Under the pieces are notes generated by a model, which made no database searches, was not told the origin of the DNA, and saw only the letters and a program-made list of their open reading frames with translations. From Candidatus Enterococcus ferrettii (GTDB lineage: Bacteria; Bacillota; Bacilli; Lactobacillales; Enterococcaceae), in contig NZ_JAFREL010000074.1 in the NCBI RefSeq assembly GCF_017377655.1, positions 27,542 to 91,541 of the forward strand: 64,000 bases of DNA, written 5' to 3'. The position numbers and the translations under genes were made by a program. Shown here piece by piece: positions 1 to 64,000 of the stretch (position 1 is the stretch's first letter; every line of letters begins with the position of its first letter).

Positions 1-1426
1 CAATGGCCAAAATTGGAGTAGAACAAGGCGGCAGGTCAATTTCCGAAGTACGAAGAATCAAGTCATGATTGTTAAGTTCTTCCAGATAGTTAGTTTGGTC
101 TAGATAATTGAAGGTGCTGTGGGAAATTGTATAATTGCCGCGTACGGATGATTGAATTAATTGAGCTAACAGACCTTCTCGAGTTGTAGGATCGGAGGCT
201 ACAATTAGTAAGCGGACGGGTTCATCATATTGCTTCATACCGGTTAGGCATTCCGGTACAGCAGCAATAAGCTGATAAACGTAGCTATTTATAAATTCCT
301 CTGATTGAAAACAATGGTACTTTGTTGTGAATCGCATGACCAACTGGCGAATCTTATGTACACAATGTGCATGAAAATTTTCCAACAAATTAATATAATC
401 CTGTTTCCCGTCACGCAATAGACTGATGTATTCCTTGGTATCAATATGATATAGATTTTGGTTGATTAACAGATCAGTCAACTGACTTTTCTTTTCACTG
501 GTTAAGGGCTCCAGCAGCAAATCATCAAACTCTTCAACTAGCTGGTAATGATTGGCGTATTGTTGGGATAAAAAATAATTGGTGAACAAGGCATGTCGTT
601 TCTGCTGCTCACCCAATAAAACTAAGTCACAATATAAAAGCCAAAAAGACTCTTTCATTACTTCGTGTGTATAGCTGATCCCAAATTCTTTCACTAATTC
701 TTTATCAAATTCCCTGCAGATCTTTTGGTCTGGTGGTGTAACGTGTAAAGAGCTCAAAAAATATTGCGGGAAAAAATGGTGGTGCCTGATGCGTTCCAGG
801 CTAATAAAAAACATCATCCGCAAGCGACGATACTGTGCATACGAGCAATTCAACTGATTATTTTCTATTAATGAGCGTAACACAGCGTCGCCTTTTTCAA
901 ACAATTCATTGGAATAGCACAACTCACTTTTTTGGGTCTTTTTTTCGAAAAATAGCAAATAGAAAAGATGGCGAATCGCTTTTTCATTTCCTACAAGACG
1001 ATAAGGCTTGCGTTCTATTGTCAAATTCCAACAAGCAATTACGTTCTCCAATTCTGTAAGATGAGCTTGCAGAGTAGCTACACTGCAGTGAAGTGCTTTA
1101 GCCAACTTTTGCAATGTAAAAAATTCTTCAAAAAGTGTTATTTCCAAAATTTTGAAAGAAAGCGATTGGCGAATTAACGAAGAAATAAGGGCATCAATCG
1201 TTGCATTTTCGGCTACCATTAAGGAGTACAAACCGTTTTCGCGATGAATATAATAAGGATCTTCATTCTGATTAATCGACCGGATATAGCGTGACAAAGC
1301 AGGAGGTGTACAATCTAGAAGTTGTATCAGCTGATCGCTTGTTTTAGGATGTTTAGAATAGTATAAGGTTTCGATCAACAGCAGCTTACGCTGACTTTCA
1401 CGTTTGAGCAAGCAGCGCAGGTTCAT
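1..1426 (-). CDS. Mga-like transcriptional regulator, C-terminus cut by window edge
   Basis: Reading the minus strand from ATG at 1426 gives an open frame of 475 codons that runs off the left edge without a stop. The start reads Met-Asn-Leu-Arg-Cys-Leu-Leu-Lys, followed by an HTH-type N-terminus and a middle part containing GNEKAIRHLFYLLF, which matches GNEELLRHFYYLFF in the upstream neighbour. It is therefore a paralogue of that gene and of the Mga/AtxA family of PRD-containing regulators, which usually have about 480-520 residues. The ATG overlaps the TGA of the neighbour in ATGA, so the two are probably translationally coupled. The target genes are unknown and may lie left of the window. 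Confidence 0.8.
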   Translation of the reverse strand, partial: MNLRCLLKRESQRKLLLIETLYYSKHPKTSDQLIQLLDCTPPALSRYIRSINQNEDPYYIHRENGLYSLMVAENATIDALISSLIRQSLSFKILEITLFEEFFTLQKLAKALHCSVATLQAHLTELENVIACWNLTIERKPYRLVGNEKAIRHLFYLLFFEKKTQKSELCYSNELFEKGDAVLRSLIENNQLNCSYAQYRRLRMMFFISLERIRHHHFFPQYFLSSLHVTPPDQKICREFDKELVKEFGISYTHEVMKESFWLLYCDLVLLGEQQKRHALFTNYFLSQQYANHYQLVEEFDDLLLEPLTSEKKSQLTDLLINQNLYHIDTKEYISLLRDGKQDYINLLENFHAHCVHKIRQLVMRFTTKYHCFQSEEFINSYVYQLIAAVPECLTGMKQYDEPVRLLIVASDPTTREGLLAQLIQSSVRGNYTISHSTFNYLDQTNYLEELNNHDLILRTSEIDLPPCSTPILAI

Positions 1427-2943
1427 ACAACTTTCCCTTCCTCTGTTAAAAATGACTGGTCATAATTATCAATAAACTGTTGAATCGACCGAAAATCTTT
1501 TAAGGTCGGATAGGAATTAATTAAGATTATTGGGCACTTGCTTTCCAGCTCAGGCATCGTAACATCAGTGATAAGCAGATCATAGTTCTTAGTTAGACGA
1601 GTTAACTCCTGTTGTGTAATAAAAGGATAGCTGTGATAATGATAATCCAAAGACTTGCCAATCCAATTTTTCAAAATATTTTGCCAAAAGCGTTCTTGGT
1701 TTGGTGAAGTATCCGACAACAGCAGAACGGTTAAAGGTTTTTCTTGAATGGAAAGCCGATCCAATAAATTATCAATTGACACAATCAAGCTGTACAAATA
1801 AACGTCCATCGTCTCTTCAAACACGGGCAGTCGATGCCTGCTTAAAAACTTCCCAATTATCGTAGTTAAATGATTCATAGGACGGGCATAAATTTTCTTC
1901 AGCTGCAGGAGGCTGTACTTCTTTTGTTGAGACAAGATTTGTATCGGTCTTTTTTTAGGGTAATAGATGAATAACTCATTTCCTAAATGACGCAGAGCTT
2001 CTTGAATTTCATTTTCCGTCAAGAGATTCCCTGAGGCCTCATTAATTGATTTTAGCAACCTGATATGTTGAGAATAAAAACGTGCCAAATTTTTATTGTT
2101 TTCTTGCAGACTATCTTGCTGCTGAGCAGTTAAGACAAGATTGCCGGAGAAGAGCGGCCAAAGAGCCTCCACAGACAAATTATCATTAAAGATTAAGCGA
2201 CATTCCATTTTTATCCGAAGAATCAATTCAGAATGTTCCGACTTTTCTGGTAGTTGTAAACACGACGTATCGGCCTGATCAATATTTAGCTTATATCTCC
2301 TCCGCCGCCGATGTAGGCAAATTAGAAAATTGTGCATTAGATAGAAGTGAACGTTCATCGTATTTTTCACCTGGTTATTAACCAACAAAACGCGAATATA
2401 TTGATCAACTAAGTGGACCAAGGTCGATGAAAATCCATAATCCTGAAAAGAAAAACGATGCTCTTTAAAGAACAGGTAATAAAAATGACGAAGAAGTTCC
2501 TCGTTGCCTGCAATTCTTAAAGGGCGGTTACGTAGTCTAATTTTCCATTGTTCAAGAAGTGTGTTCAGTGGGCTTAACTTAGAATAGAAGCTTGAAAAAC
2601 TGCAATTTAAATAGTTAGCATTCTCTTGAATAGTATCAAAGCGTTGAAAAAATAATCGTTTTAATACTTGGAAGTCCAGTGAAGTTTTTAATGTTTCCGC
2701 ATACAATGAATCAATAGAAGCATACGAGTGAAATTGTACGATATACCCGCCCTTAGTTTTAAAAATATTTAAAGGAAATTTTTCATTGTTTAACGCGTAA
2801 ACGTCTTTGTGCAAAGCTGGTAATGAGCAGCCTAATACATTGGTTAAGTGATCGGCAGATAAAGGGTAATCTGCATAATAGAGCAATTCAACTAAGTGAA
2901 GTCTTCGTTTGGTTTCTAGTTTCAACATTTCCCGTACGTTCAT
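1423..2943 (-). CDS. Mga-like transcriptional regulator
   Basis: This 506-residue protein resembles the Mga family of virulence and sugar-responsive regulators. The N-terminal 60 residues look like a winged helix (RRLHLVELLYYADYPLSADH), followed by the Mga HTH segment near residues 75-165 with RIAGNEELLRHFYYLFF. The middle is PRD-like and the C-terminus is EIIB-like. It ends in a 4-base ATGA overlap with the downstream paralogue. Two short inverted repeats just upstream (2981-2996 and 3003-3018) could be operators. The family assignment is firm; the regulon is not known from the sequence. Confidence 0.8.
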   Translation of the reverse strand: MNVREMLKLETKRRLHLVELLYYADYPLSADHLTNVLGCSLPALHKDVYALNNEKFPLNIFKTKGGYIVQFHSYASIDSLYAETLKTSLDFQVLKRLFFQRFDTIQENANYLNCSFSSFYSKLSPLNTLLEQWKIRLRNRPLRIAGNEELLRHFYYLFFKEHRFSFQDYGFSSTLVHLVDQYIRVLLVNNQVKNTMNVHFYLMHNFLICLHRRRRRYKLNIDQADTSCLQLPEKSEHSELILRIKMECRLIFNDNLSVEALWPLFSGNLVLTAQQQDSLQENNKNLARFYSQHIRLLKSINEASGNLLTENEIQEALRHLGNELFIYYPKKRPIQILSQQKKYSLLQLKKIYARPMNHLTTIIGKFLSRHRLPVFEETMDVYLYSLIVSIDNLLDRLSIQEKPLTVLLLSDTSPNQERFWQNILKNWIGKSLDYHYHSYPFITQQELTRLTKNYDLLITDVTMPELESKCPIILINSYPTLKDFRSIQQFIDNYDQSFLTEEGKVV

Positions 2944-3256
2944 TTTCCCATTCCTTTTTAAGCTAATCTAATTTTGAAAAGTGACAAAACAATCACTATT
3001 TTGGTGAAAAACATCACCTTTAGTTATTTATCTAAATATAGTCGATAATCATTATAAGGAAAAAGTTGTGATAATAAGCGAAAAGTGTAAGGCTTAAAAA
3101 AATCTTAGTAATAATTATTTTATTTTTGATTTCCAATTAAATAAAAAAGAAATTTAGCGGAAAAATTCGCGAAACTGAGAGATAACAGTTGCCTTTCTGT
3201 TGAAGAACGAATAGAATTATCTTTGGAATAATTAAAAGAATGATGGAGGCTATATC
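2944..3256. other. Divergent intergenic region between Mga-like gene and HU
   Basis: This AT-rich stretch holds no gene. Near the Mga-like start it has two small inverted repeats: GTGA-N8-TCAC at 2981-2996 and GGTGA-N6-TCACC at 3003-3018. Near HU it holds the HU promoter. The repeats share a GTGA/TCAC core and could be operators of the Mga-like protein, which is inference. Confidence 0.5.
3189..3217 (+). promoter_or_regulatory. Sigma-A type promoter of HU gene
   Basis: TTGCCT at 3189-3194 and TAGAAT at 3212-3217 are separated by 17 bases, and the HU start lies about 40 bases downstream. Confidence 0.6.
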
Positions 3257-3532
3257 ATGATGAATAAGCAAAGCTTAGTAGAAAAAGTAGCAGAAAAAAC
3301 TGGTTTGACGAAGAAAGACGCAACAGCAGCTGTAGATTCTTTATTCGACAGTATCCAAGACGCTTTAAAAGACGGCGAAAAAGTTCAAGTTATCGGCTTT
3401 GGTAACTTTGAAGTACGTGAACGTGCAGCTCGTAAAGGCCGCAACCCTCAAACAGGTGAAGAAATCACTATTGCAGCAAGCAAATCACCAGCTTTCAAAG
3501 CCGGCAAACAATTAAAAGATTCAGTAAAATAG
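3257..3532 (+). CDS. hup: DNA-binding protein HU
   Basis: This protein of 90-91 residues carries the full HU/IHF fold. The helical N-terminus ([19 protein letters not shown]) is followed by the [18 protein letters not shown] segment of the DNA-wrapping beta arm. HU is an abundant nucleoid protein that bends DNA as a homodimer. Two ATG codons lie in tandem at 3257 and 3260; GGAGG at 3245-3249 suits the first (7-base spacing) slightly better, while family members usually begin at the equivalent of the second. The gene is monocistronic, with its own promoter and terminator. Confidence 0.95.
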
Positions 3533-3540
3533 TGTGATAG

Positions 3541-3566
3541 GCTGCCTAAAAAGGGCAGCTTTTTCT
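3541..3566 (+). terminator. Intrinsic terminator of HU gene
   Basis: GCTGCC pairs with GGCAGC across a short loop, followed directly by a T-rich run, 8 bases after the HU stop codon. Confidence 0.85.
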
Positions 3567-3663
3567 TTTGAGCCTGATTATTTTTTTGTTTTTTCAAGCG
3601 GTCCATGGAGAATAGATTTTAAAATAATATTAGTTATTTAAATGTAGACAAATAAGAGAATCT

Positions 3664-3706
3664 TAAGACACAGGTCAAACCTTAAAAAAGGACTTGTGTC
3701 TTTTTT
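3664..3706 (+). terminator. Hairpin with T7 tail ahead of permease gene, possible attenuator
   Basis: AAGACACA and TGTGTCTT pair, with GTC/GAC next to the loop, followed by seven T. It lies 44 bases before the permease start and about 100 bases beyond the HU terminator. HU already has its own terminator, so this one may end a short leader transcript of the permease operon. That role is inference. Confidence 0.6.
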
Positions 3707-3749
3707 TGCGTAGGCGTATAGTAATGAGCGATAAAGAGGAGGTAGTGGA

Positions 3750-4643
3750 ATGCTGACATTTATTCCCCATTCAATCCTGCAAATGAGCACCATTTTTCTT
3801 TCCATTGTAGTGGAGGCTGTTCCTTTTGTAATGCTGGGCTGCATTATTTCAGGTGCTCTGCAAGTATTTTTAACGGCTGAAAGAGTTCAGCGTCTGGTGC
3901 CCAAAAATAAATTTTTAGCTATTTTAGTCGGTTCCGCTTTAGGCTTTTTCTTTCCATCCTGCGAATGCGGGATTGTGCCAATTGTCACACAGTTCATGAA
4001 GAAGGGCGTTCCTGAATATACGGCTTTTGCTTTTATGGTTACGGCACCTATTATTAATCCAATTGTTCTGTTTGCTACTTTCATCGCTTTAGGCAATAGT
4101 ACTCGTTTTGCCTTGCTACGAGTGGGGGGAAGCTTGCTGGTTGCTTTAGTGATTGGGGCATGGATCGCTTACTTTAATAAGTTGCCAATAATGAAGGAAG
4201 AGCTGATGAGTGATATCCATCACCATGGGCATGTGCATTCATCAAAAAAGGGTAGTCGTGTGTTTTCAGTCTTAGCCCATGCGATCGATGAGTTTTTCGA
4301 TACAGGCCGCTACTTAATTATCGGTGGACTAATTGCTGCAAGTATGCAGGTTTATTTACCGACGCAAGTGCTGCTGCAGTTGACTTCTTCAAAGTTAATT
4401 TCTATTTTAGTGATGCTGATCTTAGCCTTTACTATGTCTTTATGCTCTGAGGCAGATGCTTTTGTAGGGTCTTCCTTATTGTCCCTGTTCGGAGTGAATT
4501 CAGTGGTGGCATTTTTAGTATTTGGACCAATGGTAGATATTAAGAACTTAATGATGATGAAACGAGTCTTTCATGGCAAATTCATCGTACAGTTGTTGGC
4601 TTTGATTACACTAGTGGTGACAGTTTATGCTTACTTAATATAG
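3750..4643 (+). CDS. YraQ/ArsP-type membrane permease (DUF318 family)
   Basis: This is a 297-residue polytopic membrane protein of the PF03773 permease family (B. subtilis YcgR, E. coli YraQ). The glycine-rich segment FFPSCECGIVPIVTQF with two cysteines (near residues 70-80) and MVTAPIINPIVL are hallmarks of the family. The middle contains a His-rich cytosolic loop (HHHGHVH). About eight to ten hydrophobic segments are visible. GAGGAGG lies before the ATG. It forms a two-gene operon with the DUF1980 protein 10 bases downstream, a pairing widely conserved in Firmicutes. Transport of a metal or metalloid is suggested by the His-rich loops but is not shown. Confidence 0.85.
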   Translation: MLTFIPHSILQMSTIFLSIVVEAVPFVMLGCIISGALQVFLTAERVQRLVPKNKFLAILVGSALGFFFPSCECGIVPIVTQFMKKGVPEYTAFAFMVTAPIINPIVLFATFIALGNSTRFALLRVGGSLLVALVIGAWIAYFNKLPIMKEELMSDIHHHGHVHSSKKGSRVFSVLAHAIDEFFDTGRYLIIGGLIAASMQVYLPTQVLLQLTSSKLISILVMLILAFTMSLCSEADAFVGSSLLSLFGVNSVVAFLVFGPMVDIKNLMMMKRVFHGKFIVQLLALITLVVTVYAYLI

Positions 4644-4653
4644 GAGGAAAAGG

Positions 4654-5487
4654 ATGCTTCGTTTTTTGATCTTATCAGGCTATTTCGAATGGATGATGTA
4701 CCTGCAAGTATCAGGTAAGCTGAATCAGTACATCAATATCCACTATATTTATTTAGTTTACTTAACCATGGGTCTTTCCTTGCTGTTGGCCCTGGTTCAA
4801 TTGAAGATTTGGGTTGGAAAAAGTGAAGGAAAAGAGCTCAGCAATGACCATGGACACGATCACGGATTAACCAGGCCTTCTCAAAAAATAATTGCTTATT
4901 TATTATTGAGTCTGCCATTAATTGCAGGAACACTATTTCCAACAATCAGCTTGGACACGACAATTGTCGAAGCGAAAGGATTTAGTTTTCCGATAAGCAA
5001 GGAATCTGTAGGTGACCCGGAGATGAACACACAATACCTAAAACCGGATACTAGTATCTACTATAATAAGGACGATTACGATCAGCAAATGGATGATTTA
5101 TTAAATAAATATCGAGAAAATGATGTATTAAGAGTTACGGATGAGAATTATCTCGAGGTGATGGAGCTGATTTATAATTACCCGAATACGTTTGTGGGTA
5201 AGAAGCTCTCTTACGATGGCTTTGATTACCAAACTACGAAAGAACAAACCTACAATTTCCTATTCCGGTTTGGAATTATCCATTGTGTCGCTGATTCTGG
5301 TGTATTTGGTTTGATGATGCGTCTGCCAGAAAATACACAGGTGGATAATAATCAGTGGTTGCATGTGGAAGGAACGATTGAGCTGGATTACTTTGAACCC
5401 TTCAAACGTCAATTACCTGCTCTGGCTGTTGAACAAGTACAACCCATTGCTGCCCCCAAGAATCAATATGTTTACCGCTCTTTTTAG
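4654..5487 (+). CDS. TIGR03943/DUF1980 family membrane protein, partner of YraQ-type permease
   Basis: This 277-residue protein has N-terminal membrane helices around residues 1-60, a cytosolic loop with DHGHDHG (near residues 68-74), another helix, and an extracytoplasmic C-terminal domain of about 160 residues. The layout fits the TIGR03943 (B. subtilis YcgQ) family, which almost always accompanies the YraQ-type permease. GGAGGAAAAGG precedes the ATG. The His/Asp loop may bind metal ions, which is inference. The biochemical function of the family is not established. Confidence 0.8.
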   Translation: MLRFLILSGYFEWMMYLQVSGKLNQYINIHYIYLVYLTMGLSLLLALVQLKIWVGKSEGKELSNDHGHDHGLTRPSQKIIAYLLLSLPLIAGTLFPTISLDTTIVEAKGFSFPISKESVGDPEMNTQYLKPDTSIYYNKDDYDQQMDDLLNKYRENDVLRVTDENYLEVMELIYNYPNTFVGKKLSYDGFDYQTTKEQTYNFLFRFGIIHCVADSGVFGLMMRLPENTQVDNNQWLHVEGTIELDYFEPFKRQLPALAVEQVQPIAAPKNQYVYRSF

Positions 5488-5495
5488 AATGCAGC

Positions 5496-5532
5496 AAAGC
5501 CGCCGAGGAGAAAATTCTTCGGCGGCTTTTTT
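5496..5532. terminator. Bidirectional terminator between DUF1980 and CDF genes
   Basis: AAAGCCGCCGA pairs with TCGGCGGCTTT, flanked by T-rich sequence on the plus strand and A-rich sequence on the left. It sits between the ends of two convergent genes. Confidence 0.9.
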
Positions 5533-6690
5533 CTATAATAGATAGGTTCGATCAAACGTAATAGACATGGTAGCGGCTTTATTATCTTTGAGATAGTTTT
5601 CTGTAATTAATGCCTGCAGTTCTTCATTTTTCAGGCGCAGCTCTTCAGGGACTACCAAATCAAAGTAGATGACCTCTGGGACTGTATGCGTATCAATTCG
5701 CAAATCATGCAGGCGCAGCTGAGGATGAATTTCCCGTAATGTCTGCTTCAATTTAGGAGCCACACGCTTGAAATTTTGATCATCTAAAGGATAAGGATCT
5801 ACATGACAGACGAGATCTACTTCAAGGTTTGATTTGACTTCCTGTTCGATTGTATCAATTACTTCGTGTGCATGAGCCAAGCTCCAATCCTGATTCACTT
5901 CAATGTGAACCGAAGCAAACACACTATTTGGACCATAGCTGTGAATTAGTAAATCGTGGTAACCGATAATATCAGGAAATTTATCTAAATGCGCGCGAAT
6001 CGCACCAATTTCATCGTCTGGAGCCCGAACGCCCATCAATTCATCAATAAATTCCTTAATCATCTTAACTCCAGTATAAATAATGTATAAAGCAATTAGA
6101 AATCCAACATAGCCGTCAATTCGCCAGCCAGTCAACCACTCGATAATAGCTGAGAATAAGACGGCAATTGTTGTATACACGTCATTCAAGCTATCCTGCG
6201 CAGTAGCCTTCAGCGTATTGGACTGAATGGCCCCGCCAAGCTTGCGGTACATCAACCCTTGCCAAATTTTCGTTAAAATCGACAAAATCAGTACAATATA
6301 AACAATCGAAGAAAGCTGGACACTGGATGGATCAAGAATTTTTACAAAAGAACTGTCCAGAAAACGTATTCCGACATAAGTAACTAAAATGGAAATCACA
6401 AAGCCGCTGACGTATTCAAAGCGTTCGTGACCATAAGGATGGTCCTTGTCAGCAGGTTTACCAGCTACCTTAAAGCCGGCTAAGGTAATGATGGAAGAGG
6501 CTGTGTCTGATAAGTTGTTCATCGCATCAGCTGTAATCGAGACACTGCCAGAGAGGGTACCAATGAAAAGCTTAGCTAAAAAGAGTGCTAAGTTTGTCAA
6601 TAAGCCCATAATACCAGCTACGATCCCAACTGCAGTTCGTTCACTGGTTTTGAAAGTTCGTTTTACTTTTGTAATGATAGTTGTTAGCAT
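5533..6690 (-). CDS. Cation diffusion facilitator family efflux protein
   Basis: This CDF-family metal/proton antiporter has 385 residues. After the first helix comes SITADAMNNLSDTASS, then DKDHPYGHERFEY, both typical of the metal-binding helices of the family. A C-terminal ferredoxin-like cytoplasmic domain follows (HEVIDTIEQEVKSNLEVDLV and the residues after it). It resembles Firmicute MneP/MneS-like manganese exporters, but the substrate cannot be fixed by reading. I chose ATG at 6690, because AAAGG lies 9 bases before it; a GTG three codons upstream (6699) would leave no spacer. Expelling excess Mn, Fe or Zn is the likely role. Confidence 0.88.
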   Translation of the reverse strand: MLTTIITKVKRTFKTSERTAVGIVAGIMGLLTNLALFLAKLFIGTLSGSVSITADAMNNLSDTASSIITLAGFKVAGKPADKDHPYGHERFEYVSGFVISILVTYVGIRFLDSSFVKILDPSSVQLSSIVYIVLILSILTKIWQGLMYRKLGGAIQSNTLKATAQDSLNDVYTTIAVLFSAIIEWLTGWRIDGYVGFLIALYIIYTGVKMIKEFIDELMGVRAPDDEIGAIRAHLDKFPDIIGYHDLLIHSYGPNSVFASVHIEVNQDWSLAHAHEVIDTIEQEVKSNLEVDLVCHVDPYPLDDQNFKRVAPKLKQTLREIHPQLRLHDLRIDTHTVPEVIYFDLVVPEELRLKNEELQALITENYLKDNKAATMSITFDRTYLL

Positions 6691-6783
6691 AATGTTCACC
6701 CTTTATTTGGCATTAAATGATAGTATAGCGCAAATAAAAGTCAGAAAAAAGCTTTAAGGCAAGCCTAAATGATAAAAAATGCC

Positions 6784-6823
6784 ATTAAAGGTAAACTTTA
6801 AATATTTGGAGTTTACCTTTAAT
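6784..6823. repeat. Perfect 14-bp inverted repeat upstream of CDF gene
   Basis: ATTAAAGGTAAACT at 6784-6797 is the exact reverse complement of 6810-6823, with a 12-base loop. Plus-strand sequence after it has no T run; on the minus strand it is followed by GGCATTTTTT. It lies about 95 bases upstream of the CDF start and 120 bases upstream of the gene at 6942. It could be an operator shared by the divergent genes or a weak minus-strand terminator. Confidence 0.6.
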
Positions 6824-6941
6824 AGCGAGGATCACCTTTTTCTGAGGTTTCAATAAATTTTTGGTGTTGTTATAAGACATTAGGCTTCTCTTTCTTTATA
6901 ATAGAATGAAAAGGTAAACAAATGTCGAGGAGGAACTAGTT

Positions 6942-7289
6942 ATGGATAAGCAATCAACAGATATCTTATTATGGGACGTTGAAAATGAGGATGTGTTAAT
7001 TGCCTTAAAAGATTTCAGTGAAGACTGGAAGGTTTCACAAAACAGCGACTTAAATGAATATTTGCGTAGCTACCCTGGCTATTTTAAAAGTGACAAGTCA
7101 ACGAGAGAAGCTATGCGATTAGTTTTAGGCTATGCCAAAGAACTAATGGATGGAAGCCGCAGCTCGGTTGGTTTTTATGAAAATAAAATCTGGACATTGG
7201 ATAATGGCGATCAAGTCCGATTTGCCCACTACTACGAACGGGAGATTGCCAAATTGATGCAGGGAATCACTTCTGCTAAAAAGGACTAA
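6942..7289 (+). CDS. Conserved hypothetical protein, 115 residues
   Basis: I do not recognise this protein. It is soluble, acidic at the start (STDILLWDVENEDVLIALKDF) and mixed helical, with no signal peptide, membrane segment, cysteine motif or obvious catalytic motif. GGAGGAAC lies a few bases before the ATG and codon use is like the neighbours, so it is a real gene. It is transcribed divergently from the CDF gene and followed by a terminator at 7407. No partner gene suggests a role. Confidence 0.75.
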   Translation: MDKQSTDILLWDVENEDVLIALKDFSEDWKVSQNSDLNEYLRSYPGYFKSDKSTREAMRLVLGYAKELMDGSRSSVGFYENKIWTLDNGDQVRFAHYYEREIAKLMQGITSAKKD

Positions 7290-7406
7290 ACGTCACAGTT
7301 TAAGGAATACTTTAGTCAGTTAGAACGGTGTATTCATGAGTTTTTTGCTTACTTATGCTTTGCGGTTGGATATTTCCGTATCATAAAAAAATCTATAGTA
7401 AAAGAG

Positions 7407-7437
7407 TTGATCAGTAGAGTACTGGTCAATTTTTTTA
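7407..7437 (+). terminator. Intrinsic terminator
   Basis: TTGATCAGT pairs with ACTGGTCAA (one G-T pair) around a 5-base loop, followed by eight T. It probably ends the transcript of the gene at 6942-7289. Confidence 0.85.
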
Positions 7438-7470
7438 TCAAAATTAGAAGAGGACTCAATGCATCATTGC

Positions 7471-7500
7471 TTGAAAAGAACTTTAGCTTCTAGGTATAAT
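7471..7500 (+). promoter_or_regulatory. Strong promoter of small transcription unit
   Basis: TTGAAA at 7471-7476 and a perfect TATAAT at 7495-7500 are separated by 18 bases. The next features are a hairpin (AGCAACTG/CAGTTGCT, 7503-7523), a strong Shine-Dalgarno and a terminator. Confidence 0.8.
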
Positions 7501-7562
7501 GAAGCAACTGAATATCCAGTTGCTGATGAAAAACAACATTTGAAAAAAAAGGGGAGAGGGAA

Positions 7563-7607
7563 ATGATTGATCCAGCAGGTTGTCCTCTCAAGACCGTATT
7601 ATGCTAA
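7563..7607 (+). CDS. Candidate 14-residue peptide MIDPAGCPLKTVLC
   Basis: GGGGAGAGGG ends 2 bases before an ATG that opens 14 codons and a TAA. The peptide has two cysteines, at position 7 and at the last position. Promoter, ribosome site and terminator frame it tightly, which supports expression. It may be a leader peptide, a signalling peptide or a chance ORF in a small RNA. The spacing from Shine-Dalgarno to ATG is rather short if the 3' GAGGG is used, but good if GGGGAG (7551-7556) is used. Confidence 0.4.
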   Translation: MIDPAGCPLKTVLC

Positions 7608-7657
7608 GCAAGAATTTAGTAGGGTTCTGCAGTTTGTCGATTAAAAATAAGGTGTGT

Positions 7658-7711
7658 AAAATGAAAGATCTAACGAACGTATTTTTGTTCGTTTTGCTCT
7701 TTCATTTTTTT
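7658..7711 (+). terminator. Strong terminator of small transcription unit
   Basis: An outer stem of 11 pairs and an inner stem of 7 pairs (AACGAAC/GTTCGTT) are followed by a T run. Confidence 0.85.
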
Positions 7712-7722
7712 GTTCAGCTAAT

Positions 7723-7884
7723 TCGTAATGAGGTCTCTTCATAAAATCAGAAAAAAATAGAATGTAACGGAGCCTTTTTCTTTCTTTTAGTGGTGATTTT
7801 GTGGTTTTATATAGATGAACGGGTCAAGGAATTTGATTATTCTACTTGTATCGAGAAGTTAAATCAGCGTTGTAATAAGAAGTA
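7723..7884 (+). pseudogene. Hydrophobic small reading frame split by A7 tract
   Basis: ATG near 7726 opens MRSLHKIRKK and meets TAG just after a run of seven A at 7751-7757. A -1 shift on that run continues into ECNGAFFFLLVVILWFY and then a charged tail ending NQRCNKK at 7884. The combined product would be about 53 residues with one membrane helix. No good ribosome site precedes the ATG. It could be a decayed small membrane protein, a frameshifted one, or chance. Confidence 0.25.
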
Positions 7885-8004
7885 GAAGTGGTTCTATTTT
7901 TTAGACCGATAAAATGGTGAAAACAGAAAAATTATTTCCGGGAATAAAGTAATAAAAAATAGTGAAATTGATAGTAAATGAAGTGAATTTAATGAGGATT
8001 TTTT

Positions 8005-8033
8005 TAGACAAGCACACGAAAGCATGTTATCAT
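8005..8033 (+). promoter_or_regulatory. Promoter of cell-wall hydrolase gene
   Basis: TAGACA at 8005-8010 and TATCAT at 8028-8033 are separated by 17 bases, about 50 bases upstream of the coding start. Confidence 0.65.
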
Positions 8034-8081
8034 ATTAATATCATTTAGAATTGTTTGAATTCTAAAATTTTCTAACTAGAA

Positions 8082-10040
8082 ATGAGGAACAAAACCTTGC
8101 AATATAAGAAGTTAGCCAGTTTATTAACATTGGGGGTGTTGATTGCCCCAACTGTTCTTTCAACGCAACAAGCGATGGCGATGGAAACACAAGATTCAAC
8201 TGTTCAATCTAGCGAACAGACTACGGAGTCTACCGTGGAATCTACTACACCAGAGCCAACTCCAGAACCACAGCCTGAGCCTCAACCTCAGCCGGTTCCT
8301 GACCCAGAACCAGAGCCAACTCCAGAACCTGAACCAGAGCCAGAAGTGAAAACATTTGGCTTGTTTGCAGAAGGTCATGCTCTGACAGGGCACGATTACA
8401 CGGATAGTGCTGGCAACGTTGTTCAGTTTGATTATTTTGCGGACATCCAAAAAGATGGCGTTGTTCAATACGCTGTGACATTGAAAGATCCAAATAAAAC
8501 AGTGTTGAAAGAAGTAAAAATAATTAATCGGACGACTGGCACTCCTATCAAGAGCAGTGCTAATGCAGCTGATTCTTTCGTAATGCCTGAATCTGATGTT
8601 GAGATTCAACTGGTGATTGGAGCTAAAGAACAGCCAAAACCAGAAAAACCAGCTGAAAATACCAATAATGACAAAAAGCCAAGCGAACCAGTAAAAGAAG
8701 AAAAACCAGCGAATAATACCGGCAACAATACGGCAACACCAGCTCCAGCACCTGCGGAAGAAGCTAGACAACCCGAAGCAGGAGCAAGCGATATTCGAGT
8801 GCCTTCTGATCAACCAGTACCAACAATCGGAAATGATGTACAAAATGCTATCGTTCAAGAAGCGTATCGTCATTTGGGCAAACCTTATGTATGGGGAGCT
8901 AAAGGTCCGAACGCTTTTGACTGTTCTGGTTTAGCTTATGCAGTTTATGCTGCAGCAACCGGTCACTACATCGGCGGATGGACAGGTGACCAGCAGTACT
9001 CAGGTACTCAAATACCAGTGAGCGATGCTCAACCAGGAGATTTATTGTTCTGGGGAGCACCAACAAGTGTAACGACACACGTAGCAATTTATATTGGCAA
9101 TGGTCAATATATCCACGCGCCTCAGCCAGGGGATGTCGTAAAAATTGGCAGCTTAAGTGGGTTTATGCCAACCTTTGCGGTGCGCGTAAATGTTGCTGGA
9201 CTACCAAAGGCAAGCAGTTCATTAGCGAATGCCTTTGGTCAGTACAGCTCTGATCAACCATTTGTTTTCAATAAGAATCAAACGACTGATCAGTTTATCG
9301 AAAAAATTGGTGAGTGGTCTCGTGAAATTGGCCAAAAGAACGGAATCTATTCTTCTGTCATGTTAGCTCAAGCAATTTTGGAGAGCGGCTCTGGTAACAG
9401 CTCATTAGCAGCAGAACCAAACTACAACTTGTTTGGTATTAAAGGAAAATATCAAAATACGAGTGTGGCTTTCCGCACTTTAGAGCAGGATGCAATCGGC
9501 AGCAGCTTCCAGATCACCGCTGAATTCCGTAAATACCCTTCTTACAAAGAGTCACTGGAAGATTATGCTGAACTGCTTAAAGAAGGTATTTCTGGCAACA
9601 AGGATTTCTACAAACCAGTATGGAAATCTGAAACGAAGACATATAAAGATGCTACTGAATACTTGCAAGGTCGTTATGCTACCGACAAGCGCTATGCTGA
9701 AAAGCTGAATGCTATTATCGATGCCTATAACTTAACCGAGTATGATCATGCGAAGAGTAAAGAAAAACAACGTCCTGAGCTTACTGATTTGAAGACAGGA
9801 TTTACTCTAAGTGATACATTACGAACGAAACTGGTCACTACTTTAGGCTTTACCAACGAAATACCTGAAGTGATGTCGACTAAAACCTTCGTAAACTTGT
9901 TCAGAGGAGACAGCCTGATTGCATTGGCTGCCAGCACAGTTCGTTCGAAAGAAAAAATTGAACAAACAACCTCACAGTCCTCACCTTTATATGTAGCTTT
10001 AAGTAAAAGTTTAGTGGCTGTACTGCCACCAATCCAATAA
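8082..10040 (+). CDS. Secreted peptidoglycan hydrolase with NlpC/P60 and glucosaminidase domains
   Basis: This 652-residue exported protein would cut peptidoglycan twice. A signal peptide (residues 1 to about 34) is followed by a Pro-Glu repeat (near 57-89), a small folded part, an Asn/Pro/Lys linker, then an NlpC/P60 endopeptidase domain with Cys281 in FDCSGLAY and His333 in THVAIYIG. A GH73-type N-acetylglucosaminidase domain follows, with Glu434 in AQAILESGSG and YATDKRYAEK. No LPXTG or membrane anchor is seen at the C-terminus. The ATG at 8082 has a poor ribosome site; GAGGA at 8084-8088 would suit TTG at 8097, giving 647 residues and a basic QYKK n-region. It is monocistronic, and a role in daughter-cell separation or wall turnover is inferred. 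Confidence 0.88.
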   Translation: MRNKTLQYKKLASLLTLGVLIAPTVLSTQQAMAMETQDSTVQSSEQTTESTVESTTPEPTPEPQPEPQPQPVPDPEPEPTPEPEPEPEVKTFGLFAEGHALTGHDYTDSAGNVVQFDYFADIQKDGVVQYAVTLKDPNKTVLKEVKIINRTTGTPIKSSANAADSFVMPESDVEIQLVIGAKEQPKPEKPAENTNNDKKPSEPVKEEKPANNTGNNTATPAPAPAEEARQPEAGASDIRVPSDQPVPTIGNDVQNAIVQEAYRHLGKPYVWGAKGPNAFDCSGLAYAVYAAATGHYIGGWTGDQQYSGTQIPVSDAQPGDLLFWGAPTSVTTHVAIYIGNGQYIHAPQPGDVVKIGSLSGFMPTFAVRVNVAGLPKASSSLANAFGQYSSDQPFVFNKNQTTDQFIEKIGEWSREIGQKNGIYSSVMLAQAILESGSGNSSLAAEPNYNLFGIKGKYQNTSVAFRTLEQDAIGSSFQITAEFRKYPSYKESLEDYAELLKEGISGNKDFYKPVWKSETKTYKDATEYLQGRYATDKRYAEKLNAIIDAYNLTEYDHAKSKEKQRPELTDLKTGFTLSDTLRTKLVTTLGFTNEIPEVMSTKTFVNLFRGDSLIALAASTVRSKEKIEQTTSQSSPLYVALSKSLVAVLPPIQ

Positions 10041-10050
10041 AAGAACTATT

Positions 10051-10085
10051 CACAGCATGACTTGACGGTTATGCTGTGTTTTTTT
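10051..10085 (+). terminator. Intrinsic terminator of cell-wall hydrolase gene
   Basis: CACAGCAT pairs with ATGCTGTG around a 12-base loop, followed by seven T. Confidence 0.85.
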
Positions 10086-10186
10086 GTCATGAAACCAGCT
10101 CATTCAGCAAGAGCTGCAAAATGATTATGAGTAATTTTATGGAAAAGACTATTTACATTTATTATTGGAACAAAGATAATAGAATT

Positions 10187-10203
10187 ATAGAAAGCGCTTT
10201 ACA
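10187..10203 (+). promoter_or_regulatory. Candidate cre site (CcpA) upstream of flavin oxidoreductase gene
   Basis: AGAAAGCGCTTTAC at 10189-10202 closely resembles the catabolite-responsive element consensus TGAAAGCGCTTTCA. The rest of the 10086-10396 gap shows no gene. Since the site is about 190 bases upstream of the start, it would act on a promoter near it (TTGGAA at 10165 may be the -35). Confidence 0.45.
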
Positions 10204-10396
10204 TGGTTGCTTTTTTAATATGTAACAGCTTTAGGTATATGAATGACCACTAAGACGTTTAATAAAAGTTTCTGTGAAGTTAAGCGGGAGCAGGGCTAAA
10301 GACCTTCGACTTAATGGTGTTGAAGCAGGCAAAATAGTTCTGACGAATTACCTAAATGATTATCAACTTGCTTTGTAGTTAGAAAGAGGGATGAAG

Positions 10397-11536
10397 ATGA
10401 GCGAAAAGTATCAAAAATTATTGGAACCACTGACCTTAACCAATGGTGCCAAGATTAATTATCGAATTGCTATGGCGCCGATGGTCGCACAGGGATCAAA
10501 TCCGGATGGTACTGTTTCTGAGAATGATCTGGATTTCTATAGCGAACGTTCAAATGTAGCGGGGATAATTATTACTGGTGCAGCGACCGTTTCTGAACGA
10601 GGCAAGGGGTTTGATAAGCAATTATCGATTTCAGATGATACGTATATAGCAGGGCTAAAAAAACTGGCTGCTGTTTTGAAGAAGGATGGAAATAAAGCGA
10701 TCATTCAATTGTATCATGGAGGAAGAGAAGCAAAGTCGAGCTATGATAAGTTTGGTGAAGTCGTTGCACCAAGTGCAGTGGAATTTCCATTCTTATCTTA
10801 TACTCCACGGGCGTTAACTGAAGAGGAAATTCAAGATAGTATTGCAGCGTTTGGCGCAGCAACCAAGCGAGCAATAGAAGCTGGATTTGACGGTGTAGAA
10901 ATTCATGGAGCGAATCATTATTTATTGCAGCAGTTCTTTTCGGCATATTCTAACCACCGAGATGATTTTTGGGGAAGCGCTTTAGAATGCCGCATGAATT
11001 TTCCTTTAGCGGTTGTAAAAGAGGTTAAACGAATGGCAAACGAATTTGCAAAACCTGATTTTATTGTTGGGTATCGTTACTCGCCTGAGGAAATCCATGG
11101 AGATATGATAGGATATACAGCTGAGGAATCACTGCAATTGATTGATAAAATTGTTGAGCACAAACTGGATTATATTCATGTTTCTATTTTTACTAAGTAC
11201 AATGATAAGCCCTCAGGAAATGACAAAACCTTCGCTGAACTAACCAAGGAAGTTGTGGGAGATCGGGCTGCTGTCATCATCGTTTCAAATATTTTCTCAG
11301 CTGATGACGCGCTGGAGGCCTTAGAAATCGCAGATATTGCTGCAATAGGTCGCGAATCTTTGCTGGAGCCCAAATTTGCTGAAAAAATTGCTGCTGGCGA
11401 GGCGGATAGTATTCTTTCCAGGTTAACAGCTGATCGAGTGGCCAGCCTTCAATTTCCTGAAAAATTAAAGGACTGGTTTTTGGAAGAGGGCAGTGCCCTG
11501 CCGCCACTTCCTGGAGATGAATACCTTAAAGCATAA
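10397..11536 (+). CDS. NADH:flavin oxidoreductase, Old Yellow Enzyme family
   Basis: This 379-residue FMN-dependent TIM barrel belongs to the Old Yellow Enzyme family. YRIAMAPMVAQ near the N-terminus and GFDGVEIHGANHYLLQQFF (around residues 165-185) carry the substrate-binding His and Asn region. The C-terminal FAD/NAD domain of 2,4-dienoyl-CoA reductases is absent, so it is the single-domain type. Such enzymes reduce alpha,beta-unsaturated carbonyls with NAD(P)H. I chose ATG 10397, 6 bases after GAGGG; ATG 10391 would have no spacer. A paralogue lies at 14792. The physiological substrate is unknown. Confidence 0.88.
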   Translation: MSEKYQKLLEPLTLTNGAKINYRIAMAPMVAQGSNPDGTVSENDLDFYSERSNVAGIIITGAATVSERGKGFDKQLSISDDTYIAGLKKLAAVLKKDGNKAIIQLYHGGREAKSSYDKFGEVVAPSAVEFPFLSYTPRALTEEEIQDSIAAFGAATKRAIEAGFDGVEIHGANHYLLQQFFSAYSNHRDDFWGSALECRMNFPLAVVKEVKRMANEFAKPDFIVGYRYSPEEIHGDMIGYTAEESLQLIDKIVEHKLDYIHVSIFTKYNDKPSGNDKTFAELTKEVVGDRAAVIIVSNIFSADDALEALEIADIAAIGRESLLEPKFAEKIAAGEADSILSRLTADRVASLQFPEKLKDWFLEEGSALPPLPGDEYLKA

Positions 11537-11540
11537 ACAA

Positions 11541-11573
11541 AAATGCTCTCGAAGCTGACGAGAGCATTTTTTT
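11541..11573. terminator. Bidirectional terminator
   Basis: AAATGCTCTCG pairs with CGAGAGCATTT around a short loop, with T residues on the right and A residues on the left, between convergent genes. Confidence 0.9.
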
Positions 11574-11775
11574 AACTGTTTCGACCAAGTAAGAAGATAA
11601 AAAGGATCATGTATAGGATAGCTATTTCCAAAATAGAAAAAAGTAGAATAAAGAATAGTTGAATCATCCGCTTTTCCTTAAACGATTTGATCGCACCAAT
11701 CAGGATGAGTACTGGTGCTATTGCTAATAGAATAAATGGAAAGGTAAAAATGCTGTCTCCAAGTGATTTGAACAT
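11572..11775 (-). CDS. Small membrane protein, 67 residues
   Basis: Two hydrophobic helices (about residues 9-27 and 38-62) are separated by a basic loop SFKEKRM. GGGAGG lies 6-7 bases before the ATG, and the stop sits at the shared terminator, so this is a real gene. The N-terminal MFKSLGDSIFTFPFILLAIAP shows no known motif. It lies between an Old Yellow Enzyme gene and an OsmC-like gene and has no assigned function. Confidence 0.65.
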   Translation of the reverse strand: MFKSLGDSIFTFPFILLAIAPVLILIGAIKSFKEKRMIQLFFILLFSILEIAILYMILFIFLLGRNS

Positions 11776-11821
11776 CGGGGCCTCCCTTTAGGATTGGCTT
11801 CAGCGACTGTTGACTGTGTGA

Positions 11822-12268
11822 TCACGTGGTTGAATGGAAGGAAAGATTCGTTTCCATTTCAGGTGGATTGACTAGTGTATCCTTAACTGGGCAGGTACGT
11901 TCGATGAACGCGATGAAGTTTTCAATTTCAGCTTTTGAATTATCTGCCTCAATTGTATAGTTAGTAATAATTTTCGAAAATCCAATTTTTACGTCTGGTT
12001 TTCCTTTTAGCCGATCAGAATCAATTTCACCTAAGACTTCTACTTTCATTGACTTCAATTGAATCTCCTGAGCTTGATAGAAAAAACGAGCGACCATCAT
12101 TTTGCAGGCGCCTAGAGAGCAAAGTAATGCTTCTAAGGGATTCATCGCACTATTTGAGCCACCAGCACTTTCGGGTTCATCAATTAGAAATTCAAAGCCT
12201 CTTGCAGAGCATTTAAGCTGTAAACCGCCTAGGGATTCTACCTCAGCTTTTAATACTTGTTTTGCCAT
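11822..12268 (-). CDS. OsmC/Ohr-family protein
   Basis: This 148-residue protein has the OsmC fold signatures: NPLEALLCSLGACKMM with Cys55 and ERTCPVKDTL with Cys126. Members with this Cys pair reduce organic hydroperoxides with thiols, or have unknown roles (E. coli YhfA type). The spacing and sequence here look closer to the YhfA/general OsmC group than to Ohr. AGGAGG precedes the ATG, and the small membrane protein gene follows on the same strand 47 bases on. A peroxide or thiol stress role is inferred. Confidence 0.85.
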   Translation of the reverse strand: MAKQVLKAEVESLGGLQLKCSARGFEFLIDEPESAGGSNSAMNPLEALLCSLGACKMMVARFFYQAQEIQLKSMKVEVLGEIDSDRLKGKPDVKIGFSKIITNYTIEADNSKAEIENFIAFIERTCPVKDTLVNPPEMETNLSFHSTT

Positions 12269-12357
12269 CTTATGTCCTCCTAAATTCTTTTCTTTATCAT
12301 ACCGTGTTTATTAGCAGGTTAAAAGATCCTCATGGCAAAATATTAATGAAAAAGAAG

Positions 12358-12386
12358 TTGAAAACGTGCTGAAAATAATGTATGAT
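12358..12386 (+). promoter_or_regulatory. Promoter of FNT transporter gene
   Basis: TTGAAA at 12358-12363 and TATGAT at 12381-12386 lie 17 bases apart. The position excludes a coding start at 12366 and supports the one at 12429. Confidence 0.7.
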
Positions 12387-12428
12387 AGGTGCAATTGTGG
12401 TCCTATTTTAGGAGAAGGAAGGAAACAA

Positions 12429-13301
12429 ATGAAGTCAAATTTAACAATGGAAATAGATGAGGATACGATGGAAAAATCAAAATCAACGGAAGTATCACAA
12501 GCAACTGTGAAATACTTCCCATTAATGAGCCAATTAGATAAATCGATTAAAAAGAAAAAGGAATTATTGGATAACAGCTTTGCGCGTTATGCTGTCCGAT
12601 CCATGTTTGCTTGTTTATTTTTAGCATTAGGAACAGCGATTGCCTTTTATATCGCAATCCGCACACAAGAGGCCATACCTGGTTTAGAAAAAATGAGTTA
12701 CGCTTTTATGTTTAGCTGGTCATTGGTAATGATTCTATTCATGAATGCTGAACTTGGAACCTCTAATATGCTTTATATGACGGTTGGCGTTTATCGTAAA
12801 AAGATTAAACTTGGTTTTGCAGCGAAATTATTATTCACTTGTATCTTATTCAATTTAATCGGCGGTGTGCTTTGCGGGTATTTGCTTTCTCTAACTGCAC
12901 CTTTTGGTCATTTAGAACCTGGCAATTATATGTTTACTGGTATTGCTGGTAAATTGGCTAAGCCAACCGGTCAAATTCTGGTTGAAGGTATGTTTGCCAA
13001 CATCGTAGTAAATACGGCTGTTTTAGTCAGCATGCGTATGAAGGACGATGCTGGTAAAGTTATGGCGATTATCTTCATCATCTTTATCTTTGCTTTCTTA
13101 GGTTATGAGCACGTTATTGCTAATTTCCCTGCTTTCTCATTGGCTTACTTTGCTTCTCATGGAACCATTGAAGGCATGACGACAGCAAGTGTCCTGCACA
13201 ACCTTTTCTTCACGTTGATTGGCAATTTTGTCGGCGGCGGATTGGTTATGGGATTAGGCTATGCTTGGTTAAATAAAACAGACACTTCATATGTGGATTA
13301 A
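12429..13301 (+). CDS. Formate/nitrite transporter (FNT) family protein
   Basis: This FNT-family pentameric channel has 290 residues. Six membrane segments are visible after a polar N-terminus of about 55 residues. NAELGTSNMLYMTVG and FANIVVNTAVLVSMRMKDDAGK are the two pseudo-symmetric pore motifs of the family. FNT channels carry formate, nitrite, hydrosulfide or lactate as weak acids. The start at 12429 follows GGAGAAGGAAGG, and the promoter at 12358-12386 rules out an earlier start. It is monocistronic with its own terminator. Formate export after mixed-acid fermentation is plausible but unproven. Confidence 0.85.
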   Translation: MKSNLTMEIDEDTMEKSKSTEVSQATVKYFPLMSQLDKSIKKKKELLDNSFARYAVRSMFACLFLALGTAIAFYIAIRTQEAIPGLEKMSYAFMFSWSLVMILFMNAELGTSNMLYMTVGVYRKKIKLGFAAKLLFTCILFNLIGGVLCGYLLSLTAPFGHLEPGNYMFTGIAGKLAKPTGQILVEGMFANIVVNTAVLVSMRMKDDAGKVMAIIFIIFIFAFLGYEHVIANFPAFSLAYFASHGTIEGMTTASVLHNLFFTLIGNFVGGGLVMGLGYAWLNKTDTSYVD

Positions 13302-13327
13302 ACACTGTTTCGGCAGTGTTTTTTTCT
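13301..13327 (+). terminator. Intrinsic terminator of FNT gene
   Basis: AACACTG pairs with CAGTGTT around TTTCGG, followed by a T run. Confidence 0.85.
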
Positions 13328-13461
13328 TGCGTTATTCTCCATTTGTGGCAAACGGTAAATATTTTTCAAGCGGCAATAAATTCTTGCGGTTGCTTTGGGA
13401 TTGTGGTTAACTGGTAAATGGAGCAATTTTCTATTTTAAGCGGGAATAATAGGAGGAAATT

Positions 13462-14274
13462 ATGGCAGTAAAATTAGTTGCTATTGATATGGATGGCACA
13501 TTATTAAATGAACGAGGCGAGCTTTCGCCAGCTGTAATCGAAAGTGTAAAAAAAGCACGAAAGACATGTGCGTACATTGTAATTTGTACGGGTCGACCAT
13601 TATCAGGTGCTTTGGAGCAATTAGCAGACCTGGATTTGTTGTCGGTGGATGATTACGTTATTTCTTACAACGGAAGTCTAGTCTTAAACACAAATACATG
13701 GGATGTAGTCTCACAGCATGGGTTAACTCGGGACGATTTCTTGTACTTTGATATGCTGGCACGTAAGATCGGTGTTCACATTCATACCGTGAGCCGTGAT
13801 GCGATTTACACGTCTAATCGCGACATTAGCCGTTACTCTGTTAATGAAGCCCATATGGTTAATTTGCCATTGAAGTATCGCACACCTGAAGAAATAGCAG
13901 ATGAGGTATCACCAGTCAAATTAATGATGATTGATGAACCTGAGATTTTAGAAGCAGCAATTAAGAAGATTCCTAAGCAGTTATTTGAAGAATATACCCT
14001 AGTAACCAGCTCACCTTATTATTTGGAAATCTTAAATAGAGAAGCCAGTAAAGGCTCTGCAGTTAAGGAGTTGGCTGATCATTTAGGGATTGAGCAAGCA
14101 GAGGTTATGGCAATTGGTGATGCGGAGAATGATTTGTCCATGTTGAAATTTGCCGGGATATCGGTAGCGATGGGGAATGCTACACCAGAGGTCAAAGCTG
14201 TTGCTAAATACGAAGTGGCTTCTAACCAAGAAGATGGTGTAAAGGAAGCTTTGGAACGCTGGGTCCTACAATAG
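13462..14274 (+). CDS. Cof-type HAD-IIB sugar-phosphatase
   Basis: This 270-residue HAD-superfamily hydrolase belongs to the Cof/YidA type. Motif I is AIDMDGTLL with Asp9 and Asp11; motif II is ICTGR; the cap domain occupies about residues 85-190; motif IV is IGDAENDLSML near residue 215. Relatives dephosphorylate sugar phosphates or flavin nucleotides with broad specificity. AGGAGGAAATT precedes the ATG. The next gene begins 69 bases downstream with its own Shine-Dalgarno. Confidence 0.9.
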   Translation: MAVKLVAIDMDGTLLNERGELSPAVIESVKKARKTCAYIVICTGRPLSGALEQLADLDLLSVDDYVISYNGSLVLNTNTWDVVSQHGLTRDDFLYFDMLARKIGVHIHTVSRDAIYTSNRDISRYSVNEAHMVNLPLKYRTPEEIADEVSPVKLMMIDEPEILEAAIKKIPKQLFEEYTLVTSSPYYLEILNREASKGSAVKELADHLGIEQAEVMAIGDAENDLSMLKFAGISVAMGNATPEVKAVAKYEVASNQEDGVKEALERWVLQ

Positions 14275-14343
14275 AACGGTGAGCAGATTTGTTTCGTCTC
14301 CTTTTCCTCCGGGTTATAATTCAAAGAGAAGGAGGAGATAGTT

Positions 14344-14682
14344 ATGAAGTTAGACATTCGCAAACAAGCAGTAGAAGCACTAACTGACAAACTTGGTTCA
14401 AATGAAGGCTTTATTTTAGCCTTGAACGACGGTTCTAACCAATTTTCTACTGTGGGCGGGTCTTGTGCTGTGGGCGATAAATTTCAAATCATTCCAACAG
14501 AAGGACCAACCGAGCAGTTTCAAGAAGTATTAGAAAATGACCGCTTTAAAGTGTATATCTCTGACGAAGAAAAAGTTTTCTTAGGCAATGAAGTGGTGAT
14601 TGATTACAATGATCGCTTGAGCACCTTCTCTTTGAAGAATGAGAGTGGCACCTTAGATTCCAATATTTTATTGAAGAAATAG
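14344..14682 (+). CDS. HesB/YqkB-like iron-sulfur biosynthesis domain protein
   Basis: This 112-residue protein resembles the Firmicute HesB-like (Fe-S_biosyn) proteins such as B. subtilis YqkB. The N-terminal KQAVEALTDKLGSNEGFILALNDGSN is followed by SCAVGDKFQIIP and the C-terminal NDRLSTFSLKNESGTLDSNI. Only one cysteine is seen, so the usual three-Cys A-type scaffold signature is missing. That is typical for this subgroup and makes a direct Fe-S carrier role uncertain. GGAGGAGATAGTT precedes the ATG. Confidence 0.75.
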   Translation: MKLDIRKQAVEALTDKLGSNEGFILALNDGSNQFSTVGGSCAVGDKFQIIPTEGPTEQFQEVLENDRFKVYISDEEKVFLGNEVVIDYNDRLSTFSLKNESGTLDSNILLKK

Positions 14683-14689
14683 ATCGTAG

Positions 14690-14728
14690 AAGCAATCCTG
14701 TGAATGTATCATGGGCTTGCTTTTTTTA
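14690..14728 (+). terminator. Probable terminator after HesB-like gene
   Basis: AAGCAA pairs with TTGCTT across a 20-base loop with a CC/GG contribution, followed by seven or more T. The stem is short. Confidence 0.5.
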
Positions 14729-14791
14729 TGCAAAGCTTTAGCCAACTTCTGCCTAGCTGTGCTATGCTTAAAAGAAAAAGGAGTGGATTAA

Positions 14792-15895
14792 ATGGCTAAA
14801 TTAACTGAACCACTAACTTTCAACCGGGGCTTAACCTTGAAGAATCGAGTTCTGATGGCTCCGATGACCACCAAAATGAGTTTTTTCGACGGCGTAGTCA
14901 CACAAGACGAGGTTGATTATTATAGTATGCGTGCTGGTGAAATTGGCGCAGTCATTACCGGGGCAGCCAATGTACAGGAGGACGGCAAAGGCTGGGAAGG
15001 TGAGCTGGGTGTTTACGACGATAAATTTATTCCCGGTTTATCTAAGCTGGCAGCTGGCATCAAACGCAATGGCACCAAGGCGATTCTGCAAATCTTTCAT
15101 GGTGGCCGTATGACCAGCAGTCAGATTTTACGGGGTGTTCAGCCAGTTTCTGCTAGTGCGGTAGCAGCAGAGCGACCAGCGGCTGAAACTCCGCGTGAGA
15201 TAGAAAGCGAAGAGGTTGCAGCTTTAATTAACAATTTTGCAGCAGCTGCTAAACGGGCGATTTCAGCTGGCTTTGATGGAGTGGAATTGCATGGGGCAAA
15301 TACCTATTTAATTCAACAGTTCTTTTCTCCTCATTCGAACCGACGAGAAGATGAATGGGGTGGGAGCTTGGACAAGCGGTATCATTTCATTGAGGAACTA
15401 GTAAAAGCTGTAACCACAGCAGTAGATGAGTCGGGTGCCGATAACTTTATTGTCGGATATCGTTTTTCACCAGAAGAATATGAAACACCAGGAATTCGAT
15501 TTGAGGATACGTTGTATTTAGTTGATCATTTGGCAGACCTGTCATTGGATTATTTACATGTTTCTTTAAATCAAGCAGATAAAGTTTCAGCCAGTCAAGA
15601 CTATCAGGAAAAATCTATGATGGCGTATATTAAGGATAAGATCGCAGGTCGTGTACCACTTATTGGGGTTGGGGATATTCGTACTGGTCAGGATGCAGAA
15701 GAAATTTTGTCTATGGCGGATGGAGTAGCTATAGGAAAAGCATTGTTGATGGATCCAAATTGGCTGCCTAAAGTAGTGAATGGTCAGGAAAAATTGATTC
15801 GTCACGAGCTTTCCCGCTTTGATTGTGAGGAGCTGCGGATTAGTAATGGTGTCTGGGCATTTTTAGAGCAGATGATGCCAGAGCGTCTCTATTAA
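14792..15895 (+). CDS. NADH:flavin oxidoreductase, Old Yellow Enzyme family (second copy)
   Basis: This 367-residue single-domain Old Yellow Enzyme is a paralogue of the gene at 10397. It shares the N-terminal LKNRVLMAPMTTKM, GVELHGANTYLIQQFF near residue 170, and the phosphate-binding region VGDIRTGQDAEEIL near residue 290. AAAGGAG lies before the ATG. It has no clear terminator and its stop lies only 30 bases upstream of the trp promoter. Function should be FMN- and NAD(P)H-dependent reduction of electrophilic enones or similar compounds; the substrate is not known. Confidence 0.88.
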   Translation: MAKLTEPLTFNRGLTLKNRVLMAPMTTKMSFFDGVVTQDEVDYYSMRAGEIGAVITGAANVQEDGKGWEGELGVYDDKFIPGLSKLAAGIKRNGTKAILQIFHGGRMTSSQILRGVQPVSASAVAAERPAAETPREIESEEVAALINNFAAAAKRAISAGFDGVELHGANTYLIQQFFSPHSNRREDEWGGSLDKRYHFIEELVKAVTTAVDESGADNFIVGYRFSPEEYETPGIRFEDTLYLVDHLADLSLDYLHVSLNQADKVSASQDYQEKSMMAYIKDKIAGRVPLIGVGDIRTGQDAEEILSMADGVAIGKALLMDPNWLPKVVNGQEKLIRHELSRFDCEELRISNGVWAFLEQMMPERLY

Positions 15896-15925
15896 AAAGA
15901 TCTAAACATTTTTTCATAAAAAGTG

Positions 15926-15954
15926 TTGACTCTTTTAATAAATAGGCGTATTAT
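15926..15954 (+). promoter_or_regulatory. Promoter of trp operon
   Basis: TTGACT at 15926-15931 and TATTAT at 15949-15954 lie 17 bases apart, just upstream of the first T-box leader. Confidence 0.8.
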
Positions 15955-15960
15955 TTTAAA

Positions 15961-16221
15961 AAAATACAGGTTAAACAAAAGAGTAGTAACATGATTTTCT
16001 CTTTTCAGAGAGCTGATGGTGCTGTGAATCAGTAAGGAAAATGATGCGAATGGACTTTTGAACCGAGATTTTGAAGTAAGTAGGAATCTCCGGGAACTCC
16101 CGTTACAGAGAAAGGCTGTTGTTAGACAGCTGACAGAGATGCTTTTTAAGCATATATTGAGGTGGCACCGTGGATTAACCGCCCTCAAATTGGATAGTTG
16201 TCCGATTTGAGGGCTTTTTTT
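15961..16221 (+). promoter_or_regulatory. T-box riboswitch 1 of the trp operon (Trp specifier)
   Basis: The Stem I region contains AGAGA and the putative UGG specifier codon at 16051-16053 in GAATGGACTT. The conserved T-box AGGTGGCACCG lies at 16160-16170, and the terminator GCCCTCAAAT/ATTTGAGGGC with T residues at 16181-16221. Uncharged tRNA-Trp would pair with the specifier and with UGGC in the T-box, forming the antiterminator. UGGC pairs fully with a tRNA that has discriminator G. Confidence 0.9.
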
Positions 16222-16225
16222 ATTA

Positions 16226-16492
16226 ATAAAAATCAGAAACAAGAGAAGTAGTTTGGAAAACGAAAAGGTACAGAAAGCTTCCAGTGATGAGAATGAAGCA
16301 CTTTTCACCAAATGAATGGACTTGTTGGAGCATCCTTGAACACGCAGTAGGGGATGACGGGAACTCCCGTTATAGAGAAAGATTGTTGTTAGACAATCGA
16401 GAGAGACATGCTTTTTTAAGCATATGTTGAGGTGGTACCGTGCAAAATGCGCCCTCAAGCTAGACCATTGTGTCTAGCTTGAGGGCTTTTTT
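16226..16492 (+). promoter_or_regulatory. T-box riboswitch 2 of the trp operon (Trp specifier)
   Basis: A second leader repeats the design: specifier UGG at 16317-16319 in GAATGGACTT, a segment GGGAACTCCCGTTA..GAGAAAG like the first leader, T-box GAGGTGGTACCG ending at 16440, and terminator GCCCTCAAGCTAGA/TCTAGCTTGAGGGC at 16451-16492. The T-box base opposite the tRNA discriminator is U here rather than C. Both leaders must be read through before trpE, so control should be tighter than with one. Confidence 0.9.
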
Positions 16493-16511
16493 CTTTGAAA
16501 GGGATGAAAAA

Positions 16512-17873
16512 ATGAAGATTGTAAAAAAATTGAGTGCTGATTGTTTAACCCCCGTTTCTTTATATTTCCGTTTAGGTGGGGAGTCTAAGTGTTTGTTAGA
16601 AAGCATTCCTAGGGATTCAGAAAGTAACCGTTATTCGCTCTTAGCTTTCAATCCGGTACATCATATCCAGTTTCAATCTGGGGAGTTTCAAATTGATAAA
16701 AAACATTATGCCTGCAGCGATCCTCTAAAAGAACTGGAAAAATATGTTTTGAAGGAAGAAACAATTGAAGGGCTGCCTTTTGAAGGCGGAGCGATTGGCT
16801 ATGTTGGGTATGACATCGCTGCTCTCTATGAGGATTTAGGCGAGGTTCCCGAAGACGTTCTAGAGCTGCCGGATATGCAGTTTTACTTGTTTGAAACTTT
16901 CGTGATTTATGATCACCAAAAGCAGACCCTGAACATCGTAGCCAGTGATTTGTACAGCAAATGCGGTAAAGCAGCCTTGCAGCAGCGAATTACTGAAATT
17001 GAGAAAGAGATTTTTACGCTCCAGAGAACGGAGAATGATCCCTTAGAGCCTATTCAGTTAAGCTTTACCAGTAACTTTACTCAATCAGAGTACGAAGCCG
17101 TGGTGGAAAAAGCTAAGCAGTATATTCGTGAAGGCGACTTATTTCAAGTTGTTCCGTCGCAACGTTTATCAGCTGATTTTCCAGTAGATCCTTTTCATTA
17201 TTATCGTCAGTTGCGGGTAACAAACCCTTCAGCTTATCTTTACTACTTGCCATTTCCAGATGTGACAGTAATAGGAAGTTCGCCGGAAAGTTTGGTAAGA
17301 GTAAAGGGAGATATTGTCACCACCAATCCAATTGCTGGGACGCGGCGACGCGGGTTAAGCGAAACGGAAGACGATCATTTAGCGGAAGAATTAATTAATG
17401 ATGAAAAAGAGATTGCTGAACATCAGATGCTGATTGATCTAGGACGTAATGATATTGGTAAGATAGCCGAAATTGGGAGTGTTCATGTTCCATTGTTTAT
17501 GACGATTGAGCGCTACCGCTTTGTCATGCATATTGTATCCCTAGTCGAAGGAAAACTAAGGCCGGATAAAACAGCGATGGATGCGTTGAAGTCTACTTTG
17601 CCAGCTGGAACAGTTAGCGGTGCGCCGAAGATTCGAGCGATGACTCGGATCTACGAGTGGGAGCCGGTTAAACGCTCTATCTACGCCGGAGCGGTGGGTT
17701 ACCTATCCTGCGATAATCAAGCCGATTTTGCCATCGCAATTCGTACGATGGTTGTCAAAGATAAAAAGGCCCATGTACAAGCTGGTGGTGGCGTTGTCTA
17801 TGATTCCGATCCTACCAGTGAATACCTAGAGACGTTGCAAAAAGCCAAAGCTTTATTGGAGGTAGGAAAATGA
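16512..17873 (+). CDS. trpE: Anthranilate synthase component I
   Basis: TrpE, 453 residues, makes anthranilate from chorismate with ammonia delivered by TrpG. The chorismate-binding core (residues about 190-445) shows EGDLFQVVPSQRL, NPIAGTRRRG, DEKEIAEHQMLIDLGRNDIG and LPAGTVSGAPKIRAM, all family signatures. An N-terminal feedback-site region with LESIPRDSESNRYSLLAF is present, so Trp inhibition is expected. I chose ATG 16512, just after the leader terminator; upstream codons in frame lie inside the terminator. It overlaps trpG by 4 bases. Confidence 0.95.
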   Translation: MKIVKKLSADCLTPVSLYFRLGGESKCLLESIPRDSESNRYSLLAFNPVHHIQFQSGEFQIDKKHYACSDPLKELEKYVLKEETIEGLPFEGGAIGYVGYDIAALYEDLGEVPEDVLELPDMQFYLFETFVIYDHQKQTLNIVASDLYSKCGKAALQQRITEIEKEIFTLQRTENDPLEPIQLSFTSNFTQSEYEAVVEKAKQYIREGDLFQVVPSQRLSADFPVDPFHYYRQLRVTNPSAYLYYLPFPDVTVIGSSPESLVRVKGDIVTTNPIAGTRRRGLSETEDDHLAEELINDEKEIAEHQMLIDLGRNDIGKIAEIGSVHVPLFMTIERYRFVMHIVSLVEGKLRPDKTAMDALKSTLPAGTVSGAPKIRAMTRIYEWEPVKRSIYAGAVGYLSCDNQADFAIAIRTMVVKDKKAHVQAGGGVVYDSDPTSEYLETLQKAKALLEVGK

Positions 17874-18448
17874 TTTTATTAATCGACAATTATGATTCGT
17901 TCACCTATAACCTGGTTCATCAATTTAACCATGATGAATTGGTTGTTGCTAGAAATGATGCACCTGATATATTCGAGCTGGCTGAAGCAGCTGACGGTAT
18001 TGTACTTTCACCAGGTCCAGGTAGGCCAGAGGAAGCAGGGTTGATGGAAGAAGTCATTCGCCGATTTTATCGGGACAAACCGATTCTAGGCATTTGTTTA
18101 GGGCATCAGGCAATTGGCGAAGTCTTCGGTGGGAAGGTAGTGGCAGCCCCGCAGATTATGCATGGCAAACGATCAACTATTTTCTTTAAATCAAAAGGCT
18201 GCTTTAGAGAAATTCAAACACCGCTGGAAGTGATGCGGTACCATTCATTAATGGTTGCCAAAGAAAAATTTTCAGATGCACTAGAAATCGTTGCGGAATG
18301 TGACGATTGCATCATGGCACTACAGCATAAAAAATATCCCGTTTACGGGCTGCAATTTCATCCGGAATCGATCGGTACTGAGAAAGGTCAACAGCTGATT
18401 GATCAATTTGTAAAGGAAGTAGGAGAAAGACATGCAAACACTATTTGA
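17870..18448 (+). CDS. trpG: Anthranilate synthase component II, glutamine amidotransferase
   Basis: TrpG, 192 residues, is a class I glutamine amidotransferase that supplies ammonia to TrpE. It has LIDNYDSFTYNL at the start, the oxyanion strand SPGPGRPEEAG, nucleophile Cys76 in GICLGHQAIG, and the His/Glu pair in LQFHPES. The start overlaps trpE in ATGA, and the GGAGG lies inside trpE. In enterococci the same subunit may also serve folate synthesis, but its place in the operon points to Trp. Confidence 0.93.
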   Translation: MILLIDNYDSFTYNLVHQFNHDELVVARNDAPDIFELAEAADGIVLSPGPGRPEEAGLMEEVIRRFYRDKPILGICLGHQAIGEVFGGKVVAAPQIMHGKRSTIFFKSKGCFREIQTPLEVMRYHSLMVAKEKFSDALEIVAECDDCIMALQHKKYPVYGLQFHPESIGTEKGQQLIDQFVKEVGERHANTI

Positions 18449-19445
18449 AAAAGTTTATCAAGGGCAACATTTAACAACGGACGAAATAATTACTATTTCT
18501 ACTAATATTTTTGAAGGACAATTAAGTGATATTCAAATCAGTGCGTTATTGGTTGCCCTGAAGCTAAAAGGAGTTACTTCTCAGGAATTGACAGGTTTAG
18601 CTACCATCATGCAAGGCAAGGCCGAAAAAATGTTAACTCCGCCTAAGGGTGTCATGGACAACTGCGGTACAGGAGGAGATCACTGCAATAGTTTCAATAT
18701 CAGTACAACCGCAGCTTTTGTTTTGGCCGGTGGGGGTATTCCCATGGCTAAACATGGCAACCGCAGTATTTCCAGTCGTTCAGGCAGTGCAGATGTGTTA
18801 GAGACTTTAGGCATCAATTTAACGGTTTCGCCAGAAAAAATCGATTATTTATTACGAGAAGTAGGTATCGCCTTCTTGTTCTCTCCAGCTATGCATCCAG
18901 CAATGAAATATGTAATGGGTATTCGGCGGGACTTAGCTACACCAACCATTTTCAATTTAATTGGACCAATTATTAATCCATACCGTTTAGATAATCAATT
19001 GATGGGTACTTTTGCTGGGGATTCATTGATGGAAACGGCCGAAACATTAGGAAAAATGGGGCGGAAGAAAGCGATTGTCGTTCATGGCGCTCATGGGATG
19101 GATGAAGCAAATCTAGCCGGAACTACTAACTGTGCGATTTATCAGGAGGGAAAAGTCTCCAGCTTCTCGTTTACACCAGAGGAGTATGGTTTTAAGCAGG
19201 CACCAATAGAAGCAATCGTTGGTGGCGAAGCGCAACAAAATCGGGACATTTTATTATCGGTCTTACGTAATGAAGCTTCGGTCTATTACGACACAATTTT
19301 ATTAAATGCTGGTTTAGGCTTTTTGGCCAGCGGCAAGGTAACAACGCTGGAAGCTGGGATAGTTGAAGCAAAGCATTCTTTATCTTCTGGTGCTGCCATG
19401 GATTGTTTACAAAAATTAGCACAAGAACAGAAGGCGGTGGCTTAA
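18432..19445 (+). CDS. trpD: Anthranilate phosphoribosyltransferase
   Basis: TrpD, 337 residues, transfers phosphoribose from PRPP to anthranilate. The signatures NCGTGGDHCNSFNISTTAA (PRPP loop, about residues 77-95) and KHGNRSISSRSGSADVLE (anthranilate site) are intact, as is GIRRDLATPTIFNLIGP. It overlaps trpG by 17 bases; GTAGGAGAAAG lies before the ATG. Length is normal for the family (about 335-345). Confidence 0.95.
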   Translation: MQTLFEKVYQGQHLTTDEIITISTNIFEGQLSDIQISALLVALKLKGVTSQELTGLATIMQGKAEKMLTPPKGVMDNCGTGGDHCNSFNISTTAAFVLAGGGIPMAKHGNRSISSRSGSADVLETLGINLTVSPEKIDYLLREVGIAFLFSPAMHPAMKYVMGIRRDLATPTIFNLIGPIINPYRLDNQLMGTFAGDSLMETAETLGKMGRKKAIVVHGAHGMDEANLAGTTNCAIYQEGKVSSFSFTPEEYGFKQAPIEAIVGGEAQQNRDILLSVLRNEASVYYDTILLNAGLGFLASGKVTTLEAGIVEAKHSLSSGAAMDCLQKLAQEQKAVA

Positions 19446-20203
19446 TGGATTTCTTAGCAACGATTTTAGCAAAAAAAGCTGAAGAGGTCGCTCAATTGCC
19501 AGAGACAGAAGTACAAATAGAGACTAAACGCCCGTCATTTTACCAAACTGTTAAGGACGCACCGGCAACGGTTCATTTAATCGGAGAAATCAAACGAGCT
19601 TCTCCTTCTAAAGGAGATATACGAACAGATGTAGATATTTTGGCTCAAGCGAGGGCTTACGAAACTGGTGGTGTTAGTGCCATTTCGGTGTTGACTGATG
19701 AAGTATTTTTCAAAGGAACAATCGATGATTTAGAAGCGGTGGCACAGGTCGTAAAGCTGCCAATTTTATGCAAGGATTTCATTATTGACGAACGACAATT
19801 GGTTCGAGCAAAAAATGCTGGCGCAAGTATTGTTTTATTGATTGTCGCTGCTTTGACAGAAAAACGATTGGCTGAGCTTTTCCAGGCAGCAAAAATGATC
19901 GGATTAGAGGTGCTGGTGGAGACCCATAACCAACAGGAATTGGAGGTGGCCCATCGTATCGGCGCTAAAATCATTGGTGTGAATAATCGGGATTTAACTA
20001 CCTTTGAAGTAACGATTGCTACAAGTGAAGCATTGGCTCAGCCGTCTAACGACCGAGTGTACATTAGTGAATCAGGCTTTAAAAACGACGAAGATGTCCA
20101 ACGGATTGCAAAAGATTACCAAGCTGTTTTAGTAGGTGAGACCTTAATGCGCTCAGATAATATTTCAGAAAAAATCAAGGAATTGCGAGTGAAGCGGACA
20201 TGA
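19445..20203 (+). CDS. trpC: Indole-3-glycerol phosphate synthase
   Basis: TrpC, 252 residues, closes the indole ring from CdRP. The TIM barrel has IGEIKRASPSKGDI with the substrate Lys, LPILCKDFIIDERQLVRA, and IGVNNRDLTTF; ISESGF forms the phosphate site near residue 210. I start at ATG 19445, where TAATG overlaps the trpD stop by one base; an upstream in-frame codon at 19403 lies within trpD and lacks support. The stop overlaps trpF by four bases. Confidence 0.93.
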   Translation: MDFLATILAKKAEEVAQLPETEVQIETKRPSFYQTVKDAPATVHLIGEIKRASPSKGDIRTDVDILAQARAYETGGVSAISVLTDEVFFKGTIDDLEAVAQVVKLPILCKDFIIDERQLVRAKNAGASIVLLIVAALTEKRLAELFQAAKMIGLEVLVETHNQQELEVAHRIGAKIIGVNNRDLTTFEVTIATSEALAQPSNDRVYISESGFKNDEDVQRIAKDYQAVLVGETLMRSDNISEKIKELRVKRT

Positions 20204-20817
20204 CCCAAATAAAAATTTGCGGGTTATCAACACGAAAAGCGGTAGAAACTGCAGTCAACAGCGGTGCCGATTATTTAGGCTTCGTCTTTGCCAAGAGCCC
20301 AAGGCAAGTAACACCAGCGCAAGTTCACGAAATTACCTTAGATCTGCCGACGAGTATCAAAAAGGTAGGAGTGTTCGTTTCTCCTAGTCAAACAGAGGTG
20401 GAGGCAACTATTCAAGCAGCAGGCTTAGATTTGGTACAAATTCATGGTGAGCAGCTATCAGAAGTGCTGAGTGTTCCAATCATTCGGGCAGTCAGCATTC
20501 GTAAATCATACCCATTGTTTGAATCAGAAAGTGAAGACTACTTATTATTAGATGCACCTCCGACAAAATACATGGGGGGAAATGGGGAAGTCTTTGATTG
20601 GCAAGCAGTCAATCCAGCCGAGCTGCAACAAGAAAGACTGTTCATTGCCGGAGGCTTAACCCCAGAAAATGTCGCAGCCGCTATACACTATTTTCAGCCA
20701 TTGGTAGTAGATGTTTCCAGTGGAGTCGAAACGGATGGAGAAAAAGATCATAAAAAGATAACTGCCTTTTGCCAAGCAGTGAAGGAGGAAACCGATGTAT
20801 CAGCAACCAACGAATAA
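20200..20817 (+). CDS. trpF: Phosphoribosylanthranilate isomerase
   Basis: TrpF, 205 residues, catalyses the Amadori rearrangement of PRA to CdRP. The catalytic Cys is in [25 protein letters not shown] follows, and the general-acid Asp is in the [13 protein letters not shown] segment. GGLTPENV and [14 protein letters not shown] close the barrel. It starts in a 4-base overlap with trpC and its end overlaps trpB by 23 bases. Its separate existence from TrpC is usual in Firmicutes. Confidence 0.93.
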
Positions 20818-21988
20818 AGGATTTTACGGTGAATTTGGTGGACAATTCGTTCCAGAAACCTTAATGTATGCCGTCCAGGAATTAACTGAAACCTATGAAA
20901 GCTCCAAAACCGATTCCGAGTTTCAAAAGGAATTGGCGTATTATTTAACGCAGTATGTGGGAAGAGAAAATCCTTTGTATTTTGCAGAACGCTTGACCGA
21001 GCAATTAGGCGGTGCCAAGATTTATCTCAAACGTGAAGATTTAAACCATACGGGTGCTCACAAAATTAATAATGCCATCGGTCAAGTATTATTAGCCAAA
21101 CGGATGGGCAAAAATAAAATTGTTGCTGAAACTGGAGCTGGACAACATGGGGTTGCCACAGCGACTGCCGCCGCTTTGTTCGGTATGGAATGTACCATTT
21201 TTATGGGCGAGATTGATGTGAAGCGTCAGGAATTAAATGTTTTTCGTATGGAGTTGTTAGGAGCTACTGTTGAAAGTGTTACTTCAGGTAGTAAGACGTT
21301 GAAAGATGCTGTAAATGAAGCACTGAGATATTGGGTAGCAAATGTAGAAGACACCCATTATGTTATGGGATCAGTTTTAGGCCCGCACCCTTTTCCAGAA
21401 ATTGTACGGGATTATCAAAGTGTGATCGGTCAAGAAGCACGCCGTCAAATTCTAATTGCAGAAGGAAGACTGCCGGATGTAACACTGGCTTGCGTTGGTG
21501 GCGGTAGTAATGCAATGGGATTGTTCTATCCTTTTGTTGAAGACGAAACTGTTCGATTGATTGGGGTAGAAGCGGCTGGAAAAGGTGTCCACACGGATGA
21601 ACATGCCGCACCGATTACCCAGGGAGATATTGGTGTATTGCACGGAGCACGGATGCATTTGCTGCAGGATGATGATGGGCAAGTTATTGAAGCCTATTCC
21701 ATCTCAGCTGGTTTGGATTATCCTGGTGTTGGGCCTGAGCATTCTTACCTGTCCAGTATTGAGAGAGCGGAATATGTCACTATTGATGACGAAGAAGCTG
21801 TAGAAGCTTTTCATCTGCTGTCTCAAGTGGAAGGTATTATTCCCGCTCTAGAAAGTTCTCATGCGATTGCTCATGTGATGAAACTAGCACCGCAAATGGA
21901 AAAAGATCAAATTATTGTTCTGTGCCTATCCGGTCGGGGCGACAAAGATGTTCAACAAATTAAGGATCGAATGGAGGCAGAAAAATGA
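20795..21988 (+). CDS. trpB: Tryptophan synthase beta chain
   Basis: TrpB, 397 residues, joins indole to serine using PLP. The PLP Lys is K90 in [38 protein letters not shown] and LSGRGDKD are family signatures. Length and the [17 protein letters not shown] start mark the classical TrpB1 type, which acts in an alpha2-beta2 complex with TrpA. It overlaps trpF by 23 bases and trpA by 4. AAGGAGG lies before the ATG. Confidence 0.96.
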
Positions 21989-22770
21989 AAACCTTGACCA
22001 CCTATTTAAGCAAAAAAGCGGAAAAGCAAAAATTATTTGTTCCTTACATTATGGCGGGAGCACAGGGATTAGATGCCTTGCCGGATGAAATTAATATGCT
22101 AGCTAAAAATGGTGCTACTGCCATCGAAATCGGCGTTCCTTTTTCTGATCCAGTAGCAGATGGTCCGATCATTCAAGAAGCAGGTCTGCGGGCTTTAGCT
22201 AAGAAAGTTACTTTGAAAAAGATTATTCAGCTGCTGCAGCAATTTGATTCGCCAGTCCCTCTGATTTTTATGGGCTACAGCAATTCCTTTTTCCATTATG
22301 GATTAAAAAATCTGGCAGAGGATTTAGCCAATACCGATGTAAAAGGATTTATTATTCCCGATTTACCTTATGAGCACCGCGATTTAGTTTTACCCACCTT
22401 TGATGAAGCAGATTTAGCTTTACTTCCGCTAATTTCATTGACTAGTCCGCTGGAACGTATTCGAACGCTGTTAGCTGAAGCGGAAGGATTTGTCTATGCG
22501 GTAACGATTAACGGAACAACCGGAACAGGTAAGAATTATCGTGAAAATCTGGATGAGCATCTGGCATTAATTACTGAGGAAAGTAAAATTCCTGTTTTAG
22601 CAGGCTTTGGTGTTTCGGAACGGACCCATGTTGAACGTTTCAACGATTGCTGCGATGGTGTAGTTGTAGGCTCAAAGATTGTCCAAACTTTGCAGGATAA
22701 AGGAGTAAAAGAAACAGGAAAATTAGTCAATTCTTTAACCAACCCCTTAAAGCAGGCTAGTGCCAGCTAG
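21985..22770 (+). CDS. trpA: Tryptophan synthase alpha chain
   Basis: TrpA, 261 residues, cleaves indole-3-glycerol phosphate to indole, which tunnels to TrpB. The catalytic Glu48 lies in [16 protein letters not shown], which also holds Asp59; the phosphate site [10 protein letters not shown] is near residue 210. It begins in an ATGA overlap with trpB and ends the operon with a strong terminator. Confidence 0.95.
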
Positions 22771-22794
22771 AGAAAAAACTTAGGATATTCGTAC

Positions 22795-22844
22795 CGATGC
22801 CCAAAGGTTAGATCAACGATCTAGCTTCTGAGCATCGTTTTTTT
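22795..22844 (+). terminator. Terminator of trp operon
   Basis: CGATGC pairs with GCATCG and an inner GGTTAGATC pairs with GATCTAGC with one mismatch, followed by seven T. Confidence 0.85.
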
Positions 22845-22951
22845 ATTGGAAAGCAAAAATCTTAAAAATGTATCTTCTAAGCAGGATATTTCTATTTCTA
22901 AAAAATTCGTGTTACCTTGATTTTATCAAGTGATAAGTGGAGGTCTTTTTT

Positions 22952-24013
22952 ATGTTTTTGGCAATTAATGAAATTCGCCATTCAAAATTACGATATACCT
23001 TAGTCATGGGCGTGATGTTTTTGATTGCTTACTTAGTTTTTTTCCTAACTGGTTTGGCCTACGGGCTTGCTCAGGACAATCGTACAGCTGTAGATAAGTG
23101 GGATGCAGACAACATTTTATTAAACGAAGAGGCAAACAATAATTTGAATATGTCAATGATTCCATTAAGCACCTTCGATGATGTTAAGGCAGATGAAAAA
23201 GCCTATCTGGCTCAAACAGCAGGAGTCATAAAGGGGGACAGCGGAGAAAAGATTGATGTCAGCTTTTTTGGAATCGACAAGAACCAGTTTATTGCTCCCA
23301 AGTTGATAGATGGTGAAATGTTTTCGTCCGATGATGAAGCAGTTGCAGACAGCTCATTGCGAGATCAGTACGATATCAAATTAGGCGAAACGGTGAAAAT
23401 GGCTGGCAACGAGAAAAAATTGAAAATTGTTGGCTTCACCGACAATGCGAAGTTTAATGTTGCGCCAGTGTTGTATACGACCATTGGTGCCTATCAGGAA
23501 ATTCGGTTTGAAACGACCGGTACAAGTGAAAATACGCGAATTAATGCCATCATTACTCGTGGAAATGTTCAAACCATTCCAGATGATTTAGAAGAAACCA
23601 GTATCAGCTCTTTTATTAATGAGCTTCCTGGCTATAGCGCACAGGTCTTGACCTTTGGCTTTATGATTGGGTTCTTGATTGTAATTGCAGCAATTGTCAT
23701 CGGTATTTTTATCTACGTCCTAACGATGCAAAAATCGGAGATCTTTGGTGTCATGAAAGCGCAGGGGATTTCCAGTCGGTACATCTCGTTTTCCGTGATT
23801 GCCCAGACCTTTTTACTGGCAACAGTTGGTGTAGCAATAGGATTGTTGGCGACACTAGGCACTAGTCTTGTCCTGCCAGAAGCGGTGCCATTTCAGGTCA
23901 ATATCTTGTTCTTTGGAGGCATCAGCGGGTTGATGATTCTAATCGCAATGGTAGGTGCTTTCTTCTCGGTCCGCACTATTGTTAAAATCGACCCACTAAA
24001 AGCAATTGGATAG
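22952..24013 (+). CDS. ABC transporter permease, HrtB-like (FtsX/MacB fold)
   Basis: This 353-residue permease has one N-terminal membrane helix (about residues 14-38), a large extracytoplasmic domain and three C-terminal helices of the FtsX domain (about 235-350). The start MFLAINEIRHSKLRYTL and YLVFFLTGLAYGLA are very like lactococcal and enterococcal HrtB heme-efflux permeases. GGAGG lies 8 bases before ATG 22952, making an upstream GTG (22937) unlikely. It is paired with the ATPase 11 bases on. Heme efflux is inferred by likeness; no heme-sensing TetR regulator lies beside it. Confidence 0.75.
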   Translation: MFLAINEIRHSKLRYTLVMGVMFLIAYLVFFLTGLAYGLAQDNRTAVDKWDADNILLNEEANNNLNMSMIPLSTFDDVKADEKAYLAQTAGVIKGDSGEKIDVSFFGIDKNQFIAPKLIDGEMFSSDDEAVADSSLRDQYDIKLGETVKMAGNEKKLKIVGFTDNAKFNVAPVLYTTIGAYQEIRFETTGTSENTRINAIITRGNVQTIPDDLEETSISSFINELPGYSAQVLTFGFMIGFLIVIAAIVIGIFIYVLTMQKSEIFGVMKAQGISSRYISFSVIAQTFLLATVGVAIGLLATLGTSLVLPEAVPFQVNILFFGGISGLMILIAMVGAFFSVRTIVKIDPLKAIG

Positions 24014-24024
24014 GAGGAATAAAA

Positions 24025-24714
24025 ATGAGTGCAATTGAATTCAAACAAGTTACTAAATCTTTTAAGGATGGCGATTCAACAATTGAAGCCTTGAAGGAAA
24101 CGAATTTTTCGGTTGAAAAGGGTGAATTTGTGGCAATTATTGGTCCCTCCGGTTCTGGGAAAAGTACCTTTTTAACCCTTGCTGGCGGCTTGCAATCCCC
24201 TTCTTCTGGTGAAGTTTTAATTAACGACGAACCGTTTAGCGACAAAAAGGAAAAAGAACGGGCAAAATTACGCTTTAAAGAAATTGGCTTCATTTTGCAA
24301 GCTTCTAATCTTGTTCCTTTCTTAACCGTGCAGAAACAGTTGAAATTAGTGGACAAAGTCAGTAAAAAGGCCAACACTAAAGTAGCAGAAAATCTTTTTG
24401 AACAATTAGGCATAGAAAAGCTGCAAACAAAATATCCTGAAGAACTTTCTGGTGGCGAACGCCAACGTGTGGCGATTGCTCGGGCCTTATATCATGATCC
24501 AACAATTATTTTGGCCGATGAACCAACTGCCAGCCTGGATTCCGAGAAAGCTTATGAAGTAGTAGAGATACTCGCTAAGGAAACCAAAGATAAAAACAAA
24601 GCAACAATTATGGTGACCCACGATACTCGGTTAGTAGATTATTGTGATCGAATTCTAGTCATGAAGGATGGGAAGCTGACCGAACAGTCGAAAGATGAAA
24701 TAAACGCTGAATAA
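24025..24714 (+). CDS. ABC transporter ATP-binding protein, HrtA-like (LolD/MacB type)
   Basis: This 229-residue ATPase has Walker A GPSGSGKST near residue 40, Q-loop FILQASNLVPF, signature LSGGERQRVAIARAL near 147, Walker B IILADEPTASLD near 163, and the switch His in MVTHDTRL. It belongs to the LolD/MacB family that energises FtsX-fold permeases, and it follows the HrtB-like gene after GGAGGAATAAAA. Together they probably form a dimeric exporter; heme or another amphipathic molecule is the likely cargo. Confidence 0.85.
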   Translation: MSAIEFKQVTKSFKDGDSTIEALKETNFSVEKGEFVAIIGPSGSGKSTFLTLAGGLQSPSSGEVLINDEPFSDKKEKERAKLRFKEIGFILQASNLVPFLTVQKQLKLVDKVSKKANTKVAENLFEQLGIEKLQTKYPEELSGGERQRVAIARALYHDPTIILADEPTASLDSEKAYEVVEILAKETKDKNKATIMVTHDTRLVDYCDRILVMKDGKLTEQSKDEINAE

Positions 24715-24728
24715 AGATAAAAATAAAG

Positions 24729-24770
24729 CCTCGTAATGAACAGAGAAATACTGCTCATTACGAGGTTTTT
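24729..24770 (+). terminator. Terminator of HrtBA-like operon
   Basis: CCTCGTAATGA pairs perfectly with TCATTACGAGG, followed by five T. Confidence 0.9.
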
Positions 24771-25087
24771 AATGATGAAAGAAAGTACTGAGTCAGTACC
24801 GATTTTGGAAAAAGTTTCTTTAGTGTTGATATCAGTCAACGCTGTAATACAGTCAACTATTCTGAGACCATTGATTTGTCTTTATGACATCGACTTACGA
24901 TTGTTCATAACAACTATTCACTATAAACCAGTGCTTTATCACAGAAAGCTTCTGAAAGGATGATTATGAATAAATCGACAGATCAAGTGAAAACTATTAC
25001 TCACGGTCTGATATTTATCATACATTCGGTGTAATGTGGTTTGTATATCACTTTTTCCTTCTTTTTTATTTTCGGTTAAAAAATTTG

Positions 25088-25117
25088 TTGTTATTGCCAG
25101 AGTTTTTGGTCTATACT
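25088..25117 (+). promoter_or_regulatory. Promoter of MetQ-DUF169-MetNI operon
   Basis: TTGTTA at 25088-25093 and TATACT at 25112-25117 lie 18 bases apart. It would give a 5' leader of about 220 bases. Confidence 0.55.
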
Positions 25118-25153
25118 TGTGAAAAGACGTAAAGTTTTTGGGAGGTGGAAAAA

Positions 25154-25174
25154 ATGCGTAAATTTCAACGGTGA
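25154..25174 (+). CDS. Six-residue leader peptide MRKFQR
   Basis: GGGAGGTGG lies 5 bases before ATG CGT AAA TTT CAA CGG TGA. The ribosome site is stronger than that of most full genes here, and the ORF sits in a structured leader. It could be a sensor for translation-coupled control. No experimental analogue of this exact peptide is known to me. Confidence 0.5.
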   Translation: MRKFQR

Positions 25175-25179
25175 GTTTG

Positions 25180-25318
25180 AAACAGCTTAGGTCTTAGAGT
25201 TTCTAAGCCGGCGAAAACCAATTTTTCCTCCAACCATTCGACTATAAATGTGATCGTTGTCACATAATCGACGGTTTACGAGGAGGGCATGCTTATTTAA
25301 GTATGTTTATTTTTGTGA
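25180..25318 (+). promoter_or_regulatory. Structured leader RNA ahead of MetQ-type operon
   Basis: Stem GCTTAG/CTAAGC lies near 25185-25206. A long hairpin at 25232-25276 has outer pairs AACC/GGTT, then TCGA/TCGA, and an inner perfect ATGTGA/TCACAT. Then CATGCTT/AAGTATG (25289-25305) is followed by TTTATTTTT, which resembles a weak terminator. The set suggests attenuation. It does not match the S-box, SMK-box or T-box patterns I know. Confidence 0.5.
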
Positions 25319-25344
25319 CTAAAAAAAGAAACGGAGATTATGGG

Positions 25345-26151
25345 ATGAAAAAAAGTACAATAATTTTAGGATTAGCAGCTTTATTATTATTAGCGGGGTG
25401 TGGATCACAAACCAAGGAAACAACGGAAACAGAAAAAAAAGATATTAAAATTGCTTGTAATCAAGTATCAATTAACTCATTGGAAGCAGCCAAGGCAGCG
25501 ATGGAAGAAAAAGGCTACAAACCTGAATTTGTGACTTTTTCTAACAATATTGAAGCGTTGCAAGCGGTTAATGATGGCAATGTTGATGCTTCATTTGCGC
25601 AGCATGAACCATTTATGAAGTCTTTCAACAAACAAAAAGAGGGCAAGCTAGCGATGATGACACCACATGTCTACTATACCGGGATTGGATTGTATTCTAC
25701 AAAGTATGATGCAATTGATCAATTGCCAGAGGGAGCACAAATTGCGATAATGAACGATGCAATGAATCGCGATAATTCACTGTTGATGATGCAAGATGCT
25801 GGATTGATCAAGCTGACTGATGAGAAGGATTCTGGTTTTACCGCATTAGATATTGTAGACAACCCTAAGAAGTTCGAATTTGTAGAAATTGAACAGGCTC
25901 AAACAGTTCGTAGTTTAGAAGATTTAGATGCAGCAACATGCTTCTTTACCTTCATGTTCAATTCTGGCGAGGATTACAAAGACTATTTGATCCGGGATCA
26001 ACATGCAGAAGATTTTCCGATCAGTTTGATTGTTCGCGATGAGGACAAAGACAGCGACTGGGCTAAAGACATCAACGCCTCATTCACTACGAAGGAAAGT
26101 AGGAAAGGCATAAATGATCATTTCAAAGGAGTCTTCACTTTTTATGAGTAA
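25345..26151 (+). CDS. metQ: MetQ/NlpA-family substrate-binding lipoprotein
   Basis: This 268-residue lipoprotein has a signal peptide ending in the lipobox LLAGC (Cys near residue 20) and the NlpA/MetQ fold: IKIACNQVSINSLEAAKAAMEEKGY, then NDGNVDASFAQHEPFM. MetQ binds methionine for MetNI uptake, and this gene leads a four-gene operon with MetN and MetI types. I chose ATG 25345, preceded by CGGAG at 8 bases; an in-frame ATG at 25303 lies in the leader hairpin. Substrate could be methionine or a relative, as the DUF169 gene inside the operon is unusual. Confidence 0.8.
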   Translation: MKKSTIILGLAALLLLAGCGSQTKETTETEKKDIKIACNQVSINSLEAAKAAMEEKGYKPEFVTFSNNIEALQAVNDGNVDASFAQHEPFMKSFNKQKEGKLAMMTPHVYYTGIGLYSTKYDAIDQLPEGAQIAIMNDAMNRDNSLLMMQDAGLIKLTDEKDSGFTALDIVDNPKKFEFVEIEQAQTVRSLEDLDAATCFFTFMFNSGEDYKDYLIRDQHAEDFPISLIVRDEDKDSDWAKDINASFTTKESRKGINDHFKGVFTFYE

Positions 26152-26968
26152 TTTTAATGAACTCAATAAGCGTTTAAACTATTTGCTGAACTTGGAACGC
26201 CAGGCTGTAGGTATTACCTTTTTGCATTCTAAAGAAGATTTTCAGCAGCACCCGGCACCAAAGTACCCCAAGATGATTCCTTATTGCGGTGCTGTGCAAA
26301 AAGCAACCATGGGCGAACAAATGAAGCTGGATTTAAGCAACTTTGCTTGTCCAGCTTCAGCAGTGGCCATGGGACTGGTGGATAATGATGAATATAGTGC
26401 GAGCGGTGAAAAACATGCCAACATGAAAGTCTACAAGGATATTGAAGTGAGTAAGCAGGTAGCAGATGATATGGTCTATTGTCGTGAAGCTTCCTATGGG
26501 ATTGCGATTGAACCGATTGAGACTTGGACGAAAGCGCCGGATGTAGTTTTGCTGATCACTGTTCCTTTTAACGCGATGCGAATTCTCCAAGGAAATGCCT
26601 ATCACTATGGACAGGTCAAACAGATCAAAATGACTGGTATGCAGGCACTGTGTCAGGAGGGAACTTCTTATCCCTTTGAAACAAATGAAATCAATGTTTC
26701 TATGATGTGTTCAGGAACCCGTTATGTGGCCCGCTGGAAAGACGAAGAGTTGTGCATTGGCATTCCTTACAATAAATTTGAAAAGGTAATTGACGGACTA
26801 GAGCAAACCTTAAATCCAATGGAACTATTGGAGAAGAAACGACAGATTATTAAGAAAACACAAGAAAATGACGAAGCTGAATTCTATGATGTTCGCAAAA
26901 GGGATAATTATTTTCGCGGAGCATACCAAGGCGTGAAGCGGGCGGGTCGAGTACATGATCAGGATTGA
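26144..26968 (+). CDS. DUF169 family protein inside a MetNIQ-type operon
   Basis: This 274-residue cytosolic protein of the DUF169 family (PF02596) has no known function. LNYLLNLERQAVGITF at the start and FACPASAVAMGL near residue 65 are typical; several Cys residues occur (IPYCGAVQ, FACPAS, MVYCRE, MMCSGTR). ATG 26144 overlaps the metQ end by 8 bases and AGGAG is 12 bases upstream; ATG 26114 is an alternative. It is tightly overlapped by metN (14 bases), so it is made with the transporter. A link to sulfur or metal chemistry is only a guess from the Cys residues. Confidence 0.75.
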   Translation: MSNFNELNKRLNYLLNLERQAVGITFLHSKEDFQQHPAPKYPKMIPYCGAVQKATMGEQMKLDLSNFACPASAVAMGLVDNDEYSASGEKHANMKVYKDIEVSKQVADDMVYCREASYGIAIEPIETWTKAPDVVLLITVPFNAMRILQGNAYHYGQVKQIKMTGMQALCQEGTSYPFETNEINVSMMCSGTRYVARWKDEELCIGIPYNKFEKVIDGLEQTLNPMELLEKKRQIIKKTQENDEAEFYDVRKRDNYFRGAYQGVKRAGRVHDQD

Positions 26969-27926
26969 GAATTTAATCAAAACCTTTGATCAGCAGCCGA
27001 TTTTAAAAAATGTTTCCTTAACTATCGAAAAAGGCGATGTTTACGCAATTCTAGGAGTGAGTGGTGCTGGAAAATCTACTCTGCTTCGGTGCATCAATGG
27101 TTTGGAACGATTTGATCAAGGAAAACTGTTTATAAATCAGCAGGAAAGTGCGAAGCTTTCAGAAAAAGAGTGGCGTATTTTACGAAAGAAAATTGGGATG
27201 ATTTTCCAGGGGAACTCCTTAATGGAGCAGTTAACAGTCTTTCAAAATGTAGCGTTACCTATGACATGCAGTGGTTATTCAAAGGAAGCTATTGCTGCTA
27301 AGGTCAATCAGCTGCTGAAGGAAGTTGGTATTTTAGACAAAGCCGACATGAAGCCTAAACAATTATCAGGAGGACAAAAGCAGCGTGCGGCAATTGCCCG
27401 CGCCCTAACCTTGGATCCTGAAATCCTGCTGTGTGATGAGGCCACTTCCGCACTGGATCCCAGTATCACTAATGAAATTGTTGATTTGTTGCGGCGTTTG
27501 AATCAAAAATACCAATTGACGATTGTAATTGTTACTCATCAGGTAGAGGTAGTTAAACGAATTTGTAATAAAGTGGCTGTTTTAAGCAACGGAGAGATTG
27601 CTGATCAAGGCGAAGTAAAACAAATTTTCTTGGATCATTCGCCCATTTTGGCGACGATTGTAGGAGAAAATCACCAGCCAATAACAGTGAAGAGTGGCCA
27701 TTTTATGCTGAAAATAGTGGCGGATTTGCAAAAGATCGATGTTCTGCAAGCTATTCATCAGCAAGGTATTCAAAACTATCAAATACTGTATACGCAAACA
27801 GAGCGCTTTCGTGATGAAGAAATAGCAGTATTAACACTTATTTTACCGGCAAGTGAACAGAGTAACGTGCAAAAACTAAATGATACCTCCATGATTCAGT
27901 ATCAGATAGGAGGAGTCCATGAGTAA
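26955..27926 (+). CDS. metN: MetN-type ABC transporter ATP-binding protein
   Basis: This 323-residue ATPase has Walker A GVSGAGKSTLLR near residue 35, Q-loop MIFQGNSLMEQ, signature LSGGQKQRAAIARAL, Walker B ILLCDEATSALDP, and the switch His in VTHQVEVV. A C-terminal tail of about 90 residues occupies the place of the NIL regulatory domain that binds methionine in MetN. The tail is short and its match is weak. It overlaps DUF169 and metI on either side, which makes the complex co-translated. Confidence 0.85.
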   Translation: MIRIENLIKTFDQQPILKNVSLTIEKGDVYAILGVSGAGKSTLLRCINGLERFDQGKLFINQQESAKLSEKEWRILRKKIGMIFQGNSLMEQLTVFQNVALPMTCSGYSKEAIAAKVNQLLKEVGILDKADMKPKQLSGGQKQRAAIARALTLDPEILLCDEATSALDPSITNEIVDLLRRLNQKYQLTIVIVTHQVEVVKRICNKVAVLSNGEIADQGEVKQIFLDHSPILATIVGENHQPITVKSGHFMLKIVADLQKIDVLQAIHQQGIQNYQILYTQTERFRDEEIAVLTLILPASEQSNVQKLNDTSMIQYQIGGVHE

Positions 27927-28575
27927 TGACGTATTGATGACCCAAGTATTATGGCCGAATTTTATCAGTACCTTGATCATGGTCGGCTGTTCGGCTTTAT
28001 TGTCAACAGTATTGGGTTTTTTACTGGCTACTGTTTTGATAGTAACCAATAAACAAGGCTTGAAGCCGAATCCTTCTGTGTATCGGGTATTGGATTTTAT
28101 AATCAATGTGGTTCGTTCTTTTCCGTTCATCATTTTGATGGTAGCTTTGATGCCGGTAACACGTTCCTTAGTAGGGACTACGATTGGGACCACTGCCGCA
28201 ATAGTTCCCTTAACCTTTGCTATGGCTCCTTATGTGGCGCGGCTATTTGAGAACAATATGCTGGAAGTAAATCCGTATACAGTAGATGCAGCGAAATCTT
28301 TTGGAGCCAGCAATACTCAAATTATTTTTAAGGTTCTTTTAGTGGAAGCTTTTCCTAGTTTAATTTCTAGTTTAACCTTAGCAATTATCTCCGTATTGGG
28401 TTATACCGCTATGGCTGGAACCGTCGGAGCCGGTGGTTTAGGTGCAGTTGCCATAACCTATGGCTATCAGAATTTTGATGACCGAGTGATGTACAGTACA
28501 GTTCTTATTTTAATTGTTTTTGTTCAATTGATTCAGGTAATTGGGAGTCGTTTGTATAAAAAATTGAAGGCTTAG
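27919..28575 (+). CDS. metI: MetI-type ABC transporter permease
   Basis: This 218-residue permease has five hydrophobic segments and the EAA loop VDAAKSFGASNTQIIFKVLLVEAFPSL near residue 125, as in MetI. GYTAMAGTVGAGGLGAVAI near 165-185 is characteristic of the D-methionine permease family. It overlaps metN by 8 bases and ends the operon. No clear terminator follows; a TAGCA..TGCTA hairpin lies at 28602-28618. Confidence 0.87.
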   Translation: MSNDVLMTQVLWPNFISTLIMVGCSALLSTVLGFLLATVLIVTNKQGLKPNPSVYRVLDFIINVVRSFPFIILMVALMPVTRSLVGTTIGTTAAIVPLTFAMAPYVARLFENNMLEVNPYTVDAAKSFGASNTQIIFKVLLVEAFPSLISSLTLAIISVLGYTAMAGTVGAGGLGAVAITYGYQNFDDRVMYSTVLILIVFVQLIQVIGSRLYKKLKA

Positions 28576-28654
28576 TGTTATCTGGTTATTGGTTTGTACT
28601 TTAGCATCAAAGTGCTATAGTAGAAATAGATGAACAAGAGGAGAGTGTTTCATT

Positions 28655-30067
28655 ATGCAAAGAAGAACAGGTTCTTGTACGACTATTTTGGTGGGAAAGG
28701 ACGCCTCGATTAACGGCTCCACGATTATCGCCCGTAACGACGATGGTCATGAAGCACTTGATCCCCAACGCTTTGTGGTAGTAACTCCTGACAAGCAGCC
28801 GAGACGCTATCAATCGATTATCAGTAAAGTGACGATTGATTTGCCAGACAATCCATTGCGCTACACCTCGACTCCTAATGCCATTTTAACTGATGGAATT
28901 TGGCCCGCTGCCGGTATAAATAGTGAAAATGTTGCGATGTCTGCTACTGAAACGATTACTACAAACCCACGTATTCAAAGCATTGATCCCTATGTAGAAA
29001 ACGGAATCGGCGAAGAAGATATTGTGACCTTAGTTCTACCTTATATTCGCAGTGCTCGTGAAGGGGTTATGCGCTTGGGTGAATTACTGGAAGAATATGG
29101 TACCTATGAGCCAAATGGAATTGCTTTTTCAGATCAACAGGAAGTTTGGTGGCTGGAAACAATCGGTGGACACCATTGGGCTGCGATTCGAATTCCTGAT
29201 GATGCTTATGTAGTGGCACCTAATCGAATGAATATTGATGAGTACGATTTTAATTCAGAAGATACCTTATACTCCTCTCATTTACCTGATGTGATTGAGG
29301 AATACCAATTGAATCCTGATTTTGTGGGAGTTAATCTGCGCCACATTTTCGGCAGTGCGAGCATTAAGGACACCGTTTATAATAATCCGAGAGCCTGGTA
29401 TGGTCAAAAATACTTTACTCCAGCTATTGAACAGGACCCTATGGACCATGATCTGCCATTTATTTGCCGGGCAAACCGCAAAATTACGGTAGAGGATGTC
29501 AAGTTTGTTTTAAGTTCTCACTTTGAGAACACCGTATATGATCCTTATGGAAGTGGAACTGAAGCAGAAAAAACGTTGTTTCGCCCAATCGGAATCAACC
29601 GTAACCATAGCGTACACATTTTAGAACTACGCAACCATGTGCCTGACCAAATTGCTGGAATCCACTGGTTGGCTTATGGTGCAAATACTTTTAATGCAGT
29701 CGTACCGTTTTATGCCAATGTTAATGACACTCCTCCTAGCTTCCGTGATGCCGATGGAACCTTCGATATGACGAAAATGTACTGGTTAAGCTGTACAACT
29801 GCTTTGCTTGGAGACAATGACTACGATATGTATGCAGACTTCCGTAATACGTTTGAATTACAAGCCATGAGTGCTTACCATGCGATTCAATTAAAAGCTG
29901 AGACTGAGATTTCTGAACTTGAAGGATCGGAAGAACAGCAGGCTTATTTGGAAAAAGTTAATGAAGAGCTGGCAGAAGCTGCCATGGAACGTGCTACCAA
30001 ACTTTTAGGAGACATGGTAATTTTTGGTTCAAATCATATGAAGCTGCGCTATAACCTAAACGACTAA
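28655..30067 (+). CDS. C69 family dipeptidase
   Basis: This 470-residue Ntn-type dipeptidase belongs to family C69 (lactobacillal PepD). The nucleophile Cys8 in [13 protein letters not shown] becomes N-terminal after processing, and IIARNDDG follows as in the family. [25 protein letters not shown] and the C-terminal half fit. PepD enzymes cut a wide range of dipeptides in the cytosol. GAGGAGAG precedes the ATG; a promoter candidate is TTGTAC (28594) with TATAGT (28616). A clear terminator follows. Confidence 0.92.
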
Positions 30068-30079
30068 ATTCAATCAAAA

Positions 30080-30109
30080 AACGGTGAGGAGTAGATCCTC
30101 ACCGTTTTC
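30080..30109. terminator. Terminator between dipeptidase and nucleotidyltransferase-like gene
   Basis: AACGGTGAGGA pairs perfectly with TCCTCACCGTT around GTAGA. A run of A on the left gives T residues for the minus strand, so it probably works in both directions. Confidence 0.85.
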
Positions 30110-30117
30110 TTGCGTTA

Positions 30118-30633
30118 TTAATGATAAATGATCCCATCAGGTGATGCCAGATATTGTGGGATAAACTGCTCGGCAGTTGCAGCAAATTCCTTATTTTGAA
30201 ATCTTTCTAAAAAATAAGCTAAAATAAGCTGGTAATCCTTGGTATGCTTTTCTACTTCAGGTTGATTATCAAAAGCTAAAACCTTCATGAAAAATAATTT
30301 CTCCAAAGAGATAACTTTACAGTGTTCATACTCAATGGCACCCGTTGCCAGAAAAGCATAATCAAACCGAAAGATGCTTCGCAAAAACTCATAAGATGCT
30401 ACTGATAAAAACCTGTCACCCCACTTATCTTGCTGATTTTTAGGGTACTTAGCTGCTAATGCCTGATAGTCTTCCTCTGCAACTATAAAATCAATGTCAT
30501 TTCCGTGTTTACGAATACCATAATATTCCATAGATAAACCGCCAATCAAGAGTGGTTTTTCCCTAAAAGTGATTCCGGCAATCGATAAATCAATTTCTTT
30601 AATAAGCTGTTCATTTTCAATTTTTTTAAACAT
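30118..30633 (-). CDS. Nucleotidyltransferase-fold protein (AbiEii/MNT-like)
   Basis: This 171-residue protein shows LLIGGLSMEYYG at about 28-39 followed by the acidic pair Asp46-Ile-Asp48 in RKHGNDIDFIV, the hallmark of small polymerase-beta-like nucleotidyltransferases. ISLEKLFFMKVLAF near 108-121 also fits the AbiEii/DUF6036 group. Members include toxins and antitoxins that add nucleotides to tRNA or protein. No HEPN, AbiEi or other partner is adjacent. AAAGGAG lies before the ATG, and the upstream leader carries interlocking palindromes. Function is uncertain. Confidence 0.7.
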   Translation of the reverse strand: MFKKIENEQLIKEIDLSIAGITFREKPLLIGGLSMEYYGIRKHGNDIDFIVAEEDYQALAAKYPKNQQDKWGDRFLSVASYEFLRSIFRFDYAFLATGAIEYEHCKVISLEKLFFMKVLAFDNQPEVEKHTKDYQLILAYFLERFQNKEFAATAEQFIPQYLASPDGIIYH

Positions 30634-30668
30634 GGTACTTTCTCCTTTATTTTGTAGTTAATAAAAGA

Positions 30669-30741
30669 CAAAGTCCAGCCGGGTAGTTTGATTTAATAGC
30701 TTCATACAAATGTTACCCGCAGACTTTGTATGAAGCTATTA
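30669..30741. repeat. Interlocking palindromes upstream of nucleotidyltransferase-like gene
   Basis: Structure A pairs CAAAGTC (30669-30675) with GACTTTG (30722-30728) and CGGGTA (30680-30685) with TACCCG (30714-30719). Structure B pairs TAATAGCTTCATACAAA (30694-30710) with its exact complement at 30725-30741. The two share bases and cannot form together. The element lies in the probable 5' leader of the minus-strand gene. Confidence 0.75.
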
Positions 30742-30904
30742 CAATTACGAGCCTCATGGGATCACTCCTATTTTTAATTAGTCATTATAACCAGCTTATC
30801 ACAGGCAAATTATTCTATCAAACAAAAAAATATTTATGAAATCGTTTGCTTTTTATAGTATGATTTTATTAGAGTTATTTAAGAAAAATGAAGGAGGCGG
30901 ACAG

Positions 30905-31414
30905 GTGAAAGAGTATGAAAGCAAAGAGGCGTTAATTGCTGAGATCGAGAAAACTTCGAGTAAGTATATCGAGGAATTTGCAGACATCAATGAAACGGAT
31001 GCTAATAAGCGGATTGAGGGAGTTGATCGTACTCCTTACGAGAACTTAACTTATCAATTAGGTTGGTTAGCTTTGATTGATCAGTGGGAACAAACCGAAT
31101 TAGCAGGGAAACCCTTAGAATTGCCAGCACCGGGAATTAAATGGAACAAGATGGGGCCGCTGCATGAGCAGTTTTATGAAGTTCATCGAGGCCAATCTTT
31201 AGCTGAACTAATGGGATTATTTAATCAAGCAGTGAAGGATTTAATTACGTGGATCAATTCATTATCGGACGAAGAATTGTTCCAGTCCGGTGGTCGTAAA
31301 TGGGCACAATCCACTGCTTCCAACTGGCCGGTTTGGAAATGGGTGCACATAAATACTGTAGCACCATTCAAATCTTTTCGAACAAAAATAAGAAAATGGA
31401 AGAAAGAACTGTAA
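30905..31414 (+). CDS. ClbS/DfsB family four-helix protein
   Basis: This 169-residue protein belongs to the ClbS/DfsB (DUF1706) family. KEALIAEIEKTSSKYIEEF and YENLTYQLGWLALIDQWEQ form the first helices; KWNKMGPLHEQFY and the C-terminal WPVWKWVHINTVAPFKSF follow. ClbS of the colibactin cluster hydrolyses a cyclopropane warhead and protects DNA; most Firmicute relatives have no assigned role. I start at GTG 30905, 7 bases after AAGGAGG, because the upstream ATG at 30836 gives an unrelated hydrophobic extension. DUF6440 gene follows in the same operon. Confidence 0.8.
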   Translation: MKEYESKEALIAEIEKTSSKYIEEFADINETDANKRIEGVDRTPYENLTYQLGWLALIDQWEQTELAGKPLELPAPGIKWNKMGPLHEQFYEVHRGQSLAELMGLFNQAVKDLITWINSLSDEELFQSGGRKWAQSTASNWPVWKWVHINTVAPFKSFRTKIRKWKKEL

Positions 31415-31426
31415 GGAGGAGAAGCA

Positions 31427-31618
31427 ATGGCAAAGGACAAAAGATTTGTAAAAGTATATAGTCAAGGTACTGCAGACGTAGTAACTATTCTTGTTGACAG
31501 AGAAACAGGTGTGAACTATGTCGCTACGAAAATGGGTTATGCTGGTGGGTTAACAGTCCTCTTGGATCAAGAAGGCAAACCGGTGATTACACCTAAAAAC
31601 GAAATACCTGAGAAGTAA
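31427..31618 (+). CDS. DUF6440 family protein, 63 residues
   Basis: A short soluble protein with FVKVYSQGTADVVTILVDRETGVNY and GYAGGLTVLLDQEGKPVI, which match the small DUF6440 proteins common in Firmicutes. AAGGAGGAG lies before the ATG and it sits 12 bases after the ClbS-like gene. It has no known function. The A/B fold of the family is not established by reading. Confidence 0.75.
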   Translation: MAKDKRFVKVYSQGTADVVTILVDRETGVNYVATKMGYAGGLTVLLDQEGKPVITPKNEIPEK

Positions 31619-31664
31619 TTCTTTATAAAAGCAGCATTTTAGAAATTTGTAAAAATCCTTTTGA

Positions 31665-31729
31665 TTAAAAAAACTATCCGAACCTTACTGCTAAAACGTC
31701 ACAGTGTTTCATTCAGGTTCGGATAGTTT
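31665..31729 (-). terminator. Terminator of Ntn-hydrolase gene (minus strand), large stem
   Basis: AAACTATCCGAACCT at 31671-31685 is the exact complement of 31715-31729, with a 29-base loop. The A run at 31665-31671 gives a T tail on the minus strand. It probably works for the plus-strand genes too. Confidence 0.8.
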
Positions 31730-31739
31730 GATATCCTAT

Positions 31740-32756
31740 TTAGTCTCTTTGTTTAGGCCATATGTCTTTTTTAAAGGGACTATTAGCTGGATTTCCAGCA
31801 GCGCGATAAACTTGGGATGAGTCGAGATCGTAAACACAAGACCATACCGTATCCTTACCAGTGCTGCGGTCATAATCGCACATAAATCCGTAATCTCCAG
31901 CCAATAGTTGCTGGGCTTTTTTTATGTCAACTTCGGCAGCATATTCTTTGAGATATTTACGCATCGTTTCGTATCTTTCTTCTGCTCTCCAAGTATCCTC
32001 AGGTAATCGATTGTGTTTAATCATTCCCGGAGTATTAAACATATTAGTAGCAATCAAATAGCTTTCAGCTTCATCCAAGGAATAAATCGCTGTTTGATCA
32101 GGACTCAGCTCAACTAAAATCCCCTCAGCATTTGCATCTCCGATTACTAAAGTGCCAGAGCCCGCGTGAGGAATTTCCCTGATCAATTTTGCAGCCTCAT
32201 GGACGGTTCTGCATTTCTCTAAAACCAAACGCAGTAACATCCCCACATTTAACCCAGCCTGAACCTTGTAAGGAGCAACTGAGGTTAAGGCAATAGACAA
32301 TCCATGCTGGTTAATGCCATCCTCCATTTCTACAAATGCTGTGGTATTACCTAAAAAATTAAAGCCTTCATTAGCGGTAAATGTGTAAGAGGTGTTTAGG
32401 CACTGTTCTTCTGTGAAAGTTAAAAAGTCGCTATTTCGTCCTAAGAAACATCCTTGTCGGTTTTTCACAATAAAGCTGGAGCAGTGGGAGCCTGGCATCA
32501 GGCAATACATTCCAAACAAAGCAGCCTGCAATGGTTGTACAGAAATTTCCTGACCATCGGCAATGCCTTGAATTTCAGCAAGTATTTCTGGAAAATACTG
32601 TTGGTAAACAGGTAAGCAGGTTTTGATAAATTGACTTCGCTGTTCGTCTAACTCAAACGGAATCATGTCTAGCAAGCATAGATTATTTCGTTTTAATTCG
32701 GTACCGAAAGTACGACCGATGGAGTAATGATCACCTTGAAAATTCAGTTGTTGCAT
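31740..32756 (-). CDS. Acyl-transferase/choloylglycine hydrolase-like Ntn protein (C45 type)
   Basis: This 338-residue protein resembles the acyl-CoA:6-aminopenicillanate acyltransferase (C45) family. LPVYQQYFPEILAEIQGIADG near 48-68 precedes HCSSFIVKNRQGCFLGRNSDF near 91, where Cys92 is the likely N-terminal nucleophile after autocleavage. GNTTAFVEMEDGINQHGLSIALTS and HAGSGTLVIGDANAEGILVELSP match the Ntn core. AGGAGG lies before the ATG. It is divergent from a TetR gene with operators in between. Substrate is unknown; acylated amino acid or peptide cleavage is plausible. Confidence 0.82.
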   Translation of the reverse strand: MQQLNFQGDHYSIGRTFGTELKRNNLCLLDMIPFELDEQRSQFIKTCLPVYQQYFPEILAEIQGIADGQEISVQPLQAALFGMYCLMPGSHCSSFIVKNRQGCFLGRNSDFLTFTEEQCLNTSYTFTANEGFNFLGNTTAFVEMEDGINQHGLSIALTSVAPYKVQAGLNVGMLLRLVLEKCRTVHEAAKLIREIPHAGSGTLVIGDANAEGILVELSPDQTAIYSLDEAESYLIATNMFNTPGMIKHNRLPEDTWRAEERYETMRKYLKEYAAEVDIKKAQQLLAGDYGFMCDYDRSTGKDTVWSCVYDLDSSQVYRAAGNPANSPFKKDIWPKQRD

Positions 32757-32842
32757 GTTTGTTGCCTCCTAATTTGTATTAGGATGTCGACGTCCTTACA
32801 TTCAGTCTAATAGAATAAAAATTTATAAGCAATTGAATAATA

Positions 32843-32857
32843 TGAGAATCGTTTTCA
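32843..32857. promoter_or_regulatory. Fur/PerR-like 7-1-7 palindrome, weak
   Basis: TGAGAATCGTTTTCA fits the 7-1-7 pattern TGATAATNATTATCA with three mismatches. It lies between the Ntn-hydrolase start and the TetR promoter. Low confidence. Confidence 0.25.
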
Positions 32858-32865
32858 ATTTTTTA

Positions 32866-32913
32866 TTGACAAGCTAATAATCATTAGCCATACTAAAGCT
32901 AACGATCATTAGC
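32866..32913 (+). promoter_or_regulatory. TetR promoter with two operators
   Basis: TTGACA at 32866-32871 and CATACT at 32889-32894 lie 17 bases apart. GCTAATAATCATTAGC (32873-32888) fills the spacer exactly, and GCTAACGATCATTAGC (32898-32913) covers the start point. The TetR gene follows, so autorepression is likely. Confidence 0.8.
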
Positions 32914-32929
32914 TTAGGAGGTTGATAGG

Positions 32930-33541
32930 GTGAAAACGGCAGATAAGATTTTAGAAGAAGCCTTAATATTGTTCTCTATTCATGGTTATCAAGGTGTTTC
33001 TGTTGAAATGATAGCTAAAGCAGTAGGAATCAAAGCAAGCTCTTTGTACAAGCATTACAGAAATAAGCAAAGTATTTTTGAGGGAATTTTTACTATGATG
33101 AAAGACCGTTATCAGGGACAAGAGAAACTATTAAATATTCCTCAGGGAGCTGAAGATGTACAACATTTTTACCAGCAGCTTCAACCTGATCAACTGGAAA
33201 AAATTAGTGAAGACCTGTTTCTCTATTTTATCAAGGATGAAAAAGAGGCGAGATTTCGTCATTTATTGATTATTGAGCAATTCCAAAATCCACATATTGG
33301 TGAGATTCTCCACCAGCGCTATTACGAAGAGCCTCTACTTTTTCAAAAAGAGCTGTTTCAGAGCATGATGGATGTTGGTGTTTTCAAAGAAGGCGATGCC
33401 AAAATAGCTGCACTGCAATTCTTTTCACCAATTATGATGTTATTAAACTGTTGTGAACAAGGGGGGATATCTGTCGAAGAAGCTCTAGCTGAACTACGCA
33501 AGCATGTTCAAAAGTTCCGTCAATTATATAGCAAAGAATAA
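32930..33541 (+). CDS. TetR/AcrR family regulator
   Basis: This 203-residue repressor has the TetR N-terminal helix-turn-helix (residues about 5-50): ADKILEEALILFSIHGYQGVSVEMIAKAVGIKASSLYKHYRNK. The C-terminal ligand region is variable. GTG 32930 follows AGGAGG at 9 bases. Two near-identical palindromes in its promoter suggest autorepression; one also faces the divergent Ntn-hydrolase. It is co-transcribed with the membrane protein 11 bases downstream. Confidence 0.88.
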   Translation: MKTADKILEEALILFSIHGYQGVSVEMIAKAVGIKASSLYKHYRNKQSIFEGIFTMMKDRYQGQEKLLNIPQGAEDVQHFYQQLQPDQLEKISEDLFLYFIKDEKEARFRHLLIIEQFQNPHIGEILHQRYYEEPLLFQKELFQSMMDVGVFKEGDAKIAALQFFSPIMMLLNCCEQGGISVEEALAELRKHVQKFRQLYSKE

Positions 33542-33552
33542 AGGAGAGATCA

Positions 33553-33945
33553 ATGATTAATTTGTATGTTGGCAGTATTAGTCGTATTTTATCTAGTAGT
33601 CTTATTTTAAGTGCACTTGTATTTATTCTCTATACGCTAGGTCAAAAAGAAGTACAATGGAGCCGAACGTTTGCTGTGTTGTTTGTTTTAGGATTATTAA
33701 TGTCGATTATGTCAGGCACTAGGGATGGCATTGGAACAGTCGGAGGTTTTCCTACGCAAGGGAAATTATTTGTCATGCTATGTGGTTTTGGGATTTTAAG
33801 TTTTGTGGTAGGAATAACCGCGTTGCTATCAAACTTTTTCGACACTACATTTGTTTTTAAATATGGCTCTTACTTATTGATGGTAGTGATTGTAATGAAA
33901 ACATTTTTAGTCGAGGGCCATCGTCTTATGCAATTTTTTTCGTGA
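33553..33945 (+). CDS. Four-helix membrane protein, TetR partner
   Basis: A 130-residue protein with four predicted helices: about residues 8-28, 36-56, 72-93 and 101-120. The segment SGTRDGIGTVGGFPTQGK is polar and lies between helices 2 and 3. AAAGGAGAG precedes the ATG. It follows the TetR gene closely and so is probably its target. It does not match a transporter family I know. Confidence 0.7.
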   Translation: MINLYVGSISRILSSSLILSALVFILYTLGQKEVQWSRTFAVLFVLGLLMSIMSGTRDGIGTVGGFPTQGKLFVMLCGFGILSFVVGITALLSNFFDTTFVFKYGSYLLMVVIVMKTFLVEGHRLMQFFS

Positions 33946-34090
33946 AGAAATACCAAAAAAAAAATCTAAGAGAAACTATCAAAATCATTTTTTATTCGAG
34001 ATAAGAGAACTTCTTAGGGTAGGTTAATTAATCAATAATCGATTGGATGGTTTATGGTTTGTTGGAAAAATCACTAAACCGGTCACAAAA

Positions 34091-34137
34091 AAACTCAGAG
34101 CTGCTTTTGAAATCTAGAAAAGCAGCCCTGAGTTTTT
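34091..34137. terminator. Bidirectional terminator
   Basis: AAACTCAG and CTGAGTTT pair, and GCTGCTTTT with AAAAGCAGC, with T residues on the right and A residues on the left. It sits between the membrane protein and the GFA-family gene, which converge. Confidence 0.9.
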
Positions 34138-34148
34138 CGTATTCATTT

Positions 34149-34562
34149 TTACTCTACTTCCTGCCACTGACTATCAAACTTTTTAGTTTCGTTGACAAAT
34201 TCATAATAAGCAGGCTTGCGATCGTAAAAAACCTGTAGACCAAAAGTTGCATCAGCGATAATATCTGGAAATAATTCAGCATTCAAGCAATAATGATCTC
34301 GCTCCAAATGATGCCAGAAAAGATAGGTGCCGCAGGTAGAACAAAAAGCGCGCTCTACCTCTTCACTTGAGTGATAATAAGTGACTGATTCGGAATCAAG
34401 TTGCAGCTCCACATTGTCACTTTTCTCAGGATCTACTGCCATAACTGGACCCGCATTCATTTTTCGACACATATCACAATGACAACTGTAGACGAAATTT
34501 CCATACCGTTTAATTGTTATCTGATTCTTCTCACACAGACACGTTCCTTGAATATTTTCCAT
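34149..34562 (-). CDS. GFA family protein (glutathione-dependent formaldehyde-activating fold)
   Basis: This 137-residue protein has the zinc-binding Cys pattern of the GFA family (PF04828): GTCLCE near residue 6, SCHCDMCRKMNAG near 26-38 and FCSTCGTYLFWH near 73-84. The named founding member acts on formaldehyde and glutathione, but most members have unknown substrates, and Gram-positive cocci often lack much glutathione chemistry. TTGGAGG lies before the ATG. It appears to be a single-gene unit. Confidence 0.85.
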   Translation of the reverse strand: MENIQGTCLCEKNQITIKRYGNFVYSCHCDMCRKMNAGPVMAVDPEKSDNVELQLDSESVTYYHSSEEVERAFCSTCGTYLFWHHLERDHYCLNAELFPDIIADATFGLQVFYDRKPAYYEFVNETKKFDSQWQEVE

Positions 34563-34702
34563 AAGCTACCTCCAACCATTCTCCTTTATTGTAGCATGAA
34601 AAGGCTCTTAATTTATTGAAACATTTATACATATATTTCATTATTATTGAATTATGCGATCTGATAGTGTATTGTTGAAAGTTAAGAGGGAGGTGTCAGG
34701 GT

Positions 34703-35350
34703 GTGAATAACAAACGAGGGATGATTGTTGAAGCGGCTTTAAAGCTGTTTGGCCAAAGAGGTTTTTCAAAAGTAAGTATCAAACAAATTGCCCAGCAGGC
34801 TAATGTATCCCAAGTAACAATATACAATCATTTTGAAAATAAGGAGATATTGGTTGAGGAGATTGTCAATGGTTTGATGGGGAAAGTGATGAAGGCTGCT
34901 GATGAGGTTTACTCTTCTGAGCAGTCTTATGAAGGAAAGTTGACAGAGATTTTTGAGCTATGTAACAGTGAAACAATGAAAGTAATCGAGCATTATTTTA
35001 GCTCGGAATCCTTAACTGACTACAAGCTAAGGGAATTGATTTTTCAAGCTGTTAACACACAAAAAGAGGAAATCTACAATAAGTTTATTGATTTAGGGTA
35101 TGCGCTTAAGGTTATTCCCAGCAAGATTAATAAACAATCCATATTATTTATGCTGCGGGCATTAAATTTCAGCGGCAAGACATTAGACATCGTCGAAGAT
35201 GCAACGAAGTTGAGTCAGGATTTAGTTTACTTATTTCTTTACGGGATTATCGGTAAAGAAAAAGGGGGAATTCAAGATTTGTCTGGTGAAGAGGTTCTAC
35301 AATTGCTAACGCAACAAGTAAAGTATGAATTAGAAAAAGGTGCCGAATGA
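34703..35350 (+). CDS. TetR/AcrR family regulator
   Basis: This 215-residue regulator begins with the TetR helix-turn-helix: IVEAALKLFGQRGFSKVSIKQIAQQANVSQVTIYNHFENKEILVEE. The rest is helical and unlike the TetR at 32930. GTG 34703 follows GGGAGG at 9 bases. Its stop overlaps the methyltransferase start by 4 bases, so the two are translated together, and the methyltransferase is a likely target or partner. Confidence 0.85.
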   Translation: MNNKRGMIVEAALKLFGQRGFSKVSIKQIAQQANVSQVTIYNHFENKEILVEEIVNGLMGKVMKAADEVYSSEQSYEGKLTEIFELCNSETMKVIEHYFSSESLTDYKLRELIFQAVNTQKEEIYNKFIDLGYALKVIPSKINKQSILFMLRALNFSGKTLDIVEDATKLSQDLVYLFLYGIIGKEKGGIQDLSGEEVLQLLTQQVKYELEKGAE

Positions 35351-35970
35351 AATATATCCTCTGGACTTTACTAGCTATCGTAGGAATAATCGTTTTTTTT
35401 AAGCATCTAATTAATCAATCAAAGCATCCGGCAGGGCTGATTGGCAAACTGATGATGAAAACGTGGAATCGCACATATTTTCCGATGATAAAGTGGGCTG
35501 TAAATAGTATCGAAAAAACCTCAGTTCTTCAAATTTTAGATGTGGGCATTGGAAATGGTCTTTCGTCAGAATACTTGTTTCAACAGTTTCCTAACAGTGA
35601 ATTGCATGGCATTGATATCTCGGAAGAAGCGATTAGACAGGCTCGCAAAAGACTAGATCAAGGACAAGCAAATTTTCAGGTTTCGGGGATTGAGGACACT
35701 AATTTTGCCAGTGAACAGTTTGAACTGATTTGCGCCTTCCAAACTCATTTTCATTGGGAAAAGTTGACAGAGTCCTTTGACGAAATTGCACGCATTTTAA
35801 AACCGAAGGGTCACTTGTTATTGGCCTGTGAAACAAGTAAGATAAAAATCTATTTACCTGAACTAGTGGAGAAAGAAAGCTTTCAACAGTTTTTAGCAAA
35901 ATCTAATTTGATGATTGCTGAAACTTCATCGTCTGGTGGTTTTGTCAGGTATGTGATTCACAAAATTTAG
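35347..35970 (+). CDS. Membrane-anchored class I SAM-dependent methyltransferase
   Basis: This 207-residue protein starts with one hydrophobic helix (about residues 3-22, YILWTLLAIVGIIVFF) and continues as a class I methyltransferase: motif I ILDVGIGNGLSSE near residue 63, LHGIDISEEAI, and motif IV LICAFQTHFHW, then LKPKGHLLLACE. The substrate may be a lipid, quinone or membrane-bound compound, given the anchor. It overlaps the TetR gene by ATGA. A terminator follows. Confidence 0.8.
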   Translation: MKYILWTLLAIVGIIVFFKHLINQSKHPAGLIGKLMMKTWNRTYFPMIKWAVNSIEKTSVLQILDVGIGNGLSSEYLFQQFPNSELHGIDISEEAIRQARKRLDQGQANFQVSGIEDTNFASEQFELICAFQTHFHWEKLTESFDEIARILKPKGHLLLACETSKIKIYLPELVEKESFQQFLAKSNLMIAETSSSGGFVRYVIHKI

Positions 35971-35984
35971 CTTAAAAATAATCC

Positions 35985-36029
35985 AACACCTACAATCAAC
36001 TATTCTAGAATAGAATCGTAGGTGTTTTT
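35985..36029 (+). terminator. Terminator of TetR-methyltransferase operon
   Basis: AACACCTAC pairs with GTAGGTGTT around a 24-base loop with an AT pairing, followed by T residues. Confidence 0.85.
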
Positions 36030-36191
36030 ATGTAAAAATGCCTACGATTTTTAAGTTCCTAAGCACCCTAAAAGTTAAATTGGAATTATAAAATTTAAAG
36101 TTCGATGGGCCTTTCTTACAATGAATTCAACAAAAGTAATTCTTATTTTATTCTCAGTTTAAAAGGCAATGTCAAGTCGCTTCCTCTTTAT

Positions 36192-36533
36192 TTATCCCAT
36201 AGAATCTAACTGCTTCTTAGAATCACAAAATATCTGCCAAACTTCAATTTGCTGCCCGTTAACCACCACTTTCCAGGCAGCTGGAAATTCCCAATAGCGT
36301 TCAGGATTGCCAAGGTAGGACCCGCTGGCTTTACCAAGAATAACTGCGAATTGATCATTGGCAAGGTAATCATCAATGGTGATCTGATAATCAGGAAACC
36401 ATTGAAAATAACCGGGCCAACCAGCTTCCATGGCTTCCTTATTTTCACAACCGCCATAGGTGTCGATAAATTGAAAGTTTTCAGCCATCAGATCATTTAT
36501 TCGTGGAATGTTTTGTTGATTAATGGCTTGCAC
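36192..36533 (-). CDS. NTF2-like (SnoaL) fold protein, start doubtful
   Basis: The frame encodes about 113 residues of a nuclear-transport-factor-2-like protein: IPRINDLMAENFQFIDTYGG, then GYFQWFPDYQITIDDYLAND and GSYLGNPERYWEFPAAWKVV. A GTG at 36533 could start it but has no ribosome site. The frame is open for 17 more codons, and GGAG lies 8 bases before an ATA at 36560 that would give the expected N-terminus Asn-Lys-Lys-Ile-Val-Asp-Ala-Phe. So either ATA starts translation or an original ATG has mutated. Function unknown; such folds often serve as small hydrolases or isomerases. Confidence 0.6.
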   Translation of the reverse strand: MQAINQQNIPRINDLMAENFQFIDTYGGCENKEAMEAGWPGYFQWFPDYQITIDDYLANDQFAVILGKASGSYLGNPERYWEFPAAWKVVVNGQQIEVWQIFCDSKKQLDSMG

Positions 36534-36742
36534 AAAAGCGTCTACAATTTTTTTGTTTATGGCCAGTTCTCCAGTCTTTTTCTTTTAGTATATACACAAA
36601 TGTTGTGAAGGTAAACGTCTCACGAATGGTTGATTTATCGCTGTTCATGCGTGAAAATTTTTTATCTGCTAATCAAGAACGATTTATTCAAAATCAACAA
36701 GGGGGACGATACATTAATATCTCTATCTAAAATCTATCTTTT

Positions 36743-36780
36743 AAGAAAGCGTTGACATTTTTCGGGATATCGCTTACAAT
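36743..36780 (+). promoter_or_regulatory. Promoter and overlapping cre-like site of beta-glucoside operon
   Basis: TTGACA at 36752-36757 and TACAAT at 36775-36780 lie 17 bases apart. AAGAAAGCGTTGACA at 36743-36757 fits the cre consensus with one mismatch and overlaps the -35 box, so CcpA should repress in the presence of glucose. Confidence 0.75.
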
Positions 36781-36827
36781 ACGAGTGAGAAAACTTAAAT
36801 CAGAGCAACGGTGGTAGTTGCTGTTTT

Positions 36828-36907
36828 GAGTATGTTACTGGTTATGCAGGCAGAACTCAAATTACCCAAGGATAAATACACTATCCTTAGGTAATTTGAG
36901 TTTTTTT
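36828..36907 (+). promoter_or_regulatory. RAT antiterminator and overlapping terminator (LicT type)
   Basis: The RAT sequence at 36828-36858 (GAGTATGTTACTG, then TTATGCAGGCAGAACTC) matches LicT/BglG targets. It overlaps by three bases the terminator CTCAAATTACC/GGTAATTTGAG (36856-36900) with seven T. LicT bound to RAT would prevent the terminator forming. Confidence 0.88.
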
Positions 36908-36926
36908 GTTTGAAAGGAGGGAAAAC

Positions 36927-37787
36927 ATGATTATCAGTCAAATTTTGAACAATAATGTAGCCATTGTAAAAAAAGGGAGCAATGACCAAACACGCGGAAA
37001 CGAGGTCATTGTCTATTCAAAAGGGATTGCTTTTAGGCGCAAGGTCGGGGATACAATCGAGGAAGAGGAAATTCAAAAAACCTACGTTCTGGATTCCCAT
37101 GATAAATTGGAACATTTCAGTTATTTACTTTCAAATACCCAGGAGGATTATCTTCAGATTGTGACGAAAACAATTGAATATGGTGAGAAGGTCATTCAAA
37201 AGGATATTTCCGATTACTTATATCTTGCATTGTTGGATCATATTGATTTTGCTATTAAACGTTTGAGAAAGAGCCAGATCATCAAGAGTCCACTTGATTG
37301 GGAAGTTCGAAAATTTTATCCAGATCACTATAAAATTGGACTTTATGCCGTTGATTTAATTGAAAAGGCCACTGGAATGGAATGTCCGAATGAAGAGGCT
37401 GTTTCCGTTGCCTTGCACTTTATCAACCTGCAAAGTCAAGGGGAAGAAGCAGATAGTATGATGAAAATGATGGAAGCGGTACGGAATATTTTATCCATTA
37501 TTAAGTATCATTATCGGCTAGATTTTGAAGAAGACAGCATTAATTATATTCGTTTAGTCACCCATTTACAGTACTTCATCGTTCGCATGTTTAAAGGAGA
37601 AGCACATTCGTCAAGTGAAAGTGAGCTTAATCGGCAAATTCGCAAACTTTATCCTGAAGCGTATAATTGCGTGAATAAAATCCGGATTTATGTCAAGGAT
37701 AGTTTTGAGAAAGATTTGTCTGAGGATGAAGAAGCCTATTTAATGCTTCATATTCAACGCGTCACTAAACGAGAAGAAGATAATTAA
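36927..37787 (+). CDS. licT: BglG-family transcriptional antiterminator
   Basis: This 286-residue LicT-like antiterminator has the RNA-binding CAT domain (residues 1 to about 55: IISQILNNNVAIVKKGSND, then YSKGIAFRRKVGD), then PRD1 (about 65-165) with DHIDFAIKRL, and PRD2 (about 170-285) with ALHFINLQ and LVTHLQYFIVRMF. His residues in each PRD are phosphorylated by PTS proteins; HPr acts on PRD2 for activation. AAAGGAGG precedes ATG 36927. Its RAT target is right upstream. Confidence 0.92.
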   Translation: MIISQILNNNVAIVKKGSNDQTRGNEVIVYSKGIAFRRKVGDTIEEEEIQKTYVLDSHDKLEHFSYLLSNTQEDYLQIVTKTIEYGEKVIQKDISDYLYLALLDHIDFAIKRLRKSQIIKSPLDWEVRKFYPDHYKIGLYAVDLIEKATGMECPNEEAVSVALHFINLQSQGEEADSMMKMMEAVRNILSIIKYHYRLDFEEDSINYIRLVTHLQYFIVRMFKGEAHSSSESELNRQIRKLYPEAYNCVNKIRIYVKDSFEKDLSEDEEAYLMLHIQRVTKREEDN

Positions 37788-37822
37788 TCAAGTAGTGTGA
37801 AAATCAGAAAAGAGGAATTCAG

Positions 37823-41126
<3,304 letters not shown>

Positions 41127-41128
41127 AA

Positions 41129-41206
41129 GTGAAAAAAATTTTCGGAATACTGCTAATTTTTTCGTTGGCTTTAATTGTAGTTAGCAGCTTGACTGCAGGA
41201 TCTTAG
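41129..41206 (+). CDS. Candidate 25-residue hydrophobic peptide
   Basis: GTG right after bglA opens VKKIFGILLIFSLALIVV and ends SSLTAGS. It looks like a signal peptide without a mature part. GGAGA lies 12 bases upstream. It may be a decayed lipoprotein start or a small secreted peptide; enterococcal pheromones come from such sequences, but no Cys is present. Low confidence. Confidence 0.25.
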   Translation: MKKIFGILLIFSLALIVVSSLTAGS

Positions 41207-41426
41207 TCAGACGCTGCTAAAGGGAGGCCTCAATAAAAATTTCATGAATAGTACTTACTTGAAACACCTCATAAATGAATTCAACGGTCTCGACTACATG
41301 AATTGGATTTAACGTATTCGTTATTGTCGGAGAGCACTAGTTAGACAGTAATGTGTGCCAGCAACTCTGTTTCGATAACATACGAAGGCGATTAGAAAAC
41401 ACAGTTATTCAGGATACAAGTTGAAG
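41207..41426. other. Noncoding gap between bglA region and thiD
   Basis: No gene supported. It ends at a convergent terminator. Confidence 0.5.
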
Positions 41427-41458
41427 AAGCACGAAAGTTTTTGCTTTCGTGCTTTCTT
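41427..41458. terminator. Terminator between bglA region and thiD
   Basis: AAGCACGAAAG pairs with CTTTCGTGCTT around a short T-rich loop, with T on the right. It lies at the convergent end of two transcription units. Confidence 0.85.
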
Positions 41459-41484
41459 GCGTGGGTTAGGGTTAGGCGTGGCAC

Positions 41485-42285
41485 TTATTCTTTTAGTCCA
41501 GATTGATACAAATCGTAAAAATGATTAGTGGGTCCGTGTCCATTGCCTAACGGTAGTGAATAGCGAATTGCTGTAGTCACGTAGCTTTTGGCTTTAGCAA
41601 CAGCTTCATCCAGTTCTATTCCAAGAGCTAATTGTGACGCAATAGCAGAAGAGAAGGTACAGCCAGTGCCGTGAGTATTTTTGGTATCAATCCGTTCGCT
41701 AGTGTATTGAGAAAATCCTTGACCGTCATATAGAACATCGGTGGCTTTGCCGACTTTGTGTCCACCTTTAACCAGAGTTGCAGCACCACATAAGTCATAG
41801 ATTTTTTTTGCAGCAATTTCCATATCTTCTAAAGACTGGATAGAAAGACCACTAATTTTTTCTGCTTCTGGAATATTTGGTGTTATTAAGTTAGCCAAAG
41901 GCAAAACTGCTTCAATCAAAGTATCAATTGACGTAGGGTCCATTAGAGCACAGCCATTTTTTGCATACATGACTGGATCTAAGACGACTTTTTCTGGTTG
42001 CCATTTTTTTAAACTAGAAGCGACAGCTTGCATCGTTTCTACCGTAGAGAGCATACCGATTTTGACTGCATCAGGTTTGATATCTTCAAAGACGGCATCA
42101 ACTTGTTCTTGAATAATTTGTGGTGTGATATCCTGATAGGAAATCACCCGAACGGTATTTTCAGCAACAACGGAGGTGACCACTGACATGCCAAATACTC
42201 CATGGGCCGAAAAGGTTTTCAAATCGGCTTGAATCCCAGCACCGCCGCTGCAATCTGAGCCGGCGATAGTTAATGCTTTTTTCAT
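41485..42285 (-). CDS. thiD: Hydroxymethylpyrimidine/phosphomethylpyrimidine kinase (ThiD-like)
   Basis: This 266-residue ribokinase-fold enzyme phosphorylates HMP to HMP-PP for thiamine synthesis. LTIAGSDCSGGAGIQADLKTF near the start, DPVMYAKNG with the Lys-binding region near 103-112, and NTHGTGCTFSSAIASQLA near 205 with the anion hole and catalytic Asp replaced by the family Cys are visible. Gram-positive ThiD relatives may also phosphorylate pyridoxal, but the TPP riboswitch upstream supports thiamine. It stands without thiE or thiM in this window. Confidence 0.9.
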   Translation of the reverse strand: MKKALTIAGSDCSGGAGIQADLKTFSAHGVFGMSVVTSVVAENTVRVISYQDITPQIIQEQVDAVFEDIKPDAVKIGMLSTVETMQAVASSLKKWQPEKVVLDPVMYAKNGCALMDPTSIDTLIEAVLPLANLITPNIPEAEKISGLSIQSLEDMEIAAKKIYDLCGAATLVKGGHKVGKATDVLYDGQGFSQYTSERIDTKNTHGTGCTFSSAIASQLALGIELDEAVAKAKSYVTTAIRYSLPLGNGHGPTNHFYDLYQSGLKE

Positions 42286-42309
42286 CTAAAATTTCCTCCT
42301 TTACGCGTA

Positions 42310-42440
42310 AAAAGGGCGTCACCTTAAAAAAGGGGACGCCCATCAATTTTATCTTAGACTTGCTTCCCTCCGACGGTGTTAACCAACAGGTTCTAAGGGT
42401 CAGGTTTTACCTTCTCAACGCTAAGCGTCCCCCCGCAAAA
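42310..42440 (-). promoter_or_regulatory. TPP riboswitch of thiD (THI element)
   Basis: On the minus strand the aptamer runs from about 42440 down to 42361, with CGTTGAGAAGGT, ACCTGACCC, then GTTAACACCGTCGGAGGGAA, which are the conserved TPP elements. A hairpin GGGCGTC/GACGCCC (42314-42341) with T residues follows as terminator. TPP binding would end transcription. Confidence 0.92.
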
Positions 42441-42523
42441 AAATATTCAGTTAATCGTCACAGCTGCGCAGTTCTAATACAACTTATCTAATGGTATAAC
42501 AAAAGGAGCAGTAGAACAAGTTC

Positions 42524-43120
42524 TTATTTGCCGATTTCTTCAGAAGTAGAAATGATTTTTCCAACAATACCGTAGTCTTTTGCTTCATCAACAGACATCC
42601 AGAAGTTGCGGTCCGTGTCTTGCTGAACCTTCTCAACCGTTTGTCCAGTTGCTTCCGCAATTAAGCGGTTAATCCGCTCTCTCGTACGGATAATTTCCTT
42701 GGCCTCGATTTGAATTTCAGTTGTTTGTCCACTAACGCCACCAGCGGGTTGGTGAATCATATAACGAGTATTTGGCAAACTGTAGCGATTTTCTTTTTCA
42801 GCTGCTAAGAAAATTGTAATGCCGGCACTTGCTACCCATCCAGTTCCAATCATATTAACGGTTGGTTTAATAAATTTGATGACATCATGAATCGTGTCCC
42901 CAGATTCTACATGGCCACCAGGGCTGTTAACGTAAATCGTAATCGGATCATCATTCAATGCTGACAGCAGCAACAATTGTGAAGTAATATCTTTTGCTAA
43001 TTCTTGCGTAATTTCACCATAGATTAAAACAGTCCGCTGATCAAGTAATTTTTTACGGTACACATCTGGAATTTCATTGGTTTTATTTTCATTATCTTCA
43101 TTTTCATCTAAGTAGAACAT
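42524..43120 (-). CDS. Second ClpP-family protease subunit, Asn in place of catalytic Asp
   Basis: This 198-residue ClpP-like protein has Ser98 in GTGWVASAGITIF and His123 in RYMIHQPAGG. The segment aligned to the catalytic Asp, DTDRNFWMS, has Asn172 where standard ClpP (DTERDRFLS) has Asp. Listeria ClpP1 is known for the same change and for acting in hetero-oligomers with the normal ClpP. The start MFYLDENEDNENKTNEIPDVY is unlike housekeeping ClpP. It probably assembles with another ClpP rather than alone. Monocistronic. Confidence 0.88.
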   Translation of the reverse strand: MFYLDENEDNENKTNEIPDVYRKKLLDQRTVLIYGEITQELAKDITSQLLLLSALNDDPITIYVNSPGGHVESGDTIHDVIKFIKPTVNMIGTGWVASAGITIFLAAEKENRYSLPNTRYMIHQPAGGVSGQTTEIQIEAKEIIRTRERINRLIAEATGQTVEKVQQDTDRNFWMSVDEAKDYGIVGKIISTSEEIGK

Positions 43121-43280
43121 TCAGACACCTGCTTTCATTTAGTTAACCTCAATTATAACACATGTAATAAAAAAGAGTGAAACAGACCTCCTGAATGCAA
43201 GAAAAATCAGCCTTTGAGCGTATTTATCGCTTGATAAAATGAATCGTGGTAGAGTGGAATTATGGAAGGAGGGAAGATCT

Positions 43281-43754
43281 ATGATGAACATTTTGAAGGA
43301 CTTTCGCTTTTGGGTGTGTACGATTGGTGTAACCTTGTTAGGTTTACTTTCTGGTCTTTTTACAACGAACGCACAAAGTTATTACCAACAATTGGAATTG
43401 CCATCATTTGCTCCTCCAGGTTGGTTGTTTGGTCCAGTCTGGACTGTTTTATACATTTTGATGGGGATTACATTTTACCTAATTTGGACACATCCCGTAA
43501 AAGAAGAGCGCCGTACCATGATTCCATTGTTCGTGGTTCAGTTTATCCTAAACTTTTTATGGTCGCCACTATTTTTCGCAGTACAAAACAATCTGCTTTC
43601 TGTCATTGACATTACAGCATTATGGATTTTATTAATTATTCAGCAACTGTTTTATTTGCGTCACCGACCAGTTGCCATGTGGTTAATGGGACCCTATTTC
43701 CTTTGGGTAACATTTGCGATGTGTTTAAACTACGGAATTCTTATTTTGAATTAA
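43281..43754 (+). CDS. TspO/MBR family membrane protein
   Basis: This 157-residue protein has five helices and the TspO signature: LPSFAPPGWLFGPVWTVLYILMG near residues 40-62 and QFILNFLWSPLFF near 92-104. TspO proteins bind porphyrins and affect tetrapyrrole or stress responses. I start at ATG 43281, 8 bases after AAGGAGGG; the frame is open to 43239 but with no ribosome site. Terminator follows. Confidence 0.9.
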   Translation: MMNILKDFRFWVCTIGVTLLGLLSGLFTTNAQSYYQQLELPSFAPPGWLFGPVWTVLYILMGITFYLIWTHPVKEERRTMIPLFVVQFILNFLWSPLFFAVQNNLLSVIDITALWILLIIQQLFYLRHRPVAMWLMGPYFLWVTFAMCLNYGILILN

Positions 43755-43770
43755 TTTTCACAAAAGCTTA

Positions 43771-43799
43771 AACCCTGACAATTTTTGTCAGGGTTTTTT
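43771..43799 (+). terminator. Terminator of TspO gene
   Basis: AACCCTGACA pairs with TGTCAGGGTT, followed by T residues. Confidence 0.9.
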
Positions 43800-43824
43800 G
43801 ATACAATAAAATAGGTGATCACTT

Positions 43825-44736
43825 ATGAAAACAAATCGAATGATTCATTTATTGTTTTATCTTTTGCGTCAGCGCAAAACGACAGCTGTGCATCTAGCTG
43901 GAAAATTTGGTGTTTCCTTACGGACAATTTATCGCGATCTGGATCAGCTAAGTCAAGCAGGTGTTCCTTTGTATACGACTACTGGCCGAAACGGTGGAGT
44001 TGCTTTGATGGAAGATTTTGTGTTGGATCGAACATTTTTTACTCAGACAGAGCAGAGTGAATTGATGGTGGCCCTCAGTAGTTTGGCTGCAACAGGTTTT
44101 GTTGAAATTGACAGCTTACAAGAAAAACTGACCAGCTTGCGAAAAGAAGCAGCCGAGCCTTTACTAGTAAATTTTTCTCGCTGGGGAGTCGATCCTGCTC
44201 AGGAAGCAGAGCTCTTCAATCAAATTAAAAAGGCCATATTGGAACATCAGGTTTTAGCAATTAATTACCTTAATAGTCAGGGCGAAGAAGGGTGGCGGCG
44301 GATCGAACCCCAAAAATTAGTGTTTCAGGAAAATCAATGGTATGTGTTGGGGTTTTGCCGCTGCAAGGCTGACGTCAGGCTATTTCGCCTGTCTCGTATT
44401 TTGGAGTTAGAGCAATCAAAAGAAACCTTTAAGCCAAATGCTTCTATTGAAAAGCATTTTAATCAGATTCAACGAAGTTTCAGCGAGCGAATTTTAGTAA
44501 AACTAACAACGTCTCAAGCAGTCAAGCATCGCTTAGTAGACATTTTTGGCAGAGAAGCTGTTCAAACGATCGGATATGCGGTACAGGTAGAGACAAAATT
44601 GCCGATTGATGAGTGGTTAATTTCATTTTGCCTATCTTTAGGTTCAGAATTACAAGAAATCCACCCAGTTGAATTGGAAGAAGCAGTCACAGCCGAACAC
44701 CAAAAGGCTTATAAGCAATTAAGGAGGAATAAATGA
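43825..44736 (+). CDS. YafY-type HTH and WYL-domain transcriptional regulator
   Basis: This 303-residue regulator has an N-terminal HTH_11 domain (residues 4-60: MIHLLFYLLRQRKTTAVHLA, then SLRTIYRDLDQLSQAG) and a C-terminal WYL domain (about 130-210) containing RIEPQKLVFQENQWYVLGFC. WYL domains sense ligands or nucleic acids. It overlaps the UDG-like gene by ATGA, which suggests regulation of, or cooperation with, that gene. Confidence 0.87.
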   Translation: MKTNRMIHLLFYLLRQRKTTAVHLAGKFGVSLRTIYRDLDQLSQAGVPLYTTTGRNGGVALMEDFVLDRTFFTQTEQSELMVALSSLAATGFVEIDSLQEKLTSLRKEAAEPLLVNFSRWGVDPAQEAELFNQIKKAILEHQVLAINYLNSQGEEGWRRIEPQKLVFQENQWYVLGFCRCKADVRLFRLSRILELEQSKETFKPNASIEKHFNQIQRSFSERILVKLTTSQAVKHRLVDIFGREAVQTIGYAVQVETKLPIDEWLISFCLSLGSELQEIHPVELEEAVTAEHQKAYKQLRRNK

Positions 44737-45356
44737 AGATGGAGACATTAGTTACTTTTGTAAAGAAGCATTATCCTGAAGATGCCGAAGAAATCTTAAC
44801 GTATTTGCCTAAACAGACCATTGATCCGCAAAAAATTCGGGCGATTATGATTAACGAGGTAGCAGCAAGCAGCCCAATGGAGGACTTTTATAGTCTGGAA
44901 GACAAACCAGAATATTTACAGACGACTTTAGCGATCTTTGAGCAAGCCGATGCTTCAATCCAAACTATGGATGATATTTTGGACTTAGGTATTTACATCA
45001 CTAACACTGTTAAGATGCCTAAAGGCTCTACTGCCATTTCAAATGAAACCATTGATTATTTTTTACCAATTTTAAAAACTGAGCTTGAGTTGTTTCCGAA
45101 TTTAGAGGTAGTTATGCTAATGGGAGAAGTGGCTCGAAAAGCATTCAATAAAATTGCTAAAGCAGCCACTAAGAAAAATGCATTACCTAGTGGTTCAACA
45201 TATAAGCTTCGCCACAGTGAATGGTATTATCAAAACCTGCGTATTCTACCGGCCTATATTTTAACTGGCAAGAATTTGAAGATTGAAAAGTCCAAGAGCA
45301 GGATGTCAGCAGAAGAGATTAGAAAAATGTTGAGAATCATCAGAGACTGTAAGTAA
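44733..45356 (+). CDS. Uracil-DNA glycosylase superfamily-like protein
   Basis: A 207-residue protein that resembles small Firmicute members of the UDG superfamily: KIRAIMINEVAASSP near residue 34 as motif 1, then DLGIYITNTVKMPKG near 85 and LEVVMLMGEVARKAFN near 124. The catalytic motifs are divergent so repair activity is not certain. AAGGAGG lies before the ATG. It is translated together with the WYL regulator. A role in DNA repair is inference. Confidence 0.6.
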   Translation: MKMETLVTFVKKHYPEDAEEILTYLPKQTIDPQKIRAIMINEVAASSPMEDFYSLEDKPEYLQTTLAIFEQADASIQTMDDILDLGIYITNTVKMPKGSTAISNETIDYFLPILKTELELFPNLEVVMLMGEVARKAFNKIAKAATKKNALPSGSTYKLRHSEWYYQNLRILPAYILTGKNLKIEKSKSRMSAEEIRKMLRIIRDCK

Positions 45357-45740
45357 AAGGATTAGTTGACGTGTCAAACGAATCAATTACGCATTGTCTG
45401 TTTTAAAAGCGAAATAGTGTTATTTTTCACAATGTTTTTAGAATTGTCTCTGTAATCCGTTAATTTAAAAAAACGCAAGAAAATTGACTTGCACTTCATA
45501 ATTTTTATAAAAAAACAAATTGTTGGTAATTGAAAAACTTTCTATAATGCTCAATCACTTTTTTCTTTTTTACAATAAATTATGCAAAAACATAATAAAT
45601 GCTTTTAAATCAATCTTTTTTAATGATTTATTGTTTTGGAGACGTTATCTAAGAAACAGCTCTTTTTCAAATTTAGGCTTTACCCCTTATGATTAAAGCA
45701 CAAGGAGAGATACCTTGGACTTTAAAAGGAGGGGCATAAA
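45357..45740. other. Gap of 384 bases, AT-rich
   Basis: No gene seen. A promoter candidate is TTGTTG at 45520-45525 with TATAAT at 45543-45548 (17-base spacer), which would give a leader of about 190 bases before the sortase-like gene. Confidence 0.5.
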
Positions 45741-46568
45741 ATGACTATACAAAAAATAGTAGCTGTAATTGCAGCGGTCACGTCATTAACTTTGTTCGGA
45801 AATTTGGTTATGTTTCAGAGCCCGGTAGCAGAAATTTCGGCCCAAACCAGTACCTCTTCAACCACTGTGAAAGCTGAAAATGACAATAAATCAGAACAAT
45901 CATCAGAAAAAGAAGCAGGAGAAGAAAAAAGCTCCACGTCAGAAGAAACAAAAGCAACTGAGAAAACTCAGGCAAGCTCTGAAAGTACAGTAGCTTCAGA
46001 ATCAAGCACAGCAGCTTCTGAAATAACTGAACCAAGTGAGGAACTTGCAATAACTGAAACACCAATCGTTGAAGCACCAACACCAGCTCCATCATCTGTA
46101 GAGGCAGCCGCTGTTGAACAATCAGATGCAATGGAGGAAACTTCTGAACCAGTATCACAACTGCAGCCTAATATGCTGCAAATTGCCGGTTCTTATATTT
46201 CTTACAGCAATGCAGGACAAGGCTCAGGCCAAGCAGTAATCGATGCCGATCACAGCACAGCCGCTACTTGGGGTGGTTCGCCTGTACAATCAGGAAACGA
46301 TGGAATGAATACCCACATTATCGGTCATAATCCAGGTGCATTCAATGCCTTGTTTTCATTAGGTGTTGGTTCAACCATCGAAGTATCTGATGCGTCCGGT
46401 CAAATCAGTACTTATACAGTCCAAAATATTGTAACAGTCGATGATAGTGCCTACGGAGTAGACGGCACTGACTATTGGGATCAAATTACTGGAACAGGTG
46501 GGGGCGAACGACTAACCTTACAAACCTGTATCAATGATTACCAGAACTTAATCGTTTTTGCTGCATAA
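45741..46568 (+). CDS. Secreted sortase-like protein without the catalytic Arg
   Basis: This 275-residue protein has a signal peptide (1 to about 35), a Ser/Thr/Glu-rich linker (about 36-140) and a sortase-fold domain (about 146-275). THIIGHNPGAFNALFSL with His196 and LTLQTCIND with Cys263 match the catalytic His and Cys of sortases. The usual Arg before the last strand (RLIV or RYVV) is Asn269 in YQNLIVFAA. It has no membrane anchor at the C-terminus. A transpeptidase role is doubtful; it may be a protein-binding or wall-associated relic. AAAGGAGG precedes the ATG. Confidence 0.75.
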   Translation: MTIQKIVAVIAAVTSLTLFGNLVMFQSPVAEISAQTSTSSTTVKAENDNKSEQSSEKEAGEEKSSTSEETKATEKTQASSESTVASESSTAASEITEPSEELAITETPIVEAPTPAPSSVEAAAVEQSDAMEETSEPVSQLQPNMLQIAGSYISYSNAGQGSGQAVIDADHSTAATWGGSPVQSGNDGMNTHIIGHNPGAFNALFSLGVGSTIEVSDASGQISTYTVQNIVTVDDSAYGVDGTDYWDQITGTGGGERLTLQTCINDYQNLIVFAA

Positions 46569-46576
46569 AAATAAAC

Positions 46577-46626
46577 GACGCGATGATCAATTCCATGATA
46601 GATGGAACGGTCATCGCGTCTTTTTT
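46577..46626. terminator. Bidirectional terminator
   Basis: GACGCGATGA pairs with TCATCGCGTC and an inner TTCCAT with ATGGAA, followed by six T. It separates the sortase-like gene from the convergent Mga-like gene. Confidence 0.9.
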
Positions 46627-48190
46627 AGTTTAATTGTTTTTGAGAGGGAATATATGGGTAAGAGTAAATTTGTTTTGCCCTCCTCAAGTAGGAGTAACCA
46701 ATGTCGCGAATGAAATCTAAGGAAGCCCGTTGCTGAATGTCCAGAATACAATTTTCAATAGTTTCGCGGTCTGACGCCGAAATGAAATTATTGACGATCA
46801 GGCAATTGTCCTTTTGATAATTTTCAATTGGATTGTTGCTAATAACTAAATCATAATCGTTCAGCAACTCAAAATCCTCTGGTGTGGAGAAAAGAACCGT
46901 GAATTCAAAAATACTTAATCCCAGTTTTTCTCCGTATTGTGCGTACAAGAAATTCCGCATCATCTCTGCGTGTTTTCTACCTAGATTACTGACAATAATC
47001 ACAGAAACCTGCTTGCGCATTTTTTCTAGTTGAATGGGCAGCTGACTCCATTCCCTCATTAGAAGGGCCACTACATCATACAAACGAACATTGATCCAAA
47101 GTGTCGGGTTGCGCTTGTCAATGTCTTCCAAATAGAGTGTAACTAATGTGGAAAAGACTGGATACATGTGATGAACTCCGTGAGCGAAACGTCGTTGTTT
47201 ATCGTATAAAATGATTCTCTTGAAGGGATAAAAATTGTATTGAACGTACCAAATCATCATTTGCTGGATAATTTTATTGCGATCCTCTTCCAATAAAGGA
47301 AAATCAACGGCTTTAACCATTTTATCCAAAAATGTATTAAGTTTTTTATGAATACGAATGATTTGCTCTTCGTTATCCCAACTGTAAAATTCATGGAAAA
47401 CTGTCCGAGCAACTTCCTTGTACCAGGTGTCAGTCAATGAGTAGGGCGTACCTTCCACTAAATGAGCTACTATCTCCTCGCTATATTCAATGACTTTATC
47501 AATTGTATCATCAGGTTCGCTATATACCTCGTCAGATAAGGCAAAGCCCTGGCTCATACGAATTAAGGTAACCACTAGGAGAAACGAAGCATCCTGAACT
47601 TCTCGATCATCTAAAGAGACATCAAAGTCTGTTGATGCCCGCATGACATAGCAAAAGGTATCTTGCTGATTGATCTCAAAAGGCCATTCATTAATACCAT
47701 ATTCCTCAGTGTAATATTGTTGATAAAAAATTCGCACCCAGCGTTCATCTGGCGCAGTTACACGGAAGGGGCCACGTTCCAAAATTAGTCCACGTTTTTC
47801 GAGAAAAATCTCCACCGCATTCACCATTCTATAGAAAGAAGCTTCACTCATAAATAGTTCATTAATCCAGTATTCTGCATCTTCATCGGGTGCGTATAGC
47901 AATTTCTCAATAAATTGAAATTCATCGCATTCTTGAAAGATAGTGCTGTAAACATTGGCCATCTTGTTGGAGGCAAGGTTATTTAGACGGATTCCTTGAA
48001 ATTTTGAGTACTCAAAATATACATATTCACCCCAAAATTCATTAATGTAATCAATGTCACTCAGCAGGGTTTTTGCCGAACAGTCTAAAAAATTTGTTAC
48101 ATCTTTAGTGGGGCACCAAGTAGAAAAATTATCCAAAAATTCCAGCAAGGTTATCTTACGATAGATTGCGGTGCTTAACAAAGCTTTCAT
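46625..48190 (-). CDS. Mga-like transcriptional regulator (third in window)
   Basis: This 521-residue protein has the Mga layout: helix-turn-helix near the start (KITLLEFLDNFSTWCPTKDV), Mga HTH domain around 90-165 (FRVTAPDERWVRIFYQQYY), PRD-like middle and an EIIB-like C-terminal segment (VSVIIVSNLGRKHAEMM). It is not closely like the pair at the left end. AAAGGAAAAATCCC precedes the ATG. It converges with the sortase-like gene, which could be in its regulon since Mga proteins often control surface proteins; this is inference. Confidence 0.82.
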   Translation of the reverse strand: MKALLSTAIYRKITLLEFLDNFSTWCPTKDVTNFLDCSAKTLLSDIDYINEFWGEYVYFEYSKFQGIRLNNLASNKMANVYSTIFQECDEFQFIEKLLYAPDEDAEYWINELFMSEASFYRMVNAVEIFLEKRGLILERGPFRVTAPDERWVRIFYQQYYTEEYGINEWPFEINQQDTFCYVMRASTDFDVSLDDREVQDASFLLVVTLIRMSQGFALSDEVYSEPDDTIDKVIEYSEEIVAHLVEGTPYSLTDTWYKEVARTVFHEFYSWDNEEQIIRIHKKLNTFLDKMVKAVDFPLLEEDRNKIIQQMMIWYVQYNFYPFKRIILYDKQRRFAHGVHHMYPVFSTLVTLYLEDIDKRNPTLWINVRLYDVVALLMREWSQLPIQLEKMRKQVSVIIVSNLGRKHAEMMRNFLYAQYGEKLGLSIFEFTVLFSTPEDFELLNDYDLVISNNPIENYQKDNCLIVNNFISASDRETIENCILDIQQRASLDFIRDIGYSYLRRAKQIYSYPYIPSQKQLN

Positions 48191-48628
48191 GGGATTTTTC
48201 CTTTCTTAACGGCGTTAGTGTTCATTAGTATTTTACCCTTTTTTAATCTGAAATTCATCTAAATCACAAAAAAATTATGAGAAAATTCCAATGATAGAAA
48301 AACGTATAGATATAAATAAGTACTAATGCTTTAAAAAGAATAGTTTGAAACTAGACTTATAATCACGTGCCAATGATTTGTTACTTAATTTTAGCCATAA
48401 AATAGTTGTGTGACAAGTGATTTGAACAGAAATTATGAATGTAGATCATTTAATTAAATAAATAACCACAAGATAATCAGAAGTTGGTTAATACAATAGA
48501 GGTAAAAGATTAGAAAGGATGTTTTAGATGAGGTATTTATCTCTTCGATTACGAATATCGCACGGTAGGTTAACAGTAGTATGCGTTAAAGCAGGCAGAA
48601 AAAGCAAAACTTACTGAAGTTTCAAACT
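48191..48628. other. 438-base gap, AT-rich
   Basis: Mostly AT-rich. A 29-codon frame at 48528-48617 (MRYLSLRLRISHGRL) has a reasonable AAAGGA site but no other support and its 3' end lies in a terminator. Nothing else seen. Confidence 0.5.
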
Positions 48629-48645
48629 TCAGTTAAGTTTTGCTC
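48600..48645 (-). terminator. Terminator of lone ATPase gene
   Basis: AGCAAAACTTA pairs with TAAGTTTTGCT and inner CTGAAGTTT with AAACTTCAG, a long stem. On the minus strand it is followed by TTTTTC. It includes the last codons of the gene. Confidence 0.8.
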
Positions 48646-49969
48646 TTAATTGTTCTAAATAGATGAGTGGCTGATACATTTCAGCGTAAATTGCTTCTAA
48701 ATTGTCAGTCGTATCGACAATCAGGCTGGTTTTTGGATCTCGTTTATCCGGTGAGGTGTTGTAAAATTTAGTACGGATCGACTCTTGGGTTGAGAAAATA
48801 TCCAACGCTTCAATAATATAGGGACTGCGGGAGGTAATTAGCACCTTAACCGAATAAACGGTCGTTATGCGAACCAATAATTCTGCTAGTTTTACCTGCC
48901 ATTGAGGATGAAGATGAGTTTCTGGTTCAAAAAAAATCAGACAACCACTATCAGCAACGAGCCCGTTTAACACAATCAACTGCAAGAGGGCAAAAATTTT
49001 CGTTCCAGAGGATAACGAATTGAACGGAACGCCTTTTAACGAATTTTTTGGAAAAAAATAGTAGCCGTCTCGTTTGCGTACTAGTTGCCCATTTAATACT
49101 TCAGAAAAAATAGCTGCAATTTTTTTATCTCGCAGATAGTTTTCTTTAGGCTGGTGTTGCATAATTTGTTTAATCAGTCGTTTCCGATGAGAAGCTTCGT
49201 TAGCCTGCTGGAGTTTTTCGGAAGGTGCCTTGCCAAAAAACTGTTCATCCGTTGCAAGTGCTAAATTATCCAACAAATCGGGATCATCCAGACAAATGGC
49301 TTCTTTATAGGTATGTGTCAGTTGAAATTGACACTGAAAATTGTCCAGTCGATTGTTTTTATAAGGTAGAATCAGGTGATCATCTTCCTCTTGAAGAGAG
49401 AGAAGCGCTGATTTGTTTAAAGAAGAATCACTAATGATGTAATTGGAAAATTCTTGACGCAGCAATCGATCAAATAAAGCAGCCACAGTCTTTTCATCCA
49501 AATAATCACGGTTTTGTTGCTGAAAAATAGTTTTTATAATAGCCGCAATCTGTTGTCGGTTAGGCCAACGAACTTTTGTCGACATTTTTCGTTGAATATT
49601 GCTTAAAAGATCAGTAATTTGCTCAGTTAATTTAGTATCTTCAGCAAAAATCTCTTTGTGATCTACTCCATGTTGCTTATGCTCAACCTGATAAACGACG
49701 GTCTGTACCTCCCGCCGAAGTGCGTTTACTGAGGGAAAGGTATCTTTATCTACCCAACGCTCCAAGTTCTCCAATTCTTCCATGATTCCGGTGTATTTTA
49801 AAGCAAACAAATAGTTTCCTTGATAGAGGTTGATTCCAGTTAAAAGAGCGTACAGTATCTTACTTACGGTGCCTTTTCCTGAGTTGTTGACACCGGTTAT
49901 TACCGTGAGGTCTGTCAGTTCAATCGTGGCCTGTTTTATTTTGGCAATATTTTCAAATTCAAGTAACAT
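48629..49969 (-). CDS. AAA-family ATPase, OLD-like, standalone
   Basis: This 446-residue ATPase has Walker A GVNNSGKGT near residue 26, ABC-type signature LSSGTKIFAL near 320, Walker B LIFFEPETHLHP near 345 and the switch region LITSRSPYIIEAL near 376. This is the SMC/RecF-like ABC ATPase of the OLD/AAA_21 group, common in defence and DNA-repair systems. No TOPRIM domain and no partner helicase or nuclease adjoins it, so its role is open. A middle region of about 240 residues is predicted helical and likely coiled coil. TAGGAGTGAG precedes the ATG. Confidence 0.75.
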   Translation of the reverse strand: MLLEFENIAKIKQATIELTDLTVITGVNNSGKGTVSKILYALLTGINLYQGNYLFALKYTGIMEELENLERWVDKDTFPSVNALRREVQTVVYQVEHKQHGVDHKEIFAEDTKLTEQITDLLSNIQRKMSTKVRWPNRQQIAAIIKTIFQQQNRDYLDEKTVAALFDRLLRQEFSNYIISDSSLNKSALLSLQEEDDHLILPYKNNRLDNFQCQFQLTHTYKEAICLDDPDLLDNLALATDEQFFGKAPSEKLQQANEASHRKRLIKQIMQHQPKENYLRDKKIAAIFSEVLNGQLVRKRDGYYFFPKNSLKGVPFNSLSSGTKIFALLQLIVLNGLVADSGCLIFFEPETHLHPQWQVKLAELLVRITTVYSVKVLITSRSPYIIEALDIFSTQESIRTKFYNTSPDKRDPKTSLIVDTTDNLEAIYAEMYQPLIYLEQLRAKLN

Positions 49970-50336
49970 CGGCTCACTCCTAACTTTTCTATTATTAATT
50001 TAAGTATACACTAAAATGTTCTATAATCGGCAGCTATCTTAGTAAAACTGGTTTTGTAAATCTTTCAATAAAAAGACCATTTATAGTAAGAGTTAACTGC
50101 TCTTTGACATCTGGTAATCCTTATATTATTGTTAAGAAAAGAAGACCAAAGTTACGCACAAAAAGAATAACATTTTGCCAAAAAGAGAGAGTAAAGTTGT
50201 AACCAAGTCGAACGTTTGACTGCAAATTTGGTTGTAAACTTGAATTATTAGCTAAATGTTGAGTCCTGCTGCTTTTAGCAAGTCATTGTTTTTAATTTTT
50301 TTGCACGAACAAATTAGTCGAACGGGGGAGTCTCCT
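49970..50336. other. 367-base divergent gap
   Basis: Promoter candidate TTGACA at 50104-50109 with TATTGT at 50127-50132 (17-base spacer), facing plus. A repeat AGTCGAACG occurs at 50207 and 50316 approximately. No gene. Confidence 0.4.
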
Positions 50337-51023
50337 ATGGAAAAACAAGATAACGGTACTGAACAATTTATTCCTGAATTATATTCTGAACTTAGACAAA
50401 GTATTATTAAAATGCCTAAGGTGATAAAAAAAGCTTCGGGTATCCAAATCTATGGCAAGCTTATCAAAAGTATCATTTATTCTATGGATGTTGCGGTTAT
50501 TGCCAACAATGATGCAGATGCTATATTGGCTGTATACCCTTGGACACCCAATACCCGAATCTTGTCAGCCATCTCTACTGTTTCTCAAGTTCCGATTTTA
50601 GCTGGTATTGGTGGTGGACTAACTTCAGGCAATCGCTCTTCACGTTTAGGATCATTCGCAGAGGAACATGGAGCTTTTGGCGTAGTTCTGAATGGCCCCT
50701 GTGACTTGGATACAATTGGCATAGTAAATGAAACAGTGGATATTCCCATTATTTATACAGTGGTCAACGACAAACGCAACCTGCAGGAGCTGATTGACAA
50801 CGGAGTTGATATCTTTAATGTGGCTGGCGGAAAAGAAACGACCAATCTTGTTCGCTGGGTTCGTGAACAATTCCCTGAATTTCCTATTATTGCTTCGGGT
50901 GGTCAAAATGATGAGCAAATTTTATCCACTATTGAAGCAGGGGCGAATGCGATTACTTATACAACTTATGGCAAAACTGAAAAATATTTCCAAGAAAAAA
51001 TGGAGCAATATCGAAAGTTATAA
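50337..51023 (+). CDS. TIM-barrel-like protein of unknown function
   Basis: This 228-residue protein looks like a TIM barrel: repeated strand-helix units with VPILAGIGGGLTSG near residue 86, VDIPIIYTVVNDKRNLQELIDNG near 135-158, FPIIASGGQNDEQILSTIEAGANAITYTTYG near 185-215. The last part resembles phosphate-binding loops. The exact family is not recognised. I chose ATG 50337 after GGGGGAG; the earlier ATG at 50256 gives an odd hydrophobic extension. Terminator follows. Confidence 0.65.
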   Translation: MEKQDNGTEQFIPELYSELRQSIIKMPKVIKKASGIQIYGKLIKSIIYSMDVAVIANNDADAILAVYPWTPNTRILSAISTVSQVPILAGIGGGLTSGNRSSRLGSFAEEHGAFGVVLNGPCDLDTIGIVNETVDIPIIYTVVNDKRNLQELIDNGVDIFNVAGGKETTNLVRWVREQFPEFPIIASGGQNDEQILSTIEAGANAITYTTYGKTEKYFQEKMEQYRKL

Positions 51024-51037
51024 AGCAGCTGATTACA

Positions 51038-51070
51038 AAAAAAGACACCTTGAGTCTAGGTGTCTTTTTT
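51038..51070 (+). terminator. Terminator of TIM-barrel-like gene
   Basis: AAAAAAGACACCT pairs with AGGTGTCTTTTTT around a 6-base loop. Confidence 0.9.
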
Positions 51071-51776
51071 GTTTTATTTTGAAATGAAAATACTTTTTAT
51101 GCAGAGTCTTTTAAAAGTATTTAAAAAGTCTTTTGCTTTTTATACGGTATTCCAATCGCGTTATTTTTCTCATTTTCTGTTTCGTTTTCTAGTTCGAAAC
51201 TTTCTGTTTTTTTATATCAAACATCTTTTAGTTATTTTAAATTCGTCGATAAAGCACCTATTAAACTTGTAGTATTAAAATTTTTTTAAAAGATTTTTAA
51301 GTAGTTGCTCGATTTTTCTACTTTTTTATCGTTCAATAAATTGTTGATGAATTGTATGGATTGATAGCTTTGGAAGATCAGTTTTGACTTTCAATTGATT
51401 TTCAAGATTTCATTGGTCATAGAATAAGTTTCTTAAATAGTAGTATTTTTAGTAACCGCTTTATAGTTATTTGGAAAATGACATATCTAAAGTAGGTATT
51501 AATTCCAAAAGGAGCAGATTGGAATGATGGAGTATCCGTTCTTTTACTGTTTCTCATTAGCGGAGGTATATCGTTTTGGTATACATTTTCTAAGTTTTTT
51601 ACTAAGTACTTGTCCGTAATAGTGATGGCTGTTTTTCGTTTAGAATTTATTTTTCTAAGATGTTTCATCTATTCAAGTATTATTAGGCGAAAAACTCTTC
51701 TTTCGACAGAGGTATTTACCATGCATGAATCAACTTTGGATTATAAATTATGGGTACAAATTAGCGAAAAAAATTT
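51071..51776. other. AT-rich region with possible decayed coding frame
   Basis: About 700 bases with no gene I can support. From 51496 to 51780 a frame of 94 codons is open (VLIPKGADWNDGVSVLLLFL, continuing with a membrane-like segment) but lacks a start until late. It may be the relic of a membrane protein. Confidence 0.4.
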
Positions 51777-51805
51777 TTGACCAGTAAATGATTTCTTGTT
51801 ATAGT
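51777..51805 (+). promoter_or_regulatory. Promoter of Lsa-type ABC-F gene
   Basis: TTGACC at 51777-51782 and TATAGT at 51800-51805 lie 17 bases apart. Transcription should begin about 275 bases upstream of the coding start. Confidence 0.75.
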
Positions 51806-51831
51806 GAAAGTACAGAAAGTGAGGGATCCCG

Positions 51832-51852
51832 ATGCGTAATTTCACCAAATAA
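51832..51852 (+). CDS. Six-residue leader peptide MRNFTK
   Basis: GTGAGGG precedes ATG CGT AAT TTC ACC AAA TAA in the leader of the ABC-F gene. Its last codons (TTCACCAA, 51841-51848) can pair exactly with TTGGTGAA (51919-51926). Leaders of this kind let antibiotic-stalled ribosomes switch attenuation on for ABC-F genes. Confidence 0.6.
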   Translation: MRNFTK

Positions 51853-52012
51853 AGTAGAAGCTGCATTCAGACTGTACCGTGGATTGACCAAGGGAGCAGT
51901 GTGCAGGTTTTCGAACAATTGGTGAATGTAGTAAAGAGGGAATCCTTTTAAGACGATCTTTGTAGCAAATGTTTGCTGCAAATTTTCGGTTCTATTTATT
52001 GTGGATCAGCTC

Positions 52013-52048
52013 AACCGCCAGTTGTCGAAAAGAACTGACGGTTTTTTT
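52013..52048 (+). terminator. Leader terminator of ABC-F gene
   Basis: An 11-base stem with one mismatch is followed by seven T. It lies before the gene, so it functions as the off switch of the attenuator. Confidence 0.85.
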
Positions 52049-52085
52049 GACTTCTGGGAAGAAGTCGCTGCGAGGTGTTATCCAT

Positions 52086-53582
52086 ATGAGTAATATAATA
52101 ATGAATCACGTTACATTCGGTTACGATCAGTTAGGTACTCTTTTATTTGATGATGTACAGCTGATTGTTGATGAGCAATGGAAGCTGGGATTAGTCGGCC
52201 GTAATGGACGTGGCAAGACCACTTTATTGAAATTGTTGCAAAATCAATTACCCTACCGAGGTACGATTGATCACACGATGAATTTTGTTTATTTTCCTTT
52301 GAGTATCGCTGATCCGAGCCAGCTGACTTATTATGCACTGTTGGAGCAGGGGGATTTTGAAATTTGGCAATTGGAACGAGAGTTGAACTTATTGGCCTGT
52401 GATCCAGAAGTATTGTGGCGGCCGTTTCAATCTTTATCTGGTGGGGAGCAAACCAAAGTTCTGCTGGCGATGCTGTTCACCGAGGAACATTGCTTTCCAC
52501 TTATTGATGAGCCGACCAATCATTTAGATATTTTAGGGCGTCAACAGGTAGCAAAGTATTTACGGAAAAAGAAGCAGGGCTATATTTTGGTTAGTCATGA
52601 TCGGCAGTTTTTGGATGAAACGGTGGATCATATTTTGGCAATTGAGAAAAGCCAACTGATACTATATCAGGGGAATTTTTCCATTTATGAAGAACAAAAG
52701 GCGCAAAAAGATGCTTTTGAGCAGGCACAAAATAGTAAGCTAAAAAAAGAAATTGCTCGTCTGCAGCAAACCGCTAGGGAAAAAGCAGCTTGGTCTGCTT
52801 CGCGTGAAACCGATAAACTGAACAAATCTAAAGGGTTCATTGATACAGAATATCGTCGGGTAAGTCCTGGAGCAATCGGCGCGGATGCTGCCCGAATGAT
52901 GAAAAGGTCCAAGGCAATTTTACAGCGTGTAGAAACTCAAATCGGTGAAAAGGAGCAGTTGCTGAAGAATATTGAAACAGTAGACGGTCTTTCGATGAAT
53001 TGGCAACCTAGTCATCATCGTCGGTTGATTCAAGTAGAAAATCTACGGCTAGCTTATGATGAGCATCTGCTTTTTGAGAATGTTTGTTTTGAGTTGAATC
53101 ATGGCGATTGTTTGGCAGTCACTGGCAAGAATGGTAGTGGAAAAAGTGCTTTAGTACAAGCTTTATTGGGGACATTTACCGGTGAGTGTTTTGGCAAAGT
53201 TTTTTTACCTAAGGGTCTGACTATTAGTTACGTGCGACAAAAATACGAAGACAATCAAGGCACTTTAACAGATTTTGCATTACAAGAAGGGCTAGATTAT
53301 CCAATGTTTTTAAATAATCTCCATAAGTTGGGAATGGAACGTAATGTCTTTGAAAATCGAATTGAGCAGATGAGCATGGGGCAGCGAAAAAAGGTTGAGT
53401 TGGCCAAATCGCTTTCTCAGCCATCAGATATTTATCTTTGGGATGAACCTCTGAATTATTTAGATGTCTTTAATCAACAGCAGATTATTCAATTGCTGCA
53501 GCGGATTCACCCAACTATACTGATGATTGAGCATGACCAGCATTTTATTGAGGCAGTTAGTACTAAACGGTTAGGATTGTAA
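52086..53582 (+). CDS. Lsa-family ABC-F ribosomal protection protein
   Basis: This 498-residue ABC-F protein, the same length as enterococcal Lsa(A), is very similar to it along its length. It has two ATPase domains: Walker A GRNGRGKTT at 38, signature LSGGEQTKVLLAML and Walker B PLIDEPTNHLD; and GKNGSGKSA, MSMGQRKKVELAKSL and YLWDEPLNYLD. The linker (about 195-300) is the antibiotic-resistance domain. Lsa proteins bind stalled ribosomes and dislodge lincosamides, streptogramin A and pleuromutilins. I chose ATG 52086, preceded by GAGGTG; the in-frame region upstream is the attenuator. No transmembrane segments. Confidence 0.9.
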   Translation: MSNIIMNHVTFGYDQLGTLLFDDVQLIVDEQWKLGLVGRNGRGKTTLLKLLQNQLPYRGTIDHTMNFVYFPLSIADPSQLTYYALLEQGDFEIWQLERELNLLACDPEVLWRPFQSLSGGEQTKVLLAMLFTEEHCFPLIDEPTNHLDILGRQQVAKYLRKKKQGYILVSHDRQFLDETVDHILAIEKSQLILYQGNFSIYEEQKAQKDAFEQAQNSKLKKEIARLQQTAREKAAWSASRETDKLNKSKGFIDTEYRRVSPGAIGADAARMMKRSKAILQRVETQIGEKEQLLKNIETVDGLSMNWQPSHHRRLIQVENLRLAYDEHLLFENVCFELNHGDCLAVTGKNGSGKSALVQALLGTFTGECFGKVFLPKGLTISYVRQKYEDNQGTLTDFALQEGLDYPMFLNNLHKLGMERNVFENRIEQMSMGQRKKVELAKSLSQPSDIYLWDEPLNYLDVFNQQQIIQLLQRIHPTILMIEHDQHFIEAVSTKRLGL

Positions 53583-53608
53583 CCGGTAAAATTATTATGA
53601 AAAAGAAA

Positions 53609-53636
53609 GTCGTTTCTTCAATGAAGCGGCTTTTTT
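53609..53636 (+). terminator. Terminator of ABC-F gene
   Basis: AGTCGTTTC pairs with GAAGCGGCT with two G-T pairs, followed by six T. Confidence 0.65.
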
Positions 53637-53877
53637 AGTTTGCAGTTAATCACAGAGATGTAATCAATAGTCACATCTTATGTTCGGAAAAACGATGTTC
53701 CTTACATTTTATGAGAGATACATTCTGTAAAAGATCAGTGGCGATCGTTGTTTTAAAAGTTTATGTCAGAAAATATCACATTACATCTTGGTGGATACTA
53801 GATTAAATGAGAATTTAATGATAAACTCGTTTTAAATTTACAGAATATTTCCAAAATTGTAATCAAGGAGGAACTAG
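53637..53877. other. Upstream region of urease operon
   Basis: No gene. The region is AT-rich and should hold the operon promoter, but I see no -35/-10 pair that is clearly better than the rest. No NikR-type palindrome recognised. Confidence 0.35.
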
Positions 53878-54180
53878 ATGAATTTAGTAGCGCGAGAACA
53901 AGAAAAATTGATGATTGTGGTTGCTGCCGACGTAGCTCGCCGCAGAAAAAGTCGAGGGTTGAAGTTGAATCACCCGGAATCGATCGCTTTGATTACTTAT
54001 GAAGTAATGGAGGGAGCCCGTGATGGGAAAAGTGTTGCAGAATTAATGACTTATGGTGCCACCATTTTATCAGTAGAGGACGTCATGGAAGGAATTCCTG
54101 AGATGATTCATGATATCCAGGTAGAGGCTACCTTTCCAGATGGGACAAAGTTGGTTACAGTCCATAATCCAATCCGCTAG
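53878..54180 (+). CDS. ureA: Urease gamma subunit
   Basis: The 100-residue gamma subunit of nickel urease. [47 protein letters not shown] and [34 protein letters not shown] cover the family almost without gaps. AAGGAGGAACTAG precedes the ATG. It starts the operon; the gap of 100 bases to ureB is the largest in it. Confidence 0.97.
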
Positions 54181-54280
54181 CTCCTTTTTCTGTATTAAGA
54201 GAAACAAGGATAGGACGTCGCAATTAGATAAGCAAATTATTAATTTTAGTAAGTTCAGTTAAAAATCGAGGAGGATGTTT

Positions 54281-54604
54281 ATGAAACCCGGAGAAATTAT
54301 TGTTGGTACTGAACCGATTCAATGCAATATTGGCCGTGAAACTAAGCAGATTGCCGTAACAAATACTGGGGATCGTCCAGTACAAATTGGTTCCCATTAT
54401 CATTTTTTTGAAGTGAATAGTGCACTGCGATTTGATCGCAAAGCGGCCTATGGTTTTCGCTTAAACATTCCGGCAGGAGTCGCAGTTCGTTTTGAACCTC
54501 AAGATGAGAAGACTGTCGAGTTAGTGGCGCTAGCAGGTAAGCGGGAAGTTTACGGCTTGAATGCAAAGACGAATGGTCCATTGGATAAGGAGGGAATTAG
54601 ATGA
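54281..54604 (+). CDS. ureB: Urease beta subunit
   Basis: The 107-residue beta subunit. [68 protein letters not shown] and [16 protein letters not shown] are family signatures. GAGGAGG at 54268-54274 gives a proper 6-base spacer to ATG 54281; ATG 54275 would follow directly. It overlaps ureC by ATGA. Confidence 0.96.
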
Positions 54605-56313
54605 GTTTAGAAATATCGCGTAAACAATATGCAGAATTATATGGACCAACTGTCGGCGATAAAGTGCGTTTAGCAGACACAGATTTGTTTATTAAAATTG
54701 AAAAGGACTACACTACATATGGTGAAGAAGTAGTCTTTGGTGGTGGCAAGGTCATTCGTGAAGGCATGGGGATGGACCCGTTAATCACTCGTGATGGTGG
54801 AGCGCCTGATTTGGTAATTACTAATGCGACGATTGTTGATTACAGTGGCGTTATTAAAGCTGACGTTGCTATTAAGGATGGAAAAATTTCAGCAATTGGC
54901 AAAGCTGGTAATTCATTCATCATGGATAATGTTGCTATTCCAATTGGCGCAGCAACCGAAATTATAGCAGGAGAAAATAAAATTTTAACAGCTGGTGGAA
55001 TAGATACTCATATTCATTTTATTTCTCCTCAGCAAGTTGATTCAGCTTTGCATAATGGTGTAACTACCATGATTGGTGGTGGAACCGGACCAGCAGAAGG
55101 AACCAATGCCACGACGGTTACTCCGGGTGCCTGGAATTTGGAGCGGATGCTGCAGGCAGCCGATGGTTTGCCAGTCAATCTAGGTTTTTTAGGTAAAGGT
55201 CAGGCAGCGATTGAAGCACCGCTAGCTGAACAAATTGAAGCTGGCGCGATCGGATTGAAGATTCACGAAGACTGGGGGACGACTTTCTCAGCGATTCAAC
55301 ATTCTTTAGAAGTAGCTGACAAATATGATGTCCAAGTAGCAATTCACACGGATACTTTAAACGAAACAGGCTTTGTGGAACGGACGATTGAAGCTTTCGG
55401 CGATCGGGTAATCCACACCTATCATACGGAAGGGGCTGGTGGGGGACATGCACCAGACATCATCAAGATTGCCGGTCAGCCAAATGTGTTGCCCTCTTCT
55501 ACCAATCCAACTATGCCTTATACTGTCAACACGGTTGATGAACATCTGGATATGCTGATGGTGTGCCATCATCTGAATCCTGATATTCCTGAAGATTTAG
55601 CCTTTGCTGATTCGCGGATACGTAAAGAAACAATTGCTGCTGAAGACGTGCTGCATGATATGGGAATTTTCAGCATGATGAGTTCTGATTCTCAGGCGAT
55701 GGGGCGGGTCGGTGAAGTGGTGACCCGTACTTGGCAAACCGCCGATAAAATGAAAAAACAGCGAGGACCACTGACAGAAGATGCTGAAGGCAACGATAAT
55801 TTTAGAGTGAAACGCTATATTGCCAAATATACGATTAATCCAGCAATTACTCATGGGATTGCTGATTATGTCGGCTCAGTAGAAGTGGGAAAAATTGCTG
55901 ATCTAGTCTTGTGGGATCCGGCCTTTTTTGGAGTAAAACCTAGCAAAATTTTGAAAAACGGGATGATTGCAGTAGCACAAATGGGCGATCCTAATGCCTC
56001 AATTCCAACGCCGCAACCTGTTTTTTACCGGGAAATGTTTGGCAGTTTGGGTACGGCTTTAGAGAAAAGCTCTTTTACCTTTGTCTCCCAAGCCGCCCAA
56101 GAGAAGAATATTAAAGAAAAATATCAGCTAAAAAAAGAAACCTTACCTGTTAAGGGGGTACGAAAGCTGACAAAAAAAGATATGAAATTTAATGGTGAAA
56201 CGCCTGAAATTACTGTTGATCCACAAACCTATGAAGTGACCGTAAATGGTCAAGTGGTGACTAGCGAAGCAGCCGAAGTCTTGCCGTTAGCACAAAAATA
56301 TTTCCTATTCTAA
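54601..56313 (+). CDS. ureC: Urease alpha subunit (catalytic)
   Basis: The 570-residue catalytic subunit hydrolyses urea to ammonia and carbamate with two nickel ions. The carbamylated Lys220 is in GLKIHEDWG, Ni ligands His in [10 protein letters not shown] and [10 protein letters not shown], the flap Cys322 and His323 in [12 protein letters not shown], and Asp363 in [11 protein letters not shown]. The numbering matches Sporosarcina pasteurii UreC. All active residues are present, so the enzyme should work. Length is standard. Confidence 0.98.
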
Positions 56314-56324
56314 GGAGTGATTCC

Positions 56325-56777
56325 ATGATCGTAAAAGAAATCATTGGTAACATTAACAGCTATCCAGCAGCTGAAAGTAAAACCAAAGACTGGATAGCTA
56401 TAGAAAATGAAGCACTAGCTAAGCGGGTACATCATTTGAATACAGCAAAAAATGGTGAAGTAAGTGTACGTTTGGCACCTGGAAAGCACCTGCATGTGGG
56501 TGATATTTTGGCCGAAACGGAGGATACCTTAGTGGTAGTGGATGTCTTACCAGAGGATGTTTTAGTGATCAAACCGAACGCCATCCATGAGATGGGTTTT
56601 ATTGCCCATGAATTAGGCAATCGGCACTTGCCTGCTCAGTTTATCGACGACACAATGGTGGTGCAATATGATTATCTAATCGAGCACCTGCTGGAACACA
56701 AAAGTATGAGCTTTGAGCGCAAACATGTAAAAATGCCACATCCATTCCGACACATCGGACATAGCCATGATCACTAA
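56325..56777 (+). CDS. ureE: Urease accessory protein UreE (nickel chaperone)
   Basis: This 150-residue nickel metallochaperone has the peptide-binding N-terminal domain (VKEIIGNINSY) and the metal-binding domain (LPEDVLVIKPNAIHEMGFIAHELGNRHLPAQF near 83-115) with the conserved His in GNRHLPAQ. A short His tail (HIGHSHDH) follows, less rich than in enteric bacteria. AAGGAGTG precedes the ATG. Its end overlaps ureF by 11 bases. Confidence 0.95.
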   Translation: MIVKEIIGNINSYPAAESKTKDWIAIENEALAKRVHHLNTAKNGEVSVRLAPGKHLHVGDILAETEDTLVVVDVLPEDVLVIKPNAIHEMGFIAHELGNRHLPAQFIDDTMVVQYDYLIEHLLEHKSMSFERKHVKMPHPFRHIGHSHDH

Positions 56778-57450
56778 CCTGTTTCTCTTCCAAATGAACG
56801 ATTCCAATTTTCCGATTGGTTCGTTTAGTCATTCTTATGGCTTTGAAACCTATTTACAGCAGAATCGAATTCAAAATGCGGAAGCCTTTGAGTTATGGCT
56901 GAAGCAGTTTCTCAACAACCAAATTTTATCCACTGATGGGTTAGCTATTCGTATTGTTTTTGAAGCTTTGGAGAAGAAAAGTTTGACAGAGGTTTTAGCG
57001 GTTAATGTTGAATTGAATGCACTGCTTTTACCAAGTGAAATGCGACAGGCTAACAAAAAGATGGGTCAGCAGTTTTTAAATATTGGTAATAGTCTGATGG
57101 ATGACTCCTTGCTGAAGCATTACCAGCTGCGATTAAAGGAGCAGCAGCTAGCACCTCATCCAGCAATTGTTTTTGGATTACTGGCCTATTGTTCGCAGGC
57201 TGAGGTTACAGAAACTTTGTCTGTGTATCTACTGAATACTACGATTACCTTGGTACAAAATGCTGTACGGGGAGTACCGATTGGCCAAGTGGCTGGACAA
57301 AAAATTATTTATGCAGTGTCACAGGAGATTCCTCAACTGACTGAAGCAATTCTTACTATGCCGCTGGATCATTTTGGTGCTACTGCACCGGGAATTGAAA
57401 TTTCCCAAATGCAGCATGAGTTTTTGTTTGCCCGCAATTTCATGTCTTAG
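56767..57450 (+). CDS. ureF: Urease accessory protein UreF
   Basis: UreF, 227 residues, is the all-helical accessory protein that joins UreD and UreG in the activation complex. [22 protein letters not shown] near the N-terminus is the signature; [16 protein letters not shown] near 162-177 and [20 protein letters not shown] near the C-terminus fit. No separate ribosome site is seen, and translation is coupled to ureE. Confidence 0.93.
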
Positions 57451-57470
57451 AAAAATTTAGGAGGACTACA

Positions 57471-58076
57471 ATGGACACAATCAAAATAGGAGTTGGTGGA
57501 CCAGTAGGTGCTGGAAAAACCTTTCTCATTGAACAAATTGTACGCAAGCTGCAAGACAAGGCGGAAATTGCCGTTGTTACCAATGATATTTACACCAAAG
57601 AAGATGCGAAATACCTGATCAATACTGGAATTCTTGATCCGGCTCGGATTATCGGGGTAGAAACAGGCGGCTGTCCTCATACCGCGATTCGCGAGGATAC
57701 ATCTATGAATACAGCGGCAATTGAAGAGCTAGAGGAGCATTTCCCAAATTTAGAAATCATTTTTGTGGAGAGTGGTGGCGATAATTTAGCAGCCACCTTC
57801 AGTCCAGAGTTGGTAGATTTGTCGATTTACATTATTGACGTAGCCCAAGGGGAGAAAATTCCTCGTAAAGGCGGACAAGGGATGATCAAATCAGATCTTT
57901 TTGTGATTAATAAAATTGACTTAGCACCATTTGTGCATGCGGATTTATCAATTATGGCTAGTGATGCTAAGCAATACCGTTTGGAAAAGCCGACCGTCTT
58001 TACTAATTTGCAGAATGGTGCCGGCTTAGATGAAGTCGTTGACTGGTTGAAAAAGCACGCTTTTATTGGAGTGTAG
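57471..58076 (+). CDS. ureG: Urease accessory protein UreG (GTPase)
   Basis: UreG, 201 residues, is the SIMIBI GTPase that drives nickel insertion. It has P-loop [13 protein letters not shown] near residue 7-18, [17 protein letters not shown] with the nickel CPH motif near residue 66, [15 protein letters not shown], and NKIDLAPFV for guanine. GGAGGACTACA precedes the ATG. Two bases separate it from ureD. Confidence 0.97.
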
Positions 58077-58078
58077 CT

Positions 58079-58903
58079 ATGAAAACAATGACCGGTACAT
58101 TGGAACTAGCCGTAAAACAACGGGATAATCGGACAGTACCAGGACATATTTTTTATCAAGGAGCGTTGAAGGTGATGCGTCCACAGTATTTAGATGACAG
58201 TGGGCAAGTGACTTATTTTGTTCTGAATCCTGGTGGCGGTTATTTAGATGGCGATCGATATTCCTTAACTATAGACGTGGGACCTGAGGCAAGCCTATAT
58301 TTAACCACTCAATCGGCTACAAAAGTTTATCAAACGCCTAAGGATCACGTGTATCAGCTTAATCAAATTGCTGTTAAGGCTAAAGGAGAGTTCATCAATC
58401 TGCCTGACCCCATCATTCCCTACGAAAAGAGTATCTATCAGCAGGAACAATTGGTTTATTTAGCTGCTGATGCCCGTTATTTTGCTTCAGAGATTGTAAC
58501 ACCTGGCTGGGATTCTGCCGAACGGGGCTTTACTTATCGAAAAGTCAATTTGCTAACAAAAATTTATTTGGACAATCGTTTGGCAGTAATGGATCGAGTG
58601 TTGCTGCAGCCGGACTGCCAAAATTTAGCAGGCGCAGGGATGCTGGAAGGGTTTAAAAAAATAGCTTCCTTACTAGTAGTCCATCCCGAGATTGATCAGG
58701 AATATATCTCTCAGCTGCATCAGGAGTTAACGACTGTCTTTCCTGCTTTACATTTTGGTCTGTCGCTGTTACCGATTAACGGATACAGTTTGCGTGTTTT
58801 GGGAAATGATACACAAGAAATAGAATCGGTTATCCAAGCTTGTTATCAAAACTATAATCAAACATTTTGTAAAAAAAAGCTGCAGCTAACCAGGAAGTAT
58901 TAG
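58079..58903 (+). CDS. ureD: Urease accessory protein UreD
   Basis: UreD, 274 residues, is the scaffold of the activation complex that binds apo-urease. LNPGGGYLDGDRYSLTIDVGPEASLYLTTQSATKVYQTP is the core signature; LPDPIIPYEKSIYQQEQ follows. Its location after ureG is the usual order of Gram-positive ure clusters (ABCEFGD). GGAGTGTAGCT precedes the ATG. Confidence 0.95.
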   Translation: MKTMTGTLELAVKQRDNRTVPGHIFYQGALKVMRPQYLDDSGQVTYFVLNPGGGYLDGDRYSLTIDVGPEASLYLTTQSATKVYQTPKDHVYQLNQIAVKAKGEFINLPDPIIPYEKSIYQQEQLVYLAADARYFASEIVTPGWDSAERGFTYRKVNLLTKIYLDNRLAVMDRVLLQPDCQNLAGAGMLEGFKKIASLLVVHPEIDQEYISQLHQELTTVFPALHFGLSLLPINGYSLRVLGNDTQEIESVIQACYQNYNQTFCKKKLQLTRKY

Positions 58904-58913
58904 GAGGGGGGGA

Positions 58914-59831
58914 ATGGTGGAAATGACTGAAGAGACAAAAGCTTCATGGTTGAAAGGAATATTGACCAGTTTTTCCCAAGTAGTACTAATTGAACATCCA
59001 GTTAGTGGGGCGATGATTTTCTTAGCAGTAGCAATAGCAGATTTTCAGTTGGCAGCCTTGGCTTTGAGCAGCTGTTTATTCGCTAACCTGACAGCTCATT
59101 TATTGCAAGTAGAAAACGATCAAATTAAAAGAGGATTGATGGGTTTTAGTCCGGTTTTGGTTGGAATTGCAGCGGGAACTTTTGTTGAGGGATGGGTTGC
59201 TTGGCCGATTGCTCTAGTTGGAAGTGTTCTGTGTGTTTTGATGACTTTGGTAATCAATCATTTGTTCAGGCAGCAAGGGCTGCCTGGTTTAACTTTTCCA
59301 TTTATTTTGATCACCTGGTTATTCCTGCTAATCAGTTTTAATAGTCGTTGGATAATTACTAGTCGAATCGCCCGCTTGCCACAGACACTTTCAATTACAG
59401 GAATGTTAACACTTCCCGATATCTTTATCAAAGGGGGTGGGGAAATTTTCCTATTAGACAATGTCGTCAGCTCTCTTTTGATCCTAGCAGCGATTTTTAT
59501 CGCGAATATCCGCTGGGGAGCATTGACAATTGGAGCAATCGGTTTTAGCTTAACGGGTGCGTTTATCTTAGGTGGTAATTTGGATACTTTGTCTTTAGGC
59601 TTGCACAGCTATAATTGTATTCTGACCTTTTTAGCCTTGGACTTATTTTTAGAAAAAAAGGATTCCCACTGGATCTTGCTAATGTTTTTAACAGGTGGAA
59701 TACTCACCATTTGTTTTGATTTTGCTCTACCGACATTATTAGGAATCGCTGGGCTGCCAGTCTTGACATTTTCTTTTGTATTGGCCACCTGGTTTGTCTT
59801 AACTGTCGAAAAATTGTTGGTAAGGAAGTGA
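58914..59831 (+). CDS. Urea transporter (UT family)
   Basis: This 305-residue UT-family channel has about ten helices with two UT motifs: LPGLTFPFILITWLF near residues 121-135 and LGLHSYNCILTFLALDLF near 228-245. It passes urea passively to feed urease. AGGAGGGGGG precedes ATG 58914; ATG 58923 is possible too. It follows ureD by 10 bases, so it is in the operon. In streptococci the urease operon has UreI instead, so this is an alternative urea entry route. Confidence 0.88.
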   Translation: MVEMTEETKASWLKGILTSFSQVVLIEHPVSGAMIFLAVAIADFQLAALALSSCLFANLTAHLLQVENDQIKRGLMGFSPVLVGIAAGTFVEGWVAWPIALVGSVLCVLMTLVINHLFRQQGLPGLTFPFILITWLFLLISFNSRWIITSRIARLPQTLSITGMLTLPDIFIKGGGEIFLLDNVVSSLLILAAIFIANIRWGALTIGAIGFSLTGAFILGGNLDTLSLGLHSYNCILTFLALDLFLEKKDSHWILLMFLTGGILTICFDFALPTLLGIAGLPVLTFSFVLATWFVLTVEKLLVRK

Positions 59832-60920
59832 GTGCAGATGCTCCACCGTTTTGATATTCCTCAATCAGTAGCCTGGTTCAAAGCAGGGGTTCGCCGCCGT
59901 CCGCGGCTAAGGCCGCTTTTGGTTCTATTAATTATACTTGCGATCATTTCCATCGTGGCAGCTACGGGATTAGGAGCAGTTAATATACCAGCAAATGTTA
60001 CGTCAGATATCGTACTTAATCATATTACACAAGGATTTTATCCATCTAATGGTACTTTGCTGCAACAAAATATTGTTTGGAATTTACGGCTGCCTAGAGT
60101 TCTGTTGGGTTTTGTTGTTGGAGCAGCTTTAGCAATTGCTGGGGTCGCTATGCAGGCTTTAGTACGTAATCAGTTGGCCGATCCATTTTTACTGGGTGTA
60201 TCCCCAGGAGCAGAAATGTTTGGAACATTAGGTATGTTGTTTGGAGTTTTTAGCTTTTTAGGGACGTATGCTTTGTCCTTATCGGCTTTTTTAGGCGCAG
60301 CATTCTCTTTGTTACTGGTTTATGCACTCAGTCGCGTAAAAAATAAAATTGTGATTACTCAGCTTTTGCTATCGGGTGTGGTTGTAGCAATGATCTTTCA
60401 AGGAATTACAAAAGTGATTGTGTTAAGCGCTCCAAATGCATTAGGATTGCACAATGCTGAATTTTGGATGTCGGGTAGTCTAGCTAATACGAAATGGAGT
60501 TTTTTAGGTTTGCCAACTATTGTGATGTTAACCTGTGGGATTTTTTTAACCTTAAATTATCGTGTATTAAATCTATTGATAATGGGGGAGGAAACGGCTG
60601 CAACTCTAGGAATTTCGGTTCGTAGCTTTCAAAAAATCCTGCTATTTGTCACGTCACTTTTAGCAGGAACGACGATTGCTGTTAGTGGAACAATTGGTTT
60701 CATTGGATTAATTTGTCCACATTTTGCAAGGCTTTTAGTAGGTGGTGATCACCGAAAGGTTTTACCAGTAGCTAGTTTAATCGGTGGTATTTTAGTAGTC
60801 TGGACAGATGTACTGGCTCGAACCATATTAGCGCCGGAAGAATTACCATTGGGAATTTTAACCTCTATTCTAGGTGGTCCGTTTTTCATCTTATTACTGA
60901 AGAAAAATCGAAAACATTAG
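59832..60920 (+). CDS. FecCD-type ABC importer permease in urease operon
   Basis: A 362-residue permease of the BtuCD/FecCD family with about ten helices: LRLPRVLLGFVVGAALAIAGVAMQALVRNQLADPFLLGVSPGAEMFGT and GTIGFIGLICPHFARLLVGGDHRKVLPVASLIGG are the signatures. Homologues move iron siderophores, cobalamin, heme or, in Helicobacter, nickel. Because it lies directly after the urea channel, nickel is the inferred cargo. GTG 59832 starts right after the upstream stop; ATG 59838 is an alternative. Confidence 0.87.
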   Translation: MQMLHRFDIPQSVAWFKAGVRRRPRLRPLLVLLIILAIISIVAATGLGAVNIPANVTSDIVLNHITQGFYPSNGTLLQQNIVWNLRLPRVLLGFVVGAALAIAGVAMQALVRNQLADPFLLGVSPGAEMFGTLGMLFGVFSFLGTYALSLSAFLGAAFSLLLVYALSRVKNKIVITQLLLSGVVVAMIFQGITKVIVLSAPNALGLHNAEFWMSGSLANTKWSFLGLPTIVMLTCGIFLTLNYRVLNLLIMGEETAATLGISVRSFQKILLFVTSLLAGTTIAVSGTIGFIGLICPHFARLLVGGDHRKVLPVASLIGGILVVWTDVLARTILAPEELPLGILTSILGGPFFILLLKKNRKH

Positions 60921-60929
60921 GAGACTGTG

Positions 60930-61718
60930 ATGGAATTACATGTGGAGAATCTATGCTGCAGTTACGAAAATCAATCTGTTTTAAGTAATTTAAATTTAAA
61001 AGCTCATCACCAGCAATTCGTCGGCATAATTGGACCAAATGGCAGTGGTAAATCGACATTGTTAAAAGCTGTGTATCGAGCATTAAAGCCGAAAAGCGGT
61101 GAAATTCGTTTAGACGAAACACCGTTAAGAGTGATGTCTTATAAAGAAAGTGCTCAAAAGATGGCAGCGGTTGGGCAGGAAAATGAATTACCTTTTGATT
61201 TCCGAGTGGAGGAAATTGTTCAAATGGGTCGTTATCCTGCTAAACGATTCTTTGATAACGATACTGTTGAAGATTATCAGTTAGTAGCGGAAGCTTTGGA
61301 GCAGTTGGGAATTACTCATTTAGCACAACGAAATTTTCAGCACTTATCTGGTGGGGAAAAGCAGAGGGTATTGATTGCACGTGCTTTGGCACAGAACACC
61401 GATTTGTTGCTATTGGACGAACCGACCAATCATTTGGATATTCATTATCAGCTGGAAATTTTTGAGCTGTTAAGTCGTTTGCCGCTGACAGTTGTTTCGG
61501 CGATTCATGATTTGAATATTGCTGCCATGTATTGTGATTATTTGTATGTCATGGAATCTGGGGAGATCTTAACTAGCGGGAATCCAGGGGATGTCCTAAC
61601 TAAAGAGACGCTGCAACAAGTCTTTCAGGTTCATGCTGAGATTAAAATTCATCCACTATTGCAGCGGCCGACCATTACTTATTTACCTAAAAATGGTCGG
61701 TCGCCAGGTCAGATATAA
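60930..61718 (+). CDS. FecE-type ABC importer ATPase in urease operon
   Basis: A 262-residue ATPase with Walker A IGPNGSGKSTLL near residue 38, Q-loop VGQENELPFDFRVEEIVQMGRYP, signature LSGGEKQRVLIARAL near 138, Walker B LLLLDEPTNHLDI and the switch His in IHDLNIA. It pairs with the FecCD-type permease. AGGAG lies 7 bases before ATG 60930. Confidence 0.9.
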   Translation: MELHVENLCCSYENQSVLSNLNLKAHHQQFVGIIGPNGSGKSTLLKAVYRALKPKSGEIRLDETPLRVMSYKESAQKMAAVGQENELPFDFRVEEIVQMGRYPAKRFFDNDTVEDYQLVAEALEQLGITHLAQRNFQHLSGGEKQRVLIARALAQNTDLLLLDEPTNHLDIHYQLEIFELLSRLPLTVVSAIHDLNIAAMYCDYLYVMESGEILTSGNPGDVLTKETLQQVFQVHAEIKIHPLLQRPTITYLPKNGRSPGQI

Positions 61719-61731
61719 AGAGGGGGCTTTT

Positions 61732-62661
61732 ATGAAGAAATTTATGCTAAGTATTTTGCTGCTATTAACTATTTCTGGGTGCAGTGATTCGAAAGCTAAC
61801 CAAACAGCTGTTGATGAAAATCAGCTGGTGTTCACTAATTATGGACGCACTATCACGATTAACGAAGTTCCTGACAAGGTACTTACCATGGGGCCAAATA
61901 CCACTGAACTTTTTTGTCAGCTGGGATTAGCTGATAAAATTATCGGCAATACCTTAAACAATCACAGCCGCGGTCCTTTGCCAGAATACAAAGAGGACTA
62001 TGAAAAAATCCCGGAACTGACACATGGCTCGGCCACTCGAGAAGCTGTTTTATCAAGTGGTGCTGATTTTATTTATGGTATTGACTGGGAGTTTGGCTCA
62101 GAAGGCCTTTCATTAGACGAACTGGAAGAAAATGATATCACTGTTTACCAAAATAGTGCTAAAACTATTGATGAGGTCTATCAAGAAATTACAGATATCG
62201 GTACTATTTTTGATGTAGAAGATAAAGCTGCTACATTTATCCAGCAGCAAAAAGACCGTTTGCATGCAGTTGCCAATACAACGGCAAAGGAGCCCGCCAA
62301 AGTCCTTGTTTATGACAGTGGAGACAGTGGGATATTCACTGCCAGCGGTAGTAATTATGAATCTCGTCTTATTGAAGCAGCAGGTGGTGTCAATTTGTTT
62401 GAAGATCAAACTGAGAAAGATTGGATCACTGTTAGTAGTGAAGAGGTTTTAGAACGACAGCCAGATATTATTCTGGTTCATGACTATGATCAGCCGACTC
62501 TTAATGAAAAAATTGCGGCTATTAAGTCCGACCCGGCACTCTCACAGTTAGACGCGGTCAAAAATAATCGTATTATTTCCATGAGTCTTGAGAATGCTTT
62601 GCCAGGACCACGTTTGGCAGAAACTGTTGAAACATTAGCAGCTGGATTTCAAAAGAAATAA
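61732..62661 (+). CDS. FecB/BtuF-type substrate-binding lipoprotein in urease operon
   Basis: This 309-residue lipoprotein has a signal peptide ending in the lipobox ISGC (Cys near residue 18) and the class III binding-protein fold: VPDKVLTMGPNTTELFCQLGLADKIIG, then KAATFIQQQKDRL and a long central helix. GPRLAETVETLAAGFQK ends it. Several His, Cys and Met residues in the front half could bind a metal complex. AGAGGGGG precedes ATG 61732; the frame upstream belongs to the ATPase gene. It closes the operon, and a strong terminator follows. Confidence 0.87.
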   Translation: MKKFMLSILLLLTISGCSDSKANQTAVDENQLVFTNYGRTITINEVPDKVLTMGPNTTELFCQLGLADKIIGNTLNNHSRGPLPEYKEDYEKIPELTHGSATREAVLSSGADFIYGIDWEFGSEGLSLDELEENDITVYQNSAKTIDEVYQEITDIGTIFDVEDKAATFIQQQKDRLHAVANTTAKEPAKVLVYDSGDSGIFTASGSNYESRLIEAAGGVNLFEDQTEKDWITVSSEEVLERQPDIILVHDYDQPTLNEKIAAIKSDPALSQLDAVKNNRIISMSLENALPGPRLAETVETLAAGFQKK

Positions 62662-62669
62662 GGTCACTA

Positions 62670-62710
62670 AATGATCGAAGAAGGCATTTAAGCTTCTTCG
62701 ATCATTTTTT
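62670..62710 (+). terminator. Terminator of urease operon
   Basis: AATGATCGAAGAAG pairs with CTTCTTCGATCATT, followed by T residues. Confidence 0.92.
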
Positions 62711-62773
62711 AGCCGTAAGTCAATCTAGGTATTGCTACGACTATTCGTTGAGTCTGGGGCAAAACGACAGGAC

Positions 62774-62923
62774 TTAGCGCTTTTTCTTTTTAGCTCCCTG
62801 ATAAGCACGAACTCGTTCTACTTGAGCCTTTCTTTGGCTTATAGATTTCTGAACTCTTATTGTATCCTCTGAAGTCTCCAGCTCATTTAATTAGGAAACG
62901 CTGCTTCTTAACGTTTTTTGCAT
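62774..62923 (-). pseudogene. Possible remnant gene with internal stop
   Basis: ATG at 62923 on the minus strand opens 10 codons, meets TAA (62891-62893), then the same frame continues for 38 codons with a plausible soluble, basic C-terminus (LNELETSEDTIRVQKS, then RAYQGAKKKKR) and a TAA at 62774. The composition after the stop looks coding. No ribosome site is clear. It may be a fragment of a decayed gene. Confidence 0.3.
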
Positions 62924-62995
62924 GAGATAATCCTAAAAAACTGAACCAAGCAAGCGGCCAGGTTCGTGACATAAAAACATGAAATGTTCGTTTTT

Positions 62996-63862
62996 TTACT
63001 CTTGATCCGCTAACAGACCAGTTTGCATCAGCTGTTGGTTTTCTTTTAGCTTACGCAGATTAGCCTCATAGTCCTTAGTATACATTACCGAATAAATAGT
63101 ATTCAGAATATATTCAAAGGCAGTTTGAGAAGAAAATGTTGCAATTTTAGCAAAATCATATTCCTCCTGCATGGTTAAAAGCAAATGAGTCGCAAAGGGT
63201 ACCATTGGCGACTCAGGATTACCCGTCAGCAATAGTATGGGAATCCCTTTTTTATGAAGATATTGCATAATTTTATTATAAGGGGGCACGATACCACTAT
63301 AAGAGAGAAAAAAAGCACAATCCTGCTGGGTAATTCCCACAGCTGTCCAGTCAGTATCTACATGTTCTTCCACTTGAATCGCAAATTTATTAATTTTAAT
63401 TAACTTATTTTGGAAGCCGCGGGCCCGTATTTGAGTATCGCCACGGGCAAAAAGAAAGATTCGGTCCGCCTCCATCAGGGTATTCACCGAAGACTTTAAA
63501 ACCTCGTTGTCTAATTGAACTAAGGAACGTTGAATAGTACCGATGGTTAGATCAGCCATTTTTTTAGCAATTTCAGTTGGTGTATCTAACGGATGGAAGG
63601 GAAAGTTGACATTGACCTCTTCTGTTGAGAGCAACTGTGCGTATACCACTTCGGCAATTGCATCCTTAAACTGTCGAAAACCGGAATATCCTAGTTTTTG
63701 TGCTAAACGGACAATCGTAGAATGAGAAGAAAAAGTTTTCTCAGCCAAGTCCTGAATAAAAATTTTAGGAATATCCGGCAGGTGCTCCAGTATATATTCA
63801 GCAATACGCTTCTCAGCGATACTAAAATCAGTTTGTTGTTTCAAACGTTCGATTATAAGCAT
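62996..63862 (-). CDS. MurR/RpiR family transcriptional regulator
   Basis: This 288-residue protein has an N-terminal HTH_6 domain (residues 1-75: FSIAEKRIAEYILEH, then FSSHSTIVRLAQKLGYSGFRQFK) and a C-terminal SIS sugar-phosphate domain (about 110-245) with FARGDTQIRARGFQNKLIKI and LSYSGIVPPYNKIMQYLHKKGIPILLLTG. RpiR proteins sense phosphosugars and control sugar or amino-sugar use. GAAGGG precedes the ATG. The target probably lies right of the window, across a shared operator. Confidence 0.88.
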   Translation of the reverse strand: MLIIERLKQQTDFSIAEKRIAEYILEHLPDIPKIFIQDLAEKTFSSHSTIVRLAQKLGYSGFRQFKDAIAEVVYAQLLSTEEVNVNFPFHPLDTPTEIAKKMADLTIGTIQRSLVQLDNEVLKSSVNTLMEADRIFLFARGDTQIRARGFQNKLIKINKFAIQVEEHVDTDWTAVGITQQDCAFFLSYSGIVPPYNKIMQYLHKKGIPILLLTGNPESPMVPFATHLLLTMQEEYDFAKIATFSSQTAFEYILNTIYSVMYTKDYEANLRKLKENQQLMQTGLLADQE

Positions 63863-63891
63863 TCGATAGTTTCCCTTCTTAGTGTATTTTC

Positions 63892-63910
63892 AATGAACAT
63901 GATGTTCATT
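63892..63910. promoter_or_regulatory. Candidate RpiR operator, 9-bp palindrome
   Basis: AATGAACAT and ATGTTCATT flank a single G, a perfect palindrome 30 bases upstream of the RpiR gene and facing the right edge. It fits an operator for the regulator or a divergent target. Confidence 0.5.
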
Positions 63911-64000
63911 ATTTAACTTTCAATGAGTGAAAGACTGGACATGAGTTGCTAATTAGCTATTTGATATGTAATTAATCAGTAAAATAGTTATAATTTAATC

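Follow-up and report, generated by a model that had tools for sequence, protein, structure and literature searches.

The window, a 64,000-nucleotide stretch of Candidatus Enterococcus ferrettii DNA, carries an Lsa-type ABC-F gene behind a leader with a short upstream ORF (uORF), which raises the question of whether, and through which RNA structures, translation of this uORF governs the gene. A preliminary description had proposed a ribosome-mediated attenuator composed of a promoter, an MRNFTK mini-ORF, alternative pairings and a terminator.

An Lsa-type ABC-F gene preceded by a structured leader

The gene lies in a 5.4-Mb host genome (G000), whose genus is represented by 20 genomes in the comparison set. 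Its product aligns with positions 1–490 of the 492 positions of profile NF000167 at 731.5 bits, which misses the curated cut-off of 750, and we therefore name the gene Lsa-type rather than curated Lsa; a match to NF000355 reaches 473.9 bits. The nearest solved structure is Lsa(A) (PDB 7nhk; residues 1–496 aligned, E 5.3e-203), with the runner-up at E 3.2e-65. A second Lsa-type copy (L037), 60% identical and preceded by its own leader, is located on another contig of the same genome, and related genes with 59–60% identity are found in E. raffinosus and E. gilvus, which points to an avium-group Enterococcus. Six further own-genome matches (L038–L043) are other ABC proteins (E 1e-41 or weaker) and were left out of the leader survey, and six distant ABC-F genes from the contig scan (five Flavobacterium, one Limnohabitans; 23–25% identity) were set aside.

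Directly 3′ of the gene lie ureA, ureB, ureC and accessory genes (53878–57450), which we take to be a urease operon. The large urease subunit gene is overlapped in antisense by a match to RF02514 (5′ ureB sRNA; 54760–55043, − strand, 88.5 bits); L008 matches the same family with 87.6 bits, and these matches may simply reflect conserved coding sequence. The whole-window Rfam scan at gathering scores, which also detected a T-box leader (15964–16189, + strand, 123.5 bits) and a TPP riboswitch (42347–42444, − strand, 58.3 bits), gave three matches, none of them inside the leader, and a relaxed scan of 51777–52086 gave a best E of 7.2.

The features of the leader and gene are as follows, with the basis of each assignment in brackets.

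51777..51805, + strand: promoter with −35 TTGACC (51777), 17-base spacer and extended −10 TATAGT with TG in front (10 of 12 consensus positions)
51821..51825, + strand: Shine–Dalgarno (SD) sequence GAGGG of the uORF, also within the P0 5′ strand (sequence)
51821..51830, + strand: P0 5′ strand, SD and spacer, pairing with 51938–51948 (folds; conserved in kind)
51832..51852, + strand: predicted uORF MRNFTK, ATG-CGT-AAT-TTC-ACC-AAA-TAA, AUG start and UAA stop (sequence; position shared with the short uORFs of relatives)
51841..51848, + strand: P1 5′ strand, uORF end TTCACCAA (pairing test, covariation, folds)
51854..51912, + strand: P2 hairpin with strongly conserved sequence (alignment, covariation, folds)
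51911..51924, + strand: antiterminator 5′ strand (pairing test, folds; by eye it extends to TTTT from 51908)
51919..51926, + strand: P1 3′ strand TTGGTGAA, overlapping the antiterminator strand (pairing test, covariation, folds)
51938..51949, + strand: P0 3′ strand and U-run, possible first terminator T1 (folds; only four U in the window)
52013..52048, + strand: intrinsic terminator T2, stem 52013–52023/52033–52043, then a U-run to 52048 (sequence, fold, terminators in relatives)
52016..52028, + strand: antiterminator 3′ strand, formed by the T2 5′ arm together with some of the loop (pairing test, folds; to 52031 by eye)
52072..52077, + strand: SD sequence GAGGTG of the ABC-F gene (sequence; paired with 52007–52012 in the full-length fold)
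52086..53582, + strand: Lsa-type (ARE3-like) ABC-F ribosomal protection protein, 498 aa (NCBIfam profiles, closest solved structure)

Direct reading confirmed the promoter, mini-ORF and terminator of the preliminary description, and the RNA folds beyond shuffled sequences, with z = −4.29 for the whole leader and z = −4.94 for the 5′ hairpin alone (51818–51952; 0/200 shuffles equally low in each case). The promoter is the top of nine promoter-like sites in the scan, and since 7.6 such sites are expected in shuffles, the site alone is no proof; similar promoters precede L008, L009 and L010 by eye. T2, whose stem contains one mismatch and closes a 9-base loop, is absent from the terminator scan list of the window, probably because the scan permits loops up to 8. 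A terminator-like hairpin that the scan did list, at 51959–51982, has something similar only in L008 by eye and was left out.

The leader defines an RNA family within the order

The leader is common to 40 of 41 oriented homologous genes, the exception being L028. Shared among these 40 leaders are, besides a short ORF, a GAGGGATC-like SD with an invariant GAGG and a core resembling GAAGCTGCAT...GTGTGCAGATTTTC, and the similarity continues into the downstream sequence. A covariance model built from them matches 78 of the 395 genomes sampled in the order, specifically 60/71 in the family of the window and 18 genomes in other families, as counted from a match table in which unmatched genomes are ranked by kinship and listed as far as those of the family. 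Samples of the class (5/348 genomes) and phylum (2/398) gave matches solely within the same order, under strict filters that lose weak matches. The preliminary description had overlooked this order-wide family.

Among the 100 leaders studied, 98 precede an Lsa-type gene. The other two, L076 (1501–1636, − strand) and L092 (2519–2645, − strand), belong to the same genus, are followed by no ABC-F gene and appear to be orphans; both keep the U-run at the P0 end and are candidates for relics or free-standing RNAs. The leaders of E. raffinosus (L129, 123 bits) and E. gilvus (L134, 119 bits) match the model strongly, and those of L028 (17.5 bits) and a plasmid gene of L. salivarius (L130, 16.1 bits) score weakly; mobile lsa(E) (L132), L. 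curvatus (L131) and Paenibacillus lsa (L133) gave no match up to E = 1. The L130 gene is a divergent Lsa-like gene (46% identity), and its upstream region has the same layout by eye, including a UUG-started MRL; judged from this sequence, the leader architecture may be more widespread than the sequence family. The model also weakly matched the opposite strand at 11 of 100 loci, because the hairpin is nearly palindromic. No match to the leader was found in Rfam and no description of it in the open-licence PMC literature.

Just 5′ of the promoters of second-copy genes, a conserved stretch of the approximate form CACTCC.GGGCGTAG...GGGGAAGC..CTACGTCC was seen by eye (L026, L034, L035, L036, L037, L045, L047, L048 and L053); in the three scanned, L026, L037 and L048, it had no Rfam match at the gathering score.

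A conserved long hairpin is predicted to enclose the uORF

The minimum-energy fold of the window leader includes the pairing of TTCACCAA (51841–51848) with TTGGTGAA (51919–51926), which bears out the proposal that the ORF end is paired, and in this fold the ORF end sequesters the antiterminator strand. Across the leaders we recognise three helices. In P0 the SD and spacer pair with a strand ending in a U-run, in P1 the end of the uORF pairs with the antiterminator strand, and P2 is a conserved inner hairpin. P0, which runs from the SD into the U-run, had likewise escaped the preliminary description. The uORF is enclosed in a predicted anti-antiterminator structure of the vmlR type.

Because the window clade is shifted by one column in the plain MAFFT alignment, RNAalifold returned only a weak consensus from it (−1.84 kcal/mol, 14 pairs); we therefore built the structure manually from the strand pairings and the alignment of 40 leaders, and covariation was counted on a model-fitted alignment. 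In 97 leaders (95 distinct rows), this alignment, which is fitted to the hand-set structure and so leans towards it, contains 164 two-sided changed cells against 45.8 ± 8.5 after shuffling, and its covariation score is 0.237 against 0.157 ± 0.004 when shuffled and 0.036–0.057 when slid. The mean pairing score in 40 leaders is higher for own than for swapped strands, both for P1 (26.4 vs 20.1) and for P0 (22.4 vs 18.0), although in many individual leaders a swapped strand can be found that scores as high as the own one, since relatives have strands in common.

A U-run of at least four closes P0 in 87 of 98 leaders and is missing from 11. At three P0 positions opposite SD guanines, G–U pairs occupy 71, 79 and 87 of the 95 rows. 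Because U is kept opposite these guanines though C would pair better, it is plausible, as far as sequence can tell, that the U-run closing P0 acts as a terminator, T1.

The antiterminator is predicted to compete with the long hairpin and with T2

Judged by pairing and conservation, the antiterminator strand has its conserved partner in T2, namely in the 5′ arm and the loop. The antiterminator strand pairs better with its own downstream region than with swapped ones (mean 29.3 vs 23.4, 40 leaders), and in 86 distinct leaders the score is 28.5 against 21.06 ± 0.42 in 2000 permutations, a comparison biased towards the own score by the choice of each target as the best own match.

We further folded RNAs ending just past the antiterminator target, a calculation that presupposes the attenuation model. 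The predicted antiterminator probability exceeds 0.5 in 1/98 leaders free of a ribosome. Centring a 31-nt footprint on the uORF start raises this count to 91/98, and placing an equal footprint inside P2 gives 14/98; the corresponding probabilities for the window are 0.01, 0.95 and 0.01. When the covered stretch is removed, the window RNA folds 51911–51924 with 52016–52028 and the T2 stem is lost. L010, from the window clade, forms the antiterminator without a ribosome (0.93). Seven of the 98 fail to form it even with the footprint in place (L034, L115, L029 at 0.48, L124, L104, L101 and L097), and in some of these, e.g. L034, the script seems to have chosen the wrong strand.

The predicted antiterminator and intrinsic terminator are mutually exclusive, with a mixed outcome in full-length minimum-energy folds, where at least half of the antiterminator forms in 1/98 leaders when free and in 52/98 with the footprint. 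In the other leaders, by this modelling, the antiterminator must form before the terminator is completed, or it fails altogether.

A model of ribosome-mediated attenuation

We consider it highly probable that the leader is a ribosome-mediated transcription attenuator of the Lsa-type ABC-F gene, and conservation and folding back the earlier reading of a uORF-controlled attenuator in this respect. Without drug, the uORF would be translated and vacated, and the leader would fold into one long hairpin in which P0 holds the SD and P1 the uORF end, together with P2. This hairpin would sequester the antiterminator strand, so that transcription stops at T2; T1 may perhaps already end it before T2. If a drug arrests the ribosome on the uORF start codon or immediately beyond it, the ribosome's footprint would mask the 5′ strand of P0 as well as that of P1, and the freed antiterminator strand could pair co-transcriptionally with T2, taking up its 5′ arm and loop. 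The resulting read-through into the ABC-F gene would yield a product that protects ribosomes. The elements and competing helices are supported by sequence and conservation; we infer that the region is transcribed and the uORF translated, which start codon serves, that ribosomes stall and with which drugs, the kinetic order of events, and that T1 is active. The modelled geometry fits drugs that stall ribosomes at or just after initiation.

It is unlikely that control is mainly translational, with the U-runs of lesser weight and the leader gating the ribosome binding site of the ABC-F gene. Such gating would accord with the full-length fold of the window, which pairs the SD at 52072–52077 with 52007–52012 and the start region at 52080–52086 with 52000–52006, with the analogous SD-sequestering stem in the part of the vmlR report consulted (PMC9226507), and with the terminator hairpin, which can beat the antiterminator in the full-length folds of 46/98 leaders. 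Against it, the own-versus-swapped pairing links the antiterminator to the terminator region, and T2 found by a strict search overlaps the antiterminator target in 70/98 leaders. Translational control at the gene's own SD is nevertheless possible in the folding model as a second layer beside attenuation.

Position rather than peptide appears to be conserved in the uORF

An SD and a short ORF, of which translation is predicted, occupy a conserved place in all 100 leaders. When the start is taken at this place, a choice made by us, 89 of the uORFs start with UUG and encode three residues (one encodes two), most often MKN (49), MKK (10) or MKI (9), and the other 11 start with AUG and encode six or seven residues. 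Alternative starts exist for some of the 89 UUG uORFs: 6 bases upstream and in frame, there is an AUG in 15 and a UUG in one, and 5 bases upstream but out of frame, a GUG or AUG in 24. In a quick tree of 95 of the 98 ABC-F proteins, the 11 leaders with AUG uORFs form one branch with support 100 and require one change, and the AUG hexapeptide type of the window is therefore probably derived, as judged from sequence.

Counted from the SD, the helix TTCAYC of the window clade is 20 bases away, and the AUG is at 11 (MRNFTK, MRYFTK) or at 12 (MIDSSVK, MFYSSMK); the same RNA helix is therefore read in two frames. This suggests that the position of the RNA is conserved, not the peptide sequence. The P1 5′ strand of the window comprises uORF bases +10 to +17, nearly all of which would be masked by a ribosome halted on the start codon, given the 16-nucleotide toeprint distance measured for vmlR.

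The AUG peptides always contain Ser or Thr (11/11), and Ala, Ser or Thr occurs in 0/89 of the di- and tripeptides. Ribosome stalling by phenicols and oxazolidinones depends on an Ala/Ser/Thr context. We give little weight to a combined scenario in which the hairpin is itself a terminator, one stall opening two in series, and the AUG clade has gained an Ala/Ser/Thr-dependent response to phenicols or oxazolidinones atop an ancestral one; the Ser/Thr pattern may be simple inheritance, because the 11 share one tree origin, or a by-product of P1 pairing.

Nascent-chain arrest with a particular drug is known from erm leader peptides, and the preliminary description had placed weight on the peptide MRNFTK. 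That this nascent chain itself arrests with a particular drug would agree with its identity in the window and L008 and with the similar MRYFTK, MRKFTN and MRTFTN, but we regard a peptide-specific sensor as very unlikely: the clade helix is read in the other frame as MIDSSVK and MFYSSMK, and the di- and tripeptides of the 89 UUG leaders, varied at residues 2 and 3, are presumably too short for an exit-tunnel motif. The least credible reading, a two-state switch in which TTGGTGAATGTAG pairs with either the ORF end or CTGCATTCA, can be drawn in the window, where the pairing of TGAATGTAG with CTGCATTCA scores 20, but that pairing drops to 9–13 in the clade's remaining 10 leaders, and the conserved structure is P2, which uses the same CTGCA strand. 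The kind of attenuator, P1 and the terminator thus stand from the preliminary description, whereas its second pairing and the importance of its peptide do not.

The leader of Enterococcus faecalis lsa(A)

L023 corresponds to E. faecalis lsa(A) (identity 0.99 with PDB 7nhk across a stretch of 84 residues), and its leader scores 77.4 bits in the covariance model. The uORF in this leader, at −183, is a UUG-started MKI, and −247 marks the TTGACA of a predicted promoter. The available part of a published survey, which searched 300 nt, gives the LsaA uORF consensus as MAGN (PMC10201436). In the 420 bases upstream of L023, the sole xAGN ORF on the gene strand lies at −325, before the predicted promoter. 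If this is the right MAGN, the sequence suggests that the regulatory uORF of lsa(A) is the tripeptide MKI, not MAGN; because the published search covered 300 nt, its MAGN may be another ORF than that at −325. The 56-aa N-terminal extension of lsaE, as given in the portion of the report consulted (PMC5916979), is a separate matter from the leader uORF.

LsaA of E. faecalis is described, in the section of the vmlR report used here, as a chromosomal intrinsic-resistance factor (PMC9226507). If the leader controls lsa(A), this intrinsic resistance would be inducible via a conserved RNA element that matched no Rfam model, and the uORF of interest would be a UUG-started tripeptide rather than MAGN. 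Additionally, comparison of the tripeptide and hexapeptide clades makes the determinants of drug spectrum directly testable.

Comparison with known ABC-F leaders

The leader resembles that of Listeria lmo0919/vgaL, which a review presents as a lincomycin-responsive transcription attenuator of an ABC-F gene (PMC5418344), and that of Streptomyces are5sc (uORF MLV), in which a UUG-started tripeptide uORF precedes an ABC-F gene. Both were compared by description; lmo0919/vgaL belongs to another ABC-F subfamily, and are5sc to another subfamily and phylum. The published LsaA uORF MAGN concerns the same gene family, according to the part of the source available (PMC10201436).

Experimental work has established attenuation, with a translational part, for Clostridioides cplR (uORF MR[I/M]), where, within the passages considered, a short uORF governs an ABC-F gene through transcription and translation attenuation, much as proposed for the present leader (PMC10201436). 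Unlike the cplR terminator hairpin, which those passages describe as holding the gene SD (PMC10201436), T2 ends before the SD at 52072–52077.

uORF attenuation has also been established experimentally for B. subtilis vmlR (uORF MIN), where the part of the report consulted describes NusG-dependent RNA polymerase pausing and a start-codon stall with a toeprint 16 nucleotides downstream (PMC9226507). As described there, the vmlR leader and the present one have in common an SD, a tripeptide uORF, predicted in our case, in an anti-antiterminator hairpin, an antiterminator, an intrinsic terminator, a possible SD-sequestering stem and a PLSA-protecting ABC-F gene, and one of the 100 leaders (L111) likewise encodes MIN. 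In contrast, the vmlR uORF SD is reported in that part to be single-stranded, whereas here the SD lies in P0, whose 3′ strand continues as a U-run; 89 of the 100 uORFs here start with UUG; and our model (R1), in the class and phylum samples, matches only the order of the window, the vmlR leader being compared by description. The sequence family has no counterpart in Rfam or in the open-licence PMC papers searched, and the probable kind of attenuator is one already established for vmlR.
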